A stretch of DNA of 64,000 bases from Halobacteriovorax marinus (GCA_002163155.1 MAAO01000006.1:1-64000); one strand, 5' to 3'. Shown: positions 1 through 64,000, counted from the first letter of the stretch. The notes: generated by a model from the letters alone, not told the origin. Translations and numbers: made by a program.

Positions 1-1010
1 CTGAAGGGATCATGACTTACATGAATGAAAATTCTAGAAAAACTCTGGAAACACTTGCTAAATTTCTACCTGATAAAGTAGATAACTTAGTCGGTAAGAG
101 TATTGATTGGTTTCATAAAAATCCTGAACATCAAAGAGGAATTATTAAAAATGCCTCGAATCTTCCTTACCAGGCCACCATTGACGTGGGCCCAGAAAAG
201 TTAGACTTACTAGTTTCTCCGGTGTCAGATGCATCGGGTGAATACCTAGGACCTATGGTGACGTGGGAAGTTGTAACGCAAAAACTACTCACTGAAAGAG
301 AGATGCAACGAACGCAAGAGATGGTTGATAAATCACCAGTAAATACCTTGATGGCAACCCCTGAAGGGATCATGACTTACATGAATGAAAATTCTAGAAA
401 AACTCTGGAGACTCTATCCGAATTTCTTCCCGATAAGGTTGATAATCTCGTAGGTAAGAGTATTGATTGGTTTCATAAAAATCCAGAACATCAAAGAGGA
501 ATTATTAAAAATGCCTCGAATCTTCCTTACAAGGCCACCATTGACGTGGGCCCAGAAAAGTTAGACTTACTAGTTTCTCCCGTTTCAGATGCATCGGGGA
601 ATTATCTAGGACCTATGGTGACGTGGGAAGTTGTAACGCAAAAACTACTCACTGAAAGAGAGATGCAACGAACTCAAGAGATGGTAGATAAATCTCCGGT
701 AAATACTATGATGGCAACTCCTGAAGGATTGATGATCTACATGAATAATGCTTCTAAGACTACTCTTAGAACATTAGAGCAATTTCTGCCAGATAAAGTT
801 GATAACTTGGTCGGCAATAGTATTGATTGGTTTCATAAAGTTCCGGATGTACAAAGAAAGATTTTTTCAAATCCTGCCAATCTTCCTCATAAGGCCATAA
901 TTGATGTGGGCCCTGAGAAGTTGGATTTACTTGTTTCTGCCATTGTTGACAGTTCTGGCACGTACTTAGGGCCCATGGTTTCATGGGAAGTTGTTACAGA
1001 TAAAGTTAAC
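1..1010 (+). repeat. 360-bp in-frame tandem repeat encoding PAS modules
   Basis: Units begin near 1, 361 and 721 with a period of exactly 360 bp (120 codons). The first 49 bases of units 1 and 2 are identical and long identical blocks continue through both. Unit 3 is clearly diverged but collinear. The first unit is cut by the window edge, so more copies may lie upstream. The near identity at DNA level suggests recent duplication or gene conversion of units 1 and 2. Confidence 0.9.
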
Positions 1011-1811
1011 CTAGTCGATGAATTATCTAAGAGTGCAAACGATCTTGGAGATGCCGCCTCTACTCTTAATTCTGTTTCCTCTTCTCTTGCTTCCGGTGCT
1101 GAAGAAACTTCTGCGCAAGCAAACACTGCTAGTGTAGCCTCCGAAGAAGTAAATGCTGGAGTACAGACTGTTGCTACCAATATGGAAGAGATGGTTGCTG
1201 CCATTAAAGAAATTACAAAAACTACTAACGAAGCATCTTCTATGACAAACGATGCCATGAAGATGGCAAAAAACACCAACGAAATTATTTCTCAACTTGG
1301 TGAAAGTAGTATGGATATTGGAAATGTTATTAAGGTGATTTCTTCGATCGCGCAACAAACTAACTTACTAGCTCTAAACGCAACCATTGAAGCAGCACGG
1401 GCAGGTGAAGCAGGAAAAGGATTTGCTGTTGTGGCGAATGAAGTAAAAGAGCTCGCTAAGCAAACAGCAAAGGCGACTGCGGATATTACTAAGAAAATTG
1501 AAAACATTCAAAGTGATTCTAAAGGTGCTGTTAATGCCATTAAAGAAATTAGTGATGTAATTGAGAAAGTTAATGGATTCACAAACAACATTGCTGCATC
1601 TGTTGAAGAACAGGCCGCAACAACAAATGAAGTGACAAGAATTGTTACTGAGTCTGCTGAAGGTGTGAAACAAATTAATGAAAACATTTTACAAGTTTCT
1701 AAAGCTGCCGCCACTACAGGGAAAGATGCACAGAGTGCTCAAGAAGCTTCCAAGTCTCTTGGTACTATCTCTGAGAGTCTAAAAGGGCAAGTTGATAAAA
1801 TTAAAGTCTAG
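1..1811 (+). CDS. Soluble methyl-accepting chemotaxis protein with three tandem PAS repeats (5' partial)
   Basis: The reading frame is open to the left edge, so the true start lies upstream; the ATG at 12 lies inside a repeat and is not a plausible start. At least three PAS-like modules of 120 residues are visible, each with an EG(I/L)M-Y-MN start, a [15 protein letters not shown] core and a GPMV-WEVVT end. They are followed by a linker and a complete MCP signalling domain (about residues 360-599 of the visible part) with the conserved hairpin tip [19 protein letters not shown]. No membrane segment is visible, so it should be a cytoplasmic receptor signalling to CheA. No CheR-tethering pentapeptide is present at the C-terminus. 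It lies 8 bases upstream of cheB, in a probable chemosensory operon. The ligand or cofactor of the PAS domains is not apparent. Confidence 0.93.
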
Positions 1812-1819
1812 GACTTAAA

Positions 1820-2881
1820 ATGAAAGTAATGATTGTAGACGACAGTATTGTATATAGGTCCGCTATTTCTCAGGCATTGGAACATATGCCTGAGGTGGAG
1901 GTCGTGAAAACTGCTTCTAATGGAAAAATTGCAATTGAATTTCTAAAACAGGAAACTGGAATAGAGTTAATTACTCTAGATATGGAAATGCCTGTACTTG
2001 ATGGAATTGAAACAATTAAGGCCATTAGGAAATTTAATACAGATGTCTCAATCATTGTCTTCTCATCGTTTACCACGAGAGGTGCAGAAAAAACTATAGA
2101 TGCACTTCATTCTGGAGCGGATGATTTTGTCGCGAAAATTGAAGGGGATGGTAATATTGAAGGATCTATCAAGATGATAGAGGACGAGTTACTACCTAGA
2201 ATTAAAGCTTTAACAGAAAGAAAGTATAGCCGTTCTCACATTGAAGATCAGATCAATAAACCCTATGAGAATGACTTCGTAGATGTTGATAAGTTAGTTG
2301 ATGAGATGATGGTAAAACCTAAACTCATTTGTATTGGTTGTTCTACTGGCGGCCCAGAAGCACTGGCAACTATCTTTAGGGAAATTACTGAGGTAGTTAC
2401 TGTTCCCATGTTGTTGGTTCAACATATGCCTCCCATGTTTACTGAAAAACTTGCAGAAATGTTAAGTAAACTTTCTCCAGTGAAAATTAAAGAAGCAAAG
2501 TTTGGAGATAAGCTCGAACCTGGCATTTGTTACATCGCCCCAGGAGATTACCATATGGAACTTTCTGCGAAAGGTGAAATTACTTTAAATCAAAATGAGA
2601 AAGTGTGTTTTGTTCGACCGTCTGTGGATGTTCTTTTTAGATCAATTGCACGAAACTTCAAAGAACAAGTTATGGCCATTACATTGACAGGAATGGGCGA
2701 TGATGGAGCTAATGGCTCGGCAGAACTAAAAAAGAATGGTTGTTATCATTTTATCCAAGATGAAAGTAGTTCGATTGTTTGGGGAATGCCTGGAGCCGTG
2801 CAGAAATCTGGCATTGAACCAGTAATAGTTAATTTAGATAAGTTTGGAAAATTATTAAATCTAGTATCAAAGAGAGTGTAG
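1820..2881 (+). CDS. cheB: CheB protein-glutamate methylesterase/deamidase with receiver domain
   Basis: CheB removes methyl groups from chemoreceptor glutamates when its receiver is phosphorylated by CheA. The receiver domain (about 1-115) has the acidic pocket VDDS, the phospho-acceptor Asp54 in TLDMEMP and a conserved Lys near 106. The C-terminal methylesterase domain (about 165-350) has the catalytic Ser175 in GCSTGGPE, His202 in QHMPP and Asp295 in GMGDDG. Length (353 aa) is normal for the family. It sits directly after the receptor and 2 bases before an Hpt gene. No cheR is present in the window, so the matching methyltransferase must be elsewhere or the enzyme acts mainly as a deamidase. 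Confidence 0.95.
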   Translation: MKVMIVDDSIVYRSAISQALEHMPEVEVVKTASNGKIAIEFLKQETGIELITLDMEMPVLDGIETIKAIRKFNTDVSIIVFSSFTTRGAEKTIDALHSGADDFVAKIEGDGNIEGSIKMIEDELLPRIKALTERKYSRSHIEDQINKPYENDFVDVDKLVDEMMVKPKLICIGCSTGGPEALATIFREITEVVTVPMLLVQHMPPMFTEKLAEMLSKLSPVKIKEAKFGDKLEPGICYIAPGDYHMELSAKGEITLNQNEKVCFVRPSVDVLFRSIARNFKEQVMAITLTGMGDDGANGSAELKKNGCYHFIQDESSSIVWGMPGAVQKSGIEPVIVNLDKFGKLLNLVSKRV

Positions 2882-2883
2882 AA

Positions 2884-3897
2884 ATGTATTTTGGTTCATA
2901 TTTAGTTAGAAAAGAAATAATTAAGATAGAGGATTTCATTACTTGTGCTACTGAGCAAATTAAATCAAACAAAACCCTGCTAGAAATAGTTTTTGAAAAT
3001 TCAATTTTAAATGAAGATCAGATTCTATCCCTGGTAGATAAACAATATGATTCTAAAAAAACGTTTGTTCAAATTATAAGAGAAAGTGACTTGATAGAGG
3101 ATTCAAAATTACTAACTTACTATGAATCATCTTCTTCAAATCAGAAATCATTTTCAGATATATTAAAAGAAAAATCAATTCTTGGGCAAGATGATCTCTT
3201 AAAGTATTATGAAGATTATGAGAAAAGCAATGTTAGTGACCCTAAAGCAAGTATTGGTGGAGATACAGTTGAGATTTCATCAGCAGCTCTTGAATCTTTA
3301 AAAGAACTTGAAGGTATAAATCTTGGAGAATTGGCAACTCTAGAGAAGAGTGTAGAAGTTCCTGCAGAAATTTCTACAGAAGCATCTTCAGATGAGCCTC
3401 AAATATCAGCTGCTGCCCTAGAGTCGTTAAAAGAGCTTGATGCAGGTGCGGCAGAAGGTTTAGCTCAGGATGGCGAACAAAGTAGTGCTTTTGTGGATGA
3501 TTTTTTGGATATCTTTAGTGATCATCTCTACACCAAATTGAATAAAATCATTGGCATCATTTTTAAAACGGCAGATGAGGAAGGGGACTTTTCTAACTTC
3601 TTCAACTCTCTGTTTAGAGAATTGCATATAATAAAAGGTGCCGCTAGACTTGCTCATTTTGCAAAAATTGAAGGGGCCATCGGTCAGTGGGAAGCCGGCA
3701 TTGAATTCTTCTTTAATTTGTCTGAAAAACAAAAAAAGAGTTGGCTCAAAGAACATGGGAGTTCTCTTAGTCAATTAGTTGAATTATGTTGGGATATTAG
3801 AAATAAAATTGCTACAAATAATTCAGAAACTAGCCTTGAGGATGCCAAACTAAATGAGATCTCAGGAATATGTGAGAATTTAAAGAAAGTTAGTTAA
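2884..3897 (+). CDS. Hpt-domain protein with GspE-N-like N-terminal repeats
   Basis: The C-terminal third (about 200-300) is a histidine phosphotransfer domain with the phospho-accepting His248 in LHIIKGAA. The first 110 residues form about three degenerate helical repeats of the type LL-I--E---L-EDQIL, reminiscent of the MshEN/GspE N-terminal fold that can bind c-di-GMP; that resemblance is weak. The linker carries a duplicated motif (ISSAALESLKEL near 131 and ISAAALESLKEL near 174). It begins 2 bases after cheB, so it is probably cotranscribed and takes part in the same phosphorelay. Its stop overlaps by 8 bases the stop of the convergent ABC1-kinase gene. Confidence 0.75.
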   Translation: MYFGSYLVRKEIIKIEDFITCATEQIKSNKTLLEIVFENSILNEDQILSLVDKQYDSKKTFVQIIRESDLIEDSKLLTYYESSSSNQKSFSDILKEKSILGQDDLLKYYEDYEKSNVSDPKASIGGDTVEISSAALESLKELEGINLGELATLEKSVEVPAEISTEASSDEPQISAAALESLKELDAGAAEGLAQDGEQSSAFVDDFLDIFSDHLYTKLNKIIGIIFKTADEEGDFSNFFNSLFRELHIIKGAARLAHFAKIEGAIGQWEAGIEFFFNLSEKQKKSWLKEHGSSLSQLVELCWDIRNKIATNNSETSLEDAKLNEISGICENLKKVS

Positions 3898-5392
3898 GCG
3901 TTATGATGAACTGCTCATTTCCATTTTTCAAGTTTAGAAGTGTTCCAGACATGAGTTGGTTTTGAAAAGCTTTTCTAATAACATCTTTAATATCTCCACC
4001 TGACTTCTCAATCTTTTTTAATGTATCTGGACTTAGAAAGCTATCTAACTCGAATAGTACAGTTGATGGGAGGGTTAAGTTAACTTTCTCATCACCATTT
4101 CTAATTATTCGAATATTTAAATTATCTGCCTTAGACTGAAAGTACTTTGCCAAGTCTCGTTTACCAACTTGTAGAGATAGTGCATCTGCTTGATTATTCT
4201 TTGACACAATATTTTTCAGATTACCACGGAAAAATATTTGAATATTTAAACTTTTTAAGGTTTTCAAGACGAGAGAGAAGGAACGCATGAGTGAAAAGAA
4301 TTCAGGAGAACCTGAAAGCCTAAACCACCATTTCTTATCACCAAGTATATTATCGACAATAGAGCCTATATTATAATTTTTTAGATCATATTTGATATTA
4401 CTCACGTATGGGGCAAGTATGGCATACATAAGTGGAGCCAAAAATTCTTCGATATGTTCAAGTTTCTTCTTATCAAAACCTACTTTTGAGAGGAGTTCTA
4501 GGAAGTTGTCATCTATATTGTTTTGTACAGAGTGTATAATTCTCAAAATTGCAGTTCTTTGTTCTTTTGTAACATGCATGCAGTTACCAAGGTCTACCAT
4601 GTAAACTCTTTGAGATGTCTTTGAGTAAATATAGTTGTCTTCTTGATTATCTACTTGAATAAAACCTTCATTAAACAAACTATCATGAAAGAAAGAGAGG
4701 ATACTTGTTGCAATTTTCTCACTAGAGGCCTTATCAAATTCAATATTCTTTCCAAGGTTAATTCCGTCTACCCAATTGGAAATAAGCACTGAGTTTGAAG
4801 TCGGCTCTTGGTATCCAGCCGGAGTAAGGAAGTTATTATTTTCTGCAATCTCTTTTATTTTTAAAGAATTACTATATTCTCTTTTGTAATTTAGTTCATT
4901 TGTAATGTTGTGATAGAGGTTCGCAAGAAAATAATCCTTATCGAAGTTTGATTTTGAAATAGGTATAGGGGTTACCTTAAGAAGATTTTTTAGCGTTTTA
5001 AATTGATTATCGATATTTTTATCAATATTTGGATATTTAATTTTAAGAGCTAGAAGTTGACCCTTTGAATCCTTTACCTGAGTGACAAGACCAATTGATC
5101 CCATAATATAGCAATCATTTATGGTTTCAAGATTGTTTTCCTCGAGAACCTTTGCAATTATACTCTTAAAGTTGATGTCAATATCATCGCTCTTAATAAT
5201 GACTTTCTCACTATAGTTCACATCACTTTTATATTGATTGAGAAATTGTCCAAGCTTTAAATATAGACCCTTTTCCTGCATGAACAGATCGTAGAGTTCA
5301 TTTAGTGAAGAGTTAGCTTTAGAAGAATCTTTAGAGGTTGCACCCTTGGCGGACTTTAAGCATTTTGCGAGATTTACATAGTTCTTTATCAT
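3890..5392 (-). CDS. ABC1/AarF/UbiB-family atypical protein kinase-like protein
   Basis: The family motif K46-L-G-Q49 is present, with the nucleotide-site Lys117 (LALKIK), Glu166 (NELNYKREY) and a C-lobe VDLGN corresponding to the DFG metal site (Asp267). The catalytic loop, normally HADPHPGN, reads QVDNQEDN: Asp248 and Asn253 are kept and both His are lost. Members of this family (UbiB, ADCK/COQ8) support quinone biosynthesis or lipid homeostasis, usually at membranes; the substrate here cannot be assigned. Total length of 500 aa is normal. The start overlaps the upstream 150-aa gene by 62 bp; the ATG at 5392 is supported because the residues before KLGQ look like a normal family N-terminus. 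Confidence 0.8.
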   Translation of the reverse strand: MIKNYVNLAKCLKSAKGATSKDSSKANSSLNELYDLFMQEKGLYLKLGQFLNQYKSDVNYSEKVIIKSDDIDINFKSIIAKVLEENNLETINDCYIMGSIGLVTQVKDSKGQLLALKIKYPNIDKNIDNQFKTLKNLLKVTPIPISKSNFDKDYFLANLYHNITNELNYKREYSNSLKIKEIAENNNFLTPAGYQEPTSNSVLISNWVDGINLGKNIEFDKASSEKIATSILSFFHDSLFNEGFIQVDNQEDNYIYSKTSQRVYMVDLGNCMHVTKEQRTAILRIIHSVQNNIDDNFLELLSKVGFDKKKLEHIEEFLAPLMYAILAPYVSNIKYDLKNYNIGSIVDNILGDKKWWFRLSGSPEFFSLMRSFSLVLKTLKSLNIQIFFRGNLKNIVSKNNQADALSLQVGKRDLAKYFQSKADNLNIRIIRNGDEKVNLTLPSTVLFELDSFLSPDTLKKIEKSGGDIKDVIRKAFQNQLMSGTLLNLKNGNEQFIITLN

Positions 5393-5783
5393 TTGAAAAT
5401 TCTATTCTAAATATTGAGGATTCTGAAATGGAGATTACCTTAAGAGATTCTAAAAGATATAGGACGAAATCAATCGAGTAAGTATCCGAGTGGGAAAGTT
5501 TAATTAACTCTTCTCTATGTGTATAAAAGTCTGAACCGCGTTGTTGTTTTAATTTTATAAGGGTGTGAAATGTTGAAAGCTCCATAGCATTTGAAAAGAA
5601 GATAAGTAATTCTGTGGAGTTAAGGGAAAGTTCTCTTAGAGAACGAAGAAGTTGAAATGCATTATCTCGAGTAATTACTTCTTGAATCCTCTTGTAAGAT
5701 TGAACTTGAACCATATTAGAAATAGAAGAATCAATTTTATCAATTAACACTCTCTTTCTAATGATACCTTGTTGAAATTTCAT
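5331..5783 (-). CDS. Hypothetical 150-aa protein upstream of ABC1 kinase
   Basis: I do not recognise this protein. It is mostly helical, hydrophilic, without signal peptide or membrane segment. It reads in a different frame from the ABC1-kinase gene and overlaps its first 62 bp, which suggests translational coupling and a shared transcript. The ATG lies about 8 bases after the AAGGAAGG in the minus-strand leader, supporting this start. The two genes sit as a minus-strand island inside plus-strand chemosensory genes. It may be an accessory of the kinase, but this is inferred from position only. Confidence 0.6.
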   Translation of the reverse strand: MKFQQGIIRKRVLIDKIDSSISNMVQVQSYKRIQEVITRDNAFQLLRSLRELSLNSTELLIFFSNAMELSTFHTLIKLKQQRGSDFYTHREELIKLSHSDTYSIDFVLYLLESLKVISISESSIFRIEFSNDKELCKSRKMLKVRQGCNL

Positions 5784-5907
5784 TGTGGCCTTCCTTATTC
5801 TTCTTCTTCGTCACAATATCTTATGATCTTTATAAATGGCTTCATCTTAATGGAAAATTAAGCCAACTTTATATATATATGCTCCGATAAATTTGTAAGG
5901 AGTATTT

Positions 5908-6861
5908 ATGATTGATGATTCGATGAAAGAAGATTTCTATATCGAGGCCCTCGAAATGTTTGAAATGGCTGAGGTTGGACTTCTGAACATTGACAGAGGC
6001 GAAGGGTTTGAAGAGAACTTTAATTTGATATTTAGATCTTTTCACAATTTAAAAGGTGCTGCTGGAATGTTTGATTTGCAGGCCTTACAGGCACATATGC
6101 ATAAACTCGAAACATTATTTGAGGAAACTAAGAGTGAGTGTCGTTTAAGCAAAGTGCAAATAGACTTTTTCCTCGATGGAGTCGATTGTGCAAAATTACT
6201 TCTTGAAGGTAAGGAGAGCAGTTTCTCTTTTGTGGATCATATGACTGACCTAAATGATGTTAAGTTGAATGCAAAGGTACACGAAGAGAAAGTTGAAAAA
6301 GCTCATAAAGAAATAGACCTTTTTGAAGATAGAAAAAATCAATCTTTAATATTTGTAGTTGATGATGAGCCAGTAATTGTAGAGATCTTAACAGATGCCT
6401 TGCAAAATGCTGATTGTAAGATTGTTGGATTCAATAGTGGAAAAGAGCTCTTAGAAAACCTTGATCAAAATCCCGATCTGATATTGAGTGATATAAAAAT
6501 GCCTGAGCTCGATGGCCTTAATCTCCTTAAAAGATTATCCGAAATAAGAATGGATTTACCTTTGATTTTTATTAGTGGTTACATCACTAAGGATGCCATG
6601 GTGGAAGCTCTCTCTCTCGGCGCACAAGGGTTTGTAGAAAAACCTATAGATATTGATTACGTAAAAAAAATCACATCATTAGTTATTAGAAGATATAAAG
6701 CTCATAAATTATTAAATAAGAGTATTGATTATATGCTCTACCAATTTTCTGACCTAGATTCTTATCTTGAAGAAAGTGGTAAGGAAAATATAAGAAAATC
6801 TCTTAAAAATGATTTGGAAAGTATTTTAGAACAGAGAAAAATTTTAAAAGCGGTTAGCTAA
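5908..6861 (+). CDS. Hpt plus receiver two-domain phosphorelay protein
   Basis: An N-terminal Hpt domain (about 1-105) has phospho-accepting His46 in FRSFHNLKGAA. After a charged linker, a receiver domain (about 146-265) has the acidic pair Asp152/Asp153, the phospho-acceptor Asp195 in LSDIKMP, Ser223 at the usual Thr/Ser switch position and Lys245 in EKP. About 50 residues of helix follow. There is no DNA-binding or enzymatic output domain, so it probably shuttles phosphate between CheA and other proteins. A good AAGGAG Shine-Dalgarno precedes the ATG. It ends 8 bases before the hybrid cheA. Confidence 0.88.
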   Translation: MIDDSMKEDFYIEALEMFEMAEVGLLNIDRGEGFEENFNLIFRSFHNLKGAAGMFDLQALQAHMHKLETLFEETKSECRLSKVQIDFFLDGVDCAKLLLEGKESSFSFVDHMTDLNDVKLNAKVHEEKVEKAHKEIDLFEDRKNQSLIFVVDDEPVIVEILTDALQNADCKIVGFNSGKELLENLDQNPDLILSDIKMPELDGLNLLKRLSEIRMDLPLIFISGYITKDAMVEALSLGAQGFVEKPIDIDYVKKITSLVIRRYKAHKLLNKSIDYMLYQFSDLDSYLEESGKENIRKSLKNDLESILEQRKILKAVS

Positions 6862-6869
6862 GAGGATAT

Positions 6870-9386
6870 ATGAAATATAAAATTGTTTGTATAGATGATG
6901 AAGCAGATATTTTAGACTTGTATGAAAAATCTATGCAAGGTTTTGGTTACGATGTTGAAGTGTTTACTAGTACGGATGAGGCAGAAACTTATATAAATCA
7001 ACATCAGAACTCTATTGTTTTTATTTTCTCCGATTTTTCTATGCCTAGTTGTGATGGTTTTAGTTTTCGAAAAAGAATATTAAATAATGCTGGAGATATT
7101 CCTTTTGCTTTAATTACAGGTTTCTATGATACCGAAATGGCCCTAAAAGGTATGGATTTAAAAATCTGCTCCTTCTTGAAGAAACCATTTTCAGAAGATG
7201 AATTAGAGAAACTTTTAACCGATCATGGTACAAGACGTAAACAGCTTTTAGAGGAAGAATTTGAAATGGTCTCTTCATTTATTGAGGAAACTTATCCAAT
7301 GCTGGAAGAGATTGAAGACCTTATCTTAACTCTAGAAACAGATCCTAATGATGTTCATACCTTAAATACATACTTTCGTTTACTTCATACTATAAAGGGA
7401 ACTTCTGCTTGCGTTGGTTTGAAATCAATTCCTGCATATACCCACAAATATGAAGACTTAGTCACTAATTTAAAAAATAAAGACGTTAATGTTTCTCAAA
7501 GAGTTATAGACACCCTTCTTATAGGGCTAGATGAATTAAAACTGATGTTCAATTCCATTAAAGATGGGGTAGCGCTTGAATTTGATATTGCTGATAAACT
7601 GCATATTTTTGATCAAGATTTTAGTGACGAACTTTCAATTGTTGGGGAAGACGTTGAAGGTAAGTTACTACCTGAAGAAGTGTCTAAGGTAGCAGAGGAA
7701 AAAATAAACGTTTCCATTGGCGTACTTGATGACTTTATGGAGCTTAGCGGAGAATTAACAGTTCTTCGAAATACTGTTTTAAAAAGTGCTCTGAAGCTAG
7801 AGCATAAATTCTCTGCGGATAGAGATGTGGAAGTGCTCTCAGATACACTTGAAGAAATGCATAAAGTAAGTTCTCTTTTGCAATATCAAATTACTGAAAT
7901 GAGAAAAGTCAGCATAGAATCAATCTACAAACCCCTTAAAAGAGTCGTTAGGGATGCTTGCAAGGCCATGGGGAAAAAAATTGAATTCCAAACCGAAGGA
8001 GAGCACCTCAGGGTGGATACAAGTTTAGCGAAAGTTTTAAGTGGCGCACTTATTCATCTCATACGAAATGGTGTTGACCATGGAATTGAATTACCTGAAA
8101 AGAGAGTTGAGGTTGGTAAAGATCAACAAGGTAGTATTCTTTTAAAAACTTTTGAAGAAGGAGAGCATATTGTTGTCGAAATTGAAGACAATGGAAATGG
8201 TCTAGACACAGAAAAAATCAAAGCAAAAGCGCTAGAGAATAAACTATTTAGTTCTGAACAATTAAGTAAGATGAGCGAACAAAAGATATATTCCCTTATT
8301 TTTGAAAGCGGCTTTAGTACTGCTCACGTTGTGACTGATATTAGTGGTCGTGGAGTGGGAATGGATATGGTTAAAAGCTCTGTTAAAAATATTGGAGGGA
8401 AGATTCACATTCATTCTAAACTTGGACATGGATCAAAGTTTACTTTGAACTTACCAATACCAAGAAGTGTTTTAATAATTAAATCGTTAATGGTTTCTGT
8501 TAAGGGTCATAGCTTCTGCCTCCCCTTAGAAGATGTCAGTGAAGTCGTTAATTATTGCGGAGAGAAGGACGGGGAAATGATTCATAGGGTTGAAGGTGGT
8601 GTTGTTCTTAAGCACCATGGTTCTTTACTTCCTTTGCTAGATGTTGGAAATATTTTGGAGATTGGCAATGATAGAGTAGGTAGTGAAATGAATATTGTCA
8701 TTGTTCGAGGAGAGGAGTTCAAATATGGAATCATTGTGGATCAAATTCATGATATTGAAGAAGTCGTTTGTAAGAAAATGAGCGAACATTTAAAGGAGAT
8801 ACCCTGTTTTCAGGGAGCAACTTTTGTAGGTGATGGTGAAATTGCTCTCGTGTGGGATCTCTTGGGGCTTGCTGAAATGGCGAAAATTACTCTTGATGTT
8901 GATGACGATGATTTTGATCTCGATGAGGAGGAATTTTCTAAAGGGCAAGAGTTTATGCAATTCAGATTCCTAGAAAAAATGAACTATGCAATTCCTCTTG
9001 AAAGAGTTGTACGGCTTGAGGAATTTTCGAAAGATAAAATTGAAAAATGTGGTAATTTAGCTCTTATCAAATATCGTGAAAATACCTTGCCTCTCATTGA
9101 TGTGGAGTCACTTCTCAACTTTAATGACGGTGAAGGTACCTTTAGAGGGAGTGATGTTTTAAAAGTAATTGTAGTAAGTAGAGATGACTCTCAATTTGGA
9201 ATGGTTGTTCATGATATTCAAGAAATTGGATTAACTGATGAAGAGATTAACTTCTCAACTACTGATCGCGAGGGCATTCAGGGAACAGTTTATATCAATG
9301 AAAAGACTGTGAATGTTCTCGATGTGGAGTTTCTAATCGAGAACTATAAGAAAATAAAACCTAAGAAAATTGAGATAGCTGCTTAA
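6870..9386 (+). CDS. CheA-type hybrid histidine kinase: receiver, Hpt, kinase core, two CheW-like domains
   Basis: Domain order: receiver (about 1-118; acidic pair Asp9/Asp10, Asp55, Thr83, Lys105), Hpt/P1 (about 130-240, phospho-His173 in LLHTIKGTS), P3 dimerisation helices (about 285-365), GHKL ATPase with N-box LIRNGVDHG, DNGNG and GRGVGMDMVK motifs, then two successive CheW-like regulatory domains (about 535-690 and 705-835). Standard CheA lacks the N-terminal receiver and has one CheW-like domain. No P2 response-regulator-binding domain is obvious. It presumably phosphorylates CheB, its own receiver and the neighbouring receiver protein. No free-standing cheW or cheY is present in the window. 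The ATG follows GAGGATAT. It is convergent with the HD-GYP gene, three bases apart. Confidence 0.93.
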   Translation: MKYKIVCIDDEADILDLYEKSMQGFGYDVEVFTSTDEAETYINQHQNSIVFIFSDFSMPSCDGFSFRKRILNNAGDIPFALITGFYDTEMALKGMDLKICSFLKKPFSEDELEKLLTDHGTRRKQLLEEEFEMVSSFIEETYPMLEEIEDLILTLETDPNDVHTLNTYFRLLHTIKGTSACVGLKSIPAYTHKYEDLVTNLKNKDVNVSQRVIDTLLIGLDELKLMFNSIKDGVALEFDIADKLHIFDQDFSDELSIVGEDVEGKLLPEEVSKVAEEKINVSIGVLDDFMELSGELTVLRNTVLKSALKLEHKFSADRDVEVLSDTLEEMHKVSSLLQYQITEMRKVSIESIYKPLKRVVRDACKAMGKKIEFQTEGEHLRVDTSLAKVLSGALIHLIRNGVDHGIELPEKRVEVGKDQQGSILLKTFEEGEHIVVEIEDNGNGLDTEKIKAKALENKLFSSEQLSKMSEQKIYSLIFESGFSTAHVVTDISGRGVGMDMVKSSVKNIGGKIHIHSKLGHGSKFTLNLPIPRSVLIIKSLMVSVKGHSFCLPLEDVSEVVNYCGEKDGEMIHRVEGGVVLKHHGSLLPLLDVGNILEIGNDRVGSEMNIVIVRGEEFKYGIIVDQIHDIEEVVCKKMSEHLKEIPCFQGATFVGDGEIALVWDLLGLAEMAKITLDVDDDDFDLDEEEFSKGQEFMQFRFLEKMNYAIPLERVVRLEEFSKDKIEKCGNLALIKYRENTLPLIDVESLLNFNDGEGTFRGSDVLKVIVVSRDDSQFGMVVHDIQEIGLTDEEINFSTTDREGIQGTVYINEKTVNVLDVEFLIENYKKIKPKKIEIAA

Positions 9387-9398
9387 GAATTAAGCAGC
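9378..9398. terminator. Bidirectional hairpin made of the two convergent gene ends
   Basis: A perfect 9-bp inverted repeat, GCTGCTTAA and TTAAGCAGC with a 3-base loop, contains the stop codon of the CheA gene on one arm and the stop codon of the HD-GYP gene on the other. It can fold on either transcript. There is no long T run, so terminator strength is uncertain. Confidence 0.5.
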
Positions 9399-10118
9399 GT
9401 CTTTAGCAAAATGGCCTTCAACAATAGTTAATTCAAAAGTATCTTCACCTTTTGAACCTTCCTGAGTCATGGCAGAAACAAAATGTTTTACTAGTTTTTC
9501 ATCAAACTGTGATCCAGAGAATTCTTCTAGTTCACTAAAGGCAACTTCGTAAGGTAAGCCTTTTCGATAGGGTCTAGTAGAAGTCATGGCATCGAATGTA
9601 TCAGCGATGAGAATGATTCTAGAAAAGAGAGGAATATTTTCTCCTTTTAGGCCATCAGGATAACCTCTTCCGTCATATCGTTCATGATGATGTTTTGCAT
9701 AGGTTGCAATATCTTTAAAACAATCGAAATCTTGTAGAATTTCTGCAGTTAAACTTGGATGTGCTTTCATTTTTAGAAATTCATCTTCGGTTAATCTAGC
9801 AGGCTTTAAGAGGACTGCATCAGGAACACCAATTTTTCCAATATCATGAAATAATGCAGACATTTCTAATTCATACATTTCTTCATCGTTTAACCCAAGT
9901 TCCTTACCAAGCGTAACACTGTAGTAGGCAACTCTCATGCTATGTCCATAGGTGTAGTGATCTTTGGCATCGAGTGCTCTTAGCATGCTCTTAACCGCCA
10001 TCTCACACATGTCTCTTTGCTGCTCACGTAATTCTCTAACTTGTTTCACAAGATCAAGCATCGCTACGCTAGCGATCACATTTTGAAGAGAAATTACGTT
10101 GTCTTTCTTTTTGTCCAT
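9390..10118 (-). CDS. HD-GYP domain c-di-GMP phosphodiesterase
   Basis: HD-GYP proteins hydrolyse cyclic di-GMP. The canonical residues are all present: His59 (YGHS), the HD pair His91-Asp92 in FHDIGKIG, HH144-145 with Glu146 and Asp149, and the GYP signature in DGRGYPDG (150-156). A short helical N-terminus of about 45 residues replaces any sensor domain. At 242 aa it is a compact single-domain enzyme, predicted active and cytoplasmic. It is convergent with the hybrid cheA and divergent from the SpoIIE-like gene. Proximity to chemosensory genes suggests a link between the chemosensory output and c-di-GMP, which is inference. Confidence 0.93.
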   Translation of the reverse strand: MDKKKDNVISLQNVIASVAMLDLVKQVRELREQQRDMCEMAVKSMLRALDAKDHYTYGHSMRVAYYSVTLGKELGLNDEEMYELEMSALFHDIGKIGVPDAVLLKPARLTEDEFLKMKAHPSLTAEILQDFDCFKDIATYAKHHHERYDGRGYPDGLKGENIPLFSRIILIADTFDAMTSTRPYRKGLPYEVAFSELEEFSGSQFDEKLVKHFVSAMTQEGSKGEDTFELTIVEGHFAKDAA

Positions 10119-10374
10119 ATTATTTAAACCCGTTGCTTGCTATGCATTAATTTTAATAGCAACCATTAGATTTATCGTAATTTTGACTAAAAACCTTTAG
10201 ATTTTCCTTTGCTTTTAGCAATTTCAGCACTTTATAGAATGAAAGCGAGTTTATTGATTGCCCACTTTCTATGCTTCTTAAGGGGTGTCGCTTCTTAGCG
10301 ATTTTTGCCCTAACTACCCTAAATTACAGATTGTGATACCTTTAAGTTAGCCTAAAAAGATAACTCTCAAAGAA

Positions 10375-11484
10375 GTGATTGATATGAAGAAAGTCGTTGT
10401 TCTCTCCGAAAGCGGAGAATTGAAGAAAACATTCCTAAGCCTTGAAAACCACTATATTTGTGAAGTCATTACTTTCAACTATGAGCAAAGTCATGTTTTT
10501 GAAACGTTACTAAGTGACGATGAGTCTCTCGTGTTGCTCTCAATTGCAAATTGGGAAAATTTCAAAAACTTCTTTGATGTTCACAGAATGAAAATAAATG
10601 GAACGGTGGTCCTTGTGGGGGACAACGAGAGTCTTAACTCTTCGGCGCTTAAGAAATTGTGCGAAGTCGATAGATTTCTAAAAGGTGTAATTAATACTTC
10701 TCTAGATTTTGATATGAATAGGCCTTGGTTTAATCTTCTTATCAACCCTCAGGTTAGTAGTATTGATCAAGAGGATCTAGAGGAAGTTGGAGAGAATTTA
10801 GAGCGAGTTCTTGGAACGGCACTGAATGAACTCAAAAGACTAAAAGAGGTTCATGAGAAGCTTGTTCCCATTAGGGAAGAAAAGTTTAAGGGGTTAAGTG
10901 CCACGAGTAAGTTTGGAGCAGGAGAAAGCGCTGGCGGAGAATTTTTTGATATCCTATCTAATGACCGTGAAGTTCTACTTCTCCTGGCGCGATCGAGATC
11001 TTATCTTGTCTCGAGTATGATCATGTCTGGTTTTGATGAGCTTCGTTCTGCCAAGCACTTTTCAGATGAACTTGTTAATAATTTTTTAAGTAAAGTTCAA
11101 TCAGATGTGGATAGTTCTAAAGTAAATGAAAGTAAGAGAAAACTAGATATCTTATTTCTTAGAGTTGATCTAAAAACTATGAAGGCGCGAACTTGGAAGT
11201 CAGGAGACTCTATACTGCTAAATGACTCTCAGTTAGTGAGTGAGAGCGAGTTCACGATAGAACGAGGCGAAAAGCTGATGATTCTCTCAAGTGGGCTAGT
11301 GGAAAACCAGCCAGGTAAAACTGAACTAGTCTCAAAGTCAGTTGAAAAAAGAAGTAAATCATGTCGTGATATATTGGATGAAGTCTTCTATACTTTAAAA
11401 AGAGAAAAGAATGGAATGTTCTTTTCTCATGATGCAACAATGATAATTTTTGAGGTTGATAAAAATGCAATTCTTCAGATTTAG
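10375..11484 (+). CDS. Degenerate receiver plus SpoIIE/PP2C-like protein
   Basis: The first 120 residues have an alternating strand/helix pattern like a receiver but no Asp phospho-site motif (VVVLSESGE where VDD is expected). The C-terminal part (about 180-365) follows the SpoIIE/RsbU PPM fold: FKGLSATSKFGAGESAGGEFFD, LDILFLRVDLKTM, RGEKLMILSSGLVEN and HDATMIIFEV. Metal-site acidic residues are altered: GGEFFD for GGDFYD, SSGLVE for TDGV-E, and HD for DD. It may be a low-activity or pseudo-phosphatase acting as a binding partner in anti-sigma/anti-anti-sigma style regulation. No STAS or kinase partner is adjacent. Start choice: the upstream in-frame ATG gives MIDMKKVVV; the later ATG at 10384 is an alternative. 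Confidence 0.6.
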   Translation: MIDMKKVVVLSESGELKKTFLSLENHYICEVITFNYEQSHVFETLLSDDESLVLLSIANWENFKNFFDVHRMKINGTVVLVGDNESLNSSALKKLCEVDRFLKGVINTSLDFDMNRPWFNLLINPQVSSIDQEDLEEVGENLERVLGTALNELKRLKEVHEKLVPIREEKFKGLSATSKFGAGESAGGEFFDILSNDREVLLLLARSRSYLVSSMIMSGFDELRSAKHFSDELVNNFLSKVQSDVDSSKVNESKRKLDILFLRVDLKTMKARTWKSGDSILLNDSQLVSESEFTIERGEKLMILSSGLVENQPGKTELVSKSVEKRSKSCRDILDEVFYTLKREKNGMFFSHDATMIIFEVDKNAILQI

Positions 11485-12082
11485 TTTTTTATTTTTTCTT
11501 TTAGTTTCTCAAACTTTTGCAACCTCAATGTTCTCTGATATGGAGTGCCTTCGTGGAAACTTTGATTCAAAAGTTGAGCATAAATCTGCACCTTTTGGTC
11601 TCTCCAAGAAGATATTAACTTTAAATAAAGAGGACTGTATCATTACTGTTTCACACGAAAAAATGAAGTTCTTAAAGAACAATTGGGTGATTGATGTTTG
11701 TAGGGGACCGGTTCACATAAAAAAAACTGATGGTGCTGTTGAGGTTCTCAAAAGAGCAGATGGTTGTAGTGCAGGGTCAAGTAAGTACTGTAAAGAGTTA
11801 AAGAACCTTGAGACTATTTTGCAAGATGATGGACTTATTTTTGCTGATGGAGAAAAAGAAAATATTTCTACAGAGCATGGAAAGATTTATTGCTCTTATC
11901 TTTTAGTAAAGAAGTATCTAAGAGATGGTTTTATTTTTAATAGAGGAAAAGAATATTCAGGTGTTTTAGTCGCCAGTAAAATTAAGAAAGTTGCTCCGGT
12001 TATTTCAACACCTAATAACCCTGTTAATCCTGTTAATGGAGAAGAACAGGTCCCCGCTAATGATGGACCTGCTGATTTTTAG
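11465..12082 (+). CDS. Hypothetical secreted Cys-rich protein
   Basis: The ATG at 11465 gives a clear Sec signal peptide (MQFFRFSFLFFLLVSQTFA, cleavage after A-x-A-like TFA). An in-frame ATG five codons upstream is less likely because it adds charged residues before the signal. The mature part has at least seven cysteines, including CSAGSSKYC, consistent with disulfides in the periplasm or outside the cell. The last 25 residues are rich in Pro, Asn and acidic residues. It overlaps the preceding SpoIIE-like gene by 20 bp, so they are likely cotranscribed. Function is not recognised. Confidence 0.65.
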   Translation: MQFFRFSFLFFLLVSQTFATSMFSDMECLRGNFDSKVEHKSAPFGLSKKILTLNKEDCIITVSHEKMKFLKNNWVIDVCRGPVHIKKTDGAVEVLKRADGCSAGSSKYCKELKNLETILQDDGLIFADGEKENISTEHGKIYCSYLLVKKYLRDGFIFNRGKEYSGVLVASKIKKVAPVISTPNNPVNPVNGEEQVPANDGPADF

Positions 12083-12084
12083 TA

Positions 12085-13254
12085 CTACTTAACGGCCTTG
12101 AAAGTCCTTTCAAGGTCGGCAATAAGATCATCAACGTTTTCAATACCTACTGACAATCTAATTAAATTATCCTTTATACCAAGCTCTTCTCTTATCTTCT
12201 TAGGAATAGAGGCGTGAGTCATGATGGCAGGATGTTCAATTAAACTTTCAACTCCACCTAAACTTTCAGCTAGAGCGAACATTTCAATTTTAGAAAGAAA
12301 CTTCTTCGATTTTTTTACATCACCTTTTAAGAAAAATGTAATCATTCCACCAAAACCAGACATTTGTTTCTTGGCTGTTTTGTGTTGAGGATGACTTTTA
12401 AGTCCAGGGTAAACAACGCTTTCTACCATTGCGTGAGTCTCTAACCATTTTGCAATTTTCATGGCATTCTTTTGGTGAGCTTCCATGCGGATAGCAAGTG
12501 TTTTAAGGCCCCTGAGGATTAGCCAAGAGTCAAAAGGTGACATACATGGACCAATAGAGTTTTGTAGCGTCCAAAGCTTTGTATACATCTTTTTATCGTT
12601 GAGCATTAGTGCTCCACCAATAACATCACTATGACCATTTATATACTTAGACATAGAGTGGAGAACGATATCAGCTCCCAAATCAAGTGGGTTTTGAAAG
12701 TAAGGACTCATGAAAGTGTTATCCACAAGAGTTTTTACTTTATACTTCTTAGCTACTGTTGCAACTTTAGCAATATCCGTAATTTTTAATAACGGATTGG
12801 TTGGAGTTTCTAACCAAAGAAAACTAGGCTTATGTTCTTTAATGGCGGCTTCAACAACTTTTGCATCTGTCGTATTAATAAAAATATAATTGTGAAGAGA
12901 ATTAAAAACGGTAGTGAACTGTCTATAAGTTCCACCGTAAACATCATCTCCACAGAGAATCGTAGATCCTGCTGGAAGAGCATGCATTACAAGCATTGAT
13001 GCTGAAAGACCACTGGCCGTAACAAGGGCATGCTTCGCATTTTCAAGAGAAGCGAGACACTCCTCTAATCTTGTTCTGGTTGGGTTATGAGACCTTGTGT
13101 ACTCATAACCTTTATGAACTCCAGGGCTCTCTTGCACGTAAGTAGAAGTTTGATAAATTGGAGGCATGATGGCGCCAGTTTCTTTATCAGGGTGTCCACC
13201 TACGTGAATGACCTTTGAGGCAATATCAAGTTGATCTAACAACGCTTTCTTCAC
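12085..13254 (-). CDS. Cystathionine gamma-lyase/gamma-synthase family PLP enzyme
   Basis: This is a Cys/Met metabolism PLP enzyme of fold type I. The PLP Lys203 lies in HSMSKYINGHSD, with the cofactor Asp178 in LVDNTF, and YEYTRSHNPTR near residue 50 binds the phosphate of the neighbouring subunit. Length (389 aa) is normal. Sequence alone does not separate gamma-lyase from gamma-synthase or beta-lyase, but the upstream cystathionine beta-synthase favours gamma-lyase and reverse transsulfuration from homocysteine to cysteine. The start codon is GTG and overlaps the cystathionine beta-synthase stop by one base (TAGTG), a sign of translational coupling. Confidence 0.9.
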   Translation of the reverse strand: MKKALLDQLDIASKVIHVGGHPDKETGAIMPPIYQTSTYVQESPGVHKGYEYTRSHNPTRTRLEECLASLENAKHALVTASGLSASMLVMHALPAGSTILCGDDVYGGTYRQFTTVFNSLHNYIFINTTDAKVVEAAIKEHKPSFLWLETPTNPLLKITDIAKVATVAKKYKVKTLVDNTFMSPYFQNPLDLGADIVLHSMSKYINGHSDVIGGALMLNDKKMYTKLWTLQNSIGPCMSPFDSWLILRGLKTLAIRMEAHQKNAMKIAKWLETHAMVESVVYPGLKSHPQHKTAKKQMSGFGGMITFFLKGDVKKSKKFLSKIEMFALAESLGGVESLIEHPAIMTHASIPKKIREELGIKDNLIRLSVGIENVDDLIADLERTFKAVK

Positions 13255-14636
13255 TAGCTATTTCCTTTCTTAGAAAAGTATTGAAGAATATCGATCTCAG
13301 TAATGATATTTTTTAGTTTCCCTTCTTCAGTAATGAATACAACTTCTTTATTAAGAAGAGCATCTCCAACAGTTTCAAGTAACTCATTGGTATCAACTAC
13401 TCTAAACTTGTTAGAAGTTGCTAAAGAAATATTGTCATCTCTTTGGAACTCGCCCATAAGTACAGGTCTTACAAGATTTTTTTCAGTGATTAAACCAACA
13501 ATCTCTTGTTGGCCATTAAGGACTGGAAGTTGAGAGATACCTTTCTTATCTAAGATCTCAATGGCCTCTCCAATAGTTGAAACGTCACTGATAGTGTGAA
13601 CACTCCCTTTCTTACCTAGGTCTTTTAATACATCTTTGATTTGTACATTAAATGAAGAGTCTAAGTAACCATTGTCACTCATCCAATCATCGTTATAGAT
13701 TTTTGAGGCGTATCTATTTCCTGAATCATGAAGAAGAATTAAAATTTTCTTCTTAGTCTTTTGTTTCTTGGCGTACTTTAAAGCACCACAAATAGCAGCT
13801 CCTGCAGAACCACCGGCGTAGATACCTTCTTCTTTTAAAAGTCTTCTTGTCATAATAAAACTTTCTTTGTCACCAACAACTTCGAAGTCATCGATCATAT
13901 CAAAGTCATAGTTCCCTGGAATGAAGTCTTCTCCAACACCTTCAAGCACATATGACTTCGCTTCACCGATTTCACCAGTCTTCTTGTAATGAGCAATAAT
14001 AGAACCCACACAATCAATTCCAACGATTTCTACGTTAGGCATTTTCTCTTTGAAGTATTTTCCACAACCTGAAATTGTTCCACCTGTACCAACTCCTGCA
14101 ATGAAGACATCGAAGTCTCCTTGAGTTTGTTCGAACATTTCTGGTGCTGTCCAAGTATAGTGAGTATTTCTGTTATGAAGGTTGTCGTACTGATTCACGT
14201 AGAAAGAGTTTGGAATTGTGTCAGCGAGTCTTTTAGAAACACTGTAGTAAGATCTTGGATCTTCAGGCTCAACGTTTGTAGGACAAACAACGACTTTAGC
14301 GCCAAATGATCTTAAGTTATCAATTTTTTCTTGAGACTGTTTATCGGCGAGAACAAAAATACATTTGTAACCATAAACTGCTGCCCACATGGCAAGCCCA
14401 ACACCTGTATTTCCTGAAGTCCCTTCAATAATAGTTCCTCCAGGCTTTAGATCACCGTCGATAACGGCTTGATCAAGCATGTAAGCTCCAATTCTATCTT
14501 TGGTAGAGCCTCCTGGATTCATAAACTCTAATTTAACATAAATGTCTGATTCAACATCATTGGCCAGTTTGTTTAACTTAACAATTGGAGTGTTTCCAAT
14601 CGCTTCAAGAACATTAGCTTTAGCGCCTTTCATCAT
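13254..14636 (-). CDS. Cystathionine beta-synthase with C-terminal CBS domain pair
   Basis: It condenses serine and homocysteine to cystathionine. The fold-type II PLP domain (about 1-330) has Lys46 in NPGGSTKDR, the substrate loop TSGNTG and the phosphate-binding GTGGTISG. Residues about 335-455 form two CBS motifs (Bateman module) that bind adenosyl ligands such as SAM in related enzymes. Unlike vertebrate enzymes there is no heme-binding N-terminal extension. It lies 11 bases after the glutamate-cysteine ligase gene and is coupled to the gamma-lyase gene, giving a cysteine-to-glutathione pathway. Cysteine synthase (CysK) is excluded by the Bateman module and neighbour gene rather than by the catalytic motifs. 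Confidence 0.92.
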   Translation of the reverse strand: MMKGAKANVLEAIGNTPIVKLNKLANDVESDIYVKLEFMNPGGSTKDRIGAYMLDQAVIDGDLKPGGTIIEGTSGNTGVGLAMWAAVYGYKCIFVLADKQSQEKIDNLRSFGAKVVVCPTNVEPEDPRSYYSVSKRLADTIPNSFYVNQYDNLHNRNTHYTWTAPEMFEQTQGDFDVFIAGVGTGGTISGCGKYFKEKMPNVEIVGIDCVGSIIAHYKKTGEIGEAKSYVLEGVGEDFIPGNYDFDMIDDFEVVGDKESFIMTRRLLKEEGIYAGGSAGAAICGALKYAKKQKTKKKILILLHDSGNRYASKIYNDDWMSDNGYLDSSFNVQIKDVLKDLGKKGSVHTISDVSTIGEAIEILDKKGISQLPVLNGQQEIVGLITEKNLVRPVLMGEFQRDDNISLATSNKFRVVDTNELLETVGDALLNKEVVFITEEGKLKNIITEIDILQYFSKKGNS

Positions 14637-14647
14637 ATTAATTCTCC

Positions 14648-15865
14648 TTATTTTAAAACTTCTTTTATTTCTAATGTACTGGCAAGTGTCGCAAGTCTAG
14701 CAACTACTGTGTACATACATTCTTTTGCTTTATGGTCTTGGTTTTGACGAATTTCACTTATGCAAAACTTTCTAAAAACCATGCCTCGGCTATTTAAATT
14801 TCCGTCAGCATCTTTTTCACTATTGGCACGCATAAAGCCACCAACACTCTTCCCGTTGATTAGGTAGATGGCCACCTCAGCAGGCATGTCATCATATTGA
14901 AGAATTGTTTCAACACCTTCCTGAATAAGGAGAGAAGTGAATTTTATTTTATTCTTCCCTACATCCATTTTATTTCTAGCTTTTCTATTCATAGTGATGA
15001 TCTCTTCACCTGAACTTACTACGCTAATGCCCATTCCATAAGTTCCCTTAGAAGCTTTAACAAAAATCTTCTTGTCTTCAGGAAGTTGAACTTTTAGATC
15101 ATCGACAGCTTTTCCTAATCTTTCTAATCCTTGTTTTGAAGAAAAATCTACATCTTCTACAGCTGTAAATTTCGCCTGAAGAAGGTCAGGGTTTATTGAA
15201 AACTCTTCTGCAAAACTTTGAACAACTTCATTATAAAAAGAGAAATGTTTATTCTTTTGTCTGGCAAACCAACCAATATGTGGAACAGGAGTTACTGGTG
15301 TGTGAACACCATCCCAATCAATATCAATGGGATCTGATTGATCATTATTTAAAACGACTAAATCAATCAACTCATTATGAGCGTGGATTCTTCCATCTTC
15401 GATTTTAGCTTTTGCTATCTCTATATCGAACTTCGAATGTGAGATTAAATTAAGAGTCTCATTGTTTTCAAAGAGATTATTGTCAAAAGACAAGAAGAGG
15501 ACTTCAAAACCTGCGTCGCGGATAAGCTTCCCAAGCATGGCCAAGTTATCAAGATAGAATAAGTTCTTTGTATGAGACTCAGGAATAATTCCGATCGTTT
15601 TAGCTTCGGGAGATATCTCTTTTAAAGTACTTTCAAAAACTTCTGTAGCGTAATCAAGATCCAAGGCACAGAGATTATTAAATCCTGCTGGATACATATT
15701 GTGATCTACTGGAGCAATTTTAGTTTTGCTCTCTCTAATATCTACGCTTGAATAAATGGGAGTGAAGTCTTTTTCAAATTTTGAATCAATGTACTTATTA
15801 ATGGAATTCCAATTTTCTGTAACAAAGTTTTCAAAATCATTTTTAGAATTAATTTGATATGTCAT
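14648..15865 (-). CDS. gshA: Glutamate-cysteine ligase, GshA of the Acidithiobacillus/proteobacterial type
   Basis: It makes gamma-glutamylcysteine, the first step of glutathione synthesis. The protein resembles the GshA family typified by Acidithiobacillus ferrooxidans (Pfam GshA), not the E. coli type: recognisable segments are MYPAGFNNLC near 57, the long FVKASKGTYGMGI near 280 and GGFMRAN with RGMVFRKFC towards the C-terminus, an ATP-grasp-like arrangement. Length 405 aa is close to that family. It lies 10 bases downstream of the ArsA-like gene and 11 upstream of the cystathionine beta-synthase gene, so one operon is likely. The glutathione synthetase gene gshB is not in this window. Confidence 0.82.
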   Translation of the reverse strand: MTYQINSKNDFENFVTENWNSINKYIDSKFEKDFTPIYSSVDIRESKTKIAPVDHNMYPAGFNNLCALDLDYATEVFESTLKEISPEAKTIGIIPESHTKNLFYLDNLAMLGKLIRDAGFEVLFLSFDNNLFENNETLNLISHSKFDIEIAKAKIEDGRIHAHNELIDLVVLNNDQSDPIDIDWDGVHTPVTPVPHIGWFARQKNKHFSFYNEVVQSFAEEFSINPDLLQAKFTAVEDVDFSSKQGLERLGKAVDDLKVQLPEDKKIFVKASKGTYGMGISVVSSGEEIITMNRKARNKMDVGKNKIKFTSLLIQEGVETILQYDDMPAEVAIYLINGKSVGGFMRANSEKDADGNLNSRGMVFRKFCISEIRQNQDHKAKECMYTVVARLATLASTLEIKEVLK

Positions 15866-15875
15866 TTTACTACTC

Positions 15876-16928
15876 CTAGGTAAGAAGTAGGTTCCATCCT
15901 TCAGCCAGATCCGTCACGTGTTCCTTAGGTTCAGCTGCCAGAATTTCGGAAAATTCTAGGACTTTTTTAAAGTTCTTACCTGCGAATACTTTTAACTCAT
16001 TTTCCCTCGTGAGCATAGTGGATTTGAGTATTTTTAGGTCCTTGTCTATGGGATGCCAGTTATCTAAAAAAGGCTTTAGACATTTATTTACAGCGAGAAA
16101 ATTGTCGCCATGCATAAACTTTTGAGCATCTTGTAATAAACTCATGGCCTCTCCAACTTTGTGGTGTTCTGCCGAAGTGACAAGGAACCAATTGGAGAAT
16201 TCTTTCTTTCTTAACTCTTTTTGAAAGTCGATGGCCGAAGTGAAGTGTTCTCGGCACTTATAGAGAAAGCCAACAGCATCAATGAAAATATCAACAAAAT
16301 CTCCTCCGGTGACCTTTTCTAGGTAACTTAGGAGCTTTTTAATTCCCGAAGAAACGATCTTACCAAAGAGCTTCTTTGGAGCTGAGTCGCCAGTTACTTT
16401 CTTACCTAGATATTTAAAAATTTCAACGAAACTCTTATCAAAGAAGTTCTCAATCTTCTTTGTTGCTTCTAAGAAATCAATAAAGTGTTTTCCAGGAGGA
16501 GTATCTAAGACAATTGTATCGTAGTTTCCATTTTCTAAATGAAATTGAACCTCAAGAACGGCCATAATTTCATTCATTCCACCGTAAGGTTTGGTTAAAA
16601 CTTTGAGAATTCTATTGTCCAATTCATCTTCAAGTCCTTCTGCTTTCCCTATTCTCTCTAATGTCTTAGAAGGGGAGAGAAGAAGAGCATCAAAAGATTC
16701 AGATTTTGAGACTTCTGCAAAACTTTTTGTCTCAATAGAAATAATATTTCCTGAGTCACTATCGTGGAGACCAAGAACTTGTTTTAATCGTTTAGCCGGA
16801 TCAATAGTTATGAGGAGAACTTTATAACCTTGGCTAGAAAGAGCTATGGCCCGTGAAGTGGCAAGGGTTGTTTTTCCTACACCACCTGTTCCACAGAAGA
16901 TTTCAACTTTCTTATTAGGTATACTCAT
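15876..16928 (-). CDS. ArsA/Get3-like ATPase, long paralog
   Basis: A SIMIBI-class P-loop ATPase with deviant Walker A motif CGTGGVGKTT (about 12-21), IDPAKRL after switch I (about 42) and VLDTPPGKH (about 140), as in ArsA and Get3. The length of 350 aa corresponds to one ArsA half. The paired metal-binding cysteines of E. coli ArsA cannot be matched with confidence, so arsenite transport should not be assumed; no arsB, arsC or arsR is nearby. In deltaproteobacteria-like genomes such genes often occur as adjacent pairs of unproven function. The start overlaps the stop of the shorter paralog by 4 bases (ATGA). Confidence 0.85.
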   Translation of the reverse strand: MSIPNKKVEIFCGTGGVGKTTLATSRAIALSSQGYKVLLITIDPAKRLKQVLGLHDSDSGNIISIETKSFAEVSKSESFDALLLSPSKTLERIGKAEGLEDELDNRILKVLTKPYGGMNEIMAVLEVQFHLENGNYDTIVLDTPPGKHFIDFLEATKKIENFFDKSFVEIFKYLGKKVTGDSAPKKLFGKIVSSGIKKLLSYLEKVTGGDFVDIFIDAVGFLYKCREHFTSAIDFQKELRKKEFSNWFLVTSAEHHKVGEAMSLLQDAQKFMHGDNFLAVNKCLKPFLDNWHPIDKDLKILKSTMLTRENELKVFAGKNFKKVLEFSEILAAEPKEHVTDLAEGWNLLLT

Positions 16929-17716
16929 ATTAGTTTCTCAACTTTTTCATTAACGAGATCGAGAATAACTTCTTGAAATGTCTCTCCTAGAGAGTGAGAC
17001 ATTTGAAAATTAACTACATCTTTAAATTCTTCTAGTACCGACTCTTCTAACTTCTTCTTAGTATCTAAGAAGTAAGGCAGCTCTTCTCCTAGCTCTAAAA
17101 TAGGTGAGAGACAGTCGTTTACAACCACATGCGTATTTTTAAAAGCAAGGTCTTGTAGATGTTCTTTCACTTCGTTGGCCTCGTTAAGGGCCATCTTAGT
17201 CGGAAGAGAAGTAATATATGTTTTAAGAGTATTTTCACCATATATAAATCTATGCATTTTATTAATATCACTCACAATCAAACCTGAGCCAAAAATCTCT
17301 TTGAAATTATGCGAAGACTCAAACATTGTAAGAGCATGCCCACTTGAAGGTGAGTCTAGTACAATAGTGAGTTCGGGATCACTTTCTAAGAGGTCAATAA
17401 TATGGCCAAGTAGGATCATGTGACCAAGACCGGGTATCATATTAAAAAGAGATTTAAAAAATGGAGTTTTCATAACCCAGGTGGCAATCAACTCTGATCC
17501 GAGTTTACCGGCCATATACTTTCGAGCAGACTCTATAAGGTCAAAATGAATAGATGGTATATTAAGTTCAGAACAGAGATCTACCTGTTCTTCTTGATCA
17601 AAGCTATTATAGAGAACTTTTTGACCTTTAGCTGAAAGATTTTTTGCTAGAGCAAGGGATAGAGAAGTTTTTCCAACTCCTCCTTTTCCTGTCACAATAT
17701 AAAGACGGTGATTCAT
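16925..17716 (-). CDS. ArsA/Get3-like ATPase, short paralog
   Basis: The N-terminus has the deviant Walker A VTGKGGVGKTS (about 8-18), then FDQEEQVDL in the switch I region and VLDSPSSGHAL near residue 120 corresponding to DTPPxGH of the family. At 263 aa it is shorter than the downstream paralog. The two genes overlap by 4 bases and probably encode a heterodimer, as the two halves of ArsA do; this is inference. It starts 2 bases after the end of the upstream barrel-protein gene, so cotranscription is possible. Confidence 0.82.
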   Translation of the reverse strand: MNHRLYIVTGKGGVGKTSLSLALAKNLSAKGQKVLYNSFDQEEQVDLCSELNIPSIHFDLIESARKYMAGKLGSELIATWVMKTPFFKSLFNMIPGLGHMILLGHIIDLLESDPELTIVLDSPSSGHALTMFESSHNFKEIFGSGLIVSDINKMHRFIYGENTLKTYITSLPTKMALNEANEVKEHLQDLAFKNTHVVVNDCLSPILELGEELPYFLDTKKKLEESVLEEFKDVVNFQMSHSLGETFQEVILDLVNEKVEKLI

Positions 17717-17717
17717 G

Positions 17718-18371
17718 CTAGAAAGTATAGAAAGTGTTCATCATTAATTTAAAATAAGAACCTTCCACTTCCGGTTGAGCATCTTGCTTTACATCAAATG
17801 GGTTGTGATAAGTGGCCATGACTCCAACAGTAAATTTATCATTAAGCCTTAAATCTGCACCCGCTCCTAAATGAAAACCAAAAGTGAGTTTGGTTTTAGA
17901 AGTCACTAGTTGTCCATCAATCAAACGTCTAGTCTTTGGTTGATAGAAACCAAAACCACCCATTCCAAAAGGAGAGAAGTTATCAAATTGAAAAGTCTTC
18001 GCCTTGATTCCAAGAGCAAGACCAGTAATTTGTGAATATTGGTTATTCAATTTATGCTTTGATGAATGAAAGTTAGCAATGAAATCAAATGAATGACTTG
18101 CAGAGTAGTTATAAAATAAATCCCAAGTAATTTTATCATCACCTAAGTCTGAAAAATCACTCATTAGGAATGTTTGGCCAATACCAATTCCTATACTGTG
18201 CCTATTAAGTGGACTCGTATTTCTCGATTGAGGAATAACGGGCTCAACTTTCTTGGCCTTAGTGTCTGATGTGAGATTTTTTATTGTGTCTTTTGCTTGA
18301 GAATTAAAACCTGTCGCTATTAGTACGACAGGTATTAAGTATTTTAGAATTGTATTTAATTTTTTGATCAT
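17718..18371 (-). CDS. Outer-membrane beta-barrel protein
   Basis: A Sec signal peptide (residues 1-26, ending FNSQA) precedes a linker and about 150 residues of alternating amphipathic strands (IGIGIGQTFL, FGMGGFGFYQP, GFHLGAGADLRLNDKFTVGVMATYHNP) ending in an aromatic residue (FYTF), as expected for a small eight-stranded OmpA/OmpW-like barrel assembled by BAM. No specific family is recognised. It is followed after 2 bases by the ArsA-like pair. Confidence 0.75.
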   Translation of the reverse strand: MIKKLNTILKYLIPVVLIATGFNSQAKDTIKNLTSDTKAKKVEPVIPQSRNTSPLNRHSIGIGIGQTFLMSDFSDLGDDKITWDLFYNYSASHSFDFIANFHSSKHKLNNQYSQITGLALGIKAKTFQFDNFSPFGMGGFGFYQPKTRRLIDGQLVTSKTKLTFGFHLGAGADLRLNDKFTVGVMATYHNPFDVKQDAQPEVEGSYFKLMMNTFYTF

Positions 18372-18387
18372 TTTAGTCTCTAAACTT

Positions 18388-18410
18388 AAGGGGGAGTATT
18401 GTACCCCCTT
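18388..18410. terminator. Hairpin between PhaR-like gene and barrel gene
   Basis: A 7-bp G/C-rich inverted repeat, AAGGGGG and CCCCCTT, with a 9-base loop lies in the 42-bp gap on the minus-strand transcript. No long U tract follows, so it may be an attenuator or RNA-end stabiliser rather than a strong terminator. Confidence 0.45.
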
Positions 18411-18413
18411 ATA

Positions 18414-18809
18414 TTAGTTTAAAGTACTTGTTGTTTCAATAGTTGAGTTCAATTCTGTGTTTTGAACGAAAGCATTGATGTTTTCGCTTAAAGTTGGCTC
18501 AGAAGTTGTTTCAGTTGAAGTTGTTCCTTCAAGTCCTCTAATGTGACCTGTAAAAGTTCCTTCTTCTGATCTAATTACTCTTTTAAGTAATTCAACATCA
18601 CCGGCTCTTGTAGATTTCTTTTCTTGATCAAAAAGAAGTTGAATTTGAGTCATATAAGTAATGTCATTTTTTGTTTTATTATCAATTACTTGAATCTCAT
18701 GCCCTTCTCTGATGATTTGAGCAATCTCTTCTAGAGTCACGTAACAGCTTTGGTGTGTGTCATAAAGCTTACGGTTTTGGTATCTCTTGATAATTCTTAC
18801 GTCGTTCAT
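18414..18809 (-). CDS. Polyhydroxyalkanoate synthesis regulator PhaR-like DNA-binding protein
   Basis: The first 60 residues match the PHB/PHA accumulation regulator DNA-binding domain: RIIKRYQNRKLYDT, a CYVTLEEIAQIIREG helix and VIDNKTKNDIT. The C-terminus is short and Ser/Thr/Glu rich rather than the usual granule-binding domain, and the total (131 aa) is shorter than typical PhaR. The ATG at 18809 is chosen because the domain begins directly after it and a GGGGAA Shine-Dalgarno precedes it; upstream in-frame ATGs add 54 residues unlike the family. No PHA synthase is in the window, so the target is unknown; such regulators also occur in genomes without PHA genes. Confidence 0.8.
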   Translation of the reverse strand: MNDVRIIKRYQNRKLYDTHQSCYVTLEEIAQIIREGHEIQVIDNKTKNDITYMTQIQLLFDQEKKSTRAGDVELLKRVIRSEEGTFTGHIRGLEGTTSTETTSEPTLSENINAFVQNTELNSTIETTSTLN

Positions 18810-19328
18810 CTGTATTTCCCCTATTTGATATGAGACCTTAGTCCCACTAAAAAAATTTCTAGCCAAGTTGTTTCTAGCACTAAAAAACGAAAAAGAAAGC
18901 TTATCTGTACATCTTTCAATGCTTTGCAGCAAAAGGTTAAGATAGCTAAATAACCAACTCATTTCAACCACTTACATGGCAAGAATTCATTTGCTGCATT
19001 TCAATTAATGCTTCGCTTCGGTTTTTAACGCTCCATTGAATTAGCAAGTTTGTTAGAAGAGTGTCAATAGAAATTCGGTACAAAGTTCTTACACTGCATT
19101 ATTTTTACGAATACCATACTGAAATCAGTGACTTGAGGGAAATTACCTATATTTGGTCTTTAGGATCCCTTAAGGTGTTTGGCGCTGAGTTATAATGGAG
19201 GGAGAGAGGGAAAATACTGCCAAAAAGTGGTTAATAAACAAACTTTTAAGTATTTCCTAAGCTTTTACGAAAAGAACCTATGAAGTGCTTCTGTTATAGG
19301 GATTCATTTTCAAAGTAAAAGGAAAAAC
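18810..19328. other. 519-bp intergenic region between divergent genes
   Basis: It lies between the PhaR-like gene (minus) and the TPR lipoprotein gene (plus), so it must hold both promoters. A TATAAT lies at 19191-19196 on the plus strand, without a convincing -35 element. The minus-strand frame over 18810-18971 stays open but does not look like protein. I see no RNA gene or repeat in it. Confidence 0.5.
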
Positions 19329-21155
19329 ATGATCAATAGAATCTTTTGGCCCATTATGTTTGTTGTTTTAACGGCTTGCTCAAGTGTAAAGACGCTAGAT
19401 CAAAAAACGTCTCCCTTACAGGGTGCAGCAAACAACAAGTTTGAATCATACAAAGATGGTCAGAGCTTAGAAGAATATTTGATTAAACAAATACAAAGTA
19501 TTGAAGTAGGTGACTCTGCTAGACTGTCTCACTTGGCAGATAGTTTCTATCTGAAAGGTTCTGATGCTTCTCTAAGGGGAGATAGTTCCTCAGCAGCGAA
19601 GTTCTTCGAATATGTTTTAAAAATAAAAATTAATGATCCCTATGTTTTGAAACGCTTTGCAGTAGAGCTGATAAGGCTTAATAAACTAGTTGATTCAAAA
19701 GATATTTTAGCCAAATTATATCAGTTAGAAAAATCAGAAAATGTTGGTTTGATTTTAGCGGGTGTTCATACGGCGTTAAAAGAAAAAAGAGAAGCACAAT
19801 TTATTTACCTTTCTCTATTAAAGAAATTTCCTAAGTCTGAGGAGTCCTGTGTATTCCTCGCAAAATCATACTCATTAGAATCAAAGTTTTCAAAAGCCTA
19901 CGCTTTATTAAGCAAGTGCGCAAAAAGATCAAAGGGAAAGGCCATATTCTCTTTTTATCGAGGTAAAATTGAAATTGCCAGAGACAGAAGGGTGCAGGCC
20001 GTTAAATATTTTAAAAAATCTTTGAAAATAAATTCTAAATATCTACAGGCTGCAGTGGCCCTAGGTTCTATCTATGAAGAAGAAAAATCGTTTACAAAGG
20101 CACTTAGTGTTTATGAAAAGTATTTAAAACAAACACCTAACTCATACTCTATTTTAAAAAGTGTTATACAAATTTACTTTGCACTTGGAAAATATGAAAA
20201 AGTTATTCCCTTTGCAGAAAGGTTATCAAATATAGATGCTAGTGATTTGAATTTAAAAGTTCGTTTAGGAATTCTCTATGCAGATTCGAAGAGATTTGAT
20301 GAGGCTAAAGGAGTCTTTAAAGAGATCTTAACTGCAGTGCCAAACTCAGATAAAGTACTCTATTACTTAGGTTCATTACATCAGCAAACAGGTGAGTTTG
20401 ATACTGCCGTAAATTACTTTTCTAAAGTTCCTGAGCAGAGTTCTCTCTTCCATGAGAGTCATCTGCAAATTGCGCAAATGCTACAGGTAAGTGCTGAATC
20501 GTTTAAAAAAGGAAGTAGAGAAAAGTTTATTAGTTTTGTGAATACAAAAGCTAGCAAGCATGCTGATCTTAGCGTTGAGCTTAGGGTTCTGTTGGCAGGA
20601 TTTTATGAAAATGAAAATCGAGTAGTTGAAGCCATTTCTGAACTTGATAAAATCAAATCAAATTCAAATTTTAATGAAGGTCACGAGTATTACCTTGCTG
20701 CCTTACTTGAAAAAAATAGTCAATTTGAAAAATCTAGAGTTGTAATAGAAAATTTATTAAAGAAAAATCCTGAAAATCCTCACGCCCTAAACTTTCTTGG
20801 GTACTCTCTATTGGAGAGAGGAATAGAGCTAGATAAAGCATTTGCTCTTATTAAGAGAGCTGTCGAAATTAAACCTGACGATGGTTATATTAGAGACAGT
20901 CTTGGTTGGTACTATTATAAAACAGGAAATCTTGAAATGGCCTTAGTTGAAATTAAAAAAGCTTGGTCTCTTGTTAAAACAGATGTGGTTATTACTAAAC
21001 ATTTGGCAATGGTATATAAAGAGCTAAAAAGGTATAGTCAAGCGAAGAAATATTATACGGAGGCCTTAAAAAATTGCAAAGTCGAATCAGAAAGACAAGA
21101 TGTTATAAACGAACTTGGTGGACTAGAAAAATTGCGTTTACCTGCTTCGGAATAA
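19329..21155 (+). CDS. TPR-repeat lipoprotein
   Basis: Residues 1-17 form a lipoprotein signal ending in the lipobox LTAC with Cys17. The rest contains about twelve tetratricopeptide-type helical hairpins, e.g. GKIEIARDRRVQAVKYFKKS, AALGSIYEEEKSFTKALSVY, YLGSLHQQTGEFDTAVNYF and LGWYYYKTGNLEMALVEIKKA. It is likely a membrane-anchored protein-protein scaffold in the periplasm, retained at the inner or carried to the outer membrane. AAAGGAA precedes the ATG. The 3' end overlaps the next lipoprotein gene by 82 bp. Exact function is not recognised; TPR lipoproteins of this size occur in several envelope assembly systems. Confidence 0.82.
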   Translation: MINRIFWPIMFVVLTACSSVKTLDQKTSPLQGAANNKFESYKDGQSLEEYLIKQIQSIEVGDSARLSHLADSFYLKGSDASLRGDSSSAAKFFEYVLKIKINDPYVLKRFAVELIRLNKLVDSKDILAKLYQLEKSENVGLILAGVHTALKEKREAQFIYLSLLKKFPKSEESCVFLAKSYSLESKFSKAYALLSKCAKRSKGKAIFSFYRGKIEIARDRRVQAVKYFKKSLKINSKYLQAAVALGSIYEEEKSFTKALSVYEKYLKQTPNSYSILKSVIQIYFALGKYEKVIPFAERLSNIDASDLNLKVRLGILYADSKRFDEAKGVFKEILTAVPNSDKVLYYLGSLHQQTGEFDTAVNYFSKVPEQSSLFHESHLQIAQMLQVSAESFKKGSREKFISFVNTKASKHADLSVELRVLLAGFYENENRVVEAISELDKIKSNSNFNEGHEYYLAALLEKNSQFEKSRVVIENLLKKNPENPHALNFLGYSLLERGIELDKAFALIKRAVEIKPDDGYIRDSLGWYYYKTGNLEMALVEIKKAWSLVKTDVVITKHLAMVYKELKRYSQAKKYYTEALKNCKVESERQDVINELGGLEKLRLPASE

Positions 21156-21778
21156 TTCTCACTTCTTGCTCCACCGTCTCTAATGTTTCTCATCCGGACC
21201 GCTTTTCAAAAGTAGTTCGAAACCTTTGCTTCAATTCTAGTGGGCGAGGGCGCATAAAAATTTTTAAGCAAACAACTATATTTTCATATGAATCAGTAAA
21301 CCTACTACCTGAGCAAACTTGGAAGATGGCCGTGGATATACCTATTCACGGTGAAGAGTTATTGATCATCAACTGGAAAGAAGCCGATAAAAATAGAACG
21401 AAGTTAAAAGGAAAGTTTGGAACTAGAATCTTTACTAGCGCCAAGAATCATCCTGATGCTAAAAAGTACTTACCCCTATTAAAGACATTTATTAAGGGAT
21501 GGTCACAAATTATATTTCTGAATAATCAATTGGCGAACTCAGGTATCGAAAACTATTGTAAAGGACAAAGTTGTAAATTAGGGAGTTCCCATTGGACTTG
21601 GTCATTTAAAGATGGGCATCTATATATTGATTACAAAATTTCTAAAATGAGTTCTCTTCGTTTTGACTTCTCAGACTTTGTTGATGGTGCTCCGCGCAGG
21701 GTTTCAGTCTCCCCCCCTGGGCAAGTTACTCAAAATGCACCATTTCAACTCGACTTATTCCTTAGTGCGTGTGAATAA
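21074..21778 (+). CDS. Lipoprotein, possibly LolB-like
   Basis: A basic N-terminal stretch is followed by a hydrophobic segment and lipobox ILTSC (Cys31-32 region), so it should be lipidated. The only candidate start I find is a TTG at 21074, within the upstream TPR gene in another frame, giving an unusually long n-region. The mature part of about 200 residues is rich in beta strands (RGRIKIFKQ, LLIINWKEA, FGTRIF, DGHLYIDYKI), with length and pattern compatible with the LolA/LolB half-barrel, but I cannot see a decisive LolB signature. If it is LolB, it would insert lipoproteins in the outer membrane. Confidence 0.5.
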   Translation: MQSRIRKTRCYKRTWWTRKIAFTCFGIILTSCSTVSNVSHPDRFSKVVRNLCFNSSGRGRIKIFKQTTIFSYESVNLLPEQTWKMAVDIPIHGEELLIINWKEADKNRTKLKGKFGTRIFTSAKNHPDAKKYLPLLKTFIKGWSQIIFLNNQLANSGIENYCKGQSCKLGSSHWTWSFKDGHLYIDYKISKMSSLRFDFSDFVDGAPRRVSVSPPGQVTQNAPFQLDLFLSACE

Positions 21779-21892
21779 CGCTATGCTCATTACTCTTTTC
21801 TCATAAATCCTAGAAATTCATTAAATTACCTTGTATAGATGATAAGTTAAATTGCTAGGTGAAGGTATTTAACTAAACAAAGGGAATTGACT

Positions 21893-23656
21893 ATGAAAAA
21901 GTTTACATCGCTTTTAGTCGCTTTAGTTCTTATTTCAGGATTGATCGGCTGTACGAAGAAAAACAAGGATACAGGAAGGACATTAAATCTTTCTATTCCT
22001 CAAGAAGTAAAAGGGATGGATCCTATTTACGCCAACGACCGTTACTCAAGTAATGAAGTCGGAAGAGTTTACGAAGGATTATTAGAGTATCACTACTTAA
22101 AAAGACCTTATACTCTTGTTCCTAATTTAGCTGATGCCATGCCAGTTGTTTCTGAAGATGGTCTTACTTACACTTTTAAAATTCGCAAGGGAGTCATGTT
22201 CCATGACGATGCATCTTTTCCAAATGGAAAAGGTAGAGAACTTGTTGCAGAAGATTTTGTTTACTCTATTAAGAGACTAGCTGACCCTAAATTACAAGGT
22301 CTTGGTTGGTGGCTACTTGATGGTAAAGTCAAAGGTCTAAACGAATGGCGTAAGAAATATTCTGAACTGCCAAAAGTAGATTATACTGAAGTTGTAGAAG
22401 GTCTAAAAACTCTAGACAAGTACACTCTACAATTTAAATTAAATAAACCATTTCCTCAATTCCTTTACTCTCTAGCAATGCCTTTTACATTTGCTGTAGC
22501 TAAAGAAGTTGTAGCTAAGTACGGACAAGAATTCTTGAACCATCCTGTTGGAACTGGTCCTTTTATTCTTCCAGTTTTTCAACAAACTAAGAAAATTACT
22601 TACGTAAAGAGTCCAAACTTTAGAAAGAAGCTTTACCCAACAGAAGCTAGTGAAGAATTTAAAACAGCAGGTTTCTTAGAAGATGCTGGAAAACAACTTC
22701 CACTTGTAGATAAAGTTGTTGTTAACGTTATTATCGAGTCTCAGCCAAGATGGTTAAACTTTCTTAAAGGGAAGATTGATTTCATTGGTATCCCAAAAGA
22801 TAACTTTGATTCAGCAGTAACTCCAAGTAGGACGTTATCTGAAGAGTATATTTCTAAGGGAATTAGCCTTCTGGTTAATCCTTCTTTAGATATTACTTAC
22901 ACAGCTTTTAATCACGATTTAAAATTATTTCAAAATGTTGATTTAAGAAGGGCCATGGCCCTTGCTTATGATGTTGTGAAGTCAAATGAACTTTTCTATA
23001 ACAATACTGCTCTTCCTGCTCAGTCTGTTGTTCCTCCAGGAATTGCTGGAAACATTAAAAACTATGTTTCTTCTTTTAGAGGACCAAACGTAGATGAAGC
23101 GAAGAAACTTCTAGCAAAAGCTGGATACCCTGAAGGTAAGGGACTTCCAATCATTACTTATGATTGCCCATCGGGAACAGTTTCTCGTCAAATTGGTGAG
23201 TATGTTAAAAAACAAATGGCACAAATTGGCGTAAGAATTAAAGTTATTAACAATCCTTGGCCAGAACTTCAAAAGAAAATTACGAAGAGACAAGTTATGC
23301 TTTACGGTATTGCTTGGGGTGCAGATTATCCAGATGCTGAAAACTTCTTACAACTTCTTTACGGACCAAATAAGTCTCCAGGGGCAAATGGTTCAGGATA
23401 TAATAATCCAGAGTTCAACAAGCTATTTAAAACTTCTTCTATAATGCAAGATTCTCCAGAGAGAACAGCTCTATATGAGAAGATGAATAGAATTGCTGCT
23501 GACCAGGCTCCTTGGATCTACGGTGTTCACAGACAAAACTTTACTCTTAGACATTCTTTCTTAAAGAACTACATGTCTACGGATTTTGAAACTGGACAAG
23601 CTCAATACTTAAATATTGATTCTAAATTAAAAGTAAAAGTTTTAGAAAAACTTTAA
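21893..23656 (+). CDS. Oligopeptide ABC transporter substrate-binding lipoprotein (SBP family 5)
   Basis: It begins with a lipoprotein signal (lipobox LIGC, Cys20) and continues as an OppA/DppA-type binding protein: NLSIPQEVKGMDP, the family hallmark NEVGRVYEGLLEY, FKIRKGVMFHD, FVYSIKRLADP and HPVGTGPF. Length 587 aa is normal. The ATG at 21893 is chosen because it directly precedes the positively charged n-region and lies 6-7 bases after AGGGAA; a TTG two codons upstream is less likely. It would deliver peptides to the two permeases encoded downstream. Predators digest host protein, so peptide uptake fits, though this is inference. Confidence 0.92.
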   Translation: MKKFTSLLVALVLISGLIGCTKKNKDTGRTLNLSIPQEVKGMDPIYANDRYSSNEVGRVYEGLLEYHYLKRPYTLVPNLADAMPVVSEDGLTYTFKIRKGVMFHDDASFPNGKGRELVAEDFVYSIKRLADPKLQGLGWWLLDGKVKGLNEWRKKYSELPKVDYTEVVEGLKTLDKYTLQFKLNKPFPQFLYSLAMPFTFAVAKEVVAKYGQEFLNHPVGTGPFILPVFQQTKKITYVKSPNFRKKLYPTEASEEFKTAGFLEDAGKQLPLVDKVVVNVIIESQPRWLNFLKGKIDFIGIPKDNFDSAVTPSRTLSEEYISKGISLLVNPSLDITYTAFNHDLKLFQNVDLRRAMALAYDVVKSNELFYNNTALPAQSVVPPGIAGNIKNYVSSFRGPNVDEAKKLLAKAGYPEGKGLPIITYDCPSGTVSRQIGEYVKKQMAQIGVRIKVINNPWPELQKKITKRQVMLYGIAWGADYPDAENFLQLLYGPNKSPGANGSGYNNPEFNKLFKTSSIMQDSPERTALYEKMNRIAADQAPWIYGVHRQNFTLRHSFLKNYMSTDFETGQAQYLNIDSKLKVKVLEKL

Positions 23657-23662
23657 AATACT

Positions 23663-23686
23663 GGCCCTCTTTTGAGAGGGCTTTTT
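23663..23686 (+). terminator. Attenuator-like hairpin between binding protein and permease genes
   Basis: The inverted repeat GCCCTC/GAGGGC followed by a short T run lies in the 49-bp gap. Partial termination here would make more binding protein than permease, as is common in ABC operons. Confidence 0.7.
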
Positions 23687-23705
23687 ACACTCAGGCGGTA
23701 AAATT

Positions 23706-24647
23706 GTGAATTTGTGGCAATACACCTTAAGAAGACTTCTTTATATCATCCCTACTATTTTAGGGGTGGCAGGAATTATTTTTGTAATTTTTAATCTAGT
23801 TGCACCGGACCCAGCTTTAATTATGCTTGGAAAACATGCCTCTGTTGCTCAAATTGCAGAATTAAGAAGTGAGTTAGGTTTGGACAAGCCTTATTGGGCG
23901 CAATATCTAGATATTGTTAAATCTGCTTTTACATTTGATTTTGGGAGATCTTGGACAACAAAACAAGAAATCCTCTCAATGATTAAAAGAGGTGCTATTC
24001 CTTCATTAACACTTTCTGTTCCGGCATTTTTCTTATCGACAGTAATTTCTATTTCAATATCTCTCTTTGTTTCTTTTTATAGAGGGAAGTGGCTTGATAA
24101 ATCAGCTGTATTTATTTGTGTTTTACTGATGAGTGTAACTTCATTAGCCTACATTCTTTTTGGGCAATGGCTCTTCGCTTATAAGTTGGGTTGGTTTGAA
24201 ATTTCTGGATATGAATCAGGATTTCCTGATTTTGTTCCTTATATTATTCTTCCAGTTATTATTTGGATTGTTCTTTCAATTGGTCCAGATGTACGTTTCT
24301 ATAGAACAGTAATGTTGGATGAAATTTATCAGGACTATGTAAGAACTGCTAAGGCCAAAGGTCTTTCAGAGAAAACTATTCTTTTTAAACACGTTCTTAA
24401 GAATGCAATGATTCCTATTGTGACTTTCGTTGTTATTCAGATTCCATTTTTAATATTGGGTGCTCTGTTACTTGAAAATTTCTTTAGTATTCCTGGTCTT
24501 GGTGGAATAACTCTTAATGGTATTTATAATTCTGATTTTCCAGTAATTAAGGCCATGACGATTTTAACGGCTATGGCCTATATTATTTTTAGCGTTATTA
24601 CTGACGTTATATACACTCTTGTTGATCCAAGAGTTCGTTTGAAGTAG
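23706..24647 (+). CDS. Oligopeptide ABC transporter permease, OppB/DppB type
   Basis: A 313-aa inner-membrane protein with about six transmembrane helices. The N-terminus (QYTLRRLLYIIPTILGVAGIIF) is typical of the DppB/OppB subfamily and the cytoplasmic coupling EAA loop is visible in YVRTAKAKGLSEKTILFKHVLKNA (split here only for reading; about residues 213-236). GTG start at 23706. It pairs with the OppC-type protein encoded 9 bases downstream to form the channel. Confidence 0.92.
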   Translation: MNLWQYTLRRLLYIIPTILGVAGIIFVIFNLVAPDPALIMLGKHASVAQIAELRSELGLDKPYWAQYLDIVKSAFTFDFGRSWTTKQEILSMIKRGAIPSLTLSVPAFFLSTVISISISLFVSFYRGKWLDKSAVFICVLLMSVTSLAYILFGQWLFAYKLGWFEISGYESGFPDFVPYIILPVIIWIVLSIGPDVRFYRTVMLDEIYQDYVRTAKAKGLSEKTILFKHVLKNAMIPIVTFVVIQIPFLILGALLLENFFSIPGLGGITLNGIYNSDFPVIKAMTILTAMAYIIFSVITDVIYTLVDPRVRLK

Positions 24648-24656
24648 GAGAGAATT

Positions 24657-25565
24657 GTGGCCCATACGAGCGTACAATCAGTTGATGAAATAAGTTTAGA
24701 AAAGATTCCTTCGAGAAAATCAAAATCTCTTTGGGACCAAGCAATGGAAAATATTTTCCGCGACAAGATGGCCATGACGTCATTAATTATCGTTGGAATT
24801 TATGCTTTAATTTCAATTTTATCTGCCCTTGGAGTGATTGCTGCAGATTGGGCAGTAGAAGTTGGTCCAAGTTATGCACCTCCCAGTGGAGAGTTCTTAT
24901 TTGGGACAGATATTTTTGGTCGTAGTGTTTTCACTAAAATGATTAAAGGGACTGAAGTTGCCATGTCTGTAGGATTAGTTGCAGCATGTATTTCAGTTGT
25001 TATCGGTGTGACTCTGGGAAGTATCGCAGGATACTTTGGTGGAAAAGTAGATGAATTTATCGTGTGGTTCTACACATGTTTTCAATCAATACCTACGATT
25101 ATGTTGCTCGTCGCTCTCTCTTTTGTGATGGGACGAGGATTAGTTTCTATGTATGTGGCCCTAGGGTTAACTTCTTGGGTTAACTTATGTCGTCTTATTC
25201 GTGGTGAAGTAATGAGACATAAGGATAGAGAATATGTTCAAGCTGCTACTGCTTTAGGTGGTGGACATGCAAGGAAACTTATTAAACATATTTTTCCAAA
25301 TGTTTCACATCTTGTGATCATTAGTTTCTCTCTAATGTTTCAAACAGCTATTAAAACAGAAGTTATTCTTTCTTACTTAGGTCTTGGTGTTCAGGGTCGT
25401 CCAAGTTGGGGAACAATGATTGATGATGCTAAATTAGAGTTAGCGAGAGGTGTTTGGTGGCAATTAGGTGCAGCAACTCTGGCCATGATGATAGTGGTAC
25501 TTTCAATAAATCTTCTAGGAGATGCTCTTAGAGATGCCCTTGATCCTAAATTGAAAGGTAAATAA
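24657..25565 (+). CDS. Oligopeptide ABC transporter permease, OppC/DppC type
   Basis: A 302-aa inner-membrane protein with the OppC layout: cytoplasmic N-terminal amphipathic stretch, first helix near 40-62, periplasmic segment with the subfamily motif LFGTDIFGRSVF, then the permease core with the coupling loop near REYVQAATALGGGHARK. GTG start at 24657 preceded by GGAGAG. The OppD/OppF ATPase genes normally following are absent; the next gene is unrelated, so the ATPases must be shared or encoded elsewhere. Confidence 0.92.
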   Translation: MAHTSVQSVDEISLEKIPSRKSKSLWDQAMENIFRDKMAMTSLIIVGIYALISILSALGVIAADWAVEVGPSYAPPSGEFLFGTDIFGRSVFTKMIKGTEVAMSVGLVAACISVVIGVTLGSIAGYFGGKVDEFIVWFYTCFQSIPTIMLLVALSFVMGRGLVSMYVALGLTSWVNLCRLIRGEVMRHKDREYVQAATALGGGHARKLIKHIFPNVSHLVIISFSLMFQTAIKTEVILSYLGLGVQGRPSWGTMIDDAKLELARGVWWQLGAATLAMMIVVLSINLLGDALRDALDPKLKGK

Positions 25566-25602
25566 TATTTGATTTCGAATTTTTACTAGATTTCAGTAAG
25601 TT

Positions 25603-25627
25603 GGCCTCCTTTTGGGAGGCTTTTTTT
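25603..25627 (+). terminator. Rho-independent terminator of the peptide transporter operon
   Basis: GCCTCC, a 4-5-base loop and GGAGGC are followed by seven T residues, 38 bases after the oppC-type stop codon. This is a standard intrinsic terminator. Confidence 0.88.
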
Positions 25628-25717
25628 ATAGAATTTCTTTAGTTTTTTTTAAGTATCTCCTCCTAAATTCCGAAAAGTTGGTTGGAGAGGTACACGATCA
25701 GCGATCAAAATGTAGAG

Positions 25718-26647
25718 ATGAATAAATTTGATTATTCATCTCTAGAAACTATTTCATTTTCAGAGTTAAAAGATATGCAAATATCTTATGGTGACTTGTA
25801 TTGGAAGAAGGCAAATGGAAAATTTGTAAAAGTTCTCATTTGCGGTGATCAAGTTGATTTCTCAAAATTGGCCAAATTCGAAAAAGTAACCCCTCATCTC
25901 TTTATCCATTCAGTTTGTAATAAATCTTTCGTTAAGAAGGGTGTCGAAATAATTTCACGTCTTTTAAGTTCAATTGATGAAATTGAAAGGCTGAGACTTC
26001 GGGATCAGTTTATCTTACATTTGGGACCAGTATTTTGGAAAGGTGATGAGCAAGATTCAATTCTTAGTCTTGTTCTAATATTTCAAAACTCTCTCTATGA
26101 TATTCAAAACAGTTTTGAAGAAGAGATGGAGTCCAATGCTTTTCTTTATCACAAACGATCTGTTCTCTCATCTACACTGATTACACTCTTTGCTATGGCT
26201 TCTGGATACACTCATGGGGACTTTTTAAAGGATCTATTCAATGTTTGCCACTTCTTTGATTACTCTCTCTCAAAAGGAGAGTTAAGTGTGGAAGAACCAA
26301 AGCATATAGAACAATCACGAAAACTATTTATTGAATCTAAATTTTATATACCAAAGAATAAAAACCTCTCCAAGCTCATTGAGTTTCATCATGAATTATT
26401 AAATGAATCAGGTGCTTTCATTGGTTCAAATTTGGAAGAAATTGGTGACCTTGAACGCATTGTTATTTGGATTGAAAACATTCTTCCTTTTGTTATCGAA
26501 GAATTCTCTTCCGAGGACGGGCAAGGGTATTTGAATAAAATTCTAAATGAATCAAAGAATCAAGAAACTTTTGTTGATTCATCACTTAGAAAAAGACTAA
26601 TCGCAGCTTTTAATATGGAAGAAGTAGAATTGGAGCAAACTGCTTAG
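25718..26647 (+). CDS. Unknown soluble protein, coupled to large coiled-coil protein
   Basis: I do not recognise this protein (about 309 aa). It has no signal peptide or membrane segment and is mainly helical; the segment around LSSTLITLFAMASGYTHGDFLKDLFN is vaguely like an HD-domain helix bundle but has no HD metal residues, so no function is claimed. The ATG at 25718 is a choice of convenience: a TTG at 25682 is also in frame, and the strongest Shine-Dalgarno (GGAGAGG at 25684-25690) precedes neither well. Its TAG stop overlaps the GTG start of the next gene by one base, so the two proteins are probably made in fixed ratio and interact. Confidence 0.6.
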   Translation: MNKFDYSSLETISFSELKDMQISYGDLYWKKANGKFVKVLICGDQVDFSKLAKFEKVTPHLFIHSVCNKSFVKKGVEIISRLLSSIDEIERLRLRDQFILHLGPVFWKGDEQDSILSLVLIFQNSLYDIQNSFEEEMESNAFLYHKRSVLSSTLITLFAMASGYTHGDFLKDLFNVCHFFDYSLSKGELSVEEPKHIEQSRKLFIESKFYIPKNKNLSKLIEFHHELLNESGAFIGSNLEEIGDLERIVIWIENILPFVIEEFSSEDGQGYLNKILNESKNQETFVDSSLRKRLIAAFNMEEVELEQTA

Positions 26648-29406
26648 TGAGCACTAACGAGAAAAAATACATTCTCAATCTCTGTCTTAAGGATCTTCCA
26701 AAAGATCTCATGGATATTTGTGAAAAGTTAGAACTCTCAATTTCTTCTACTGTTGAGGAAGGGGGATGTTGTCACTTTCAGTTTATTGATAATGAAGAAA
26801 CTAGCTTGAATGTTGATGCACCTGTTTTATTTATTGGATCAGTAAGTAGTAAAATTGAGTTTTTTAAAAATAATGGTAAAGCCATTATTGAGGAAGGACA
26901 ATTTTCAAATCCTCTCTATCAGGTTGTGATTGAAAGGTTACTAGGCGGGAATTCAACCCTTGCAATTGATAAGGCCTATAGTGAAGTCATTAGTTCAGCA
27001 GGACAATTTAAAATTACTGATCATTTAAACTCCGGTTACTACTGTGACTTACTCGCAGCTCATGCAAGTGTTGCAGAGTTTAATTATTTGAATATTCGAA
27101 ATGGTTTCTTTAATTTACTGAATTTTATATCAGTTGTAATTGATAATGATTCAGCATCATTTCCCCTCGAAGTGGACTTTGGAACTTCAAATGAAAGTTT
27201 CATTTTACAGGCCCACTTTAATATAGAAGAGTTTGGTGCAGAGTACTTGTGGAAATCTTTTGAAGACAATCATGATTACGGTTTTTTAAATCAAATGATT
27301 GAATATGTTGATGGCCTTGATACTTATATTTTAGAGAAAACCGGGCGACTTGTTCTGACTCTATTTTGGAATAAAGAAGAAAGCGAGGGAGCTGCTCCGA
27401 TTTTCATACATAATATTAAGTCCTTTAAAATGATTAATATTGAAGAGGTGGTGAGCAGAGTCGCAGTTGATCCTCTAGATCATGTAAATGGACTTAAGAA
27501 AGCGAAAGCTGCGACTAAAGCGATAACAGAAGTACGAAATCTATTGTCAGGTGATGAGGCTTCTGATGGCCATCTGGTGGCCATTTCCAGAGTCACAAAG
27601 TACCTAAAAAATATTCTAAATGAGAGTGATGTTTTATCTTTAGAAAATATTGAATCTTATTTATTACAATACCCAAATCAAGACTTAATCAAAATACTTA
27701 GCGTGAATGATAAGAAGTTGATTGTAGATTCAATTCATAATAAGCAGACCTTCGAAAATATTTCTAACTCTCTCGAAGAGGTAGCGCAAACTGTTGGATT
27801 CGATGACTTCTTAGAGTCTTTAATTTCAAAAGTTGATAACCTAAGTCTTGAGCAAGCAAATGAGATTGTCACTCTCGCAGGTTCAAAACAAGTAGATGCT
27901 AATACAAGATTGAATGGTTGGTTAGATAGTTCAGATGATAAAACTATAGTCTCAGGTAGTAAGGAAGAGCAACTTCCTGATCACCAATTAGTTAAAGGTC
28001 AAAAAGAAGATTCAACTGAAGAATCTTTTATCGTAAAGGGATCAGCTGAAGATTTATCTGATGGAGTTCTAAAAGTTCGCGGAGGACAAGATAGTTCTGC
28101 TGATGATGATAAATTATTTACTAAGATTTCTTCTCATGAAGTCAGCTCCAAGTGGAGTGATACAAAGAGTGACCTTGCAAATGAAATTCGTGAACGAATA
28201 AAAAAATCGGACACAAAAGATATTAGTAAACTGAGCGAAGAAGTTTCGCAAATTGTTAGTGGGAAGCTGAATATTGATGAGGAGGAGTCCCAACAATTAG
28301 TTAAGGGCCTCTTTGAAAATGCAGCAGAACAATTTGTTACCAACAAAGATATTGGACCTGGCAATGGCAGTGAAGTCGTTAGAAACCGCTTGGAAAATGA
28401 AAAGTTACAAGGTGATGTAACGAGAAAAGATGGTCAGTTAGTTCGTATGAAGCGACTCATTGATAGTATGAAAAATGAGCTTGTAAACTCTCGAATATCA
28501 GCTCAAGAGTCAAAAGACATTGTTCCTAGTTCAGAAAGTACAGAAATGATGCAAGAGATTTCTTCTGAAGCTGAGCTTTCTCAGCTCCATGCAGAGCTCG
28601 AGAGAAGAAGCAAGAAGATAGAACTGTTAGAGGATAATTTAAAAAATGTTCAAAAAAATACTACTAATGGTAAATCTGAAAACGAAACAATTATAGTGGC
28701 TTCAACTTCGGCAGAGCTTGATGATCCAACTCTTGTCGCTAAGAATATCGAAATAAAGAAATTAGAGGCTAAAGTTACAATGACATTTGATCGCATAGAA
28801 CAACTTAATGAAAATCTAAAAGCTGAAAGAGAAAGTTCTAACTCAAGATCCGAAAGTGAGACTAAACACTTCCGCGAAAAAATAATGAAGAGTCAGGAGT
28901 TAATAAGTGGTTTTCAGACTGATAAGAAAGCGCTTGTTAAGAAGTTAGAAGAATTGAAAAAAGAAAATGAACTTCTTGCAAGTAAAGTTGACGCTGAGTC
29001 AACAAGTAGTCAACCAGATGAAATAGATAAAAAGAATCAAGAGATAAGTGATCTTGCAAAATTAATTAAAGCTGGAGATGACAAATATAGAACTTCAAAT
29101 CTAAGAGTAAAACAATTAGAGCAAAAAAATAAATTTCTAACGGCACAAGTAAATCAAGAAACTAAGAGTGCGAGTAAGAGTAAAGGTGCTGGAGCTTCTG
29201 GTGGAAATGATGCTAAGTTCGCTCATAAAATCAAACAATTAGATAAAATGAATGAGAAGTTGAAAGAAGGAGCTCTGAAGTCTGGGCATGAGCTCACAGC
29301 AAAAAAGAAAGAGCTCTTACTGGCCAAGCAAGAGAAGAACACTTTAAGTCTTAAAGTTGGAGAACTAGAGCGTAAGCTTACGAAATATGAAAAGAAAGCT
29401 GCTTAA
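26647..29406 (+). CDS. Unknown large protein with acidic repeats and C-terminal coiled coil
   Basis: A 919-aa cytoplasmic protein with no recognised domain. The N-terminal 250 residues are a mixed strand/helix region; about 80-110 reads like a receiver-type strand pattern without phospho-site residues. Residues about 430-485 carry four short repeats around (V/I)(S/K)G-xx-(E/Q)(E/D). From about 570 to the end it is almost continuous heptad-rich, Glu/Lys-rich coiled coil, interrupted by a Gly-rich spacer (SKGAGASGGND) near 850. The start is GTG, overlapping the previous stop. The architecture suggests a scaffold or polar/cytoskeletal protein; this is inference. Confidence 0.7.
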   Translation: MSTNEKKYILNLCLKDLPKDLMDICEKLELSISSTVEEGGCCHFQFIDNEETSLNVDAPVLFIGSVSSKIEFFKNNGKAIIEEGQFSNPLYQVVIERLLGGNSTLAIDKAYSEVISSAGQFKITDHLNSGYYCDLLAAHASVAEFNYLNIRNGFFNLLNFISVVIDNDSASFPLEVDFGTSNESFILQAHFNIEEFGAEYLWKSFEDNHDYGFLNQMIEYVDGLDTYILEKTGRLVLTLFWNKEESEGAAPIFIHNIKSFKMINIEEVVSRVAVDPLDHVNGLKKAKAATKAITEVRNLLSGDEASDGHLVAISRVTKYLKNILNESDVLSLENIESYLLQYPNQDLIKILSVNDKKLIVDSIHNKQTFENISNSLEEVAQTVGFDDFLESLISKVDNLSLEQANEIVTLAGSKQVDANTRLNGWLDSSDDKTIVSGSKEEQLPDHQLVKGQKEDSTEESFIVKGSAEDLSDGVLKVRGGQDSSADDDKLFTKISSHEVSSKWSDTKSDLANEIRERIKKSDTKDISKLSEEVSQIVSGKLNIDEEESQQLVKGLFENAAEQFVTNKDIGPGNGSEVVRNRLENEKLQGDVTRKDGQLVRMKRLIDSMKNELVNSRISAQESKDIVPSSESTEMMQEISSEAELSQLHAELERRSKKIELLEDNLKNVQKNTTNGKSENETIIVASTSAELDDPTLVAKNIEIKKLEAKVTMTFDRIEQLNENLKAERESSNSRSESETKHFREKIMKSQELISGFQTDKKALVKKLEELKKENELLASKVDAESTSSQPDEIDKKNQEISDLAKLIKAGDDKYRTSNLRVKQLEQKNKFLTAQVNQETKSASKSKGAGASGGNDAKFAHKIKQLDKMNEKLKEGALKSGHELTAKKKELLLAKQEKNTLSLKVGELERKLTKYEKKAA

Positions 29407-29453
29407 TAACTATTATTTAATGCAAAAAAAATGGGATTTTTTCTAATTTTCCC

Positions 29454-29482
29454 TTGTCAAATCTCTCTCGAACCATTAAAAA
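29454..29482 (+). promoter_or_regulatory. Putative promoter of tRNA-Leu
   Basis: TTGTCA at 29454 and an AT-rich TAAAAA-type -10 at 29477, with a 17-base spacer, lie about 28 bases upstream of the mature tRNA 5' end. The -10 match is weak. Confidence 0.4.
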
Positions 29483-29509
29483 TACAGGACATCATTATCT
29501 ATGATTTAT

Positions 29510-29593
29510 GCCCAGGTGGTGAAATTGGTAGACACGCTAGACTTAGGATCTAGTGCTTATGGCGTGGAGGTTCAAGTCCTCTCCTGGGCACCA
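29510..29593 (+). tRNA. tRNA-Leu, anticodon UAG
   Basis: The 84-base sequence folds as a class II tRNA: acceptor GCCCAGG pairs with CCTGGGC, followed by A and an encoded CCA. The anticodon stem CTAGA/TCTAG encloses the loop CTTAGGA, giving anticodon TAG (leucine). A long variable arm (GTGCTTATGGCGT region) and TTCAAGT T-loop are typical for tRNA-Leu. Its 3' end is the integration site of the adjacent element, which restores a complete tRNA sequence. Confidence 0.97.
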
Positions 29594-29642
29594 ATACTTA
29601 CACTAAAAAAAGACAAGACTCGAAAGAGTCTTTTTTTTTGCC
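29573..29642 (+). repeat. attL: left copy of 70-bp att direct repeat
   Basis: These 70 bases, from the T arm of the tRNA-Leu through the CCA and the following terminator, recur exactly at 36427-36496. The first base upstream differs between copies (T versus G) and identity ends after GCC on the right, which defines the duplicated core. The distance between copies is 6854 bp. Confidence 0.95.
29616..29639 (+). terminator. Rho-independent terminator of tRNA-Leu (within attL)
   Basis: AGACTC, GAAA tetraloop, GAGTCT and nine T residues. An identical copy lies at 36470-36493 in attR, so tRNA transcription ends before entering the element and would also end properly after excision. Confidence 0.92.
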
Positions 29643-29666
29643 TTTTTTCTCTTTAATATCCCATAC

Positions 29667-30818
29667 TTATGCAGATCCTGACTTTTTTAGAAAGAGATGA
29701 ACTTTAGCTCCTTGAAAGTCTGGGTTCAAATAGGGTTCATTCTGCTCAAAATTGGCATCAACACCCATAGACATATACTTTGATGCAGCCTGTAAATGCT
29801 CTGGAGAGAAATGAGCATATCTCATTGTCATCTCAACTTTTGAATGGCCTAGTATTTTCTGAAGTTCAAAGATATTTCCACCATTCATCATGAACTGAGT
29901 AGCGAAGGTATGTCTTAAGTCGTGAAAGCAAATCTTATTCTCTATTTGAGCCTTCTTACAGTCCGACATGAACTTTCGATACACATGACCATAATCTATG
30001 ACAGAGCTGTCAGGGAGAGTAAAAACAAACTCTGATAGTCCCATTTGCCTTAAGCTGAGCAGGAGTTTTCTAAGTTGTCCCACCATGGGAAGAATTCTTC
30101 TCATGTTGGTCTTAGTTGAATCCATGAGGCCAATTTTATTACGGCTTCTGGTTATGGTGATTAAGTTTAAATCAAAATTAACTCTATCCCACTTTAGGCC
30201 ACATAGCTCACCGAGTCTCATTCCCGTATGTAGGGCAGTGAAGTAAATCGGGTAGTGTGTACTTGATCGGTTAGAGTTTAGAAATTGATCAATCTCGCTT
30301 TTAGTCCAATAGCTGTCAGTCTTCAAATCCTCTTTTTGAGGTCTTATTCCTTTTAGAGGATTCTTTAGAAGATAGTTGTTATTTACCGCATGGTTAAGAA
30401 TTGCCTTTAATAACATGATGATGACATTGATACCTTTACCATTGTGACCTTTAGACTTTAGTGACGCTATAAACATAAGAATTTGCTCTTTCTTTATCTT
30501 GCCCAGTTCTTTTTCACCAAAAGTAGGATTTAGATGGGTCTTTAATTGACCTTGGTAAGTAGAGTACGTTCTTTCTGCTAATTGAACTTTGACGTATGTG
30601 TTTATGTAAATGGAAGCATAGTCTTTGAATTTTAAAGATTGGTTTAAAAGACTTTCTTCATCACCAAAGGCTAAGGCCTTAGATTTTTCAGATTCTTTTC
30701 GACGTTTCCATTCTTTAGCATCTGTCTTTCTTGTAAAGGATGGACTTTTAAGAACCCTTCCATTTATTCGTATCATTTCTCGGTAGCGATTACCGTTTTT
30801 AGTTTTTCTTGTTTCCAT
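29667..30818 (-). CDS. int: Tyrosine recombinase (phage-type integrase)
   Basis: The C-terminal catalytic domain has all active-site residues: Arg201 (HTGMRLGE), His299 and Arg302 (HDLRHTF), His325 (LGHS) and Tyr334 (MRYAH). The N-terminus (about 1-50) looks like an arm-type DNA-binding domain and 60-150 like the SAM-like core-binding domain. At 383 aa it is complete and probably active. The start follows a strong AAGGAGG. It should catalyse integration into the tRNA-Leu 3' end and excision. The part of the gene coding for the C-terminus contains one copy of an 18-bp repeat also found near attR, a candidate arm site. Confidence 0.95.
   Translation of the reverse strand: METRKTKNGNRYREMIRINGRVLKSPSFTRKTDAKEWKRRKESEKSKALAFGDEESLLNQSLKFKDYASIYINTYVKVQLAERTYSTYQGQLKTHLNPTFGEKELGKIKKEQILMFIASLKSKGHNGKGINVIIMLLKAILNHAVNNNYLLKNPLKGIRPQKEDLKTDSYWTKSEIDQFLNSNRSSTHYPIYFTALHTGMRLGELCGLKWDRVNFDLNLITITRSRNKIGLMDSTKTNMRRILPMVGQLRKLLLSLRQMGLSEFVFTLPDSSVIDYGHVYRKFMSDCKKAQIENKICFHDLRHTFATQFMMNGGNIFELQKILGHSKVEMTMRYAHFSPEHLQAASKYMSMGVDANFEQNEPYLNPDFQGAKVHLFLKKSGSA
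29722..29739 (+). repeat. Candidate integrase arm-type site, left
   Basis: GGGTTCAAATAGGGTTCA, containing two direct copies of GGGTTCA, lies 80 bp inside attL. The same 18 bases occur at 36272-36289 near attR in the same orientation. Paired short direct repeats flanking the core are typical arm-type sites of lambda-like integrases. Confidence 0.6.
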
Positions 30819-30966
30819 AGCTCCTCCTTGGGAGTTAGAGCTAGGCTATCCTTATCATCTATTTTCTTTTCTATTCGAATGTTAAAGACCAATAATGAGG
30901 ACAGCCTAGCTTGGAAAAAAATATGACGTCAAATGTTTTTAATGTCATTGACGTCATTGGTGTCAC
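30819..30966. promoter_or_regulatory. Control region upstream of the integrase with inverted repeats and TGACGTCA palindromes
   Basis: Between the ATPase stop and the integrase start lie an imperfect 13-bp inverted repeat (30839-30851 AGCTAGGCTATCC; 30899-30911 GGACAGCCTAGCT, one mismatch) and two identical palindromes TGACGTCA at 30924-30931 and 30949-30956. They are candidate operators for control of int. No convincing promoter was identified. Confidence 0.5.
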
Positions 30967-32577
30967 TTACAGGTCAAATTCTTTTTCATCATTGGAATTG
31001 TTAATATTCCTTGAATCCTGTAAATCAAAAAAATCACCGTTTCTGTTTCGAGATTTATATCCAGACTCTTTATCGAAACTCTCAATATAGGTGAACGGCT
31101 TTGTAAAAGTAATCGACTTAAGCCTTTCTCCTGAACTTCTTTTTAATTCTTCAATGAAGATTCCCTCCTCTCTGAGTTGTGGTATCAATCTCTTAAGTTC
31201 TCTAGAAAAACTTTGGATTGATGGAAACCTTTTTTTGAATTCTTTCTCGAAGTTCTCAGGGACAATCTCTTTGTATAGGTTAGAGGTTGTCATTTTGGTT
31301 GAAGGAAACTTTCCTTCCTTGAAGTCATCATTTTGTATTGAAAGATCAGGTTCAAGAACTTCTGTGTAAAGCCACTTTAGTCCTTGGAAGATTAAACAGG
31401 AGTCTAAGGACTCTTGCCTCGCTTCATTCTTTATAGAGCTAAAATCCTCTAAGAACGTTGAGTCTGTATAATCTAGAGTTTGGTAAATTGCTTCACTCCA
31501 CTTTGCAAAATCAGCCATTCTGGGTAGGTCTTCTAGCTTAATTGTATCCACTTTTTGATATGCTTCTGAAATCAATGTGAAAATAGCCGAAAGAATGTCA
31601 GGGAAGTCTTCATTGAATGAAGTCCAAAATTCTTTCTCAGCTCTTCTCTCTGAGTTTGGAATTGATTTAAGATTAAATACAATACTTCTGTCTTGTATAT
31701 CTCCTCTCTTGGCTATGTTATCAATACCATTGAGAATGAGAGGTTTTCTAAGCTTTAAGCACGTTACTCTATCGTCAGAATATAAAGTTCTTTTACTGTA
31801 AGCGACACCAGTAGAGACTTTACAGAGGGTATCAGACATTTTTCCATTGATACCCGATAGATTATCGAACGCAGTTAAATGCGAATTCTTAAGAACAATG
31901 TAAATATCATCTTCTTTGGAAGGGAAAGATTCTATTAGTGATTGAGTGTTATCAATGATCGTTTTAATCACTTTACTTGTGGTTGATTTGGCAGATCCTT
32001 TTTCTCCGTTTAGAATCAGAATTGGATAAGGTGCTCCTAGGTCGATCATTGAATAAGTTATAAAGCTTAGGAGTATTCTGTATTCTATATCATTCAAAGT
32101 TAAATATTTTTTGAGCAGATCAAATGACCTCCCCCCCAAAGAGAAAGGGGGGAGTGATACTATATTACTAGGTCGCATGAAAATTTTTTCACAATTTTTT
32201 ACCTGTAGAACGTTGACGATTTTATCAAATATTAGAAAATCTGTACCAGTATCATAAATTAGTTTATTACCATCTACACCAGTTCTTATAGAAACTGTTT
32301 CTGACTTGTTTTTTGTTTTAACCTTTATTGAAATGATATCAACTAAGTCTTCCAGTTTTAATCTAGTGATATTCTTTTGGAATTTTTGCAGATGCATGAG
32401 CTTATACTGTTCTTTGAACTCATTTCCATTAAGAGTAACAGTGGCACCACTTCCTGCATTAATGGGAGTTGCATAAACTGACTTATTGCTATCTACGCAG
32501 AATGAAAAGTTTTCCTCGGCGATTTTAATTTGGCCTTGAATATTATTACTTACAGGCTCTGTTTGATTATTGCTCAT
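30967..32577 (-). CDS. Rep/primase-associated D5-like AAA+ ATPase
   Basis: A 536-aa protein with a Walker A motif NGEKGSAKSTT (about 190-200) and a Walker B-like LTAFDNLSG near 240, followed by a sensor-like KPLILNGID near 285. This central part resembles the superfamily 3-like ATPases found in phage, ICE and satellite replication proteins. No primase catalytic motif is apparent in the N-terminal 150 residues. It likely opens and unwinds the element's origin; the C-terminal 150 residues may bind DNA. The start overlaps the upstream AlpA/Xis-like gene by 11 bp. Confidence 0.75.
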   Translation of the reverse strand: MSNNQTEPVSNNIQGQIKIAEENFSFCVDSNKSVYATPINAGSGATVTLNGNEFKEQYKLMHLQKFQKNITRLKLEDLVDIISIKVKTKNKSETVSIRTGVDGNKLIYDTGTDFLIFDKIVNVLQVKNCEKIFMRPSNIVSLPPFSLGGRSFDLLKKYLTLNDIEYRILLSFITYSMIDLGAPYPILILNGEKGSAKSTTSKVIKTIIDNTQSLIESFPSKEDDIYIVLKNSHLTAFDNLSGINGKMSDTLCKVSTGVAYSKRTLYSDDRVTCLKLRKPLILNGIDNIAKRGDIQDRSIVFNLKSIPNSERRAEKEFWTSFNEDFPDILSAIFTLISEAYQKVDTIKLEDLPRMADFAKWSEAIYQTLDYTDSTFLEDFSSIKNEARQESLDSCLIFQGLKWLYTEVLEPDLSIQNDDFKEGKFPSTKMTTSNLYKEIVPENFEKEFKKRFPSIQSFSRELKRLIPQLREEGIFIEELKRSSGERLKSITFTKPFTYIESFDKESGYKSRNRNGDFFDLQDSRNINNSNDEKEFDL

Positions 32578-32749
32578 TTAAAACCTCTTTCGTGTTTTTG
32601 TTAATCCATTGTTCTAATTCTGATGCTTTAAATCGAACCAGTCGGCCTACTTTGAAAAATGGAATTTCTCGATTGAAAATTAATTTTCGTAAATGTGAGG
32701 GCTTAAGAGTCAAGAATTGAACTGTTTGATTAAAGTCTAATATTTTCAT
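32567..32749 (-). CDS. AlpA/excisionase-family helix-turn-helix protein
   Basis: A 60-aa winged-helix/MerR-like DNA-binding protein: TVQFLTLKPSHLRKLIFNRE with the downstream FFKVGRLVRFKASELEQWI wing is the classic AlpA/Xis (HTH_17) pattern. The ATG at 32749 follows AAGGAA; an in-frame TTG seven codons upstream is unlikely. Such proteins drive excision by bending attachment-site DNA or activate int. It is coupled to the ATPase gene by an 11-bp overlap. Confidence 0.85.
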   Translation of the reverse strand: MKILDFNQTVQFLTLKPSHLRKLIFNREIPFFKVGRLVRFKASELEQWINKNTKEVLNEQ

Positions 32750-32857
32750 TAGTATTCCTTTTATTAACAAAACCGCTTCAGTGCGATATGTGATTAAGGA
32801 ATGTTCTTAAAATTAGAAGAGATGGTAAAAGTACTTCGTTGGGATTGTTTTTGGCGG

Positions 32858-33685
32858 TTAAGTACTTTTCTTTAATTTCTGAAGAAAATTTGATGTTTTA
32901 TCCTCGTCCCATATAGGATTAACATCTCCAATTAGTATGTTTGCAAAGCTTGTAATTATTGAACATTGTAACTTCTTAGTCATAGGGATAGTTTGGAACT
33001 CCCTAAAAAGTAACTGAGAAATTAGTCTCAAGGGCATATTTTCAATACCTGCTGTTTGAAACAATAATCTTTTTTTGCTATTTAATTGGTTTAGTCTTTT
33101 TTCAAGAAGATCAAGGGTAGAGCTATACTCCAAAAATGAAAATATCTTTTGATCATAGAAATTACTGGAAAGTGATTCCTTTAGTTCTTTAATTTTGTTT
33201 AAGTCAGTTGAAATTCTCTTCTTTTCTTCTTTATTATAATAGTGTGGAACTAGGGAATGATTCCTCTTTAAATGACTATATTGAAATATTATTAAAGAAT
33301 GAATAAACACTTCTGTTAGCCTCTTATAAAAATTAAGAAAAGCAGTGTCACCCTTGTCACTAAATGAAGGGGTTTTAAATGAAAACAATTCCAACTCATA
33401 ACCTAAATCCCCGTATTGTTCATAGGTTTTATAGTCAAAGTGAGTTAATACCCTTTCTTTTTTTAGGTAATAATCGACATTCTCTATATTGATTTGTGGT
33501 GATCGAGAAAAATGATTGGCATCTATTTCGGAAATTAAAGAAAATAGGTTATCAGTTTCTAGATTAGTCTTTTCACAAAGTGCTTTGATTTCTTTATAAC
33601 AATTCTGAAGGTGTTCAGATAAGTGTTTCTCTAATGAAAGCACATTCGCTATGAAATTTTGAATTGACTCTTTTTTATTTATCAC
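32858..33685 (-). CDS. Unknown 275-aa element protein
   Basis: I do not recognise this protein. It is hydrophilic, strongly helical, with Lys/Glu/Leu-rich segments and no signal peptide or membrane helix. GTG start at 33685 preceded by AGGAAGG. It lies upstream of the AlpA/Xis-like gene, separated by 108 bp, and divergent from the HTH gene. Position suggests a regulatory, replication or phage-interference role, but nothing in the sequence shows it. Confidence 0.55.
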   Translation of the reverse strand: MINKKESIQNFIANVLSLEKHLSEHLQNCYKEIKALCEKTNLETDNLFSLISEIDANHFSRSPQINIENVDYYLKKERVLTHFDYKTYEQYGDLGYELELFSFKTPSFSDKGDTAFLNFYKRLTEVFIHSLIIFQYSHLKRNHSLVPHYYNKEEKKRISTDLNKIKELKESLSSNFYDQKIFSFLEYSSTLDLLEKRLNQLNSKKRLLFQTAGIENMPLRLISQLLFREFQTIPMTKKLQCSIITSFANILIGDVNPIWDEDKTSNFLQKLKKST

Positions 33686-33754
33686 GGGCCTTCCTCATTG
33701 AGGTATAATTTAGTAGAATAAATCATTAACAATAGATGGTAGTCAAAATAAATA

Positions 33755-34108
33755 ATGAACAATCTAGGTCGACCGAAAATTGAATCCAGTATTCTCAAAA
33801 AGATCGCTTGTAAGCTGGCTAAAGTAGGTTATCAGAATGATGATATCGCCTATTTCATAGGGGTTGGAGTGTCTACTTTATATCGTTGGCTAAAATACGA
33901 TAGAGTTTTTTGGCAGTCCATACAAGACTCTAAAGTTGAATATGATAGTGATTTAGAAGGAAGAGTTTTGACTAATCTTATTAGAGGTGGATATGTTAGC
34001 GATATTTACGAAAATGGTGAATATAGTCATTCACTAAAAGGGCCTAGTAAGGCAGTGAATATTTCAGAACTAAATAAGTACCTTTCTAATAGGAAGACAA
34101 AGAAGTAA
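33755..34108 (+). CDS. HTH protein resembling phage small terminase subunits
   Basis: A 117-aa protein starting NNLGRPKIESSILKKIACKLA and containing a helix-turn-helix (YQNDDIAYFIGVGVSTLYRWLK), followed by a VFWQSIQDSK helix. This layout is common in phage small terminase subunits and in resolvase-like or transposase HTH domains. If it is a terminase homologue it could redirect packaging to the element's DNA, as in PICIs. No clear Shine-Dalgarno precedes the ATG. It diverges from the 275-aa gene across 69 bp. Confidence 0.5.
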   Translation: MNNLGRPKIESSILKKIACKLAKVGYQNDDIAYFIGVGVSTLYRWLKYDRVFWQSIQDSKVEYDSDLEGRVLTNLIRGGYVSDIYENGEYSHSLKGPSKAVNISELNKYLSNRKTKK

Positions 34109-34170
34109 TTTTTTCTAGTATAATAATGAATCATGACAATCTTTTTTCCTAACTTTAGGAAGGAACCTCT

Positions 34171-35064
34171 ATGAAGTTATATAAATATTTTAAATTCAAC
34201 TCGAATAACTTAATGTCTTTATCAAACGATACTTTCTACTTTTCTCATCCTTTAAATTTTAATGATCCCTTTGATTTTAAGATAAATCTATCTTCGTCTA
34301 ATAATGAAGAAATTTTAAACAAACTCTGTACCTTTTTAGAAACAGGGTCTGGAGAAGACTTCTTCTTATTTCCTGATGAAATAGTGAAGGATATTTTAAA
34401 TAAACAATATGACTACCCTTTGGACGTTCCCTTTCTTTCTGACACTTTAGAGTTTCTATTGGGATACGAACTATCAGAATATAAAAGAGTATTAAATGAT
34501 ATGGATATTAAGAAATATCCCTTGTTAAAGGTTTTCTTAGAGTTTTATGTAAACTTAGGTGTGACTTGTCTTTGTCTAGACCCCAGTTCTCCAGCCATGT
34601 GGGCTCATTATACACATAATCATGAAGGTTTTTGTGCAGAGTATGAGATTGATAAAGAGTTAGATGATGAATTCATTTTTGTAAAAGATGATATTGAGAA
34701 ACAATCCTCAATTGAACTTGATAGGAAAATGATTTTAAGTAAGGTGAAATATAAACCCGTAAGAAATAATTTATTGAATGATAAAAGTAATAAATCAGAC
34801 CTTATTAAAGAAATGTTCATAAAGTCCGCCGAATGGAAGTATGAAGATGAATATAGATTACTGCACCTTGAAAAAAACTCTAAATCTTATAAACACCCTT
34901 TTAAGTTAAAAAGAGTTTGTTCCGGGCTAAGAATGAATGAAAATGATTTTAGTATCTTGAAAAAGGTTTTAGATAAAAGAGAAGGGGTGAAGTTATGCAC
35001 TTCAAGGAGGTCTAGTTTCCAAATTCATTGGAATAATGATGATCCTAGAATTTTTCTAGCTTAA
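34171..35064 (+). CDS. DUF2971-family protein
   Basis: The N-terminus LYKYFKFN--NL-SLSNDTFYFSHPLNFNDPFD, the central MWAHYTHNHEGFC (about 143-155) and the later WKYEDEYRLL are the hallmarks of DUF2971. The biochemical activity of the family is unproven; members are often found in mobile elements and near defence genes. AGGAAGGAA precedes the ATG. It is probably a cargo gene; a role in phage defence is a hypothesis. Confidence 0.75.
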   Translation: MKLYKYFKFNSNNLMSLSNDTFYFSHPLNFNDPFDFKINLSSSNNEEILNKLCTFLETGSGEDFFLFPDEIVKDILNKQYDYPLDVPFLSDTLEFLLGYELSEYKRVLNDMDIKKYPLLKVFLEFYVNLGVTCLCLDPSSPAMWAHYTHNHEGFCAEYEIDKELDDEFIFVKDDIEKQSSIELDRKMILSKVKYKPVRNNLLNDKSNKSDLIKEMFIKSAEWKYEDEYRLLHLEKNSKSYKHPFKLKRVCSGLRMNENDFSILKKVLDKREGVKLCTSRRSSFQIHWNNDDPRIFLA

Positions 35065-35097
35065 TGACATAAATGACATAAATTGTTCTATCTTCAA

Positions 35098-36156
35098 TTA
35101 TTCTATATATGAAAACCTTGGACCAGTTTGATTCTTGTACTTAAGTTTGCTTTCCCTTACTGACTCCAAGTAAATATCAATTCCTAGTCCGATAGTAAGA
35201 TCATTCTTAAATGGGCTAGAGAAGTACCTTCTGTAATTTGTTTTTAAATATACAGATGACTTTGTCGACATAATATAATTAAAGCTAATAGAAGCATTTA
35301 ATAGAATATTCCATTCTGAAGAAATATCCTCCTCATCTGCCCCTCCCCATGGGTCAGCAGCGTAGTAGGTATAAGCAAAAGCTGGGCCTAATTTTAATTC
35401 GCTATAGAAATTGGAAATAACAAATACAGTATTTCCCATGAAAGAAGCTCCTAAACTTCCTGCTTTTATTTCTTCACTGTTATTTTGGTAAGATGGATTA
35501 GAATTATCGGGGGCAATTTCTCCAACAGTTAATGTTCTTTGCGATGCAAAAGCACTGATACTCCAGCCTATGCCATTTGCTTTACTTACAGTGAATCCGG
35601 CTTCGATATCCCACTCCGCATTACCAGCAAATCTCATCTCAGTAAATATTGAAAGTCTTAGTAAGGAATACTTTGGGAAAACCATTTCATTCTTTAATTG
35701 TTTTTCTAATTCTTCTAATTCCTTTTTCTTGGCAAGTAGATTTTGACGTATATTTAACTCATCTTTTTTATTTTCAATTTCTAAATCTAAGTCACTAATT
35801 TGCTTTTGATATGTTTCTAAATCATCCTTTTTGATGGTAGTTACTCTATACTCCATACCTCTTAGGCAATAATAACTCCCATCTTCATTCTTTTCACACG
35901 TGTTCCTTAATGGGGTTAAGATTACTTGAAAATCTTTACAGTCAGCTGATTTGTTACAAATTAGATCAAATTCCTTATTTGTTGCATGAATTGCATTCAA
36001 CTTTGCAGTGGAAATATCTTGTTCTTGCGCCGAGCCACATACTCTAATTATATTTCCCTGTTTTTCAGAAGCCATTTCTTCACACATCCATCCTTCGGCA
36101 TAGCTTGAGGTTGTAATAGAAATAGAAACTAGAAATACAAATAGCTGAGTCTTCAC
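35098..36156 (-). CDS. Outer-membrane-type beta-barrel protein with periplasmic coiled coil
   Basis: A Sec signal peptide (1-20, TSSYA) precedes a Cys-containing globular region (about 25-110; several Cys), a coiled coil (about 115-158: KQISDLDLEIENKKDEL and KKELEELEKQLKNE) and about 190 residues of amphipathic strands typical of an outer-membrane barrel. No family is recognised. It is encoded inside the integrated element next to attR, so it is cargo. A surface role such as receptor masking is only speculation. Confidence 0.65.
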   Translation of the reverse strand: MKTQLFVFLVSISITTSSYAEGWMCEEMASEKQGNIIRVCGSAQEQDISTAKLNAIHATNKEFDLICNKSADCKDFQVILTPLRNTCEKNEDGSYYCLRGMEYRVTTIKKDDLETYQKQISDLDLEIENKKDELNIRQNLLAKKKELEELEKQLKNEMVFPKYSLLRLSIFTEMRFAGNAEWDIEAGFTVSKANGIGWSISAFASQRTLTVGEIAPDNSNPSYQNNSEEIKAGSLGASFMGNTVFVISNFYSELKLGPAFAYTYYAADPWGGADEEDISSEWNILLNASISFNYIMSTKSSVYLKTNYRRYFSSPFKNDLTIGLGIDIYLESVRESKLKYKNQTGPRFSYIE

Positions 36157-36426
36157 TTAATTCTCCATAAACAAATTATGTGTGCAATTATACATAGTTT
36201 AGCTATTTTATCTTATTTAATAATGTTCACCAATATTTCAAAGAACAAGTTTTCTTGACGTTGGAAATTTAGGGTTCAAATAGGGTTCAAATTGTATAAT
36301 TTCTAATGAAAGTAGATGATAATAAATAACTTAGCTGCGACTGGTTGTTAGGTAGTATTTAGTGCTAGTTTGGTTATCTTTTGTGATGGATTATCATTTA
36401 TTATTATGTATTAAAATTGCCCCGAG
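36157..36426. other. Non-coding right end of the integrated element
   Basis: This 270-bp AT-rich stretch lies between the barrel gene and attR. It contains the candidate integrase arm site at 36272-36290. Otherwise I see no gene. Together with attR and the 130-bp chromosomal leader of the pilin-like gene it makes a 470-bp gene-free stretch. Confidence 0.6.
36272..36290 (+). repeat. Candidate integrase arm-type site, right
   Basis: GGGTTCAAATAGGGTTCAA, identical over 18 bases to the copy at 29722-29739, lies 136 bp inside attR. Same orientation as the left copy; contains two direct GGGTTCAAA units. Confidence 0.6.
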
Positions 36427-36496
36427 CAAGTCCTCTCCTGGGCACCAATACTTACACTAAAAAAAGACAAGACTCGAAAGAGTCTTTTTTTTTGCC
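36427..36496 (+). repeat. attR: right copy of the 70-bp att direct repeat
   Basis: Exact copy of 29573-29642, carrying the last 21 bases of the tRNA-Leu and its terminator hairpin with nine T residues (36470-36493). It marks the junction back to the chromosome. Confidence 0.95.
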
Positions 36497-36614
36497 ATTT
36501 TTTCTATTAAATCATCATTTTCTGGCGTCTCTGTGAAGGGGTGATTTACCTATAACTCTCTGAAAGTATTCAATTTCGGAATTCTTTTCCCCTGCATAAA
36601 TTTTCTAGAAGTAC

Positions 36615-36626
36615 TATACTAAGAAT
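36615..36626 (+). promoter_or_regulatory. -10 element very close to the pilin-like start codon
   Basis: TATACT at 36615-36620 ends 6 bases before the ATG at 36627, which would make the transcript leaderless. No good -35 is seen, and no Shine-Dalgarno precedes the ATG. Confidence 0.35.
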
Positions 36627-37337
36627 ATGAATATATTAAATAATAAAAATGGTTTCTCCATGGTGCAGATCATGATGGCGGCGGGAATGATGGGTATTCT
36701 CTCGCTGGGTATGATGAAGATGATGGAGACTCAGAGAAAATCTGCCAAGTCTGTAAAAACCTCCGCTGAGATTCAATCCTTCTACATGGAAGCGAAAGGC
36801 TATCTAGCGAAGTCTGGATATTGTAAAAAAACTTTTGAGGACATGACCATCAAAGAAGATGAAGAGTTTGAGCTGGAAGATGTCTTAAAGCCCAACGGTA
36901 AGGTCCTGTATAAGGTTGGTGAGCTCTATGGTGATCGAACGTTTAGACTTACTTCGATTCAGGTATCTGGCTTTGAGAAAGATTCTGAGTCATCAGGAAT
37001 TATGAAGTTACATTTCTATATGAAGAAAATCGGAAAATCTTATGGAGCTAAAGAGTACATGAGATACATAAAGATAGATGTACAGGTTGGAACAAAGGGT
37101 GAGATCTTGGACTGTGGAACCTTGGGTAGCATGCTTGGTGGAACGGCCTTGGATGGGACGCAGGGTGTTGAGAATATGGAGGTGGCGATTAAAGACCTTC
37201 AGGACGGTAAGGTTACTGAAGAGACAAAGAAATTAGAAAAAGTGATTTATAATAATAAGCAATTAAAGTCCATAAGTGATTCAATCGATTCGATGAAGAA
37301 GACCAATGAGCAAATGAAAGCATTGTTTGCGGAATAA
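36627..37337 (+). CDS. Type IV pilin-like / pseudopilin protein
   Basis: A short leader MNILNNKNG precedes a class III prepilin cleavage site G-FSM and a long hydrophobic Met-rich helix (MVQIMMAAGMMGILSLGMM), the signature of proteins processed by PilD and assembled into type IV pili or pseudopili. The usual Glu5 is Gln. The C-terminal domain has few Cys and ends in a helical tail. No pilus machinery genes are adjacent, so whether it is a minor pilin or pseudopilin is unclear. The gene begins 130 bp after attR, on the chromosomal side. Confidence 0.8.
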   Translation: MNILNNKNGFSMVQIMMAAGMMGILSLGMMKMMETQRKSAKSVKTSAEIQSFYMEAKGYLAKSGYCKKTFEDMTIKEDEEFELEDVLKPNGKVLYKVGELYGDRTFRLTSIQVSGFEKDSESSGIMKLHFYMKKIGKSYGAKEYMRYIKIDVQVGTKGEILDCGTLGSMLGGTALDGTQGVENMEVAIKDLQDGKVTEETKKLEKVIYNNKQLKSISDSIDSMKKTNEQMKALFAE

Positions 37338-37402
37338 CCTTGTTAAGAGTTCCCTCCTATTGTAATTTGGAAATAGACGATAACTAAAACGATTAGGTTT
37401 TC

Positions 37403-38401
37403 ATGAGTACAAAGAAAATTAGTTTAACAGGAATTAAGCCAACGGGAACTCCTCATTTGGGCAACTATCTTGGGGCAATTAAACCAGCTCTTGAGATGGC
37501 CAACTCGGGTGATTTTGAAGGTTACTACTTCATTGCTGATTACCACTCACTGATAACTGTTCACAAACCAGAAACTCTTAAAGAATACATTTATGAAGTG
37601 GCTGCCACTTGGCTTGCTCTTGGTCTAGATCCAAAAAAGATAACTCTCTATCAACAGAGCCACGTTCCAGAGATTATGGAATTGAACTGGATTCTCTCCT
37701 GTTTTACAGCGAAGGGTCTTATGAATAGAGCACATGCTTACAAGGCGATGATTCAAGATAACGAAGAGAGAAAGAAAGATTTGGATCATGGTGTGAATAT
37801 GGGGCTTTATACTTACCCAGTTCTTATGGCCGCGGATATCTTATTTATAAATTCAAATGTTGTTCCAGTGGGAGCTGACCAAGTTCAGCACATTGAGATA
37901 GCGAGAGATATTGCTAATGCCTTTAACCATGTTTATGGTGAAGTGTTTACGCTCCCTGAAGCTAAGGTTCAGGAAGGTGAGCTTGTGCCAGGACTCGATG
38001 GTAGAAAAATGAGCAAGAGTTATGATAACTATATCCCATTATTTCTTCCTGAGAAAAAACTTAAAAAACTTATAAATAAAATTAAAACAGATTCAACTGA
38101 ACCAAGTGTTCCAAAAGATCCTGAAGATTCAATTATCTTTGATTTCTATAAACTCTTCGCTACTGAAGAACAAATTGCTGATTTAGCGGCGTGGTATAGA
38201 AGAGGAATTGGTTGGGGTGAAGCTAAGTTAGAACTCTTTAATGTGATGAATGATCACTTAAAAGGTCCTAGAGAAATTTACAATGAGCTCATGGCCGATA
38301 AATCTAAAATTGATAAAATTTTAGAGGAAGGAGCAGCAAGAGTTCGCCCAAAGGCACAAGAAATTTTAAAAGAAGTTAAGAAATCTATTGGTGTTCTTTA
38401 A
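37403..38401 (+). CDS. trpS: Tryptophanyl-tRNA synthetase
   Basis: Class I aminoacyl-tRNA synthetase charging tRNA-Trp. The HIGH-type signature is GTPHLGN (15-21) and KMSKS lies at 202-206. LNWILSCF, LMNRAHAYK and YPVLMAADIL are typical of bacterial TrpRS. Length 332 aa is normal. The ATG at 37403 starts directly before the conserved first strand (KKISLTGIKPTG). It is a single housekeeping gene followed by a hairpin. Confidence 0.97.
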   Translation: MSTKKISLTGIKPTGTPHLGNYLGAIKPALEMANSGDFEGYYFIADYHSLITVHKPETLKEYIYEVAATWLALGLDPKKITLYQQSHVPEIMELNWILSCFTAKGLMNRAHAYKAMIQDNEERKKDLDHGVNMGLYTYPVLMAADILFINSNVVPVGADQVQHIEIARDIANAFNHVYGEVFTLPEAKVQEGELVPGLDGRKMSKSYDNYIPLFLPEKKLKKLINKIKTDSTEPSVPKDPEDSIIFDFYKLFATEEQIADLAAWYRRGIGWGEAKLELFNVMNDHLKGPREIYNELMADKSKIDKILEEGAARVRPKAQEILKEVKKSIGVL

Positions 38402-38410
38402 AATTAAAGT

Positions 38411-38431
38411 CCGGGGTTTAGACAACCCCGG
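38411..38431. terminator. Hairpin between trpS and convergent gene
   Basis: CCGGGGTT, loop TAGAC, AACCCCGG: a perfect 8-bp stem just after the trpS stop, followed by an AT-rich tract. It can serve both convergent transcripts. Confidence 0.7.
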
Positions 38432-38437
38432 TTAATA

Positions 38438-38881
38438 TTATTCACATTTTTCTGTGTAATTATTGTAAGTCTTATCCATAGCAAAACACATTTTTTCTAA
38501 AAACTCTCTTCTTTCATAATCATTTAATTCGCGATCAGCTGATGAGTTACAAGGCATTCTTCTCATCAGAAATGTTGCGTAGTTAACGACTAATCCTGTG
38601 GTTGCTAAAACGGCTGCTGTTACTTTTGTTAAACCAGGTTCTGGCGCCCAAGTACAAAGAGCTGTAATTGTTCCAATTGTTAATGTTCCAGCTTGTAAAA
38701 GCATGACAAGAGAGTCTCTCGTCTCACATGTCATATTGCTCTTTAATATTGAGGATTTGTTACCATATTCAAGTCCGGTAAAACAAAAGTCTCCAACATT
38801 GGATTTCAAAATTAAGTCTTCATTTGCAAATATAGATTGCATCGATAAGAATATTAAGACTAAGGCCATTAACTTTTTCAT
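38438..38881 (-). CDS. Hypothetical exported protein with hydrophobic segments
   Basis: A Sec signal peptide (1-19, SIFA) is followed by a mature part with two hydrophobic helices (about 57-75 and 84-103) and five or six cysteines. Function is not recognised. It overlaps by 4 bases (ATGA) the stop of the upstream small membrane protein gene, so the two are cotranscribed. The gene is convergent with trpS. Confidence 0.6.
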   Translation of the reverse strand: MKKLMALVLIFLSMQSIFANEDLILKSNVGDFCFTGLEYGNKSSILKSNMTCETRDSLVMLLQAGTLTIGTITALCTWAPEPGLTKVTAAVLATTGLVVNYATFLMRRMPCNSSADRELNDYERREFLEKMCFAMDKTYNNYTEKCE

Positions 38882-39051
38882 TCTTCCTCCTTTAGAAATT
38901 TAAATCTAATAAAAATTGAAATAAATATTAAGAAGTTGATTAAGATAAAAATTGAATAACGACTGATTAGTTTCTCTTCATAAAGTAGGAAGAAAATCGG
39001 ACAGATGGCCGCTGCAATAATGAAAAAATCGTGTTTATCTATTGCTCTCAT
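38878..39051 (-). CDS. Small hypothetical membrane protein
   Basis: A 57-aa protein with two transmembrane helices (about 8-21 and 30-48) and a basic/acidic tail (KFLKEEE). The ATG at 39051 is chosen because GGAG lies 7 bases upstream; the longer frame to 39093 lacks a good ribosome site. Function unknown; its role is probably linked to the overlapping exported protein. Confidence 0.55.
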   Translation of the reverse strand: MRAIDKHDFFIIAAAICPIFFLLYEEKLISRYSIFILINFLIFISIFIRFKFLKEEE

Positions 39052-39138
39052 AACAACTCCTTTCAAGGCTGTATTAAGCAATAGGGATGCCAAGAAGGAG
39101 CTATAGTTTTCAGCTAGTTAAGTGTTCTGAAAATGAAA

Positions 39139-39591
39139 CTACTTATGGTAGGGGTGTCCTGAATTAATGGTAATAGCTCGGTAGACCTGTTCGACAAAGA
39201 GCACTCTTGCCAGTTTATGAGGATAGGTCATGGGAGAGAGAGAAAGTCGCGCTTGTGCTCTTTCAATGATTTTCTGACCATGTCCAGAGGCTCCACCTAT
39301 GATGAAGACAATCTTCTCGTGGCGAGTTTCAATCAGATTGAATAACCAATTTGAGAATTTTTCACTATCAACTAATTTGCCATTTTCAGCTAGGAGAATA
39401 GGAAAGACTTTGCCAATGTCGTTAAGTTTTTTCTCAACTTCATTGGCCTCTAGGTCTAAATTTTCTTTATGGGACTTAACTTCATGAATGTGAAGTTTCG
39501 GTGCTTTAATTCTTTTTAAATACTGCTCTTCAAGTGCTTCCAAATTCTTATCTTTAAGTTTTCCAACTACAATAAGATGAATGTCTTTCAT
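39139..39591 (-). CDS. rlmH: 23S rRNA pseudouridine-1915 N3-methyltransferase RlmH
   Basis: SPOUT methyltransferase acting on the 70S ribosome at helix 69. The SAM-binding knot residues FIIGGASGHG (about 97-106), LSLSPMTYPHKLARVLFVEQVYRA and the C-terminal GHPYHK are diagnostic. Length 150 aa is normal. Last gene of the rplU-rpmA-obgE-rsfS-rlmH block; it overlaps rsfS by one base. Confidence 0.96.
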   Translation of the reverse strand: MKDIHLIVVGKLKDKNLEALEEQYLKRIKAPKLHIHEVKSHKENLDLEANEVEKKLNDIGKVFPILLAENGKLVDSEKFSNWLFNLIETRHEKIVFIIGGASGHGQKIIERAQARLSLSPMTYPHKLARVLFVEQVYRAITINSGHPYHK

Positions 39592-40058
39592 TAGAAGTAG
39601 CTTTTTCCTGTGGCATCTTCAGATTTTTCTTCGTCTTCAGAAGAGAAATAGTAAGAGTTTGGAATCTCAACTTCAACAGCATTTTCCCAGAGGTTGTCTA
39701 GGTCATATACATTTCTAGAAATATCTAAGAATACGTGAACAATGATGTCTCCGAAATCTAGAAGAATCCAGTCGTCACCTTTTTGAGAACCTTCTCTAGA
39801 GATCATTTCATAACCATGATCTTTTAATTGTTTTACAATTACGTCGGCCATAGATTGGGCCATCGTAGGGTTTGTTGCAGAAGCTAGAACAAAGAAATCT
39901 GTTAGTGAACTAGTCTTAGATACGTCTAATATCTTAAGATTAATCCCTTTAAAGTTTCCTAGAATCCAAGCTGTAGCCATTGCAATATTTAATGGAAACT
40001 CGAACTTTTCGTCCTTAACAATTGTACTTACTTCTTTAGTAATAAATTCGTTGCTCAT
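39591..40058 (-). CDS. rsfS: Ribosome silencing factor RsfS
   Basis: Binds ribosomal protein L14 and blocks subunit joining in starvation. The core reads KGINLKILDVSKTSSLTDFFVLASATNPTMAQSMAD and GDDWILLDFGDIIVHVF, the family signature. There is a 25-residue N-terminal extension and an acidic C-terminal tail (SSEDEEKSED) beyond the usual domain. It follows obgE by 6 bases and is coupled to rlmH. Confidence 0.94.
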   Translation of the reverse strand: MSNEFITKEVSTIVKDEKFEFPLNIAMATAWILGNFKGINLKILDVSKTSSLTDFFVLASATNPTMAQSMADVIVKQLKDHGYEMISREGSQKGDDWILLDFGDIIVHVFLDISRNVYDLDNLWENAVEVEIPNSYYFSSEDEEKSEDATGKSYF

Positions 40059-40064
40059 ATATCT

Positions 40065-41087
40065 CTACTCTTTGTAATCTTCGAAAGTTTTTAACATTAA
40101 AGACTTTAAAAGACTAATATTTCTTCCTGATACGGATGATACGGGAAGGACCTTGCGGTCGATTTGTTCTTCAAAGAAATTCACATACTTATCGATTTCC
40201 TCATCTGTCATGGCATCGATTTTAGTTAAGCAAACAAGCTCTTTCTTATTCAGAAGTTCTTCATTAAATTTTCTAAGCTCTTCTCTAATAGTTACATACT
40301 GCTCAAATGCTTCAAATTCATTTAAACACCATGAAACATCAATTAGATGGACGAAGGCCTTAGTTCTTTCAATATGTTTTAAAAATTTAACACCCAGGCC
40401 TTTACCTTCTGAGGCATCTTCAATAAGTCCTGGTATATCTGCAACCACAAATGAACATTCGTCTCCCATATCAACAACACCTAAATTAGGTTCAAGAGTT
40501 GTAAAAGGGTAGTCTGCGATTTTTGGTCTAGCAGCAGAGATAGAAGATATCATTGTGGATTTTCCAGCATTTGGAAGTCCGATTAGGGCGATATCTGCAA
40601 TGAGTTTTAACTCAAGATCAAGTTCGATCGTTTGACCTTCTTTTCCTGGAGTACATGTCTTCGGAGCCTGTTGCACAGATGATTTGAAATGGATATTTCC
40701 CATTCCACCACGACCACCTTCGGCCATGAGGATTCTTTGTCCGTGTTCTGTGAGGTCTGCTAGGACTTGTCCACTTCCAGTTTCAACATCAGTTGAGCGA
40801 ACAATAGTTCCTACAGGGACTTTTAAAATGAGGTCCTCTGCATACTTTCCATGCATTTGGCTGTTTCTACCATCTTCACCATGTTCGGCCTTGAAGACTC
40901 TCTTAGATCTAAAGGTTGCAAGTGTGTTTAGACCATTATCGGCTTGAAAGTAGATACATCCACCATCACCGCCATCACCGCCATCAGGACCACCTAGTGG
41001 GTAGTACTTCTCGCGTCTAAAACTTGAATGACCATTTCCGCCATTCCCACTAATTATTGTAATTACTACTTCATCTATAAATCGCAT
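40065..41087 (-). CDS. obgE: GTPase Obg/CgtA
   Basis: Essential GTPase for large-subunit maturation and stress control. The Gly-rich Obg fold (1-158, GGNGGNGHSSFRREKYYPLGGPDGGDGGDGG region) is followed by the G domain: G1 GLPNAGKST (170-178), G3 DIPG and G4 TKID (Thr replaces the usual Asn). Length 340 aa lacks the OCT C-terminal domain, which is common. Gene order with rplU and rpmA upstream is typical. Confidence 0.96.
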   Translation of the reverse strand: MRFIDEVVITIISGNGGNGHSSFRREKYYPLGGPDGGDGGDGGCIYFQADNGLNTLATFRSKRVFKAEHGEDGRNSQMHGKYAEDLILKVPVGTIVRSTDVETGSGQVLADLTEHGQRILMAEGGRGGMGNIHFKSSVQQAPKTCTPGKEGQTIELDLELKLIADIALIGLPNAGKSTMISSISAARPKIADYPFTTLEPNLGVVDMGDECSFVVADIPGLIEDASEGKGLGVKFLKHIERTKAFVHLIDVSWCLNEFEAFEQYVTIREELRKFNEELLNKKELVCLTKIDAMTDEEIDKYVNFFEEQIDRKVLPVSSVSGRNISLLKSLMLKTFEDYKE

Positions 41088-41106
41088 GAGCTCTCACTGA
41101 CTGCAT

Positions 41107-41140
41107 AAAAAAAAAGGGAATCCCTAAGGATTCCCTTTTA
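41107..41140. terminator. Terminator between rpmA and obgE
   Basis: AAGGGAATCC, loop CTAA, GGATTCCCTT with nine A's on the plus strand, i.e. a T run on the minus-strand transcript after rpmA. Strong stem of 10 bp. Partial read-through or a separate promoter must feed obgE. Confidence 0.85.
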
Positions 41141-41163
41141 GTATATTGACAACTAAATATCAA

Positions 41164-41418
41164 TTAACCCTGTACAACTGATACGATTTTTTTCGTCTTA
41201 TTGTAATAAGAGAATTTAATCGATCCATCAGTTATAGCGAAAAGAGTACAATCTTTTCCTTGTCTAACACCTTGACCTGGGTGGAACTTGTTTCCAGCCT
41301 GTCTTACAATGATGTTTCCAGCGATGACTTTTTCACCACCAAATTTCTTTACCCCATACATGTTTGGGTTAGAATCACGTCCGTTTGTGGTTGATCCCGC
41401 GGCTTTCTTGTGTGCCAT
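41164..41418 (-). CDS. rpmA: 50S ribosomal protein L27
   Basis: [29 protein letters not shown] is the invariant L27 N-terminus, which reaches the peptidyl-transferase centre; no leader needing cleavage is present. Length 84 aa is normal. It follows rplU by 22 bases and is followed by a strong terminator hairpin. Confidence 0.97.
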
Positions 41419-41440
41419 GACATATTCTCCTAATTAAAAC

Positions 41441-41806
41441 TTATTTTAAGTATTTTTTTGCAGCAGTTGAACCAGCATCAATTTTTGCAACGTTTCCGTT
41501 ACCATCATTGATTTCAGTGATCAAAAGAGCAGTATATTGCTGACGGTGTCCCATTTTCTTTTGGTACATTCCTGGCTTTCTTTTGAAAGCAATAATCTTT
41601 CTAGATTTTTCATGCTTAATAATTTTTGCAGTAATTTTAGCACCACTTACAGTTGGTAAACCAACTAATGGCTTATCACCACCGATGAAAAGAACTTTGT
41701 CTAATTCAACAGATGAACCTGCTTCGTTAGTTAGTTTTTCAACATCAAGGACGTCCCCAGCTTGAACTTTATACTGGTGTCCTGAAATTTCAACAACTCC
41801 GTACAT
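41441..41806 (-). CDS. rplU: 50S ribosomal protein L21
   Basis: MYGVVEISGHQYKVQAGDVLDV with the later KRKPGMYQKKMGHRQQYT is characteristic of L21. Length 121 aa is slightly longer than the usual 103 because of a Lys/Ala-rich tail. First gene of the ribosome-assembly block. Confidence 0.96.
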   Translation of the reverse strand: MYGVVEISGHQYKVQAGDVLDVEKLTNEAGSSVELDKVLFIGGDKPLVGLPTVSGAKITAKIIKHEKSRKIIAFKRKPGMYQKKMGHRQQYTALLITEINDGNGNVAKIDAGSTAAKKYLK

Positions 41807-41900
41807 TTAATACTCCTAGTCTTTGACAAACTCAGGGGTTCTCGCGGTCTGCGAAGAATCTTGTTACCCTAAACTTGGTCAGTCTATTTCAGAACTACAA

Positions 41901-41929
41901 GATGTATATATTTTGGGGCCCGATGTCAA
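41901..41929 (-). promoter_or_regulatory. Putative rplU promoter
   Basis: On the minus strand TTGACA (41929-41924) is followed after 17 bases by TACATC (41906-41901; overlapping TATACA also possible), about 95 bases before the rplU start. The perfect -35 and GC-rich spacer fit a strong ribosomal-protein promoter. Confidence 0.55.
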
Positions 41930-41942
41930 GGTTTTAAGGGGG

Positions 41943-41970
41943 CTGACAGAGGTATTTAATCGGGTATAAA
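41943..41970 (+). promoter_or_regulatory. Putative promoter of the 272-aa gene
   Basis: CTGACA at 41943 and TATAAA at 41965 with a 16-base spacer, divergent from the rplU promoter only 14 bases away. A leader of about 95 nt with a hairpin would follow. Confidence 0.5.
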
Positions 41971-42023
41971 CGATAAAACTTTAAGGGAAATTCTCCGATT
42001 GTCGATAAGTATATTAGAGCTAG

Positions 42024-42057
42024 AGGACCTGCGTTTTTACGACGCATGATTTGTCCT
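42024..42057 (+). other. Nested hairpin in 5' leader of the 272-aa gene
   Basis: AGGAC pairs with GTCCT (outer) and TGCGT with ACGCA (inner), loop TTTTACG, ending 4 bases before the GGAG ribosome-binding site. It could regulate translation. Confidence 0.45.
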
Positions 42058-42070
42058 AACGGAGATAGCA

Positions 42071-42889
42071 ATGGAAATATCAGATCAAACAAGTTATTCG
42101 TATTTTCAATACTTTAAGGGCCTTGGTCTGCCTATTTATCTAAGGCTTAATCTGGCCCACTTTCAGTCGGACGTGGTTGAGTTGTTCAAATCCATGAAAT
42201 TTGAAGAAATGTCGCCGAAAGAGGTGACCGAGATGGAAGAAGGTTTTAGTAAAGAGAAATTCTCGAGACTTCTAACTATTGAGGAAGCCACTCCTGGCGT
42301 CATGCGCCAAATTGGATCATTTTCCGACTCTGATAGATTTGGCTCGGAGAGTATTCAACCAAAAGATGGTTATCAGGTTTATAGATATAGAGGCCTAGCG
42401 ATGATGCTCTATGCTCACTCTTTTAAAGAGTGGCAGATGGGTTGCTCAGAGGACTTTGGAGTTGAGGCGACGAACCTTGCTTCTAGAGTTGTGATCAATA
42501 GATTTCTTTCTTGGTCACTCGCTCCGCTTGGAATTATTGGTTTTTGGGGTGTTCCCGTTGACGAGGGAATGGTTGTCATGAAACCAAGTGATTCAAATGG
42601 AGAAGTGGTTTTCATTGATGTCTTTAAAAGATGGTCTTATACGCAAGATGGAAACAAGAGAATTAAGAATTCTTTTAAACTTCTAAAGTTAGATAGTAGT
42701 TTAAAAGAGCGCTCGATCACAATGAGTGGAGAGAGATTTCTAACTTTCTTAACAGCTCATTGTACGTATTTTAGTTACGGTGGACATTCAATTCCAGTGA
42801 GACAAATGATTCAATCTCTTTGTCGAAACTATGAAGGTCATGTTTATCCGCTGGAGAGTTTTCAGCCACGGACAGATTTAAACTTGTAG
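42071..42889 (+). CDS. Hypothetical conserved-looking cytoplasmic protein
   Basis: I do not recognise this 272-aa protein. It has no signal peptide; there is a short hydrophobic stretch (LAPLGIIGFWGVPV, about 170) and many aromatic residues. GGAG lies 7 bases before the ATG. It stands alone between the rplU block and lgt, with its own promoter-like sequence and a structured leader. Confidence 0.6.
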   Translation: MEISDQTSYSYFQYFKGLGLPIYLRLNLAHFQSDVVELFKSMKFEEMSPKEVTEMEEGFSKEKFSRLLTIEEATPGVMRQIGSFSDSDRFGSESIQPKDGYQVYRYRGLAMMLYAHSFKEWQMGCSEDFGVEATNLASRVVINRFLSWSLAPLGIIGFWGVPVDEGMVVMKPSDSNGEVVFIDVFKRWSYTQDGNKRIKNSFKLLKLDSSLKERSITMSGERFLTFLTAHCTYFSYGGHSIPVRQMIQSLCRNYEGHVYPLESFQPRTDLNL

Positions 42890-42983
42890 AAAAATCTTTC
42901 AATTTCTTCCTATTATTTTCTTCTAGCACCTTTAGAGAAGTGTTAGCATAGCTAAATAGAATTTTAACCAAATAGGAAGGTTT

Positions 42984-43772
42984 ATGAGTCCTCTAGATAT
43001 AGATCCCATTATTTTCTCCATTGGACCTGTAAGTGTTCGTTGGTATGGAATGATGTATGTGATTGGTTTTATCATAGCCAATGTCATTTTAAAGAAGCTT
43101 GTGGACATGGGCTTTTATAAAATAGAAAAAGAAAAAATTGATTCCATGATCACCACCATGCTCATTAGTATGTTTCTTGGTGCAAGACTCGCTTATGTTT
43201 TTATATATAACTGGGATTACTATTCACAACATTTAACGGAACTCCTACATGTTTGGCAGGGTGGACTTAGTTTTCACGGCGCCATTGTAGGACTACTCGT
43301 TGGTGGATGGATCTTCGCTAAGAAAAATAATATTTCTTGGGCCCAAGTTATGGATGCCACTTGTTTAGCAGGTCCTCCCGGATTATTCTTTGGGAGAATG
43401 GGAAACTTTATTAATGGTGAACTCTACGGAAGAATTACTGATTCACCACTAGGAATTGTTTTTAAAGGCGGTGGACCCTATCCAAGACATCCTTCTCAGA
43501 TTTACGAGGGAGTTGCAGAGGGACTTATCATGTTTTTAGTTCTTTGGTTTATTAAGACTAAAGTTAAGCGCTACGGTGTGATCTCTTGTTCTTTTGTAAT
43601 CGGTTACGGGTTCTTTAGATACTTTATTGAGTTCTTTAGAGAAGCTGATCAACAACTTGGATATTACTTTGGTGGCACAACTACCATGGGACAAATTCTT
43701 TGCATCCTCATGATCGTTGGTGGATTTACAACAATGTACTTTAACTCAAAGAGAAATGATCCTATTGTTTAG
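42984..43772 (+). CDS. lgt: Prolipoprotein diacylglyceryl transferase Lgt
   Basis: Inner-membrane enzyme moving diacylglycerol from phosphatidylglycerol to the Cys of prolipoproteins. The Lgt signature GRMGNFINGELYGR (about 144-157), WQGGLSFHGA (near 96) and RHPSQIYEG (near 178) are present, with seven transmembrane helices. Length 262 aa is normal. AGGAAGG precedes the ATG. It is needed for the many lipoproteins in this window. Its 3' end overlaps the convergent gene by 11 bp. Confidence 0.97.
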   Translation: MSPLDIDPIIFSIGPVSVRWYGMMYVIGFIIANVILKKLVDMGFYKIEKEKIDSMITTMLISMFLGARLAYVFIYNWDYYSQHLTELLHVWQGGLSFHGAIVGLLVGGWIFAKKNNISWAQVMDATCLAGPPGLFFGRMGNFINGELYGRITDSPLGIVFKGGGPYPRHPSQIYEGVAEGLIMFLVLWFIKTKVKRYGVISCSFVIGYGFFRYFIEFFREADQQLGYYFGGTTTMGQILCILMIVGGFTTMYFNSKRNDPIV

Positions 43773-44331
43773 GAAAAGTTCCTAGAAATTGATTTGAGAA
43801 TTTTTGTAGAAGGGGGACGATGTCTCCCTTTTTCTTTTCAACTTTTATATAGCTTACGTAGTTTGGAAAACAAGTTACGGTACAAGCTCCACTATAAATA
43901 ACTCTATTTCCTTTAGCATTTTCCCAAATATAAACTGCATCGTTTTCTTGGCGGTGATACTTATCTTGTTTTCCGAAACGATTGATCAGAGATTGATGAA
44001 AAAGATCGTGTAAGAAATAGGTGGGAAAGCGCGCATAAAAATCAGTAATAGAATTATTTTTAATTTGCACGAAGACGGGAAACTTATAGCGAACGTGAGC
44101 AACCTCATAGCGGTAGACTTTCAAATCTCCACTGTCTTCCATGATTTCCCCTTTCCCCAGACTTTTTACTAGCGAGTCATAAGTCTTTCCCGGAGTGAAA
44201 GGGTCAAGTTTATCAAGGGAGAAATTATAGTTGGGAGGATCAACTTTACTAAATGCCCTGTTTACAAGCGTGCCACTTCCAAGGAGAATAGTGAGAACAA
44301 ATATTTTTCCTATGATTCTAATCAATTGCAC
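43762..44331 (-). CDS. Hypothetical exported or membrane-anchored protein
   Basis: An N-terminal signal anchor or signal peptide (about 1-28, ending NRAFS) is followed by a 160-residue periplasmic domain with two nearby cysteines (CTVTC). No family is recognised; the motif LDPFTPGKTYDSLVKSLGK at the mature N-terminus resembles small lipoprotein-assembly-like domains only superficially. Convergent with lgt. Confidence 0.55.
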   Translation of the reverse strand: MQLIRIIGKIFVLTILLGSGTLVNRAFSKVDPPNYNFSLDKLDPFTPGKTYDSLVKSLGKGEIMEDSGDLKVYRYEVAHVRYKFPVFVQIKNNSITDFYARFPTYFLHDLFHQSLINRFGKQDKYHRQENDAVYIWENAKGNRVIYSGACTVTCFPNYVSYIKVEKKKGDIVPLLQKFSNQFLGTFPKQ

Positions 44332-44491
44332 GGGACTCCTTAACCGAATATTAGGGTGTTTCCCAGACTTAGCATGAGAGTCGACATGAGTAGAACTATG
44401 CTTAGGGAAATAATAAAAAAAGTTACTGGATGATCTAACATAGATTTATATTAGCAAATTAAAAACAGATACTTTATATAAGGGGAAATAA

Positions 44492-45772
44492 ATGCAGGAA
44501 GCATCGAAGAAAGAAGCCAAACTTATTGGTTTGGCCATGATTGGAGGACTCATTATTGGTTTGGGTCTACACCTTACTGGTAATAGTGAAGTCGCGGGCT
44601 ACTTAAAGCCACTTGGAACAATTTTTATTCGTCTCTTGAAGATGGTAATTATTCCTCTCGTATTTTCGTCAATTTTTATGGCGATGTTTCACCTTGGTAC
44701 TCCTGAAGCGCTTGGTTCAATGGGAAGAAAAGCTGTAGGTTATTACTTTGTCACAACTGCTTTTGCGGTTCTACTTGGATTAATCTTCGTTAACCTTATT
44801 AGCCCAGGTACAGGAGTTGAATTAGGAACCCCATCAATTGCAGGACTATCTGAAGTTATGCAATCTAAGGTTTCTGAAAATCAAGGACTGTATAAAACAA
44901 TCGTTGGCGTAATTGTTAATGCTATTCCTAAGAACCCGTTTGAGGCCATGGCCACATCTTCAGTTCTTCAGGTTATCGTATTTTCAATTCTCTTTGGGAT
45001 CGTTGCTCTTTATATGCCTAAGCAATCTAAGCCAGTTGTTTCTTTCATGGAAAGTTTAGAGGCGATGACACTAAAACTTACTCACGGAATAATGAAGTTC
45101 GCTCCGGTTGGTATCTTTGTTCTGATGATGGAAATCATGGCAAAAACTGGGTTTAGTGCGGTTATATCTCTCTCGAAATATATGGCGACAGTTATTATTG
45201 GACTTGGATGTCACGCAATCTTCTTAATGATAATTGCTGCTTGGAGATTAAAGAAATCACCAATGTATATTCTTAGAGGACTAAGTGCTCCTCTTCTTAC
45301 AGCTTTTTCAACATCTTCTTCAGCGGCAACACTGCCTATTACAATGGCCAGTGTTGAAGAGAACTTAGGGGTGAGAAAAGACACAGCTAAATTTGTACTG
45401 CCTCTTGGGGCGACAATTAATATGGATGGGACGGCATTATACGAATCAGTAGCGGCCATCTTTATTGCACAAGTTTATGGGATTCACCTAGACCTTGGTC
45501 AGCAGGTAATTATCTTTATGACAGCTTCTCTCGCGGCCATTGGTGCAGCAGCTATTCCTGGAGCAGGTCTTATTACAATGAGTATTGTTCTTGGAGCAGT
45601 AGGCTTACCAATTGAAGGTATTGGGCTTATTCTTGCTGTTGATAGAATTCTCGATATGTTCCGTACTACAGTTAATGTTTTTGGTGATTGTGTAGGAACT
45701 ATTGTTGTTGATTCAATGATGGATAAGGAAGAATTTTCTGGTGATGCAGGAAAGCCAGTAATAGCCGACTGA
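44492..45772 (+). CDS. Dicarboxylate/amino acid:cation symporter (DAACS family)
   Basis: Secondary transporter of the GltP/DctA/GltPh family, importing glutamate, aspartate or C4-dicarboxylates with H+ or Na+. Eight transmembrane helices plus reentrant loops: the serine-rich HP1 tip FSTSSSAATLP (about 271-281), the TM7 motif NMDGTALYE (near 310) and HP2 region GAAAIPGAGL are conserved, and TM8 has DRILDMFRTTVNVFGD. Length 426 aa is normal. Amino-acid uptake fits a proteolytic lifestyle. Exact substrate cannot be set from sequence. Confidence 0.93.
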   Translation: MQEASKKEAKLIGLAMIGGLIIGLGLHLTGNSEVAGYLKPLGTIFIRLLKMVIIPLVFSSIFMAMFHLGTPEALGSMGRKAVGYYFVTTAFAVLLGLIFVNLISPGTGVELGTPSIAGLSEVMQSKVSENQGLYKTIVGVIVNAIPKNPFEAMATSSVLQVIVFSILFGIVALYMPKQSKPVVSFMESLEAMTLKLTHGIMKFAPVGIFVLMMEIMAKTGFSAVISLSKYMATVIIGLGCHAIFLMIIAAWRLKKSPMYILRGLSAPLLTAFSTSSSAATLPITMASVEENLGVRKDTAKFVLPLGATINMDGTALYESVAAIFIAQVYGIHLDLGQQVIIFMTASLAAIGAAAIPGAGLITMSIVLGAVGLPIEGIGLILAVDRILDMFRTTVNVFGDCVGTIVVDSMMDKEEFSGDAGKPVIAD

Positions 45773-45802
45773 GTTATTCGGTAAAATTTATTGTAAATTG
45801 CG

Positions 45803-45835
45803 GAAAGTCTCTCTACATATTGACTGAGAGACTTC
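45803..45835 (+). terminator. Hairpin downstream of the symporter gene
   Basis: AAGTCTCTC and GAGAGACTT form a perfect 9-bp stem with a 12-base loop, 30 bases after the stop codon. No T run follows, so it may protect the mRNA 3' end rather than terminate alone. Confidence 0.5.
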
Positions 45836-45907
45836 AGCATAAGACAATACTTTGACTAAAATTTGAATCCAAGAGGTTCATTTTAACAAATTAAATAAGG
45901 ATAATTA

Positions 45908-47419
45908 ATGCATTTGAGAGTTTGGAAGCCATTTGTTGCACAAATTTTCTTGTCTGCCACTTTGATATCTTGTTCACATATTAAACCTGTAGATAATAAA
46001 ACTGAAACAATTACAAAAGTTAAAGAGGAAAACCTCTCTAGAAACCGCGCGTGGATGAAAGATGCCATTGAACATGTGGATGAGAATAAAGGTGCTAATT
46101 ACATTGTTGGTAGTTCGCAAATCAACCCTTCTAACTATAAAGGGAAGACTTACTTCCTCTACGGTGCGGAACATTTAAAATTAGATAATTACTATTTCGA
46201 TATGCCTGTTGTTTACAATAAGGCAGTTAAAAAGTGGATTCATTACTTTTTAAACCGTGGACGTGGGTTCTTTGAAAGATACTCTGCCCGTGGTGGAAGG
46301 TATGCACCAATTCTTGGAAAAATATTAGAAGATCACGGTCTTCCAAGGGACTTAATTTTTCTCGCCATGGCCGAGTCTGGTTTTCAAACTGGTGCAAAGT
46401 CTTGGGCAAGGGCAGTTGGTCCTTGGCAATTCATGCCATATACCGGAAAGAGATTTGGATTAAAGATCGATTGGTATGTGGATGAAAGAAGAGATCCAGT
46501 TAAAGCGACTATCGCCGCTGCACAATATCTGAAAAAACTCTACGGTTACTTTGGTTCTTGGGAACTTGCTGCAGCTGCATACAATGCTGGTGAAGGTAAA
46601 GTAGGAAGAGCGATCAGAAGATATAAGACTGAAAACTTTTGGAGCCTTAGAAAAGGTCGTTACTTAAAGAGTGAAACAAAGAATTACGTTCCAAAGATTA
46701 TGGCCCTAGCGATTATTGGAAAGAACTTAAAGACTTTTGGCTTTGAAGAAATCGATTTCCATGCACCATTAGACTTTGAAGAAATTGAAGTTGAAGGTGG
46801 AATCGATTTAATAGCACTTTCAAAAGAGTTAGGAATTGATTTTGAAGATATTCAATATTTAAATCCTGAAATTTTAAGATGGTTCACTCCAATGAATGTA
46901 AAAAAATACACTCTAAAAATTCCTGCGGGACTTAAAGATGTATACGCTCAGTGTTGTGAAAATAGAGATTACAAAGCGGTAGCTTTCCAAAGGTACGAAG
47001 TAAGAGGTTCAAAATCAAATCTCTATGACGTAGCTAAGAAATTCAAAATCAAGAAAGCTCCTTATGTTTTGGCTTCTTTAAATGATTACTCATCAAAGAA
47101 GAGACTTAAGAAAGGTCAGTATATCTACCTTCCTTTTAGAGAAGGTCAATCTAGAAAGAATGCCATGTACGCTGATCTCTACGAAAAGCCTAGAAGAGTA
47201 GTAGTTAGAAGAAAGAACTATAGAAAAAGAATGCGTATTGCTAAGTCTCGAGGGAAGAAGATCATGAGTCCTTCTCGGTGGTATACAGTAAGACGTGGTG
47301 ACTCTCTATGGTCAGTGGCCAAAAAAACAAAAACGAATCTAGACACTCTGATTGTTTCAAACCTTACGATTTTAAACAGAAGACAAATTCGTGCTGGAGA
47401 TAAATTAGCTATTAGATAG
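45908..47419 (+). CDS. MltD-like lytic transglycosylase lipoprotein with LysM domain
   Basis: Cuts peptidoglycan between MurNAc and GlcNAc. Lipobox LISC (Cys22) anchors it in a membrane. The SLT/MltD catalytic domain (about 130-270) has Glu156 in FLAMAESGF, then AVGPWQFMPYTGKRFGL, DERRDP and AAAAYNAGEGKVGRAI. Two degenerate repeats (about 290-400) precede a clear C-terminal LysM (WYTVRRGDSLWSVAKKTKT), which binds glycan chains. The basic linker near 420-455 is rich in Arg and Lys. Length 503 aa matches MltD. In a predator it could serve self wall turnover or prey wall modification. Confidence 0.93.
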   Translation: MHLRVWKPFVAQIFLSATLISCSHIKPVDNKTETITKVKEENLSRNRAWMKDAIEHVDENKGANYIVGSSQINPSNYKGKTYFLYGAEHLKLDNYYFDMPVVYNKAVKKWIHYFLNRGRGFFERYSARGGRYAPILGKILEDHGLPRDLIFLAMAESGFQTGAKSWARAVGPWQFMPYTGKRFGLKIDWYVDERRDPVKATIAAAQYLKKLYGYFGSWELAAAAYNAGEGKVGRAIRRYKTENFWSLRKGRYLKSETKNYVPKIMALAIIGKNLKTFGFEEIDFHAPLDFEEIEVEGGIDLIALSKELGIDFEDIQYLNPEILRWFTPMNVKKYTLKIPAGLKDVYAQCCENRDYKAVAFQRYEVRGSKSNLYDVAKKFKIKKAPYVLASLNDYSSKKRLKKGQYIYLPFREGQSRKNAMYADLYEKPRRVVVRRKNYRKRMRIAKSRGKKIMSPSRWYTVRRGDSLWSVAKKTKTNLDTLIVSNLTILNRRQIRAGDKLAIR

Positions 47420-47450
47420 TAGTTTCTTTATATTTAGCTAAATACCTTTA

Positions 47451-47480
47451 AGACCTGCATCATGCGGGTCTTTTTTTTTT
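47451..47480 (+). terminator. Rho-independent terminator after the transglycosylase gene
   Basis: AGACCTGCA and TGCGGGTCT (one G-U pair) with a 3-base loop and ten T residues, 31 bases after the stop. Confidence 0.9.
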
Positions 47481-47559
47481 GGGCTTTAAAGTTCATTTTT
47501 CTAAGGGTAGAATTCAAAAAACTTAGTATCAATCATACATTACACCCATTAGGAAAGTT

Positions 47560-48690
47560 ATGGCCTACTCAGATTTAAAGAAACTTAAGAAAGAAGTTAA
47601 TATAGAAATATCAAAAGAATCAGTAAAATACTTGGTTGTTGGTGGAGACGTCTTTGCTCTTTCCATTTTAGACTTTCTTTTAAAGTCTAAGGACTGTGAC
47701 AACGTTAAAATCCTTACTAAAGAGCTTCTGACTAAAGAAAGCATAGAGTTCGCAGGGCCTGGTATCCTTAGAGGTAAAGAAAATATAAATTATATGAAAG
47801 AAACATTCGACTATGCGGGTATTGAAGAGCTTGAGGGTGTTTCTTTGTTCTATAAAGATCTAAAGTTCAAACCCTTTGGTGGCAGAAGTAAGTCTGAAAA
47901 GCTTCTACCCGGTGAAGAGTTCTTCACCAGTCCTAGAGCACGTTTTGATAGTAGTAGCATCTTCACTTTCTTAAATGATGAAGAGTATCTTAATAAGGTA
48001 AATTCTTTAAAATTTGATTTCATTCCTTCTAAGGTTTTTAAAGAGGAAGATTCTTGGGTAGTGGAGTGTACTAATGGAACTCAAATTTCTTGCGAAAAGA
48101 TTTTTTGGGCGGAATCACCCTGGAAATTCTATGAACTCTTTTCTGCTAAAGAAACACTTAGCAATAAGTTCGTAGAGTTTGTAGAGAGCACTAAAACGCC
48201 TTGTGCTCTTCATCTTAAGCTCGAATTCGATAAGAGAGTGACAGAAAAGGAAGAGACGTTATTAGTCCCTTTAAGTTATACCCACGATTGGGGTCACTTT
48301 ATCTGTGAATTTGATAAAAATGAAGATGAGAATAAATCGCAAATTGGAAGGTTTTTAACATTTATTGACGTCGATGAGACAAATGAAGAGGATATTTCAA
48401 AAAAAATACGTCTTTTAAAAAGAAATTTAGAAAAAATATTTCCTCACATTAAGGGCATAAATACTAAAGAATTTATTGTTTTAACTGACAATACTCACAG
48501 TCTGAAATTTGACGATTCATTCGCTATGGAGAGTAGTGAGTGTTTAAAAGATGTTCATTTCATCAATAGCAATGCTCCCTTTCATTACCAAGAGTCAACA
48601 AATGAGAGCGGCGGAGATTCCGATGTTGCACTGACTCACGTGTCCCGAGGGCTAAAAGTTTTATCACAAATCAAGTCAATCCTATCTTAA
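47560..48690 (+). CDS. Hypothetical Rossmann-like (FAD/NAD-type) protein
   Basis: The segment KYLVVGGDVFALSILDFLLKS (about 26-46) resembles the first beta-alpha-beta of flavin-dependent oxidoreductases, but the Gly motif (GGDVFA) deviates from GxGxxG, so cofactor binding is uncertain. A later segment, CEKIFWAESPWKFYEL, fits the region before the second dinucleotide motif of amine-oxidase-like proteins. No signal peptide. AGGAAAG precedes the ATG. Either a diverged oxidoreductase or a non-catalytic relative. Confidence 0.5.
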   Translation: MAYSDLKKLKKEVNIEISKESVKYLVVGGDVFALSILDFLLKSKDCDNVKILTKELLTKESIEFAGPGILRGKENINYMKETFDYAGIEELEGVSLFYKDLKFKPFGGRSKSEKLLPGEEFFTSPRARFDSSSIFTFLNDEEYLNKVNSLKFDFIPSKVFKEEDSWVVECTNGTQISCEKIFWAESPWKFYELFSAKETLSNKFVEFVESTKTPCALHLKLEFDKRVTEKEETLLVPLSYTHDWGHFICEFDKNEDENKSQIGRFLTFIDVDETNEEDISKKIRLLKRNLEKIFPHIKGINTKEFIVLTDNTHSLKFDDSFAMESSECLKDVHFINSNAPFHYQESTNESGGDSDVALTHVSRGLKVLSQIKSILS

Positions 48691-48719
48691 TTTATTGTTA
48701 ATTAAGTGATTCAAGGGTG

Positions 48720-48748
48720 TTGACAAATATTTTTAAAGAGCTGAAAAT
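48720..48748 (+). promoter_or_regulatory. Possible promoter of the first outer-membrane protein gene
   Basis: A perfect TTGACA at 48720 with a weak -10 (GAAAAT) at 17-base spacing, about 100 bases before the start codon. Confidence 0.35.
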
Positions 48749-48843
48749 TAAGATTATCTAATTAAAAGAATATATTTGCAGTTTTGCATATTAATAAATG
48801 ATTACAAATGGAATGTAATCTCAAACTTCAAGGAGAAGGTTGG

Positions 48844-50043
48844 ATGAAAAAAACAATTCTAATCGCAGGATTAGCGGTACTTTCAACAAGTGCATTCGCT
48901 ACAATTTCTAGAATGCAGGCTCTAGGTCAAGATTCTTCAAAAGGATCTCACTACCAGTCAGATACTAGAAATATCTTTAGAAACGCTGCTGAAGTAAATA
49001 ACTTCAAAAACTTTGCAGTAACTGAATGGGGACAAGCAACTCCAAGTGCTAATGATGAAGCTACTGCTGAAGGTGGATTCTTTAGAGAAATGGGTTCTTT
49101 TGCTTACGGTATCTACTTAAACGATCAAAACAATGACAGTGACTTTGTTGCTTCTGCAACTACTCCAAGAGGTTATGCAAATGACAATGGTGGTTCAAAC
49201 GCAATCGCTATGGGTGACAATAACTTTGTAGATAATACAAATTCAGTTAACCTTTTCTTTGCTGGTGACATGGGCGTTAAATGGGGAGCGAGAGTAAACT
49301 ATTCTAAAGCTTCTAATGAAACAACTTCAAACAATAAAGCTGAGTACTCAGGACTTGGACTTGGTCTAGGAATGGAGCTTGGAGATATCGCAGCTTACGC
49401 AAACCTTTCTTTAAAAGATGACTATGAAGGTGCAACTGGTGTTTCTGCAGGTACAGCTCAAACTAAATTTGAAGGTGGCGGACTTAACTTAGGTGTATCT
49501 TACAACCTAATGGGTAACACTATCTTTGTTGATTACGATAAGAAAGACGGTGAGTACACTGCTTCTGGTGTTGCTGCTAAGAATGAAACTGAGCAAACAA
49601 TTATTGAAATTGGTGTTGGTAGAATTCACGAAGTTTCTTCAACTTCAAGAGTTATGATGGATATTGCTTACAAATCTTCTAAAGCTGAAGATAAAGATGG
49701 AACTACTGCAACTAACAATGAAGAAGTTAAGAGATCTGAACTTCCTCTTGCAATTGGTTTTGAAACTGAAGCAACTTCTTGGTTAACTCTTAGAGGTTCT
49801 ATTAAGCAAAATATCTTTATCAATAAGCAAGAAGTTAAAGTTGGTACAACTACGACTAAGACTACTAGATCAAGTAACACTAACGTAAATGCTGGTGCAA
49901 CTCTTAACTTTGGTAAACTTAAAGTTGACGGTATGATCGGTACTACTAACGGTTCTAGAGCTGGTGCAGCGTACAATCAAAATGACGGTGTTCTTGCATT
50001 AGACAACCTACTTACTAAAGTAGCAGTTCACTACTGGTTCTAA
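48844..50043 (+). CDS. Outer-membrane barrel/porin-like protein, paralog 1
   Basis: A signal peptide (1-19, STSAFA) is followed by about 380 residues of alternating strands rich in Gly, Asn, Thr and aromatic residues, ending in Trp-Phe (HYWF), the usual C-terminal BAM recognition signature with final Phe. The mature N-terminus (RMQALGQDSSKGSHYQSDTRNIFRNAAEVNNF) matches the next paralog, as do TSWLTLRGSI and NVNAGATLNFGKLKVDGMIGTTNG. The ATG at 48844 is used because AGGAGAAGG precedes it; an ATG 12 codons upstream lacks a signal-like start. Likely a major porin-like protein; exact substrate unknown. Confidence 0.82.
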   Translation: MKKTILIAGLAVLSTSAFATISRMQALGQDSSKGSHYQSDTRNIFRNAAEVNNFKNFAVTEWGQATPSANDEATAEGGFFREMGSFAYGIYLNDQNNDSDFVASATTPRGYANDNGGSNAIAMGDNNFVDNTNSVNLFFAGDMGVKWGARVNYSKASNETTSNNKAEYSGLGLGLGMELGDIAAYANLSLKDDYEGATGVSAGTAQTKFEGGGLNLGVSYNLMGNTIFVDYDKKDGEYTASGVAAKNETEQTIIEIGVGRIHEVSSTSRVMMDIAYKSSKAEDKDGTTATNNEEVKRSELPLAIGFETEATSWLTLRGSIKQNIFINKQEVKVGTTTTKTTRSSNTNVNAGATLNFGKLKVDGMIGTTNGSRAGAAYNQNDGVLALDNLLTKVAVHYWF

Positions 50044-50409
50044 TTTAAATTTTTAAAATTAAATTTAAATATGAAGGCCTCACTTGTGTGGGGCCTTTTT
50101 TATGTCCACGACGGACGGTATGCACGAGAAGGCAGGAGCCGAGAGCGAGCGATCCCCCAATGAAAAACAGAAAATTTTTATAAAGTAGAAATAAAAAGTT
50201 AGAAAAAAATTAATAAAATTCAAAAATAATAATTCAAAGAACTTTTCAAAAAAATCAAAATCAAAAAACATTATCAAAAAGAATTAAACTTTCATTACTT
50301 TAATTTACATAAACGTTTAATTTTATTTGACAGGAATTACATAAAACCTGACAATAATATTAATATCAAATTAATATTTTATAATCACACTTTTTCAGGA
50401 GAAAATTGG
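50044..50409. other. 366-bp gap between the two outer-membrane paralogs
   Basis: It contains the terminator at 50074-50100, a short GC-richer patch (about 50101-50160) unlike its surroundings, then a strongly AT-rich leader with TTGACA at 50327 and an inverted repeat AATATTAAT/ATTAATATT near 50355-50377 that could be an operator. The minus-strand frame over 50080-50277 is Phe-rich low-complexity and not a gene. Confidence 0.5.
50074..50100 (+). terminator. Rho-independent terminator of paralog 1
   Basis: AAGGCCTCAC and GTGGGGCCTT (one mismatch) with a TTGT loop and T-rich tail, about 30 bases after the stop codon. Confidence 0.85.
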
Positions 50410-51729
50410 ATGAAAAAGATTTTAGGTTTTACAGTTATCGCAGCTATTGGATTGGCCTCGACTTCTGTTTTTGCAACGAAAGCAAGATTGTTAGCATTAG
50501 GTATGAATGAGACTGATAATGAAGGTTCTTATTATATCGATGATAACAGAAACATATTCATGAACGCTGCAAACATTAACAACTATGCTGATTCTGTAAT
50601 CATTGAATGGGGTTCTAACGGTGCTTCTTCAGGTGGTTCTGGTGGTGCAAACAAGACTGATCAAGATCATTCTCCACAAGCTGAAGGTGGATTCTTTAAA
50701 AGAAGTGGGAACTTTGTTTACGGACTTTACTATGGTGCCGAATCAAATACTTCTTCTCTATTAAGAGTTGTTGCTTCTTCTCCAACAGTTGTTGGTGCAG
50801 GTGCTACAGGTCCGGTTCTTGATTCTGCTGACAATCAGTTAGATATTTTCTTTGGTGGAACAACTGCTGGTCTTAAGTGGGCTGGAGATTTTGTTTACAC
50901 AACTGATAAAAATCAATCTAGACTTCAGAACGATAGTGCTATGGCGATTAAGTTAGGTCTTATTGGTTCAAACTGGGATTCTTTTGCAAATATTTCTCTA
51001 AGATCTAAGTCAGTAGCTTATGATTCTGGTGTTTCTCATAAATTTGACGGTAAGTTAGGTTTCCATGTTGGTGGTGGATATAAGATCGGAAACGGAAAAG
51101 TTTTTGGTTATATCAAAACTTTCAAGTGGGATCAGTATGATAGTTCTGCAACAGCGATTAACGCTAACAGAAAAACAACTGTTGAAGGTAAATTTACTAA
51201 CTGGTCTGTAGGTTATGCACATACAACTGAAGTTAGTTCTAAGAGTAGAGTTTTCACAAGTATTGCTTATTACACTAAGAGCATTGAAGCTGACTTTGGT
51301 GCAGCTTCTGGTTCTGCCACTGATGGAAAAACTGAAGCTAAGAATACTTTGGTTCCTGTTGTAATTGGTTACGAAGCAGATGCAACTTCATGGTTAACTC
51401 TTAGAGGTTCAATTACTCAAAATCTTCATGGTAAGAGAAATAACAAAAATTACGGTAACATGAATGCTCTTGCACAAGCTTTTGCAGGTGTGCAGTTTGG
51501 TTCTGATACTAAAGGTGGAGATGTTTCAATTGATAGTTCTACTTCAGTTAATGCTGGTGCAACATTAAACTTTGGAAAACTAAAGCTTGATGGGATGATT
51601 GGTACAACAAATGGTGCTAGAAACGGAGCTACATTTGGTACTTCAACTGCTTCTGGTCAAAACGGTAGAGCCGGTGTTCTTGCTCTTGATAACTTAATGA
51701 CAAGAGTAGGGATGACTTACAACTTCTAG
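50410..51729 (+). CDS. Outer-membrane barrel/porin-like protein, paralog 2
   Basis: Paralog of the preceding gene: signal peptide (1-22, SVFA), mature start RLLALGMNETDNEGSYYIDDNRNIFMNAANINNY, then alternating strands and the shared TSWLTLRGSI and SVNAGATLNFGKLKLDGMIGTTNGARNGA near the end, finishing in Asn-Phe. 439 aa; longer than paralog 1 because of Gly/Ser and Ala-rich loops. AGGAGAAAATTGG before the ATG is nearly the same ribosome-binding context as paralog 1. Surface loops differ most, as expected for exposed parts. Confidence 0.82.
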   Translation: MKKILGFTVIAAIGLASTSVFATKARLLALGMNETDNEGSYYIDDNRNIFMNAANINNYADSVIIEWGSNGASSGGSGGANKTDQDHSPQAEGGFFKRSGNFVYGLYYGAESNTSSLLRVVASSPTVVGAGATGPVLDSADNQLDIFFGGTTAGLKWAGDFVYTTDKNQSRLQNDSAMAIKLGLIGSNWDSFANISLRSKSVAYDSGVSHKFDGKLGFHVGGGYKIGNGKVFGYIKTFKWDQYDSSATAINANRKTTVEGKFTNWSVGYAHTTEVSSKSRVFTSIAYYTKSIEADFGAASGSATDGKTEAKNTLVPVVIGYEADATSWLTLRGSITQNLHGKRNNKNYGNMNALAQAFAGVQFGSDTKGGDVSIDSSTSVNAGATLNFGKLKLDGMIGTTNGARNGATFGTSTASGQNGRAGVLALDNLMTRVGMTYNF

Positions 51730-51756
51730 TCGTTATTTAAAAAATTATATTTCATA

Positions 51757-51790
51757 AGAAGGGGCCACATGGATGTGGCCCTTTCTTTTT
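51757..51790 (+). terminator. Rho-independent terminator of paralog 2
   Basis: GGGCCACAT and ATGTGGCCC form a perfect stem with a GG loop followed by a T-rich run, 30 bases after the stop codon. Confidence 0.88.
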
Positions 51791-51908
51791 GGATCATCTG
51801 TAAAAAAATTATCTTCTTAATATTCTTCTCTATATTTCTCATCACTTAGTATTTTCATATTCTATGATTCTTGCATGTGCTCTCTCTAAGTTTAACTTTG
51901 GAGGGGAA

Positions 51909-52544
51909 ATGATGAGAGAGGAATTGATACACACAAGGGAATTTCCCTATCATATTACGGCCAGATCAAATGGTAAGGAGTTCTTCTCTCTGCCTACGCG
52001 TATTGTGTGGGAGATCTGTTGTGAGCACTTAGCACTTGCTTCAGAGCTCTACAATATTAAGGTTTTTCAATTTGTTCTCATGTCCAATCACTATCATCTA
52101 CTTGTTCGTACTCCAGATTTAAATATTGAGCAATTCATTCACTATTTTCAGCGCTCTGTTGCCCGTGAAATAAACCTTAGGGCGAATAGGATTGATCGTG
52201 TATTTGAAGGGCCTTTTAGATGGAGTATTGTGGAGAATAAGAGGCATCTCTCTTATGTTATTCGCTACATTTTTCAAAATCCTGTGCGCGCTGGAATCGT
52301 GGAGAACTTTGAGGACTACGCCTATTCAACCATTCACTTTAATTTTGACGAAAGTGATCCCTTTCCACTTCATTTTAACGAGCTCTATCCATTTGTTGGA
52401 AAGGATTATCGCTTTCTGGATCTGCATAGGAAGTTTTCTAGGGGGCAGTTAGCGGTGATTAGGTCAGAACTAAGAAAGAGGACATTTCTTATGGGTAAGG
52501 ATCGAGTCCCTAGAAGTTATGTCGAAATTTCTAATAACATCTAG
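51909..52544 (+). CDS. REP-associated tyrosine transposase (RAYT, Y1/HUH family)
   Basis: The metal-binding HUH motif is in LMSNHYHLLVRT (His-Tyr-His) and the catalytic Tyr is expected in the helix YVIRYIFQNPVRAGIV, the usual RAYT signature. FPYHITARSNGKEFF at the N-terminus is also typical. About 211 aa, near normal. ATG at 51909 (or 51912) follows GGAGGGG; the frame extends upstream but lacks a good start. No IS ends or REP-like palindromes are obvious beside it, so it is probably a domesticated single-copy RAYT. Confidence 0.9.
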   Translation: MMREELIHTREFPYHITARSNGKEFFSLPTRIVWEICCEHLALASELYNIKVFQFVLMSNHYHLLVRTPDLNIEQFIHYFQRSVAREINLRANRIDRVFEGPFRWSIVENKRHLSYVIRYIFQNPVRAGIVENFEDYAYSTIHFNFDESDPFPLHFNELYPFVGKDYRFLDLHRKFSRGQLAVIRSELRKRTFLMGKDRVPRSYVEISNNI

Positions 52545-52569
52545 GCTAATTCCTTGAAATTACTGATTA

Positions 52570-52597
52570 TTGATTCCAATTGTGTGTGGTGTATAAT
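52570..52597 (+). promoter_or_regulatory. Promoter of the toxin-antitoxin pair
   Basis: TTGATT at 52570 and a consensus TATAAT at 52592 with a 16-base spacer. Transcription would begin near 52604. Confidence 0.6.
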
Positions 52598-52604
52598 GTA
52601 CACA

Positions 52605-52877
52605 TTGAAAAGGTTTCGTTAGAGCGAAGAGAAGAGTCTACTCCTAATGAAAGAGAGAGGAGTATGTTTCGAAGATGTTCTTGACTGTTTTGAAGAAGGG
52701 AAGTTCTATGGAGTTTTTAAAAATCCTAGCTCTAATTTTCCGAGGCAATCTGTCTTTCTGGTTAAGATAAATGATTACCCCAGTATTGTGCCTTTTATAG
52801 AAAACGAAAATGAAATATTCTTAAAAACAATTATACCTGATAGACGGTATAAAAAATTCATTAAGGAGAAGCTTTAA
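52605..52877 (+). pseudogene. Toxin gene of BrnT-like type with in-frame amber codon (remnant frame 52647-52877)
   Basis: The intact frame from ATG 52647 (76 aa) reads MKERGVCFEDVLDCFEEGKF and ends with IFLKTIIPDRRYKKF, matching BrnT-like toxins (pattern RGISFED ... FLKTIIPSR). Family members start about 12-15 residues earlier with x-F-x-W-(D/S)-x-E-K. Upstream in the same frame the codons read KRFR, TAG (52620-52622), SEEKSLLL, with TAG exactly at the Trp position. A TGG-to-TAG change would explain it. The product may be absent, truncated by restart at 52647, or made by suppression. The stop overlaps the antitoxin start (TAATG). Confidence 0.6.
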
Positions 52878-53200
52878 TGAGTGGTGAACTTAATAATGAA
52901 GAGCTTGATCTTGCTAATCAATTTTCTCGAGGAGAGTTTAAGAAATCCGATGATCCAAGAGATTTCAAAGAAATTGCTAGGCGAACAAAGAATTCAAGAA
53001 TTAACCTTCGACTTCAAGATGATGTATTAGAATTTTTTCAAAAGAAAGCCGATAGGGAAGGTGTTCCTTATCAAACGTTAATCAACAGCGCTCTTTATAA
53101 AATCGCAAAGGGAAGATTGGTTGAAATTGAAGTTGCTGATCTGGTAAAAGAAATTAAGGAAATTAAAGATAAAATTTCCGAATTAAAGTTAGGTACTTAG
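52877..53200 (+). CDS. CopG/ribbon-helix-helix-type antitoxin (BrnA-like)
   Basis: The central part, SRINLRLQDDVLEFFQKKADREGVPYQTLINSALYK (split; about 35-70), is a ribbon-helix-helix DNA-binding domain as in antitoxins paired with BrnT-like toxins; the N-terminal acidic segment (EFKKSDDPRDF) is the usual toxin-neutralising part and the C-terminal helix is charged. 107 aa. AAGGAGA precedes the ATG, which overlaps the toxin stop. It likely represses its own promoter and neutralises the toxin. Confidence 0.8.
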   Translation: MSGELNNEELDLANQFSRGEFKKSDDPRDFKEIARRTKNSRINLRLQDDVLEFFQKKADREGVPYQTLINSALYKIAKGRLVEIEVADLVKEIKEIKDKISELKLGT

Positions 53201-53202
53201 CT

Positions 53203-53673
53203 TTAGTATTTAATTTGTCTGATCGCTTCATAGGCCGCTGTAGTGGCAACGCTGGCAAGATTTAGTGAGCGTATATTTTCACTGAGAATAGGAAGTGAAA
53301 CCAATTCATCTTGGTACTTACTTAGGACTTCTTGTGGCAGACCTTTTGTTTCGCAACCAAAGACCAAGTAACAATCTTCTTTAAAACTTGTTTCAAAGAG
53401 ATTCTTCTTAGCATTCTTAGTAAAGAAGTGAAGAGTTTCTAGTTGTGGTTTTTCACTGTCTAGAAATTCTTGGAAGTTTTGGTATTCAGTAATTTTAACG
53501 TGTTTCCAGTAATCAAGTCCCGCTCGTCTGACGGCTTTTTCATCGATATCAAAACCTAGCGGATGAATGAGAATAAGTTCTGCATTTAAAGCGACACAAG
53601 TTCTGCCAATTGATCCGGTGTTACCTGGAATTTCTGGAGAGTAGAGGACAATTTTAAAATTAGATTTATTCAT
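53203..53673 (-). CDS. trmL: tRNA (cytidine/uridine-34-2'-O)-methyltransferase TrmL
   Basis: SPOUT methyltransferase modifying the wobble base of tRNA-Leu. IVLYSPEIPGNTGSIGRTCVALNAELILIHPLGF (about 8-41), GLDYWKHV, FGCETKGLP and the knot motif NIRSLNLASVATTAAYEAIRQ are diagnostic. Length 156 aa is normal. It ends 2 bases from the convergent antitoxin gene. Confidence 0.95.
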   Translation of the reverse strand: MNKSNFKIVLYSPEIPGNTGSIGRTCVALNAELILIHPLGFDIDEKAVRRAGLDYWKHVKITEYQNFQEFLDSEKPQLETLHFFTKNAKKNLFETSFKEDCYLVFGCETKGLPQEVLSKYQDELVSLPILSENIRSLNLASVATTAAYEAIRQIKY

Positions 53674-53689
53674 AGAGATTTTTAGGATT

Positions 53690-53726
53690 TAAAAAATGGC
53701 GAACCTAAGAAAGTTAGGTTCGCCAT
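53690..53726 (-). terminator. Rho-independent terminator of pepA
   Basis: A perfect 13-bp stem (53696-53708 with 53714-53726), loop of five bases and a six-base T run on the minus strand just after the pepA stop. Confidence 0.9.
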
Positions 53727-53734
53727 TATAATTT

Positions 53735-55255
53735 TTATGAGTTCTTTAAGAAATCAACAAGTGTTCTAACGATAAGTCCTGAAGCACCTTTGCTTGGACA
53801 GTAGGCCTTGTGACCTTGGCTGTCTCCGATACCTGCGATATCAAGATGCGCCCATGGAATATCATTCTTAACAAATTTTGAAAGAAATGCTGCTGCTTTT
53901 GAAGATCCACCAAAGCGTGATCCACCAATATTTTTAAGATCAGCAATAGGAGATTTCATATCATTGTGAAATTCTTCAATGATTGGAAGTTCCCACATGT
54001 ATTCGTCAGTGTTCTTAGCTGATTTTAAAATCTTGCTAGTAAGTTTTTGGTTGTTACCCATGATTCCACAAACTTCAGTACCAAGAGATACAAGTACCGC
54101 TCCAGTAAGAGTTGCTGAGTCAATAATAGCATCTGGCTTTAGGTCACAAGCGTAATCAAGACAATCAGCAAGAACAAGTCTTCCTTCTGCATCTGTATTT
54201 AAGATTTCAACAGAAAGTCCGTTTCTTCCTTTAACAATAGCATCTGGCATTGTGGCATGTTCGTTAACAGCGTTATCTGTCATACCAAGGATACAAGTAA
54301 CTTTAACATTGAGACCAAGTTTCGCTACTGCTCTAAAAGCTGCATAAACTGTAGCAGATCCGGCCATGTCAAATTTCATGTTAACCATTGATCCACCTGG
54401 CTTTAATGAATATCCACCAGTATCAAAAACAAGTCCCTTTCCTACAAGAGCAATATGCTTTGTATTCTTAGTTACTTTCGAAGGAGTGTAAGTTAAGTGA
54501 ACTAATTGTGGCTCGTATGCAGAACCATCATTTACAGAGAGGAATAATCCCATCTTTTCTTTCTTAAGTTCAGCTTTTCCAAGAACCTTAGCTTTTACGC
54601 CTTTAGTTCCTTTGATATCTTTAAGTACTTCTTTAGCGTAAACAGTACTTCTTTGAATATTTGGTGCTTCGTTAACGAAGTCTCTCGAAACATTGATAGA
54701 CTCAGTTACAACTAGAGTGTCATCAATAACTGCTTGAAGCTTCTTAGCTTTAGTTTTCTTTTCACTAGAATCTAGAATTACTTCAGTTAATTTAGTTTTT
54801 GTTTGTTTAGAAAAGTGACGATCAAACTTGTAATCAGCGAGAGCGATACCTTCAACAAGAGCGTTAAGTGATTCTTCCGCTTTACCCTTTAGAACAAAAC
54901 CATCTAATTGCAGAGCAACTTCACTGTGTTTTGTCGCTAACATTTTGAAAATCTTTGCAGCTTGATTTCTTAAACCTTCAAAAGTTAACTTCGTTTTAGT
55001 TCCTAGTCCGTAAACAAGAACTGTCGTTCCGTTTGCAAGGTGGAATAGGAAAGTGTCTCCAAGAGAACCAGTAAAATCTTTTGCAGAGTTAATCGCCTCG
55101 AAAGTAGACTTTAGCTCTTTAGACCAATGGGCGTTTACAATTGCCTTTGATGCTTTAGCTTTACCTTTGGCCTCTACAGTTTTTTCGAATGCAGAAACAA
55201 GTACAAGTGAGTCACTTGAAAATTCTTTTGCTCCGAGATTAAGAGTATATTTCAT
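53735..55255 (-). CDS. pepA: Leucyl aminopeptidase (M17), PepA
   Basis: Cytosolic metallo-aminopeptidase of the M17 family; releases N-terminal residues from peptides. Zn/Mn ligands lie in VGKGLVFDTGGYSLKPGGSMVNMKFDM (about 273-299) and NTDAEGRLVLADCLDYA (near 355), both diagnostic; the C-terminal GWAH-like part is HLDIAGIG. Length 506 aa is normal. Fits the proteolytic metabolism suggested by the peptide transporter. Single gene with its own terminator. Confidence 0.95.
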   Translation of the reverse strand: MKYTLNLGAKEFSSDSLVLVSAFEKTVEAKGKAKASKAIVNAHWSKELKSTFEAINSAKDFTGSLGDTFLFHLANGTTVLVYGLGTKTKLTFEGLRNQAAKIFKMLATKHSEVALQLDGFVLKGKAEESLNALVEGIALADYKFDRHFSKQTKTKLTEVILDSSEKKTKAKKLQAVIDDTLVVTESINVSRDFVNEAPNIQRSTVYAKEVLKDIKGTKGVKAKVLGKAELKKEKMGLFLSVNDGSAYEPQLVHLTYTPSKVTKNTKHIALVGKGLVFDTGGYSLKPGGSMVNMKFDMAGSATVYAAFRAVAKLGLNVKVTCILGMTDNAVNEHATMPDAIVKGRNGLSVEILNTDAEGRLVLADCLDYACDLKPDAIIDSATLTGAVLVSLGTEVCGIMGNNQKLTSKILKSAKNTDEYMWELPIIEEFHNDMKSPIADLKNIGGSRFGGSSKAAAFLSKFVKNDIPWAHLDIAGIGDSQGHKAYCPSKGASGLIVRTLVDFLKNS

Positions 55256-55372
55256 GAAATCTCCTTTATTTTAAAGGCCTAACGGCCCGATTAGTTGTCT
55301 ATTAAAACTTGGCGGTATAAACTATCATGATCATATTAGAATGCCAAAATTGTAAGAAGGTACTAAAGACCA

Positions 55373-56521
55373 ATGTTTAAGCTCATCCCAAGGTATTTAG
55401 CAGTTAATTTCATAACTCCGTTTTTGATGAGTTCTTTCTTCTTTGTAACTTTCCTTCTCACTTTTCAACTTTTCCGAATTATTAAAATAGTTATCAGTAA
55501 AGGCGTCGAATGGAGCATGGTTTTTGAACTCATGGGTCATATCTCCATTTCATTCATCCCCATGGCACTGCCCTTATCGTGTCTATTTGCCACAATTTAC
55601 ACGTTAAATAAGCTTAGTGAAGATTCTGAAATTGTTGCAATGCGCTCTTTTGGGATCACTAAAATTCGACTCTTTATGCCTTTTCTTATTTCAGGTCTCT
55701 TTATCGGTGCTTGTGTCTACTCCTTGAATAATAAAGTGATTCCAGCTTCAAAAACTCAATTTAAAAATACGATTATCAGACTAACTTCTAAGGGAGTTCT
55801 GACTGAGATAAAGTCGGGACAATTCTTTACAGAGATTCCTGGCATTACTCTCTTCGCAGAAAAAGTTATTGAGAATGGCAGAAAGATGGACAATGTCTTT
55901 ATCCAGAAAAAGGGAAAAGGAAGTCTCATTGAGCAAGTTGTAGTGGCCAAAGAAGGCGCGCTTATCAAGATTCATGATAAGGAGTGGGGGATTCCAAGTG
56001 TTAGGCTACACCTCAAAAATGGAAGTATAATTAAGAGATTTTCGGACTCTGAGAGTGATATAGAAAAAATTCTCTTTCAGGATTACGATTTTCCGCTCAC
56101 AAGTGGGGGCGTGATATCTGGTTTTGTCACAAAGGACGGAATGAGGACCAATTCTGAACTTAGGAAAGTTATAGATAAGGTCACAAAGGAGTCTCTTGCG
56201 CTAAATCTTTCTAGTAGAGATATGGAAAAGAGAATGGCCAAGACTAAGCTTGAGTTGTGGTCGAGAATTAATACCCCTATTCAGTGTCTAGTTTTTGTTT
56301 TTCTAGGCTTTGTTCTGGGAATTAAACATGGAAGAGGTAAGACTAAGAATACCTCTGGTAGGGCGCTAATCTTTATTTTAAGTTATTATGCCTTGTTTTT
56401 TCTTGGGGTAAGCCTTTCTAGGAAAGGAATTATTCCAGCTCACGTCTCAGTTTTCACTCCGACGCTTTTATCTACACTCATTGGAGCCTACTTCTATAAG
56501 AAGTTAGACTGGATGAGCTAG
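55373..56521 (+). CDS. LPS export permease of the LptF/LptG (YjgP/YjgQ) family
   Basis: Three N-terminal membrane helices (about 8-30, 55-80, 98-120), a periplasmic domain (about 125-270, jellyroll-like), then three C-terminal helices and a final short Lys-rich tail, the LptF/G layout. RYLAVNFITPF and MALPLSCLFATIYTLNKLSEDSEIVAMRSFGI (split; about 62-93) are family hallmarks. LptF and LptG are hard to separate; LptF is favoured by single-gene context but not sure. It would move LPS from the inner membrane towards LptC/A/D. The 3' end overlaps the convergent rodZ gene by 4 bp. Confidence 0.85.
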   Translation: MFKLIPRYLAVNFITPFLMSSFFFVTFLLTFQLFRIIKIVISKGVEWSMVFELMGHISISFIPMALPLSCLFATIYTLNKLSEDSEIVAMRSFGITKIRLFMPFLISGLFIGACVYSLNNKVIPASKTQFKNTIIRLTSKGVLTEIKSGQFFTEIPGITLFAEKVIENGRKMDNVFIQKKGKGSLIEQVVVAKEGALIKIHDKEWGIPSVRLHLKNGSIIKRFSDSESDIEKILFQDYDFPLTSGGVISGFVTKDGMRTNSELRKVIDKVTKESLALNLSSRDMEKRMAKTKLELWSRINTPIQCLVFVFLGFVLGIKHGRGKTKNTSGRALIFILSYYALFFLGVSLSRKGIIPAHVSVFTPTLLSTLIGAYFYKKLDWMS

Positions 56522-57678
56522 AGGCTTCTTTGGTATTCTACAGACGTGATAACTTTTCCAGATTTTGTGTAGATGAATAGTGGAAGTTTGAATCCATTAG
56601 CTTCTGCTTGAGGAAAAACAAGAGATTTAACACCAGATCTAGACTTTATTGTTAGAGCTTTATTATTTAAATAGACTCTCGCAACATTAATATTTCCAAG
56701 GAAAACTCTAACAAGTTCACCTCTAATGAGCAGGTTCCTTCCTTGTTTTAAAACAAATTTCTTTATTGGTAAATCATCTGATTTATAAGTAATCCAAGTG
56801 TCCCCATCAACCGCACTGATAAAAATATTTTGTTTGCCAGCGATAAGAGAATTTTTAAATTTTGCAGGGATTAAACTTACAACTTTTTGGTCGCTTGAAA
56901 TTTTATAAAGGGGAAGAGTGAGAGACTTGAGCTTAATCTCTTTTTCAACTTCTTCTTTTTTCGTTTCTTTTTTCTCTACTTTCTTTATTTCTTTTGGTGC
57001 AGCCACTACTGCTTTAACTTCTTCAATTTTTTTAGCTTCAACAACTTTCTTAACTTCAACAACTTTCTTAACTTCTTCAACGCTAGTTAGGGGAGTTTTC
57101 TCTGTGAGAACCTGAGGTTTAACATTTACAAGTGGAGTTTGAATAACTTCTTCGATTTTATCTTCAACATCAGCAATTGTATCTGTTGATTCTTGATTAT
57201 TTGAATTAATAGCAATTACAAAAACAATTATAAGTGCAACAAAAACTCCAGCAATTGTTAAATATTGACTTGGAATTTCACTTGAACTTGAAGACTCAGA
57301 TGGAACTTCATCTGCACCAGTTGATAGAGAAATTTCTTCGTGTGGTGGTGAAATTGGCTTTGAACCATAAGCGAGGTTTAAAAGCCTAAGGCACTCTGCT
57401 TCTTTAAGGTTAACTGTCTTAGAGTAAATTTTAACAAAACCTATGACATAAGCCTTGCTTGGTAAATCATCAAAATTATTATTTTCTAAATTTTCTAAAA
57501 TAGTTACACTGATTCTTGTATGTTGAGAAATAACTTTAAGAGAAAGGTTCTTGGCTTCGCGAGCTTCTTTTAAAGCGCTACCGATTGTCCTATCATTTAC
57601 AGCTTCCAGTTGTGTTTCTACAACACTTAAGCTTTCGTGATTTTCTGTCTCTTCGTTATTGTTGATTTCTGTATTCAT
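56518..57678 (-). CDS. RodZ-like cytoskeletal/cell-shape protein
   Basis: A cytoplasmic RodZ helix-turn-helix domain (about 30-100: LKEAREAKNLSLKVISQHTRISVTILENLENNNFDDLPSKAYVIGFVKIYSK, split) is followed by a linker, one membrane helix (about 143-160), a long Lys/Glu/Val repeat-rich periplasmic stretch (about 200-260) and a C-terminal DUF4115 domain (about 290-380). RodZ links MreB to the wall machinery. Length 386 aa is normal. The repeat tract varies in length in the family. It lies downstream of a TPR lipoprotein gene, 12 bases apart. Confidence 0.88.
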   Translation of the reverse strand: MNTEINNNEETENHESLSVVETQLEAVNDRTIGSALKEAREAKNLSLKVISQHTRISVTILENLENNNFDDLPSKAYVIGFVKIYSKTVNLKEAECLRLLNLAYGSKPISPPHEEISLSTGADEVPSESSSSSEIPSQYLTIAGVFVALIIVFVIAINSNNQESTDTIADVEDKIEEVIQTPLVNVKPQVLTEKTPLTSVEEVKKVVEVKKVVEAKKIEEVKAVVAAPKEIKKVEKKETKKEEVEKEIKLKSLTLPLYKISSDQKVVSLIPAKFKNSLIAGKQNIFISAVDGDTWITYKSDDLPIKKFVLKQGRNLLIRGELVRVFLGNINVARVYLNNKALTIKSRSGVKSLVFPQAEANGFKLPLFIYTKSGKVITSVEYQRSL

Positions 57679-57690
57679 AAATTTTACTTT

Positions 57691-58539
57691 CTAGAATGAA
57701 GGGCTATTAAATTTATTTTTAGCCTTCTTCTCTTTTACAGGCATTTCATCACTTGCCTTGGTTCTTAAAATTTGCTGATTTGTGATCTTACTTAATTTTA
57801 AGGTAGCAAGTGTCGAATATCTAGTAGCGGAAAAACGTTCTATAACTTCTTGGAATTTAGCCCTAGCCTGTCCATATTCCTCAAGTTCTAAATAAGTTAA
57901 GCCTTGCATGTAAAGTGGTTGAGGATTTTCAAAACATTGTCCCTGTTGTCCCTCTTTGAACCACTTTAGGGCCGAGTGATATCTAAATTCATCAAAGTAG
58001 AGCTTTCCTAGTTGAAAGCTGGCGGGGCAATAGTCTTGGTTTTGAGTATTTGATAGCACTAGATTTTGTTTAGCGGCCTTCTTATTTCCTAGTTTTAAAT
58101 AAATGAGGGCCATATTGTAATGTGTTCTAAACTGGTGTTCATAAGTCAGGTTTTGTAGAACTTTATTGTATTGGTTTAAGGCCATTTGATATTGCTTTTT
58201 TTGGAAGTAAATTGAACCGAGATTATTTAGGGCGTCTGAATTCTTAGGGTCAGCAAGGGTTGCAGCATTGAGGTAATTAAAAGCTAGCTTATCTTGTTTT
58301 AAGAAAAAGTAGCACATTCCCAGATTGTTGAGGACTTTTGAATCTTCTTTATCAAGCTCATAAGCTTTTAGGAGATATTTGAGAGCTTGCCTGTATTCCT
58401 TAGAAACTAATTTTTCCGTTCCATGAGAATAGTATAACTCAGCTCTTTTCTGTTCTGGAGTCTTATAAAGACTATTACTTGCACAAGAAGATAGAAGAAT
58501 AGTCATTAATATAAGTGTAGAAAAAATCCCTTTTTTCAT
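57691..58539 (-). CDS. TPR lipoprotein (PilF/PilW-like)
   Basis: Lipobox LLSSC (Cys19) followed by six tetratricopeptide repeats (e.g. LKYLLKAYELDKEDSKVLNNLGMCYF, ALNQYNKVL, SALKWFKEG) and a short basic tail. The length (282 aa) and layout resemble PilF/PilW, which places the type IV pilus secretin, but BamD-like or general TPR lipoproteins look the same. Directly upstream of rodZ with only 12 bases between, so cotranscription is likely. Confidence 0.75.
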   Translation of the reverse strand: MKKGIFSTLILMTILLSSCASNSLYKTPEQKRAELYYSHGTEKLVSKEYRQALKYLLKAYELDKEDSKVLNNLGMCYFFLKQDKLAFNYLNAATLADPKNSDALNNLGSIYFQKKQYQMALNQYNKVLQNLTYEHQFRTHYNMALIYLKLGNKKAAKQNLVLSNTQNQDYCPASFQLGKLYFDEFRYHSALKWFKEGQQGQCFENPQPLYMQGLTYLELEEYGQARAKFQEVIERFSATRYSTLATLKLSKITNQQILRTKASDEMPVKEKKAKNKFNSPSF

Positions 58540-58607
58540 TAAAGCTCCGAACGTTCACATGACCTCTATGTCATGTCACTTCATTGTACTTGTATCACAC
58601 AGGTAAA

Positions 58608-59735
58608 TCAACAAAAGCACAGTGTAGAAACGGTCTCAAAGTGTCTAGTTCCGGGAAATAAATCTAGAATAGTGACATCTTTGATTTTAAAGTCGAGCTT
58701 GAGAGATTTTATATCCCTGATGGCCGAAGAGACTTCACAATTGATCATGAAAATATATTTTGGTTTTAATTTTTCTACTAACTCTTGAATGTTTTTAAGA
58801 CCAGATCTTGGTGGATCTAAAATGATAGCCAACTCTTGGTTGGGAGAGACTTTTTGGGAGATTTCATCAATGGCACCTTTACCATAGAGGTTAATTTCTT
58901 CAAATTCTTGGTGCGTAGCTAAATTCATTTTTTCTGGGGAAAAGCCATCTATCACTAGAGTTGGGTACTCTGAAAGATCTTTTGAAAGATTTCCAGCTCC
59001 TCCGAACAAATCTAGGAGGGTTGTCCCTGGCTTAATGTATTTTCTGACTTCACTATGAAGGTGAGTGATCATTTTTTGATTCATAACCTCGTTAACTTGT
59101 GTAAAACCACCAAAGGCATATCGTTGATTTGTGTGAACTTCGACTACGCCATCTCGCTCGTAAATTTCAATATGACCACTTTCCGGAGAGTCTTTAACGA
59201 GTAGGAGCCAGTGGTTGTCTTTATAGAGCTCAGCAAGTTTTAAGGATAATTTACTATTTATCACCTTGCAGGATGGGATTTCTTCAATTGTTCCATTTAG
59301 AGAGTCGATGAAGCCCAGTTTACCTTGCACCTTGTTGTAATGGAGCTGAATTCTATTTCTATAGTAGAAGCGCTCTGGGGCCGCAACGATCTTTGGCGCC
59401 GTTTCCATTTGGCTCACGTAACTAAATAGGCGTGTGGCAATTTCAGACTTAAGTTCTATTTCGTTCTCGTAACTTGTGTGAAGGTAATGACAGCCTGAAC
59501 AGTTCGCGAAATGAGGACAAGTGGCCTCAATTCTAAGCGGTGAGACTTCTGTGAGGTCATCAGTTGAGGTTAGTCTTGAAAAGATTAGCCGACCTTTCTT
59601 CTTGGTTTTGAAAGCTTTGGCATTTCCTGACTCACCGGGAAGAGTTTTCTCGATGAAGGCAACCTGATCAGCATTTTTGCTAATTCCTTGACCTAGAGGG
59701 TCAATATGGTCAATTTTAAATTCTATTTTTTTCAT
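58608..59735 (-). CDS. 23S rRNA (uracil-C5)-methyltransferase, RlmD/RumA-type
   Basis: SAM-dependent methyltransferase with a TRAM-like N-terminal domain (1-60). CPHFANCSGC (about 69-78) and a later Cys (IPSCKVI) make a likely Fe-S cluster. LLDLFGGAGNLS is SAM motif I, DPPRSG (near 310) and CEVSSAI carry the catalytic loop and nucleophilic Cys, and DLFPGTRHFETV is the family C-terminus. The exact rRNA or tRNA target (U1939, U747 or U54) cannot be set. The ATG at 59735 is chosen because GGA lies upstream; a TTG three codons earlier is possible. Confidence 0.88.
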   Translation of the reverse strand: MKKIEFKIDHIDPLGQGISKNADQVAFIEKTLPGESGNAKAFKTKKKGRLIFSRLTSTDDLTEVSPLRIEATCPHFANCSGCHYLHTSYENEIELKSEIATRLFSYVSQMETAPKIVAAPERFYYRNRIQLHYNKVQGKLGFIDSLNGTIEEIPSCKVINSKLSLKLAELYKDNHWLLLVKDSPESGHIEIYERDGVVEVHTNQRYAFGGFTQVNEVMNQKMITHLHSEVRKYIKPGTTLLDLFGGAGNLSKDLSEYPTLVIDGFSPEKMNLATHQEFEEINLYGKGAIDEISQKVSPNQELAIILDPPRSGLKNIQELVEKLKPKYIFMINCEVSSAIRDIKSLKLDFKIKDVTILDLFPGTRHFETVSTLCFC

Positions 59736-59799
59736 AATATCCAATAGGTAAAAAAAGTAACTTATAAAATGATATCAAATTTAGTATTATCATAGTGTT

Positions 59800-61530
59800 A
59801 TGGGAAAACTATTACAAAAAATACCATTTCTCCTTGAATTCTTTTTTAATGGAGCTTTTATATGTCTTTATTCGTTAAAGTCCATTAAAAAAATTCCTAC
59901 GAATTGGAACCTCGAACTAATTGACAGCATTATTCATAATGCAACTTACTTGGTTCCTGTTGTACTCATGATTAATGTCTTTTCTAATTTTAAAAACTCA
60001 AAGGGATTAGAAGACTTCTTAAGAAGATATATTTTTTCAATTGTAGTGCTTGTTCCTTTGTTGATTACTTGGGGTGACGTGGAATTTGCTTTCATGCTCT
60101 CATCGGCTCACTTACTATCTTCTATCCTTGCTTTATATGATGACAATACTCCTAAGGATAGTAGTGATGATCCTCAGCATGAACAAAATCTCTTTCAAGG
60201 TTTAAGATTAAGACCAGCGCAAATGGTTTTATTTTCTTTTCTTGGAGTTATTTTTCTTGGAACTTTCTTGCTTATGTTGCCTATTTCATCTGCAGATGGA
60301 AAAAGTATTTCCTTTATTGATGGTTTCTTTATGGCGACTTCTGCAACTTGTGTGACAGGGCTTACGACCTTATCTCTTCAGGATAACTTTTCCCTCTTCG
60401 GGCAAGTGGTGACTTTAGTTCTCATTCAAATTGGTGGACTTTCAATTATGACTCTTTATTCTTCAATGGCCATTCTTCTTGGAAGATCGATGCGAATGAA
60501 AGATAGAGTTATTATGCAGGATCTTTTAGATGTATCAAGTCTAGAAGAGCTTTTTGCAATGATTGTAAACATTATTAAGTACACTTTCCTTATAGAACTT
60601 TGGGGTGGAATTGTTTTAACAATTGCCTTTACCTTTGAAGGTTTTGAATTTGGTAAAGCTCTTTATTATGGTTTCTTTCATAGTATTTCCGCCTTTTGTA
60701 ATGCTGGCTTTAGCTTATTTAATAATTCCCTTGAAAGCTATTCCACATCACCTATGATCACTGGAACCATTGCCATCTTAATTACTCTTGGTGGTCTAGG
60801 TTTCATTGTTCTAAAAGAATTAAAGGAAGTTATTACAAAAGGTAAAAAACTTGTTCGTCTTGGACTTCACTCAAAAATCGTTATTACAACTTCAATAGTT
60901 TTAACTGTATCGGGAACAGTCTTTATCTTTTTTGGAGAGTTTTTAAATTCAATAGATTCCTATACCTTATGGGAGAAGATGCAAATTTCCGTTTTTCAAT
61001 CTGTGACTCTAAGAACAGCTGGATTTAACTCTATTCCTCTCACCAGTTTAAATAAGTACAGCATATATATGATGACGCTCTTCATGTTTATTGGGGGAAG
61101 TCCAGGTTCAACCGCTGGTGGTGTTAAGACTACTACTTTGGCTATTCTCTTTTATTCTATAAAATCAACGCTTCTAGGTGAAAAGAAAGTTACCGTTCTT
61201 GATCGAAGAATTCCTTCTCCCATGGTTGTGAGAGGAACTGCGCTGATGTTTATTTCCATCTTAACTACTAGTGTATTTATATTACTCATAATGAAAATTG
61301 AACCAGAGCAATCCTTCTTACCAATATTTTTTGAAGTTATTAGTGCGTCTGGAACGGTTGGATTAACTCTTGGAATAACTCCCTACCTGTCAGTGATGGG
61401 GAAAATGGCGATTTCAGCTTTAATGTTGATAGGTCGTATTGGTCCGCTAACACTTATTCTGGCCATAGGTCAAAGAAACAGGAATAGGGGAAAAGTTGAC
61501 TATCCTGATGGAAGAATTATGATTGGGTAA
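59800..61530 (+). CDS. Trk/Ktr-type potassium channel subunit (TrkH/KtrB family) with N-terminal extension
   Basis: The four P-loops of this K+-uptake family are visible: TSATCVTGLTT, SISAFCNAGFS, QSVTLRTAGFNS and EVISASGTVGLT, each with the selectivity-filter Gly. The core spans about 150-576. An N-terminal extension of about 140 residues has additional hydrophobic helices (about 45-120) not usual for KtrB, giving 576 aa in total. The next gene is its RCK partner, so K+ uptake gated by nucleotide is predicted. Confidence 0.9.
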   Translation: MGKLLQKIPFLLEFFFNGAFICLYSLKSIKKIPTNWNLELIDSIIHNATYLVPVVLMINVFSNFKNSKGLEDFLRRYIFSIVVLVPLLITWGDVEFAFMLSSAHLLSSILALYDDNTPKDSSDDPQHEQNLFQGLRLRPAQMVLFSFLGVIFLGTFLLMLPISSADGKSISFIDGFFMATSATCVTGLTTLSLQDNFSLFGQVVTLVLIQIGGLSIMTLYSSMAILLGRSMRMKDRVIMQDLLDVSSLEELFAMIVNIIKYTFLIELWGGIVLTIAFTFEGFEFGKALYYGFFHSISAFCNAGFSLFNNSLESYSTSPMITGTIAILITLGGLGFIVLKELKEVITKGKKLVRLGLHSKIVITTSIVLTVSGTVFIFFGEFLNSIDSYTLWEKMQISVFQSVTLRTAGFNSIPLTSLNKYSIYMMTLFMFIGGSPGSTAGGVKTTTLAILFYSIKSTLLGEKKVTVLDRRIPSPMVVRGTALMFISILTTSVFILLIMKIEPEQSFLPIFFEVISASGTVGLTLGITPYLSVMGKMAISALMLIGRIGPLTLILAIGQRNRNRGKVDYPDGRIMIG

Positions 61531-61571
61531 AAAGCTCATGTAAAATAGGTTTAATTTAAAAAGGATATATT

Positions 61572-62267
61572 ATGATTGTTGCGGTCATTGGACTAGGAAC
61601 ATTTGGAGCAAAAACAGCAGTTCGTCTTTTTGAGAAAGGTGCTGAAGTTATTGCTATTGATAAAAATGATGAACTAGTTGATAAAATTAAAGATCGTGTG
61701 ACCCACGCTGTTTCTCTTGATGTAACAGATGAAAGGTCTCTGCGTTCAGTAAATATTTCTGATGTTGATGTGGCGGTTGTCGCTATTGGTGATCACATTG
61801 AAATGAGTATCTTAGCCGTAACTATGCTTCGTCGCCTTGGGGTGGGAAGGGTTATTGCTCGTGCCACTTCAACACTACACGAACATGTTCTTCAAGAAAT
61901 TGGAGCTTCGGAAATCATTAAAGTGGAAGAAGAGATGGGTGAGATTATCGCTTCTAAGATTGTCGCCCCTCACGTTATGCAGAGGTATAATTTCTCTGCC
62001 GGTTACTCAATTGTAGAATTAAAGCTTGGTAAGAAATTTGAAGGTAAGACCATTGTCGAAAGTAAGATTAGACAACGTTACAACTTGAACATTGTCGCTC
62101 TTCAGAAGAAAATTCCTTATATTTCTGAAGATGGAAAATCTGCCTATAGAGTTGAGATTAATGATTGTCCGATGCCTATGGATGTTATTGAATCCGATGA
62201 TATTATTGTATTAGTTGGTAGTGAGAAGAACTTTAACAAGCTCTTTGCTGAATTAGTGGAGGGATAA
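61572..62267 (+). CDS. Trk/Ktr potassium regulatory subunit (KtrA-like RCK)
   Basis: A single RCK unit: Rossmann motif VAVIGLGTFGAKTA (3-16) with an acidic ribose site (IAIDKND), then a TrkA-C domain (about 140-230). It binds NAD(H) or ATP/ADP and gates the membrane subunit encoded just upstream. Length 231 aa is typical of KtrA, half of E. coli TrkA. AAGGATAT precedes the ATG; one base separates its stop from the sensor gene start. Confidence 0.93.
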   Translation: MIVAVIGLGTFGAKTAVRLFEKGAEVIAIDKNDELVDKIKDRVTHAVSLDVTDERSLRSVNISDVDVAVVAIGDHIEMSILAVTMLRRLGVGRVIARATSTLHEHVLQEIGASEIIKVEEEMGEIIASKIVAPHVMQRYNFSAGYSIVELKLGKKFEGKTIVESKIRQRYNLNIVALQKKIPYISEDGKSAYRVEINDCPMPMDVIESDDIIVLVGSEKNFNKLFAELVEG

Positions 62268-62268
62268 A

Positions 62269-63480
62269 TTGAATTTATCATTAAAAAATAGAGTTGCTGC
62301 TAGTTTTATTATCGCCTGCTTTGTCGTACTTGTTGTAGGCTTCACAGTTTTCTTTCATTTGAATTCTTTAAATAAAGAAATTGAATCGATTACAGTAAAA
62401 TCAAATAGGGTTTCTCTTCTAACAGATGAAATTCGAATTTCAGCTGTGTCGATTTTAAAGTATCAAAGAAGAATTTTGGCAAATAAATCTTCTCCGGAAC
62501 TCGTAGAGAAAATTGTAAACCTTTGTGACAGTTTTACTTCTCAATTGCAAACACTTGATTCGCTCTATCGTGATCCTGATGTAAAGAGGGTTGTGGCGCA
62601 AATGCAATCATATGTTGATTCTTTGAAAGTTGTTCTAGGAAAGGCCTCTCTCTTTCATAGGGATAATATAGGAATGGCCTCTATTGGAGATCTGGCTGAT
62701 AAGATTTTAGATTCCTTTAGTGAATTTCAAGATATCCAATATTTTCAATCAGTGGAGAGAGATAAGAAGATAAAGAAAATTATCAATGAAACGAAGAGAA
62801 ATATGATGATTACTTTAATTATCAGTTTCCTGGGAACTATTATTTTAGGTCTCGTCGTTCCTGGTAAGATTGCTCTTCCATTTAAGAAAATTAAGGACGC
62901 TATTAGGGAGCTACAAGATTGTAACTTTGATGTATCCATCTACTACTCTCAGGATGATGAAATTGGTGAAATTGCCAGAGAGATGAATAAAATGATTCAT
63001 TCTTTTAAAGTCTTTGAAGAGCTGAGAACTGATAGGATCTCACTTGAGAATAGAAAATTCGATGCTCTAGCAAACTTAGTGAAAAAACCAGTTCTTCTAG
63101 CGAACGCAAATAATCAAATTATTTACATGAACTCTAGACTTTATTCTCTCTTGCAAGTTCAATCCGAAGACGTCATTGGGAAAACTATGAGTGATACTCT
63201 CATTCCTGAGTCGATCATTGAAACTTATCAACTGGCGATTAAGAGGCGAAGTAAAATTGAAAATGCGGATATCATTATCCCGCCAAAAAAGGTTAAGGAG
63301 AAAGATCTTGAGGTGGATCAATCAATAGTCCTAGATGAAGACGCACCGAAGCAGGAAAGTACTGAGCCAGTAGTTGAAGAGAATATTTTTCAAGGTTATG
63401 GAAATGTTATCCCTATTAGGGGTAAAGAAAGCTCAATGGACTACTATCTTATGGTCCTTTCTGAAGAACTTCACGTTTAA
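62269..63480 (+). CDS. Membrane sensor with HAMP and PAS-like domains, no output domain
   Basis: Two transmembrane helices (about 10-32 and 175-197) flank a periplasmic four-helix-like region. A HAMP domain (about 195-250, IALPFKKIKDAIREL and DDEIGEIAREMNKM) and a PAS-like domain (about 265-335, KPVLLANANNQIIYMNSRLYSLL) follow, then a disordered acidic tail. There is no kinase, cyclase or MCP domain. TTG start with strong GGAGGGA Shine-Dalgarno. The one-base gap to the KtrA-like gene suggests it modulates or senses potassium transport, which is inference. Confidence 0.75.
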   Translation: MNLSLKNRVAASFIIACFVVLVVGFTVFFHLNSLNKEIESITVKSNRVSLLTDEIRISAVSILKYQRRILANKSSPELVEKIVNLCDSFTSQLQTLDSLYRDPDVKRVVAQMQSYVDSLKVVLGKASLFHRDNIGMASIGDLADKILDSFSEFQDIQYFQSVERDKKIKKIINETKRNMMITLIISFLGTIILGLVVPGKIALPFKKIKDAIRELQDCNFDVSIYYSQDDEIGEIAREMNKMIHSFKVFEELRTDRISLENRKFDALANLVKKPVLLANANNQIIYMNSRLYSLLQVQSEDVIGKTMSDTLIPESIIETYQLAIKRRSKIENADIIIPPKKVKEKDLEVDQSIVLDEDAPKQESTEPVVEENIFQGYGNVIPIRGKESSMDYYLMVLSEELHV

Positions 63481-63509
63481 AATCAAGTTCTTGATGCAAT
63501 AGGTAATAT

Positions 63510-63550
63510 GAGAGGATATATTTTTAGTAAATATCCTCTCCAGCCTTTTT
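63510..63550 (+). terminator. Hairpin after the sensor gene
   Basis: GAGAGGATAT and ATATCCTCTC form a perfect 10-bp stem with an 11-base loop, followed by CAGCC and five T residues. Likely terminator separating the potassium operon from lepA. Confidence 0.7.
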
Positions 63551-63610
63551 AAATGCCTAAAAATTGGTTAATATAGTGCTTTTTAGGCAGTAGAAAATAG
63601 GCACAAATAA

Positions 63611-64000
63611 ATGGACCAGAAATTCATCAGAAACTTCTCTATCATTGCACATATTGATCATGGTAAATCGACACTTGCAGATAGATTATTAGAAATAACA
63701 AATACCGTTACAACTAGAGAGTCGAAAGACCGCCTTCTAGATAATATGGATATTGAAAAAGAGCGTGGAATTACCATTAAAGCTCAGACTGTCAGGCTTT
63801 CTTATAAAGCCAAAGACGGAAATACTTACTATCTAAATTTAATCGATACTCCGGGGCACGTAGACTTCGCCTATGAAGTGAGTCGTTCTCTTGCTTCTTG
63901 TGATGGAGCCCTCTTAGTTGTTGATGCTTCTCAAGGTGTTGAAGCACAAACATTGGCCAATGTTTACATGGCCATGGAAAATGACTTAGAAATTATACCA
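63611..64000 (+). CDS. lepA: Elongation factor 4 (LepA), 3' partial
   Basis: The first 130 codons of a translational GTPase are present and the frame runs off the right edge. G1 AHIDHGKST (13-21), G2 RGIT, G3 DTPGHVDF and [12 protein letters not shown] are those of LepA, which back-translocates ribosomes. [16 protein letters not shown] is the normal LepA start. No strong Shine-Dalgarno precedes the ATG. Confidence 0.96.

Follow-up and report, generated by a model that had tools for sequence, protein, structure and literature searches.

A 6.9-kb element at a tRNA-Leu gene of a Bdellovibrio-like bacterium: probably a minimal phage satellite

Main finding

The DNA between positions 29573 and 36496 of the window, i.e., of the whole stretch of 64 kb that was analysed, is best read as a small integrative phage satellite. 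We favour this reading with modest confidence. The decisive context, as far as sequence comparison goes, comes from relatives that carry an integrase (int), an HTH_17 gene and a canonical small terminase (TerS) and lack the large one (TerL). Since these tiny relatives carry TerS instead of a vehicle, the element most likely travels in the particles of a helper virus. The sequence-only reading had proposed a phage satellite of the PICI or P4-like kind; its first half gains from the TerS-bearing relatives, while the tested features argue against PICI as well as P4-like.

Satellites as a kind are known; for this host group, this Rep lineage and a TerS-only format of 5-8 kb we know of no precedent. 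A literature search, which covered few subscription papers, found no description of phage satellites in Bdellovibrio-like bacteria (Bdellovibrionota), in line with the earlier remark that they are scarcely described there. Tentatively, and with some doubt prevailing, we consider that these predators may harbour, phylum-wide, a set of their own of ultra-small (4-8 kb), tRNA-integrated, TerS-only satellites. Their replication modules (D5-type Rep, DUF3987 primase or others) would be interchangeable, and so would be their cargo, whether defensive or exported. The window element would belong to this set, its Rep being of a lineage that family libraries still lack. If true, this implies a hidden helper-phage ecology in predatory bacteria, among which compact carriers of CBASS and other defence genes move. 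TerS without TerL would be a simple searchable signature, and minimalist satellites, if such they are, extend well past the Vibrionaceae.

Boundaries and integration site

The element is bounded by two identical direct repeats of 70 bp on the plus strand, attL at 29573-29642 and attR at 36427-36496; when extended over 29573-29648, 75 of 76 positions match. An exact repeat of 70 bp by chance is ruled out. From repeat start to repeat start the element measures 6,854 bp. Its integration site is a tRNA-Leu gene (29510..29593, plus strand; ARAGORN and Rfam RF00005), which is intact at the left end. The attL copy consists of the final 21 bp of this gene, a spacer and, downstream, a terminator made of a hairpin and a T-run; a terminator scan detected the latter in both copies, left and right. 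The repeat spans the 3' end of the tRNA and the terminator, and the element therefore supplies a replacement for both.

In three of four genomes of the same genus (L026, L028, L029) the site is empty: the same tRNA-Leu as in the window is directly followed by the same pilin-like gene and trpS. In L027, the fourth, a sigma/vWA gene pair, which is unrelated, lies at this tRNA-Leu. Repeats and sister empty sites agree with the original delimitation of a 6.85-kb element by perfect att repeats at tRNA-Leu. The same type of site is also occupied by the related elements L022, L156 and L230. The GC content is 33% in the element and 36% in the 64-kb window.

The heptamer GGGTTCA occurs four times in the window, each time inside the element, where the copies form two pairs, both spaced by 11 bp. 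The left pair (29722..29739, plus strand) lies about 80-90 bp inside attL. At the right end, 134-155 bp inside attR, GGGTTCAAAT is found twice, 11 bp apart (36272..36293, plus strand). L156, of which the integrase is 50% identical and the tRNA type the same, shows paired GGTTCA next to its tRNA, with spacings of 11 and 12 bp. The paired motifs are probably arm-type sites of the integrase.

Reduction by deletion from a larger prophage or ICE would account for the small size and the missing vehicle genes. The exactness of both att ends, the intact ORFs of all genes and the recurrence of the layout in the independent elements L022, L176 and L213 speak against such an origin, which is very improbable.

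Integrase, AlpA-like protein and Rep

The tyrosine integrase (29667..30818, minus strand; 383 aa) is intact. It matches PF00589 (8e-28) and phrog_1 (2e-74), and R, HxxR, H and Y are visible in its sequence. The AlpA/excisionase-like HTH_17 protein (32567..32749, minus strand) is recognised by PF12728 (8e-9) and by TIGR01764 'excise' (4.5e-9), the match to the AlpA family PF05930 itself being below its cut-off. Its coordinates refer to the ATG start that was chosen; the longest ORF begins with TTG at 32770.

Rep (30967..32577, minus strand; 536 aa) has no family match in Pfam, PHROG or NCBIfam and was classified as an SF3/D5-type AAA+ helicase-like protein from its motifs and by Foldseek. The motifs are a Walker A (GEKGSAKST), a Walker B (LTAFDNL), a sensor (LILNGI) and QDRS; in an alignment of 8 relatives the AAA+ motifs are invariant. 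With an AlphaFold model (pLDDT 71), the best solved folds were those of AsfvPrimPol, phage NrS-1, poxvirus D5/E5 and SaPI5 Pri-Rep (7ola), at E values of 5e-8 to 1e-6. As no primase domain can be recognised, Rep is considered a helicase only. The int gene, the AlpA/Xis-like gene and the D5-like ATPase of the sequence-only reading have thus all been recovered, the last by its fold matches to the D5, NrS-1 and SaPI5 helicases, although the sequence libraries are silent.

Relatives of Rep were found in 7 of 143 related genomes and, in a second search, in 6 of 129 genomes of the family. Further homologues are encoded by small plasmids of Methanothrix (pH6Ac) and Methylobacterium, which are non-mobilisable, and by a single Microbacterium phage. 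With Rep or the TerS-like hth117 as the single query protein, deep searching of viral and genome contigs yielded no relatives. Between int and rep lies a non-coding gap (30839..30956) with a 20-nt inverted repeat (30839-30858 / 30892-30911) and two TGACGTCA palindromes at 30924 and 30949; it is possibly a regulatory or origin site.

The integrase clade is present in 41 of the 143 related genomes, very often beside tRNA-Leu and with an adjoining HTH_17 gene. It also occurs in ICE-like elements, namely L158, which has a VirB4-like ATPase, and L168 and L169, which have a type II/IV secretion-type ATPase. Because the same clade drives ICE-like elements, it was rejected as a satellite marker.

This shared clade, together with the Rep homologues on small plasmids of bacteria and one archaeon, would suit an IME. 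Such an element would be excised by Int and the AlpA-like protein, replicate plasmid-like by means of Rep and borrow the relaxase and T4SS of a conjugative element, acting on an unrecognised oriT; hth117 would be a transcriptional regulator. Scans of the element against Pfam, PHROG, PADLOC and NCBIfam, however, revealed no structural, terminase-large, relaxase, mobilisation, coupling-protein or T4SS gene, as had been claimed for structural and conjugation genes from the start. An IME or ICE is expected to carry a relaxase or another mobilisation gene, although a bare oriT would escape such family scans; the TerS of the related small elements would be useless to an IME. We consider an IME unlikely. 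The plasmid-borne Rep homologues and the integrase and HTH_17 pair of ICE-like L158 count, nevertheless, against a satellite.

The TerS-like protein hth117

The gene for hth117 (33755..34108, plus strand; 117 aa) diverges from the leftward operon across a gap of 69 bp. The protein matches phrog_309 (1.4e-6) and, more weakly, six further TerS families. Among weak tblastn matches to phages, those of broad coverage mostly hit TerS; the matched gene is located directly upstream of TerL in the majority of the records inspected. The phage records matched include the Streptococcus satellite Javan259. Matches to plasmids are mainly short HTH segments of resolvases.

A TerS profile built without hth117, the members of which had in part been recruited by hth117 itself, ranked it first with 39.1 bits among 1,585 ORFs from the window and 20 element loci. 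A phage TerS profile, of biased recruitment too, gave 55.8 bits versus 7.7 for the best full-length shuffle. With an independently recruited profile of TerS-like proteins from Bdellovibrionota the score dropped to 18.8 bits, versus 10.4 for the best of 5,000 shuffles; hth117 was third among the 1,585 ORFs, with only the HTH aligning. The C-terminal part alone reached an E value of 0.075, which is close to the shuffle level; its KYLSNRKTKK loosely resembles the TerS C-terminal motif FWLKNR..W.D. A model folded without alignment (pLDDT 44) was uninformative.

The resemblance to small terminases noted at the outset is therefore supported in part, for the DNA-binding half. We incline, if only somewhat, to see in hth117 a working TerS. 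That the likeness is confined to the HTH half, and that many weak phrog_309 matches in relatives span just this segment, counts against the satellite reading.

Cargo

The first gene of the leftward operon, orf275 (32858..33685, minus strand), belongs to no recognised family and has no relatives in the 143 genomes. Common ancestry with the genes in the same position of other elements was considered; the comparison gave no support.

To the right of hth117 a DUF2971 protein is encoded (34171..35064, plus strand; 297 aa), which matches PF11185 (8e-7), PADLOC PDC-S31 (7e-36) and phrog_1762 (2e-36). PDC-S31 is a candidate defence family of PADLOC, and the protein is a candidate anti-phage cargo. It is followed by omp352 (35098..36156, minus strand; 352 aa), for which Pfam, PHROG, PADLOC and NCBIfam scans found no family. 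A signal-like N terminus, a coiled coil and a strand-rich C terminus suggest that it is probably an exported or outer-membrane cargo protein.

A candidate defence gene is also what a passive defence or cargo island would carry. The latter would excise and integrate, and its spread would depend solely on vesicles, DNA uptake or generalised transduction, with hth117 acting as repressor of the divergent operon, for which it is in the typical position. A 4.36-kb element of the same genus, L161, indeed has int and HTH_17 and neither Rep nor TerS. In such an island, however, a dedicated D5-type Rep would be superfluous, and the HTH of hth117 is of the TerS/homeodomain type, not of the XRE/CI type. 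We regard a passive island as quite improbable.

Related elements

The satellite reading gains in strength from other genomes. A search for related elements in relatives had been recommended, and it was successful: att-bounded elements with int, HTH_17 and TerS and without TerL exist in the same family and phylum. At least four such relatives of 5.1-8.3 kb were found, three of them with strong Terminase_2 matches. The key was L176 (genome G040), the integrase of which is a 43% match to that of the window element. It comprises int, a CHC2-Toprim-DUF3987 primase/helicase, HTH_17 and a divergent, canonical Terminase_2 gene (8e-23), and no TerL was seen within the stretch read. By searching with its TerS, three elements with int, an HTH_17-like gene and TerS and without TerL were found: L182 (8.3 kb, att of 21 bp, Terminase_2 1.6e-33), L183 (6.85 kb, 19 bp, 8.7e-29) and L184 (5.84 kb, 45 bp, 1.4e-23).

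A search with phrog_309 added further elements that carry int and lack TerL; their TerS-like genes are short (111-140 aa), and most keep a C-terminal motif like FWLK.R..W.D. One of these elements, L213, is bounded: it measures 5.14 kb, has a 16-bp att at tRNA-Arg and encodes a phrog_309 protein of 119 aa. L210, L211, L215, L216 and L221 likewise have int and a TerS-like gene and no TerL. Since att repeats were looked for and not found in these five, nor in L176 and L230, none of the seven is counted as bounded. Matches to phrog_309 below about 28 bits were rejected as TerS; most of them span only the HTH (positions ~128-181) and, in our judgement, resemble the HTHs of transposons and IS elements.

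The window element and L022 agree in the order orf-HTH_17-Rep followed by int; in L229 the contig ends after orf-HTH_17-Rep. Beside its HTH_17 gene and a Rep of the same family, L229 has a CBASS set of three (cyclase 2e-113, E1-E2 2e-129, JAB 8e-44). A defence cargo is also found in L182, an NsnB/AriA-like ATPase.

Host, helper and a possible life cycle

The nearest named records to the TrpS encoded here are from Bacteriovoracaceae SI034_bin84 (70%) and Halobacteriovorax SP4097 (68%), which bears out the presumed Bdellovibrio-like host. A helper prophage had been suggested as a target of search. The host genome showed no match to phrog_2, the identity of which as TerL was confirmed, or to phrog_38, the two TerL families searched. 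This is a point against the satellite reading, and any helper is therefore probably external. An infecting phage, as for PICMI, appears likelier than a resident prophage.

The element might then live as follows. Entry of the helper phage would switch on the leftward operon orf275-alpA-rep-int. With the paired GGGTTCA motifs as arm sites, Int and the AlpA-like factor would recombine the 70-bp att cores, and a circle of 6,854 bp would be set free for the Rep helicase to replicate. TerS-like hth117, or a pac/cos-like site, would steer the DNA to the large terminase and the capsid of the helper. In the next cell the element would re-integrate at tRNA-Leu. The DUF2971 protein and the exported protein would be cargo, probably shielding the host from competing phages.

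Comparison with known systems

In its logic the element is PICMI/PICI-like, but it is a member of neither. We do not claim membership in PICI, PICMI or P4-like satellites because the tested defining features fail. P4-like satellites have capsid-size and decoration genes (sid, psu) and the P4 core set; Pfam, PHROG and NCBIfam scans detected no such family in the element.

The PICMI of Vibrionaceae are close in format. They, too, are of about 6 kb and combine int, AlpA/HTH_17, a replication gene and a few cargo genes, defence included, with no capsid or capsid-remodelling genes (PMC10803314). For PICMI115, of 6,110 bp, experiments have demonstrated the minimal logic that is proposed here: it requires int, alpA and prim, and capsids of normal kind take it up as a concatemer (PMC10803314). 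The PICMI model asks for int and AlpA (PF05930/PF12728), a fis neighbourhood being optional in the wider search (PMC10803314); the element has PF00589 and PF12728. It differs by its location at tRNA-Leu instead of fis, its gene order, its TerS-like gene and the phylum of its host. Its Rep has no DUF3987 or DUF5906 Pfam match and is D5-type by fold only, whereas the relative L176 has DUF3987.

With PICI/SaPI (PMC6092414) the element shares int, a regulator/AlpA, a helicase of the SaPI5 Pri-Rep fold, a TerS-like gene and the lack of structural and lytic genes. Int, Rep and HTH_17 are present in an arrangement other than the conserved PICI layout. Genes for Stl, Ppi or capsid redirection were not detected. 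With 6.9 kb the element is smaller than PICI (about 12-15 kb; PMC6092414). It had been noted as smaller than typical satellites; in view of PICMI115 its size is not anomalous.

The TerS-only relatives L176, L182, L183, L184 and L213 resemble it in being tRNA-integrated, in having int, HTH_17 and TerS without TerL at 5-8 kb, and in exported or defence cargo. Their TerS, however, is Terminase_2 or a clearer phrog_309, their Rep is another one or missing, and they use other tRNA genes. L022 (genome G027; 5.97 kb with att) has the same tRNA-Leu type, the order orf-HTH_17-rep-int, and a Rep and an Int that are 29% and 37% identical, respectively. It differs by an XRE gene and two lipoprotein-like genes in place of DUF2971 and omp352, and by lacking TerS; that the nearest relative with the same site and the same Rep has none counts against the satellite reading. 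The Streptococcus satellite Javan259 (MK448388) encodes an integrase and a TerS of phrog_309 to which hth117 bears a weak similarity; unlike the element, it measures 12.7 kb, encodes TerL too and has a Gram-positive host.

The window element and L183, an att-bounded element with an integrase, an HTH_17-like gene and a terminase small subunit (TerS), are nearly equal in start-to-start size (6,854 and 6,851 bp, respectively). The two are unrelated, and the match could be due to chance or to a packaging constraint.

At two other loci, L212 (8351-10238) and L023 (2877-4767), a TerS gene is paired with one for the large subunit, TerL, and the pair adjoins an integrase. No capsid genes were noticed around either pair in the 20 kb inspected. 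Possibly, these loci represent a second type of satellite that carries its own terminase.

A small XRE-type HTH gene is recurrent in nine of the compared loci (L019, L020, L022, L024, L183, L212, L213, L214 and L221), in most of which it is followed by one or two genes for exported or lipoprotein-like proteins. The elements having these genes differ in integrase and Rep type. The genes may form a cassette common to these elements, its role being perhaps the surface exclusion of phages.

Within the genus, a 4.36-kb element with 47-bp att repeats resides at a different tRNA-Leu (L161, G003:C1, 9285-13693). Besides int and HTH_17, it has a handful of small genes, and both Rep and TerS are absent. 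In genome G001, a sigma-factor gene and a gene for a vWA-domain protein lie as a pair in the tRNA-Leu/pilin interval, with no att repeats (L027, 1939-4977).

L229 (G166:C332, 995-4335), a relative of the Rep element, contains a CBASS set of cyclase, E1-E2 and JAB genes, accompanied by a Csx27-like gene; all sit upstream of orf-HTH_17-Rep. The same Rep helicase domain is included in a large protein of the 12-kb archaeal plasmid pH6Ac from Methanothrix (L032, 1608-4982), and the replicase family therefore crosses domains.
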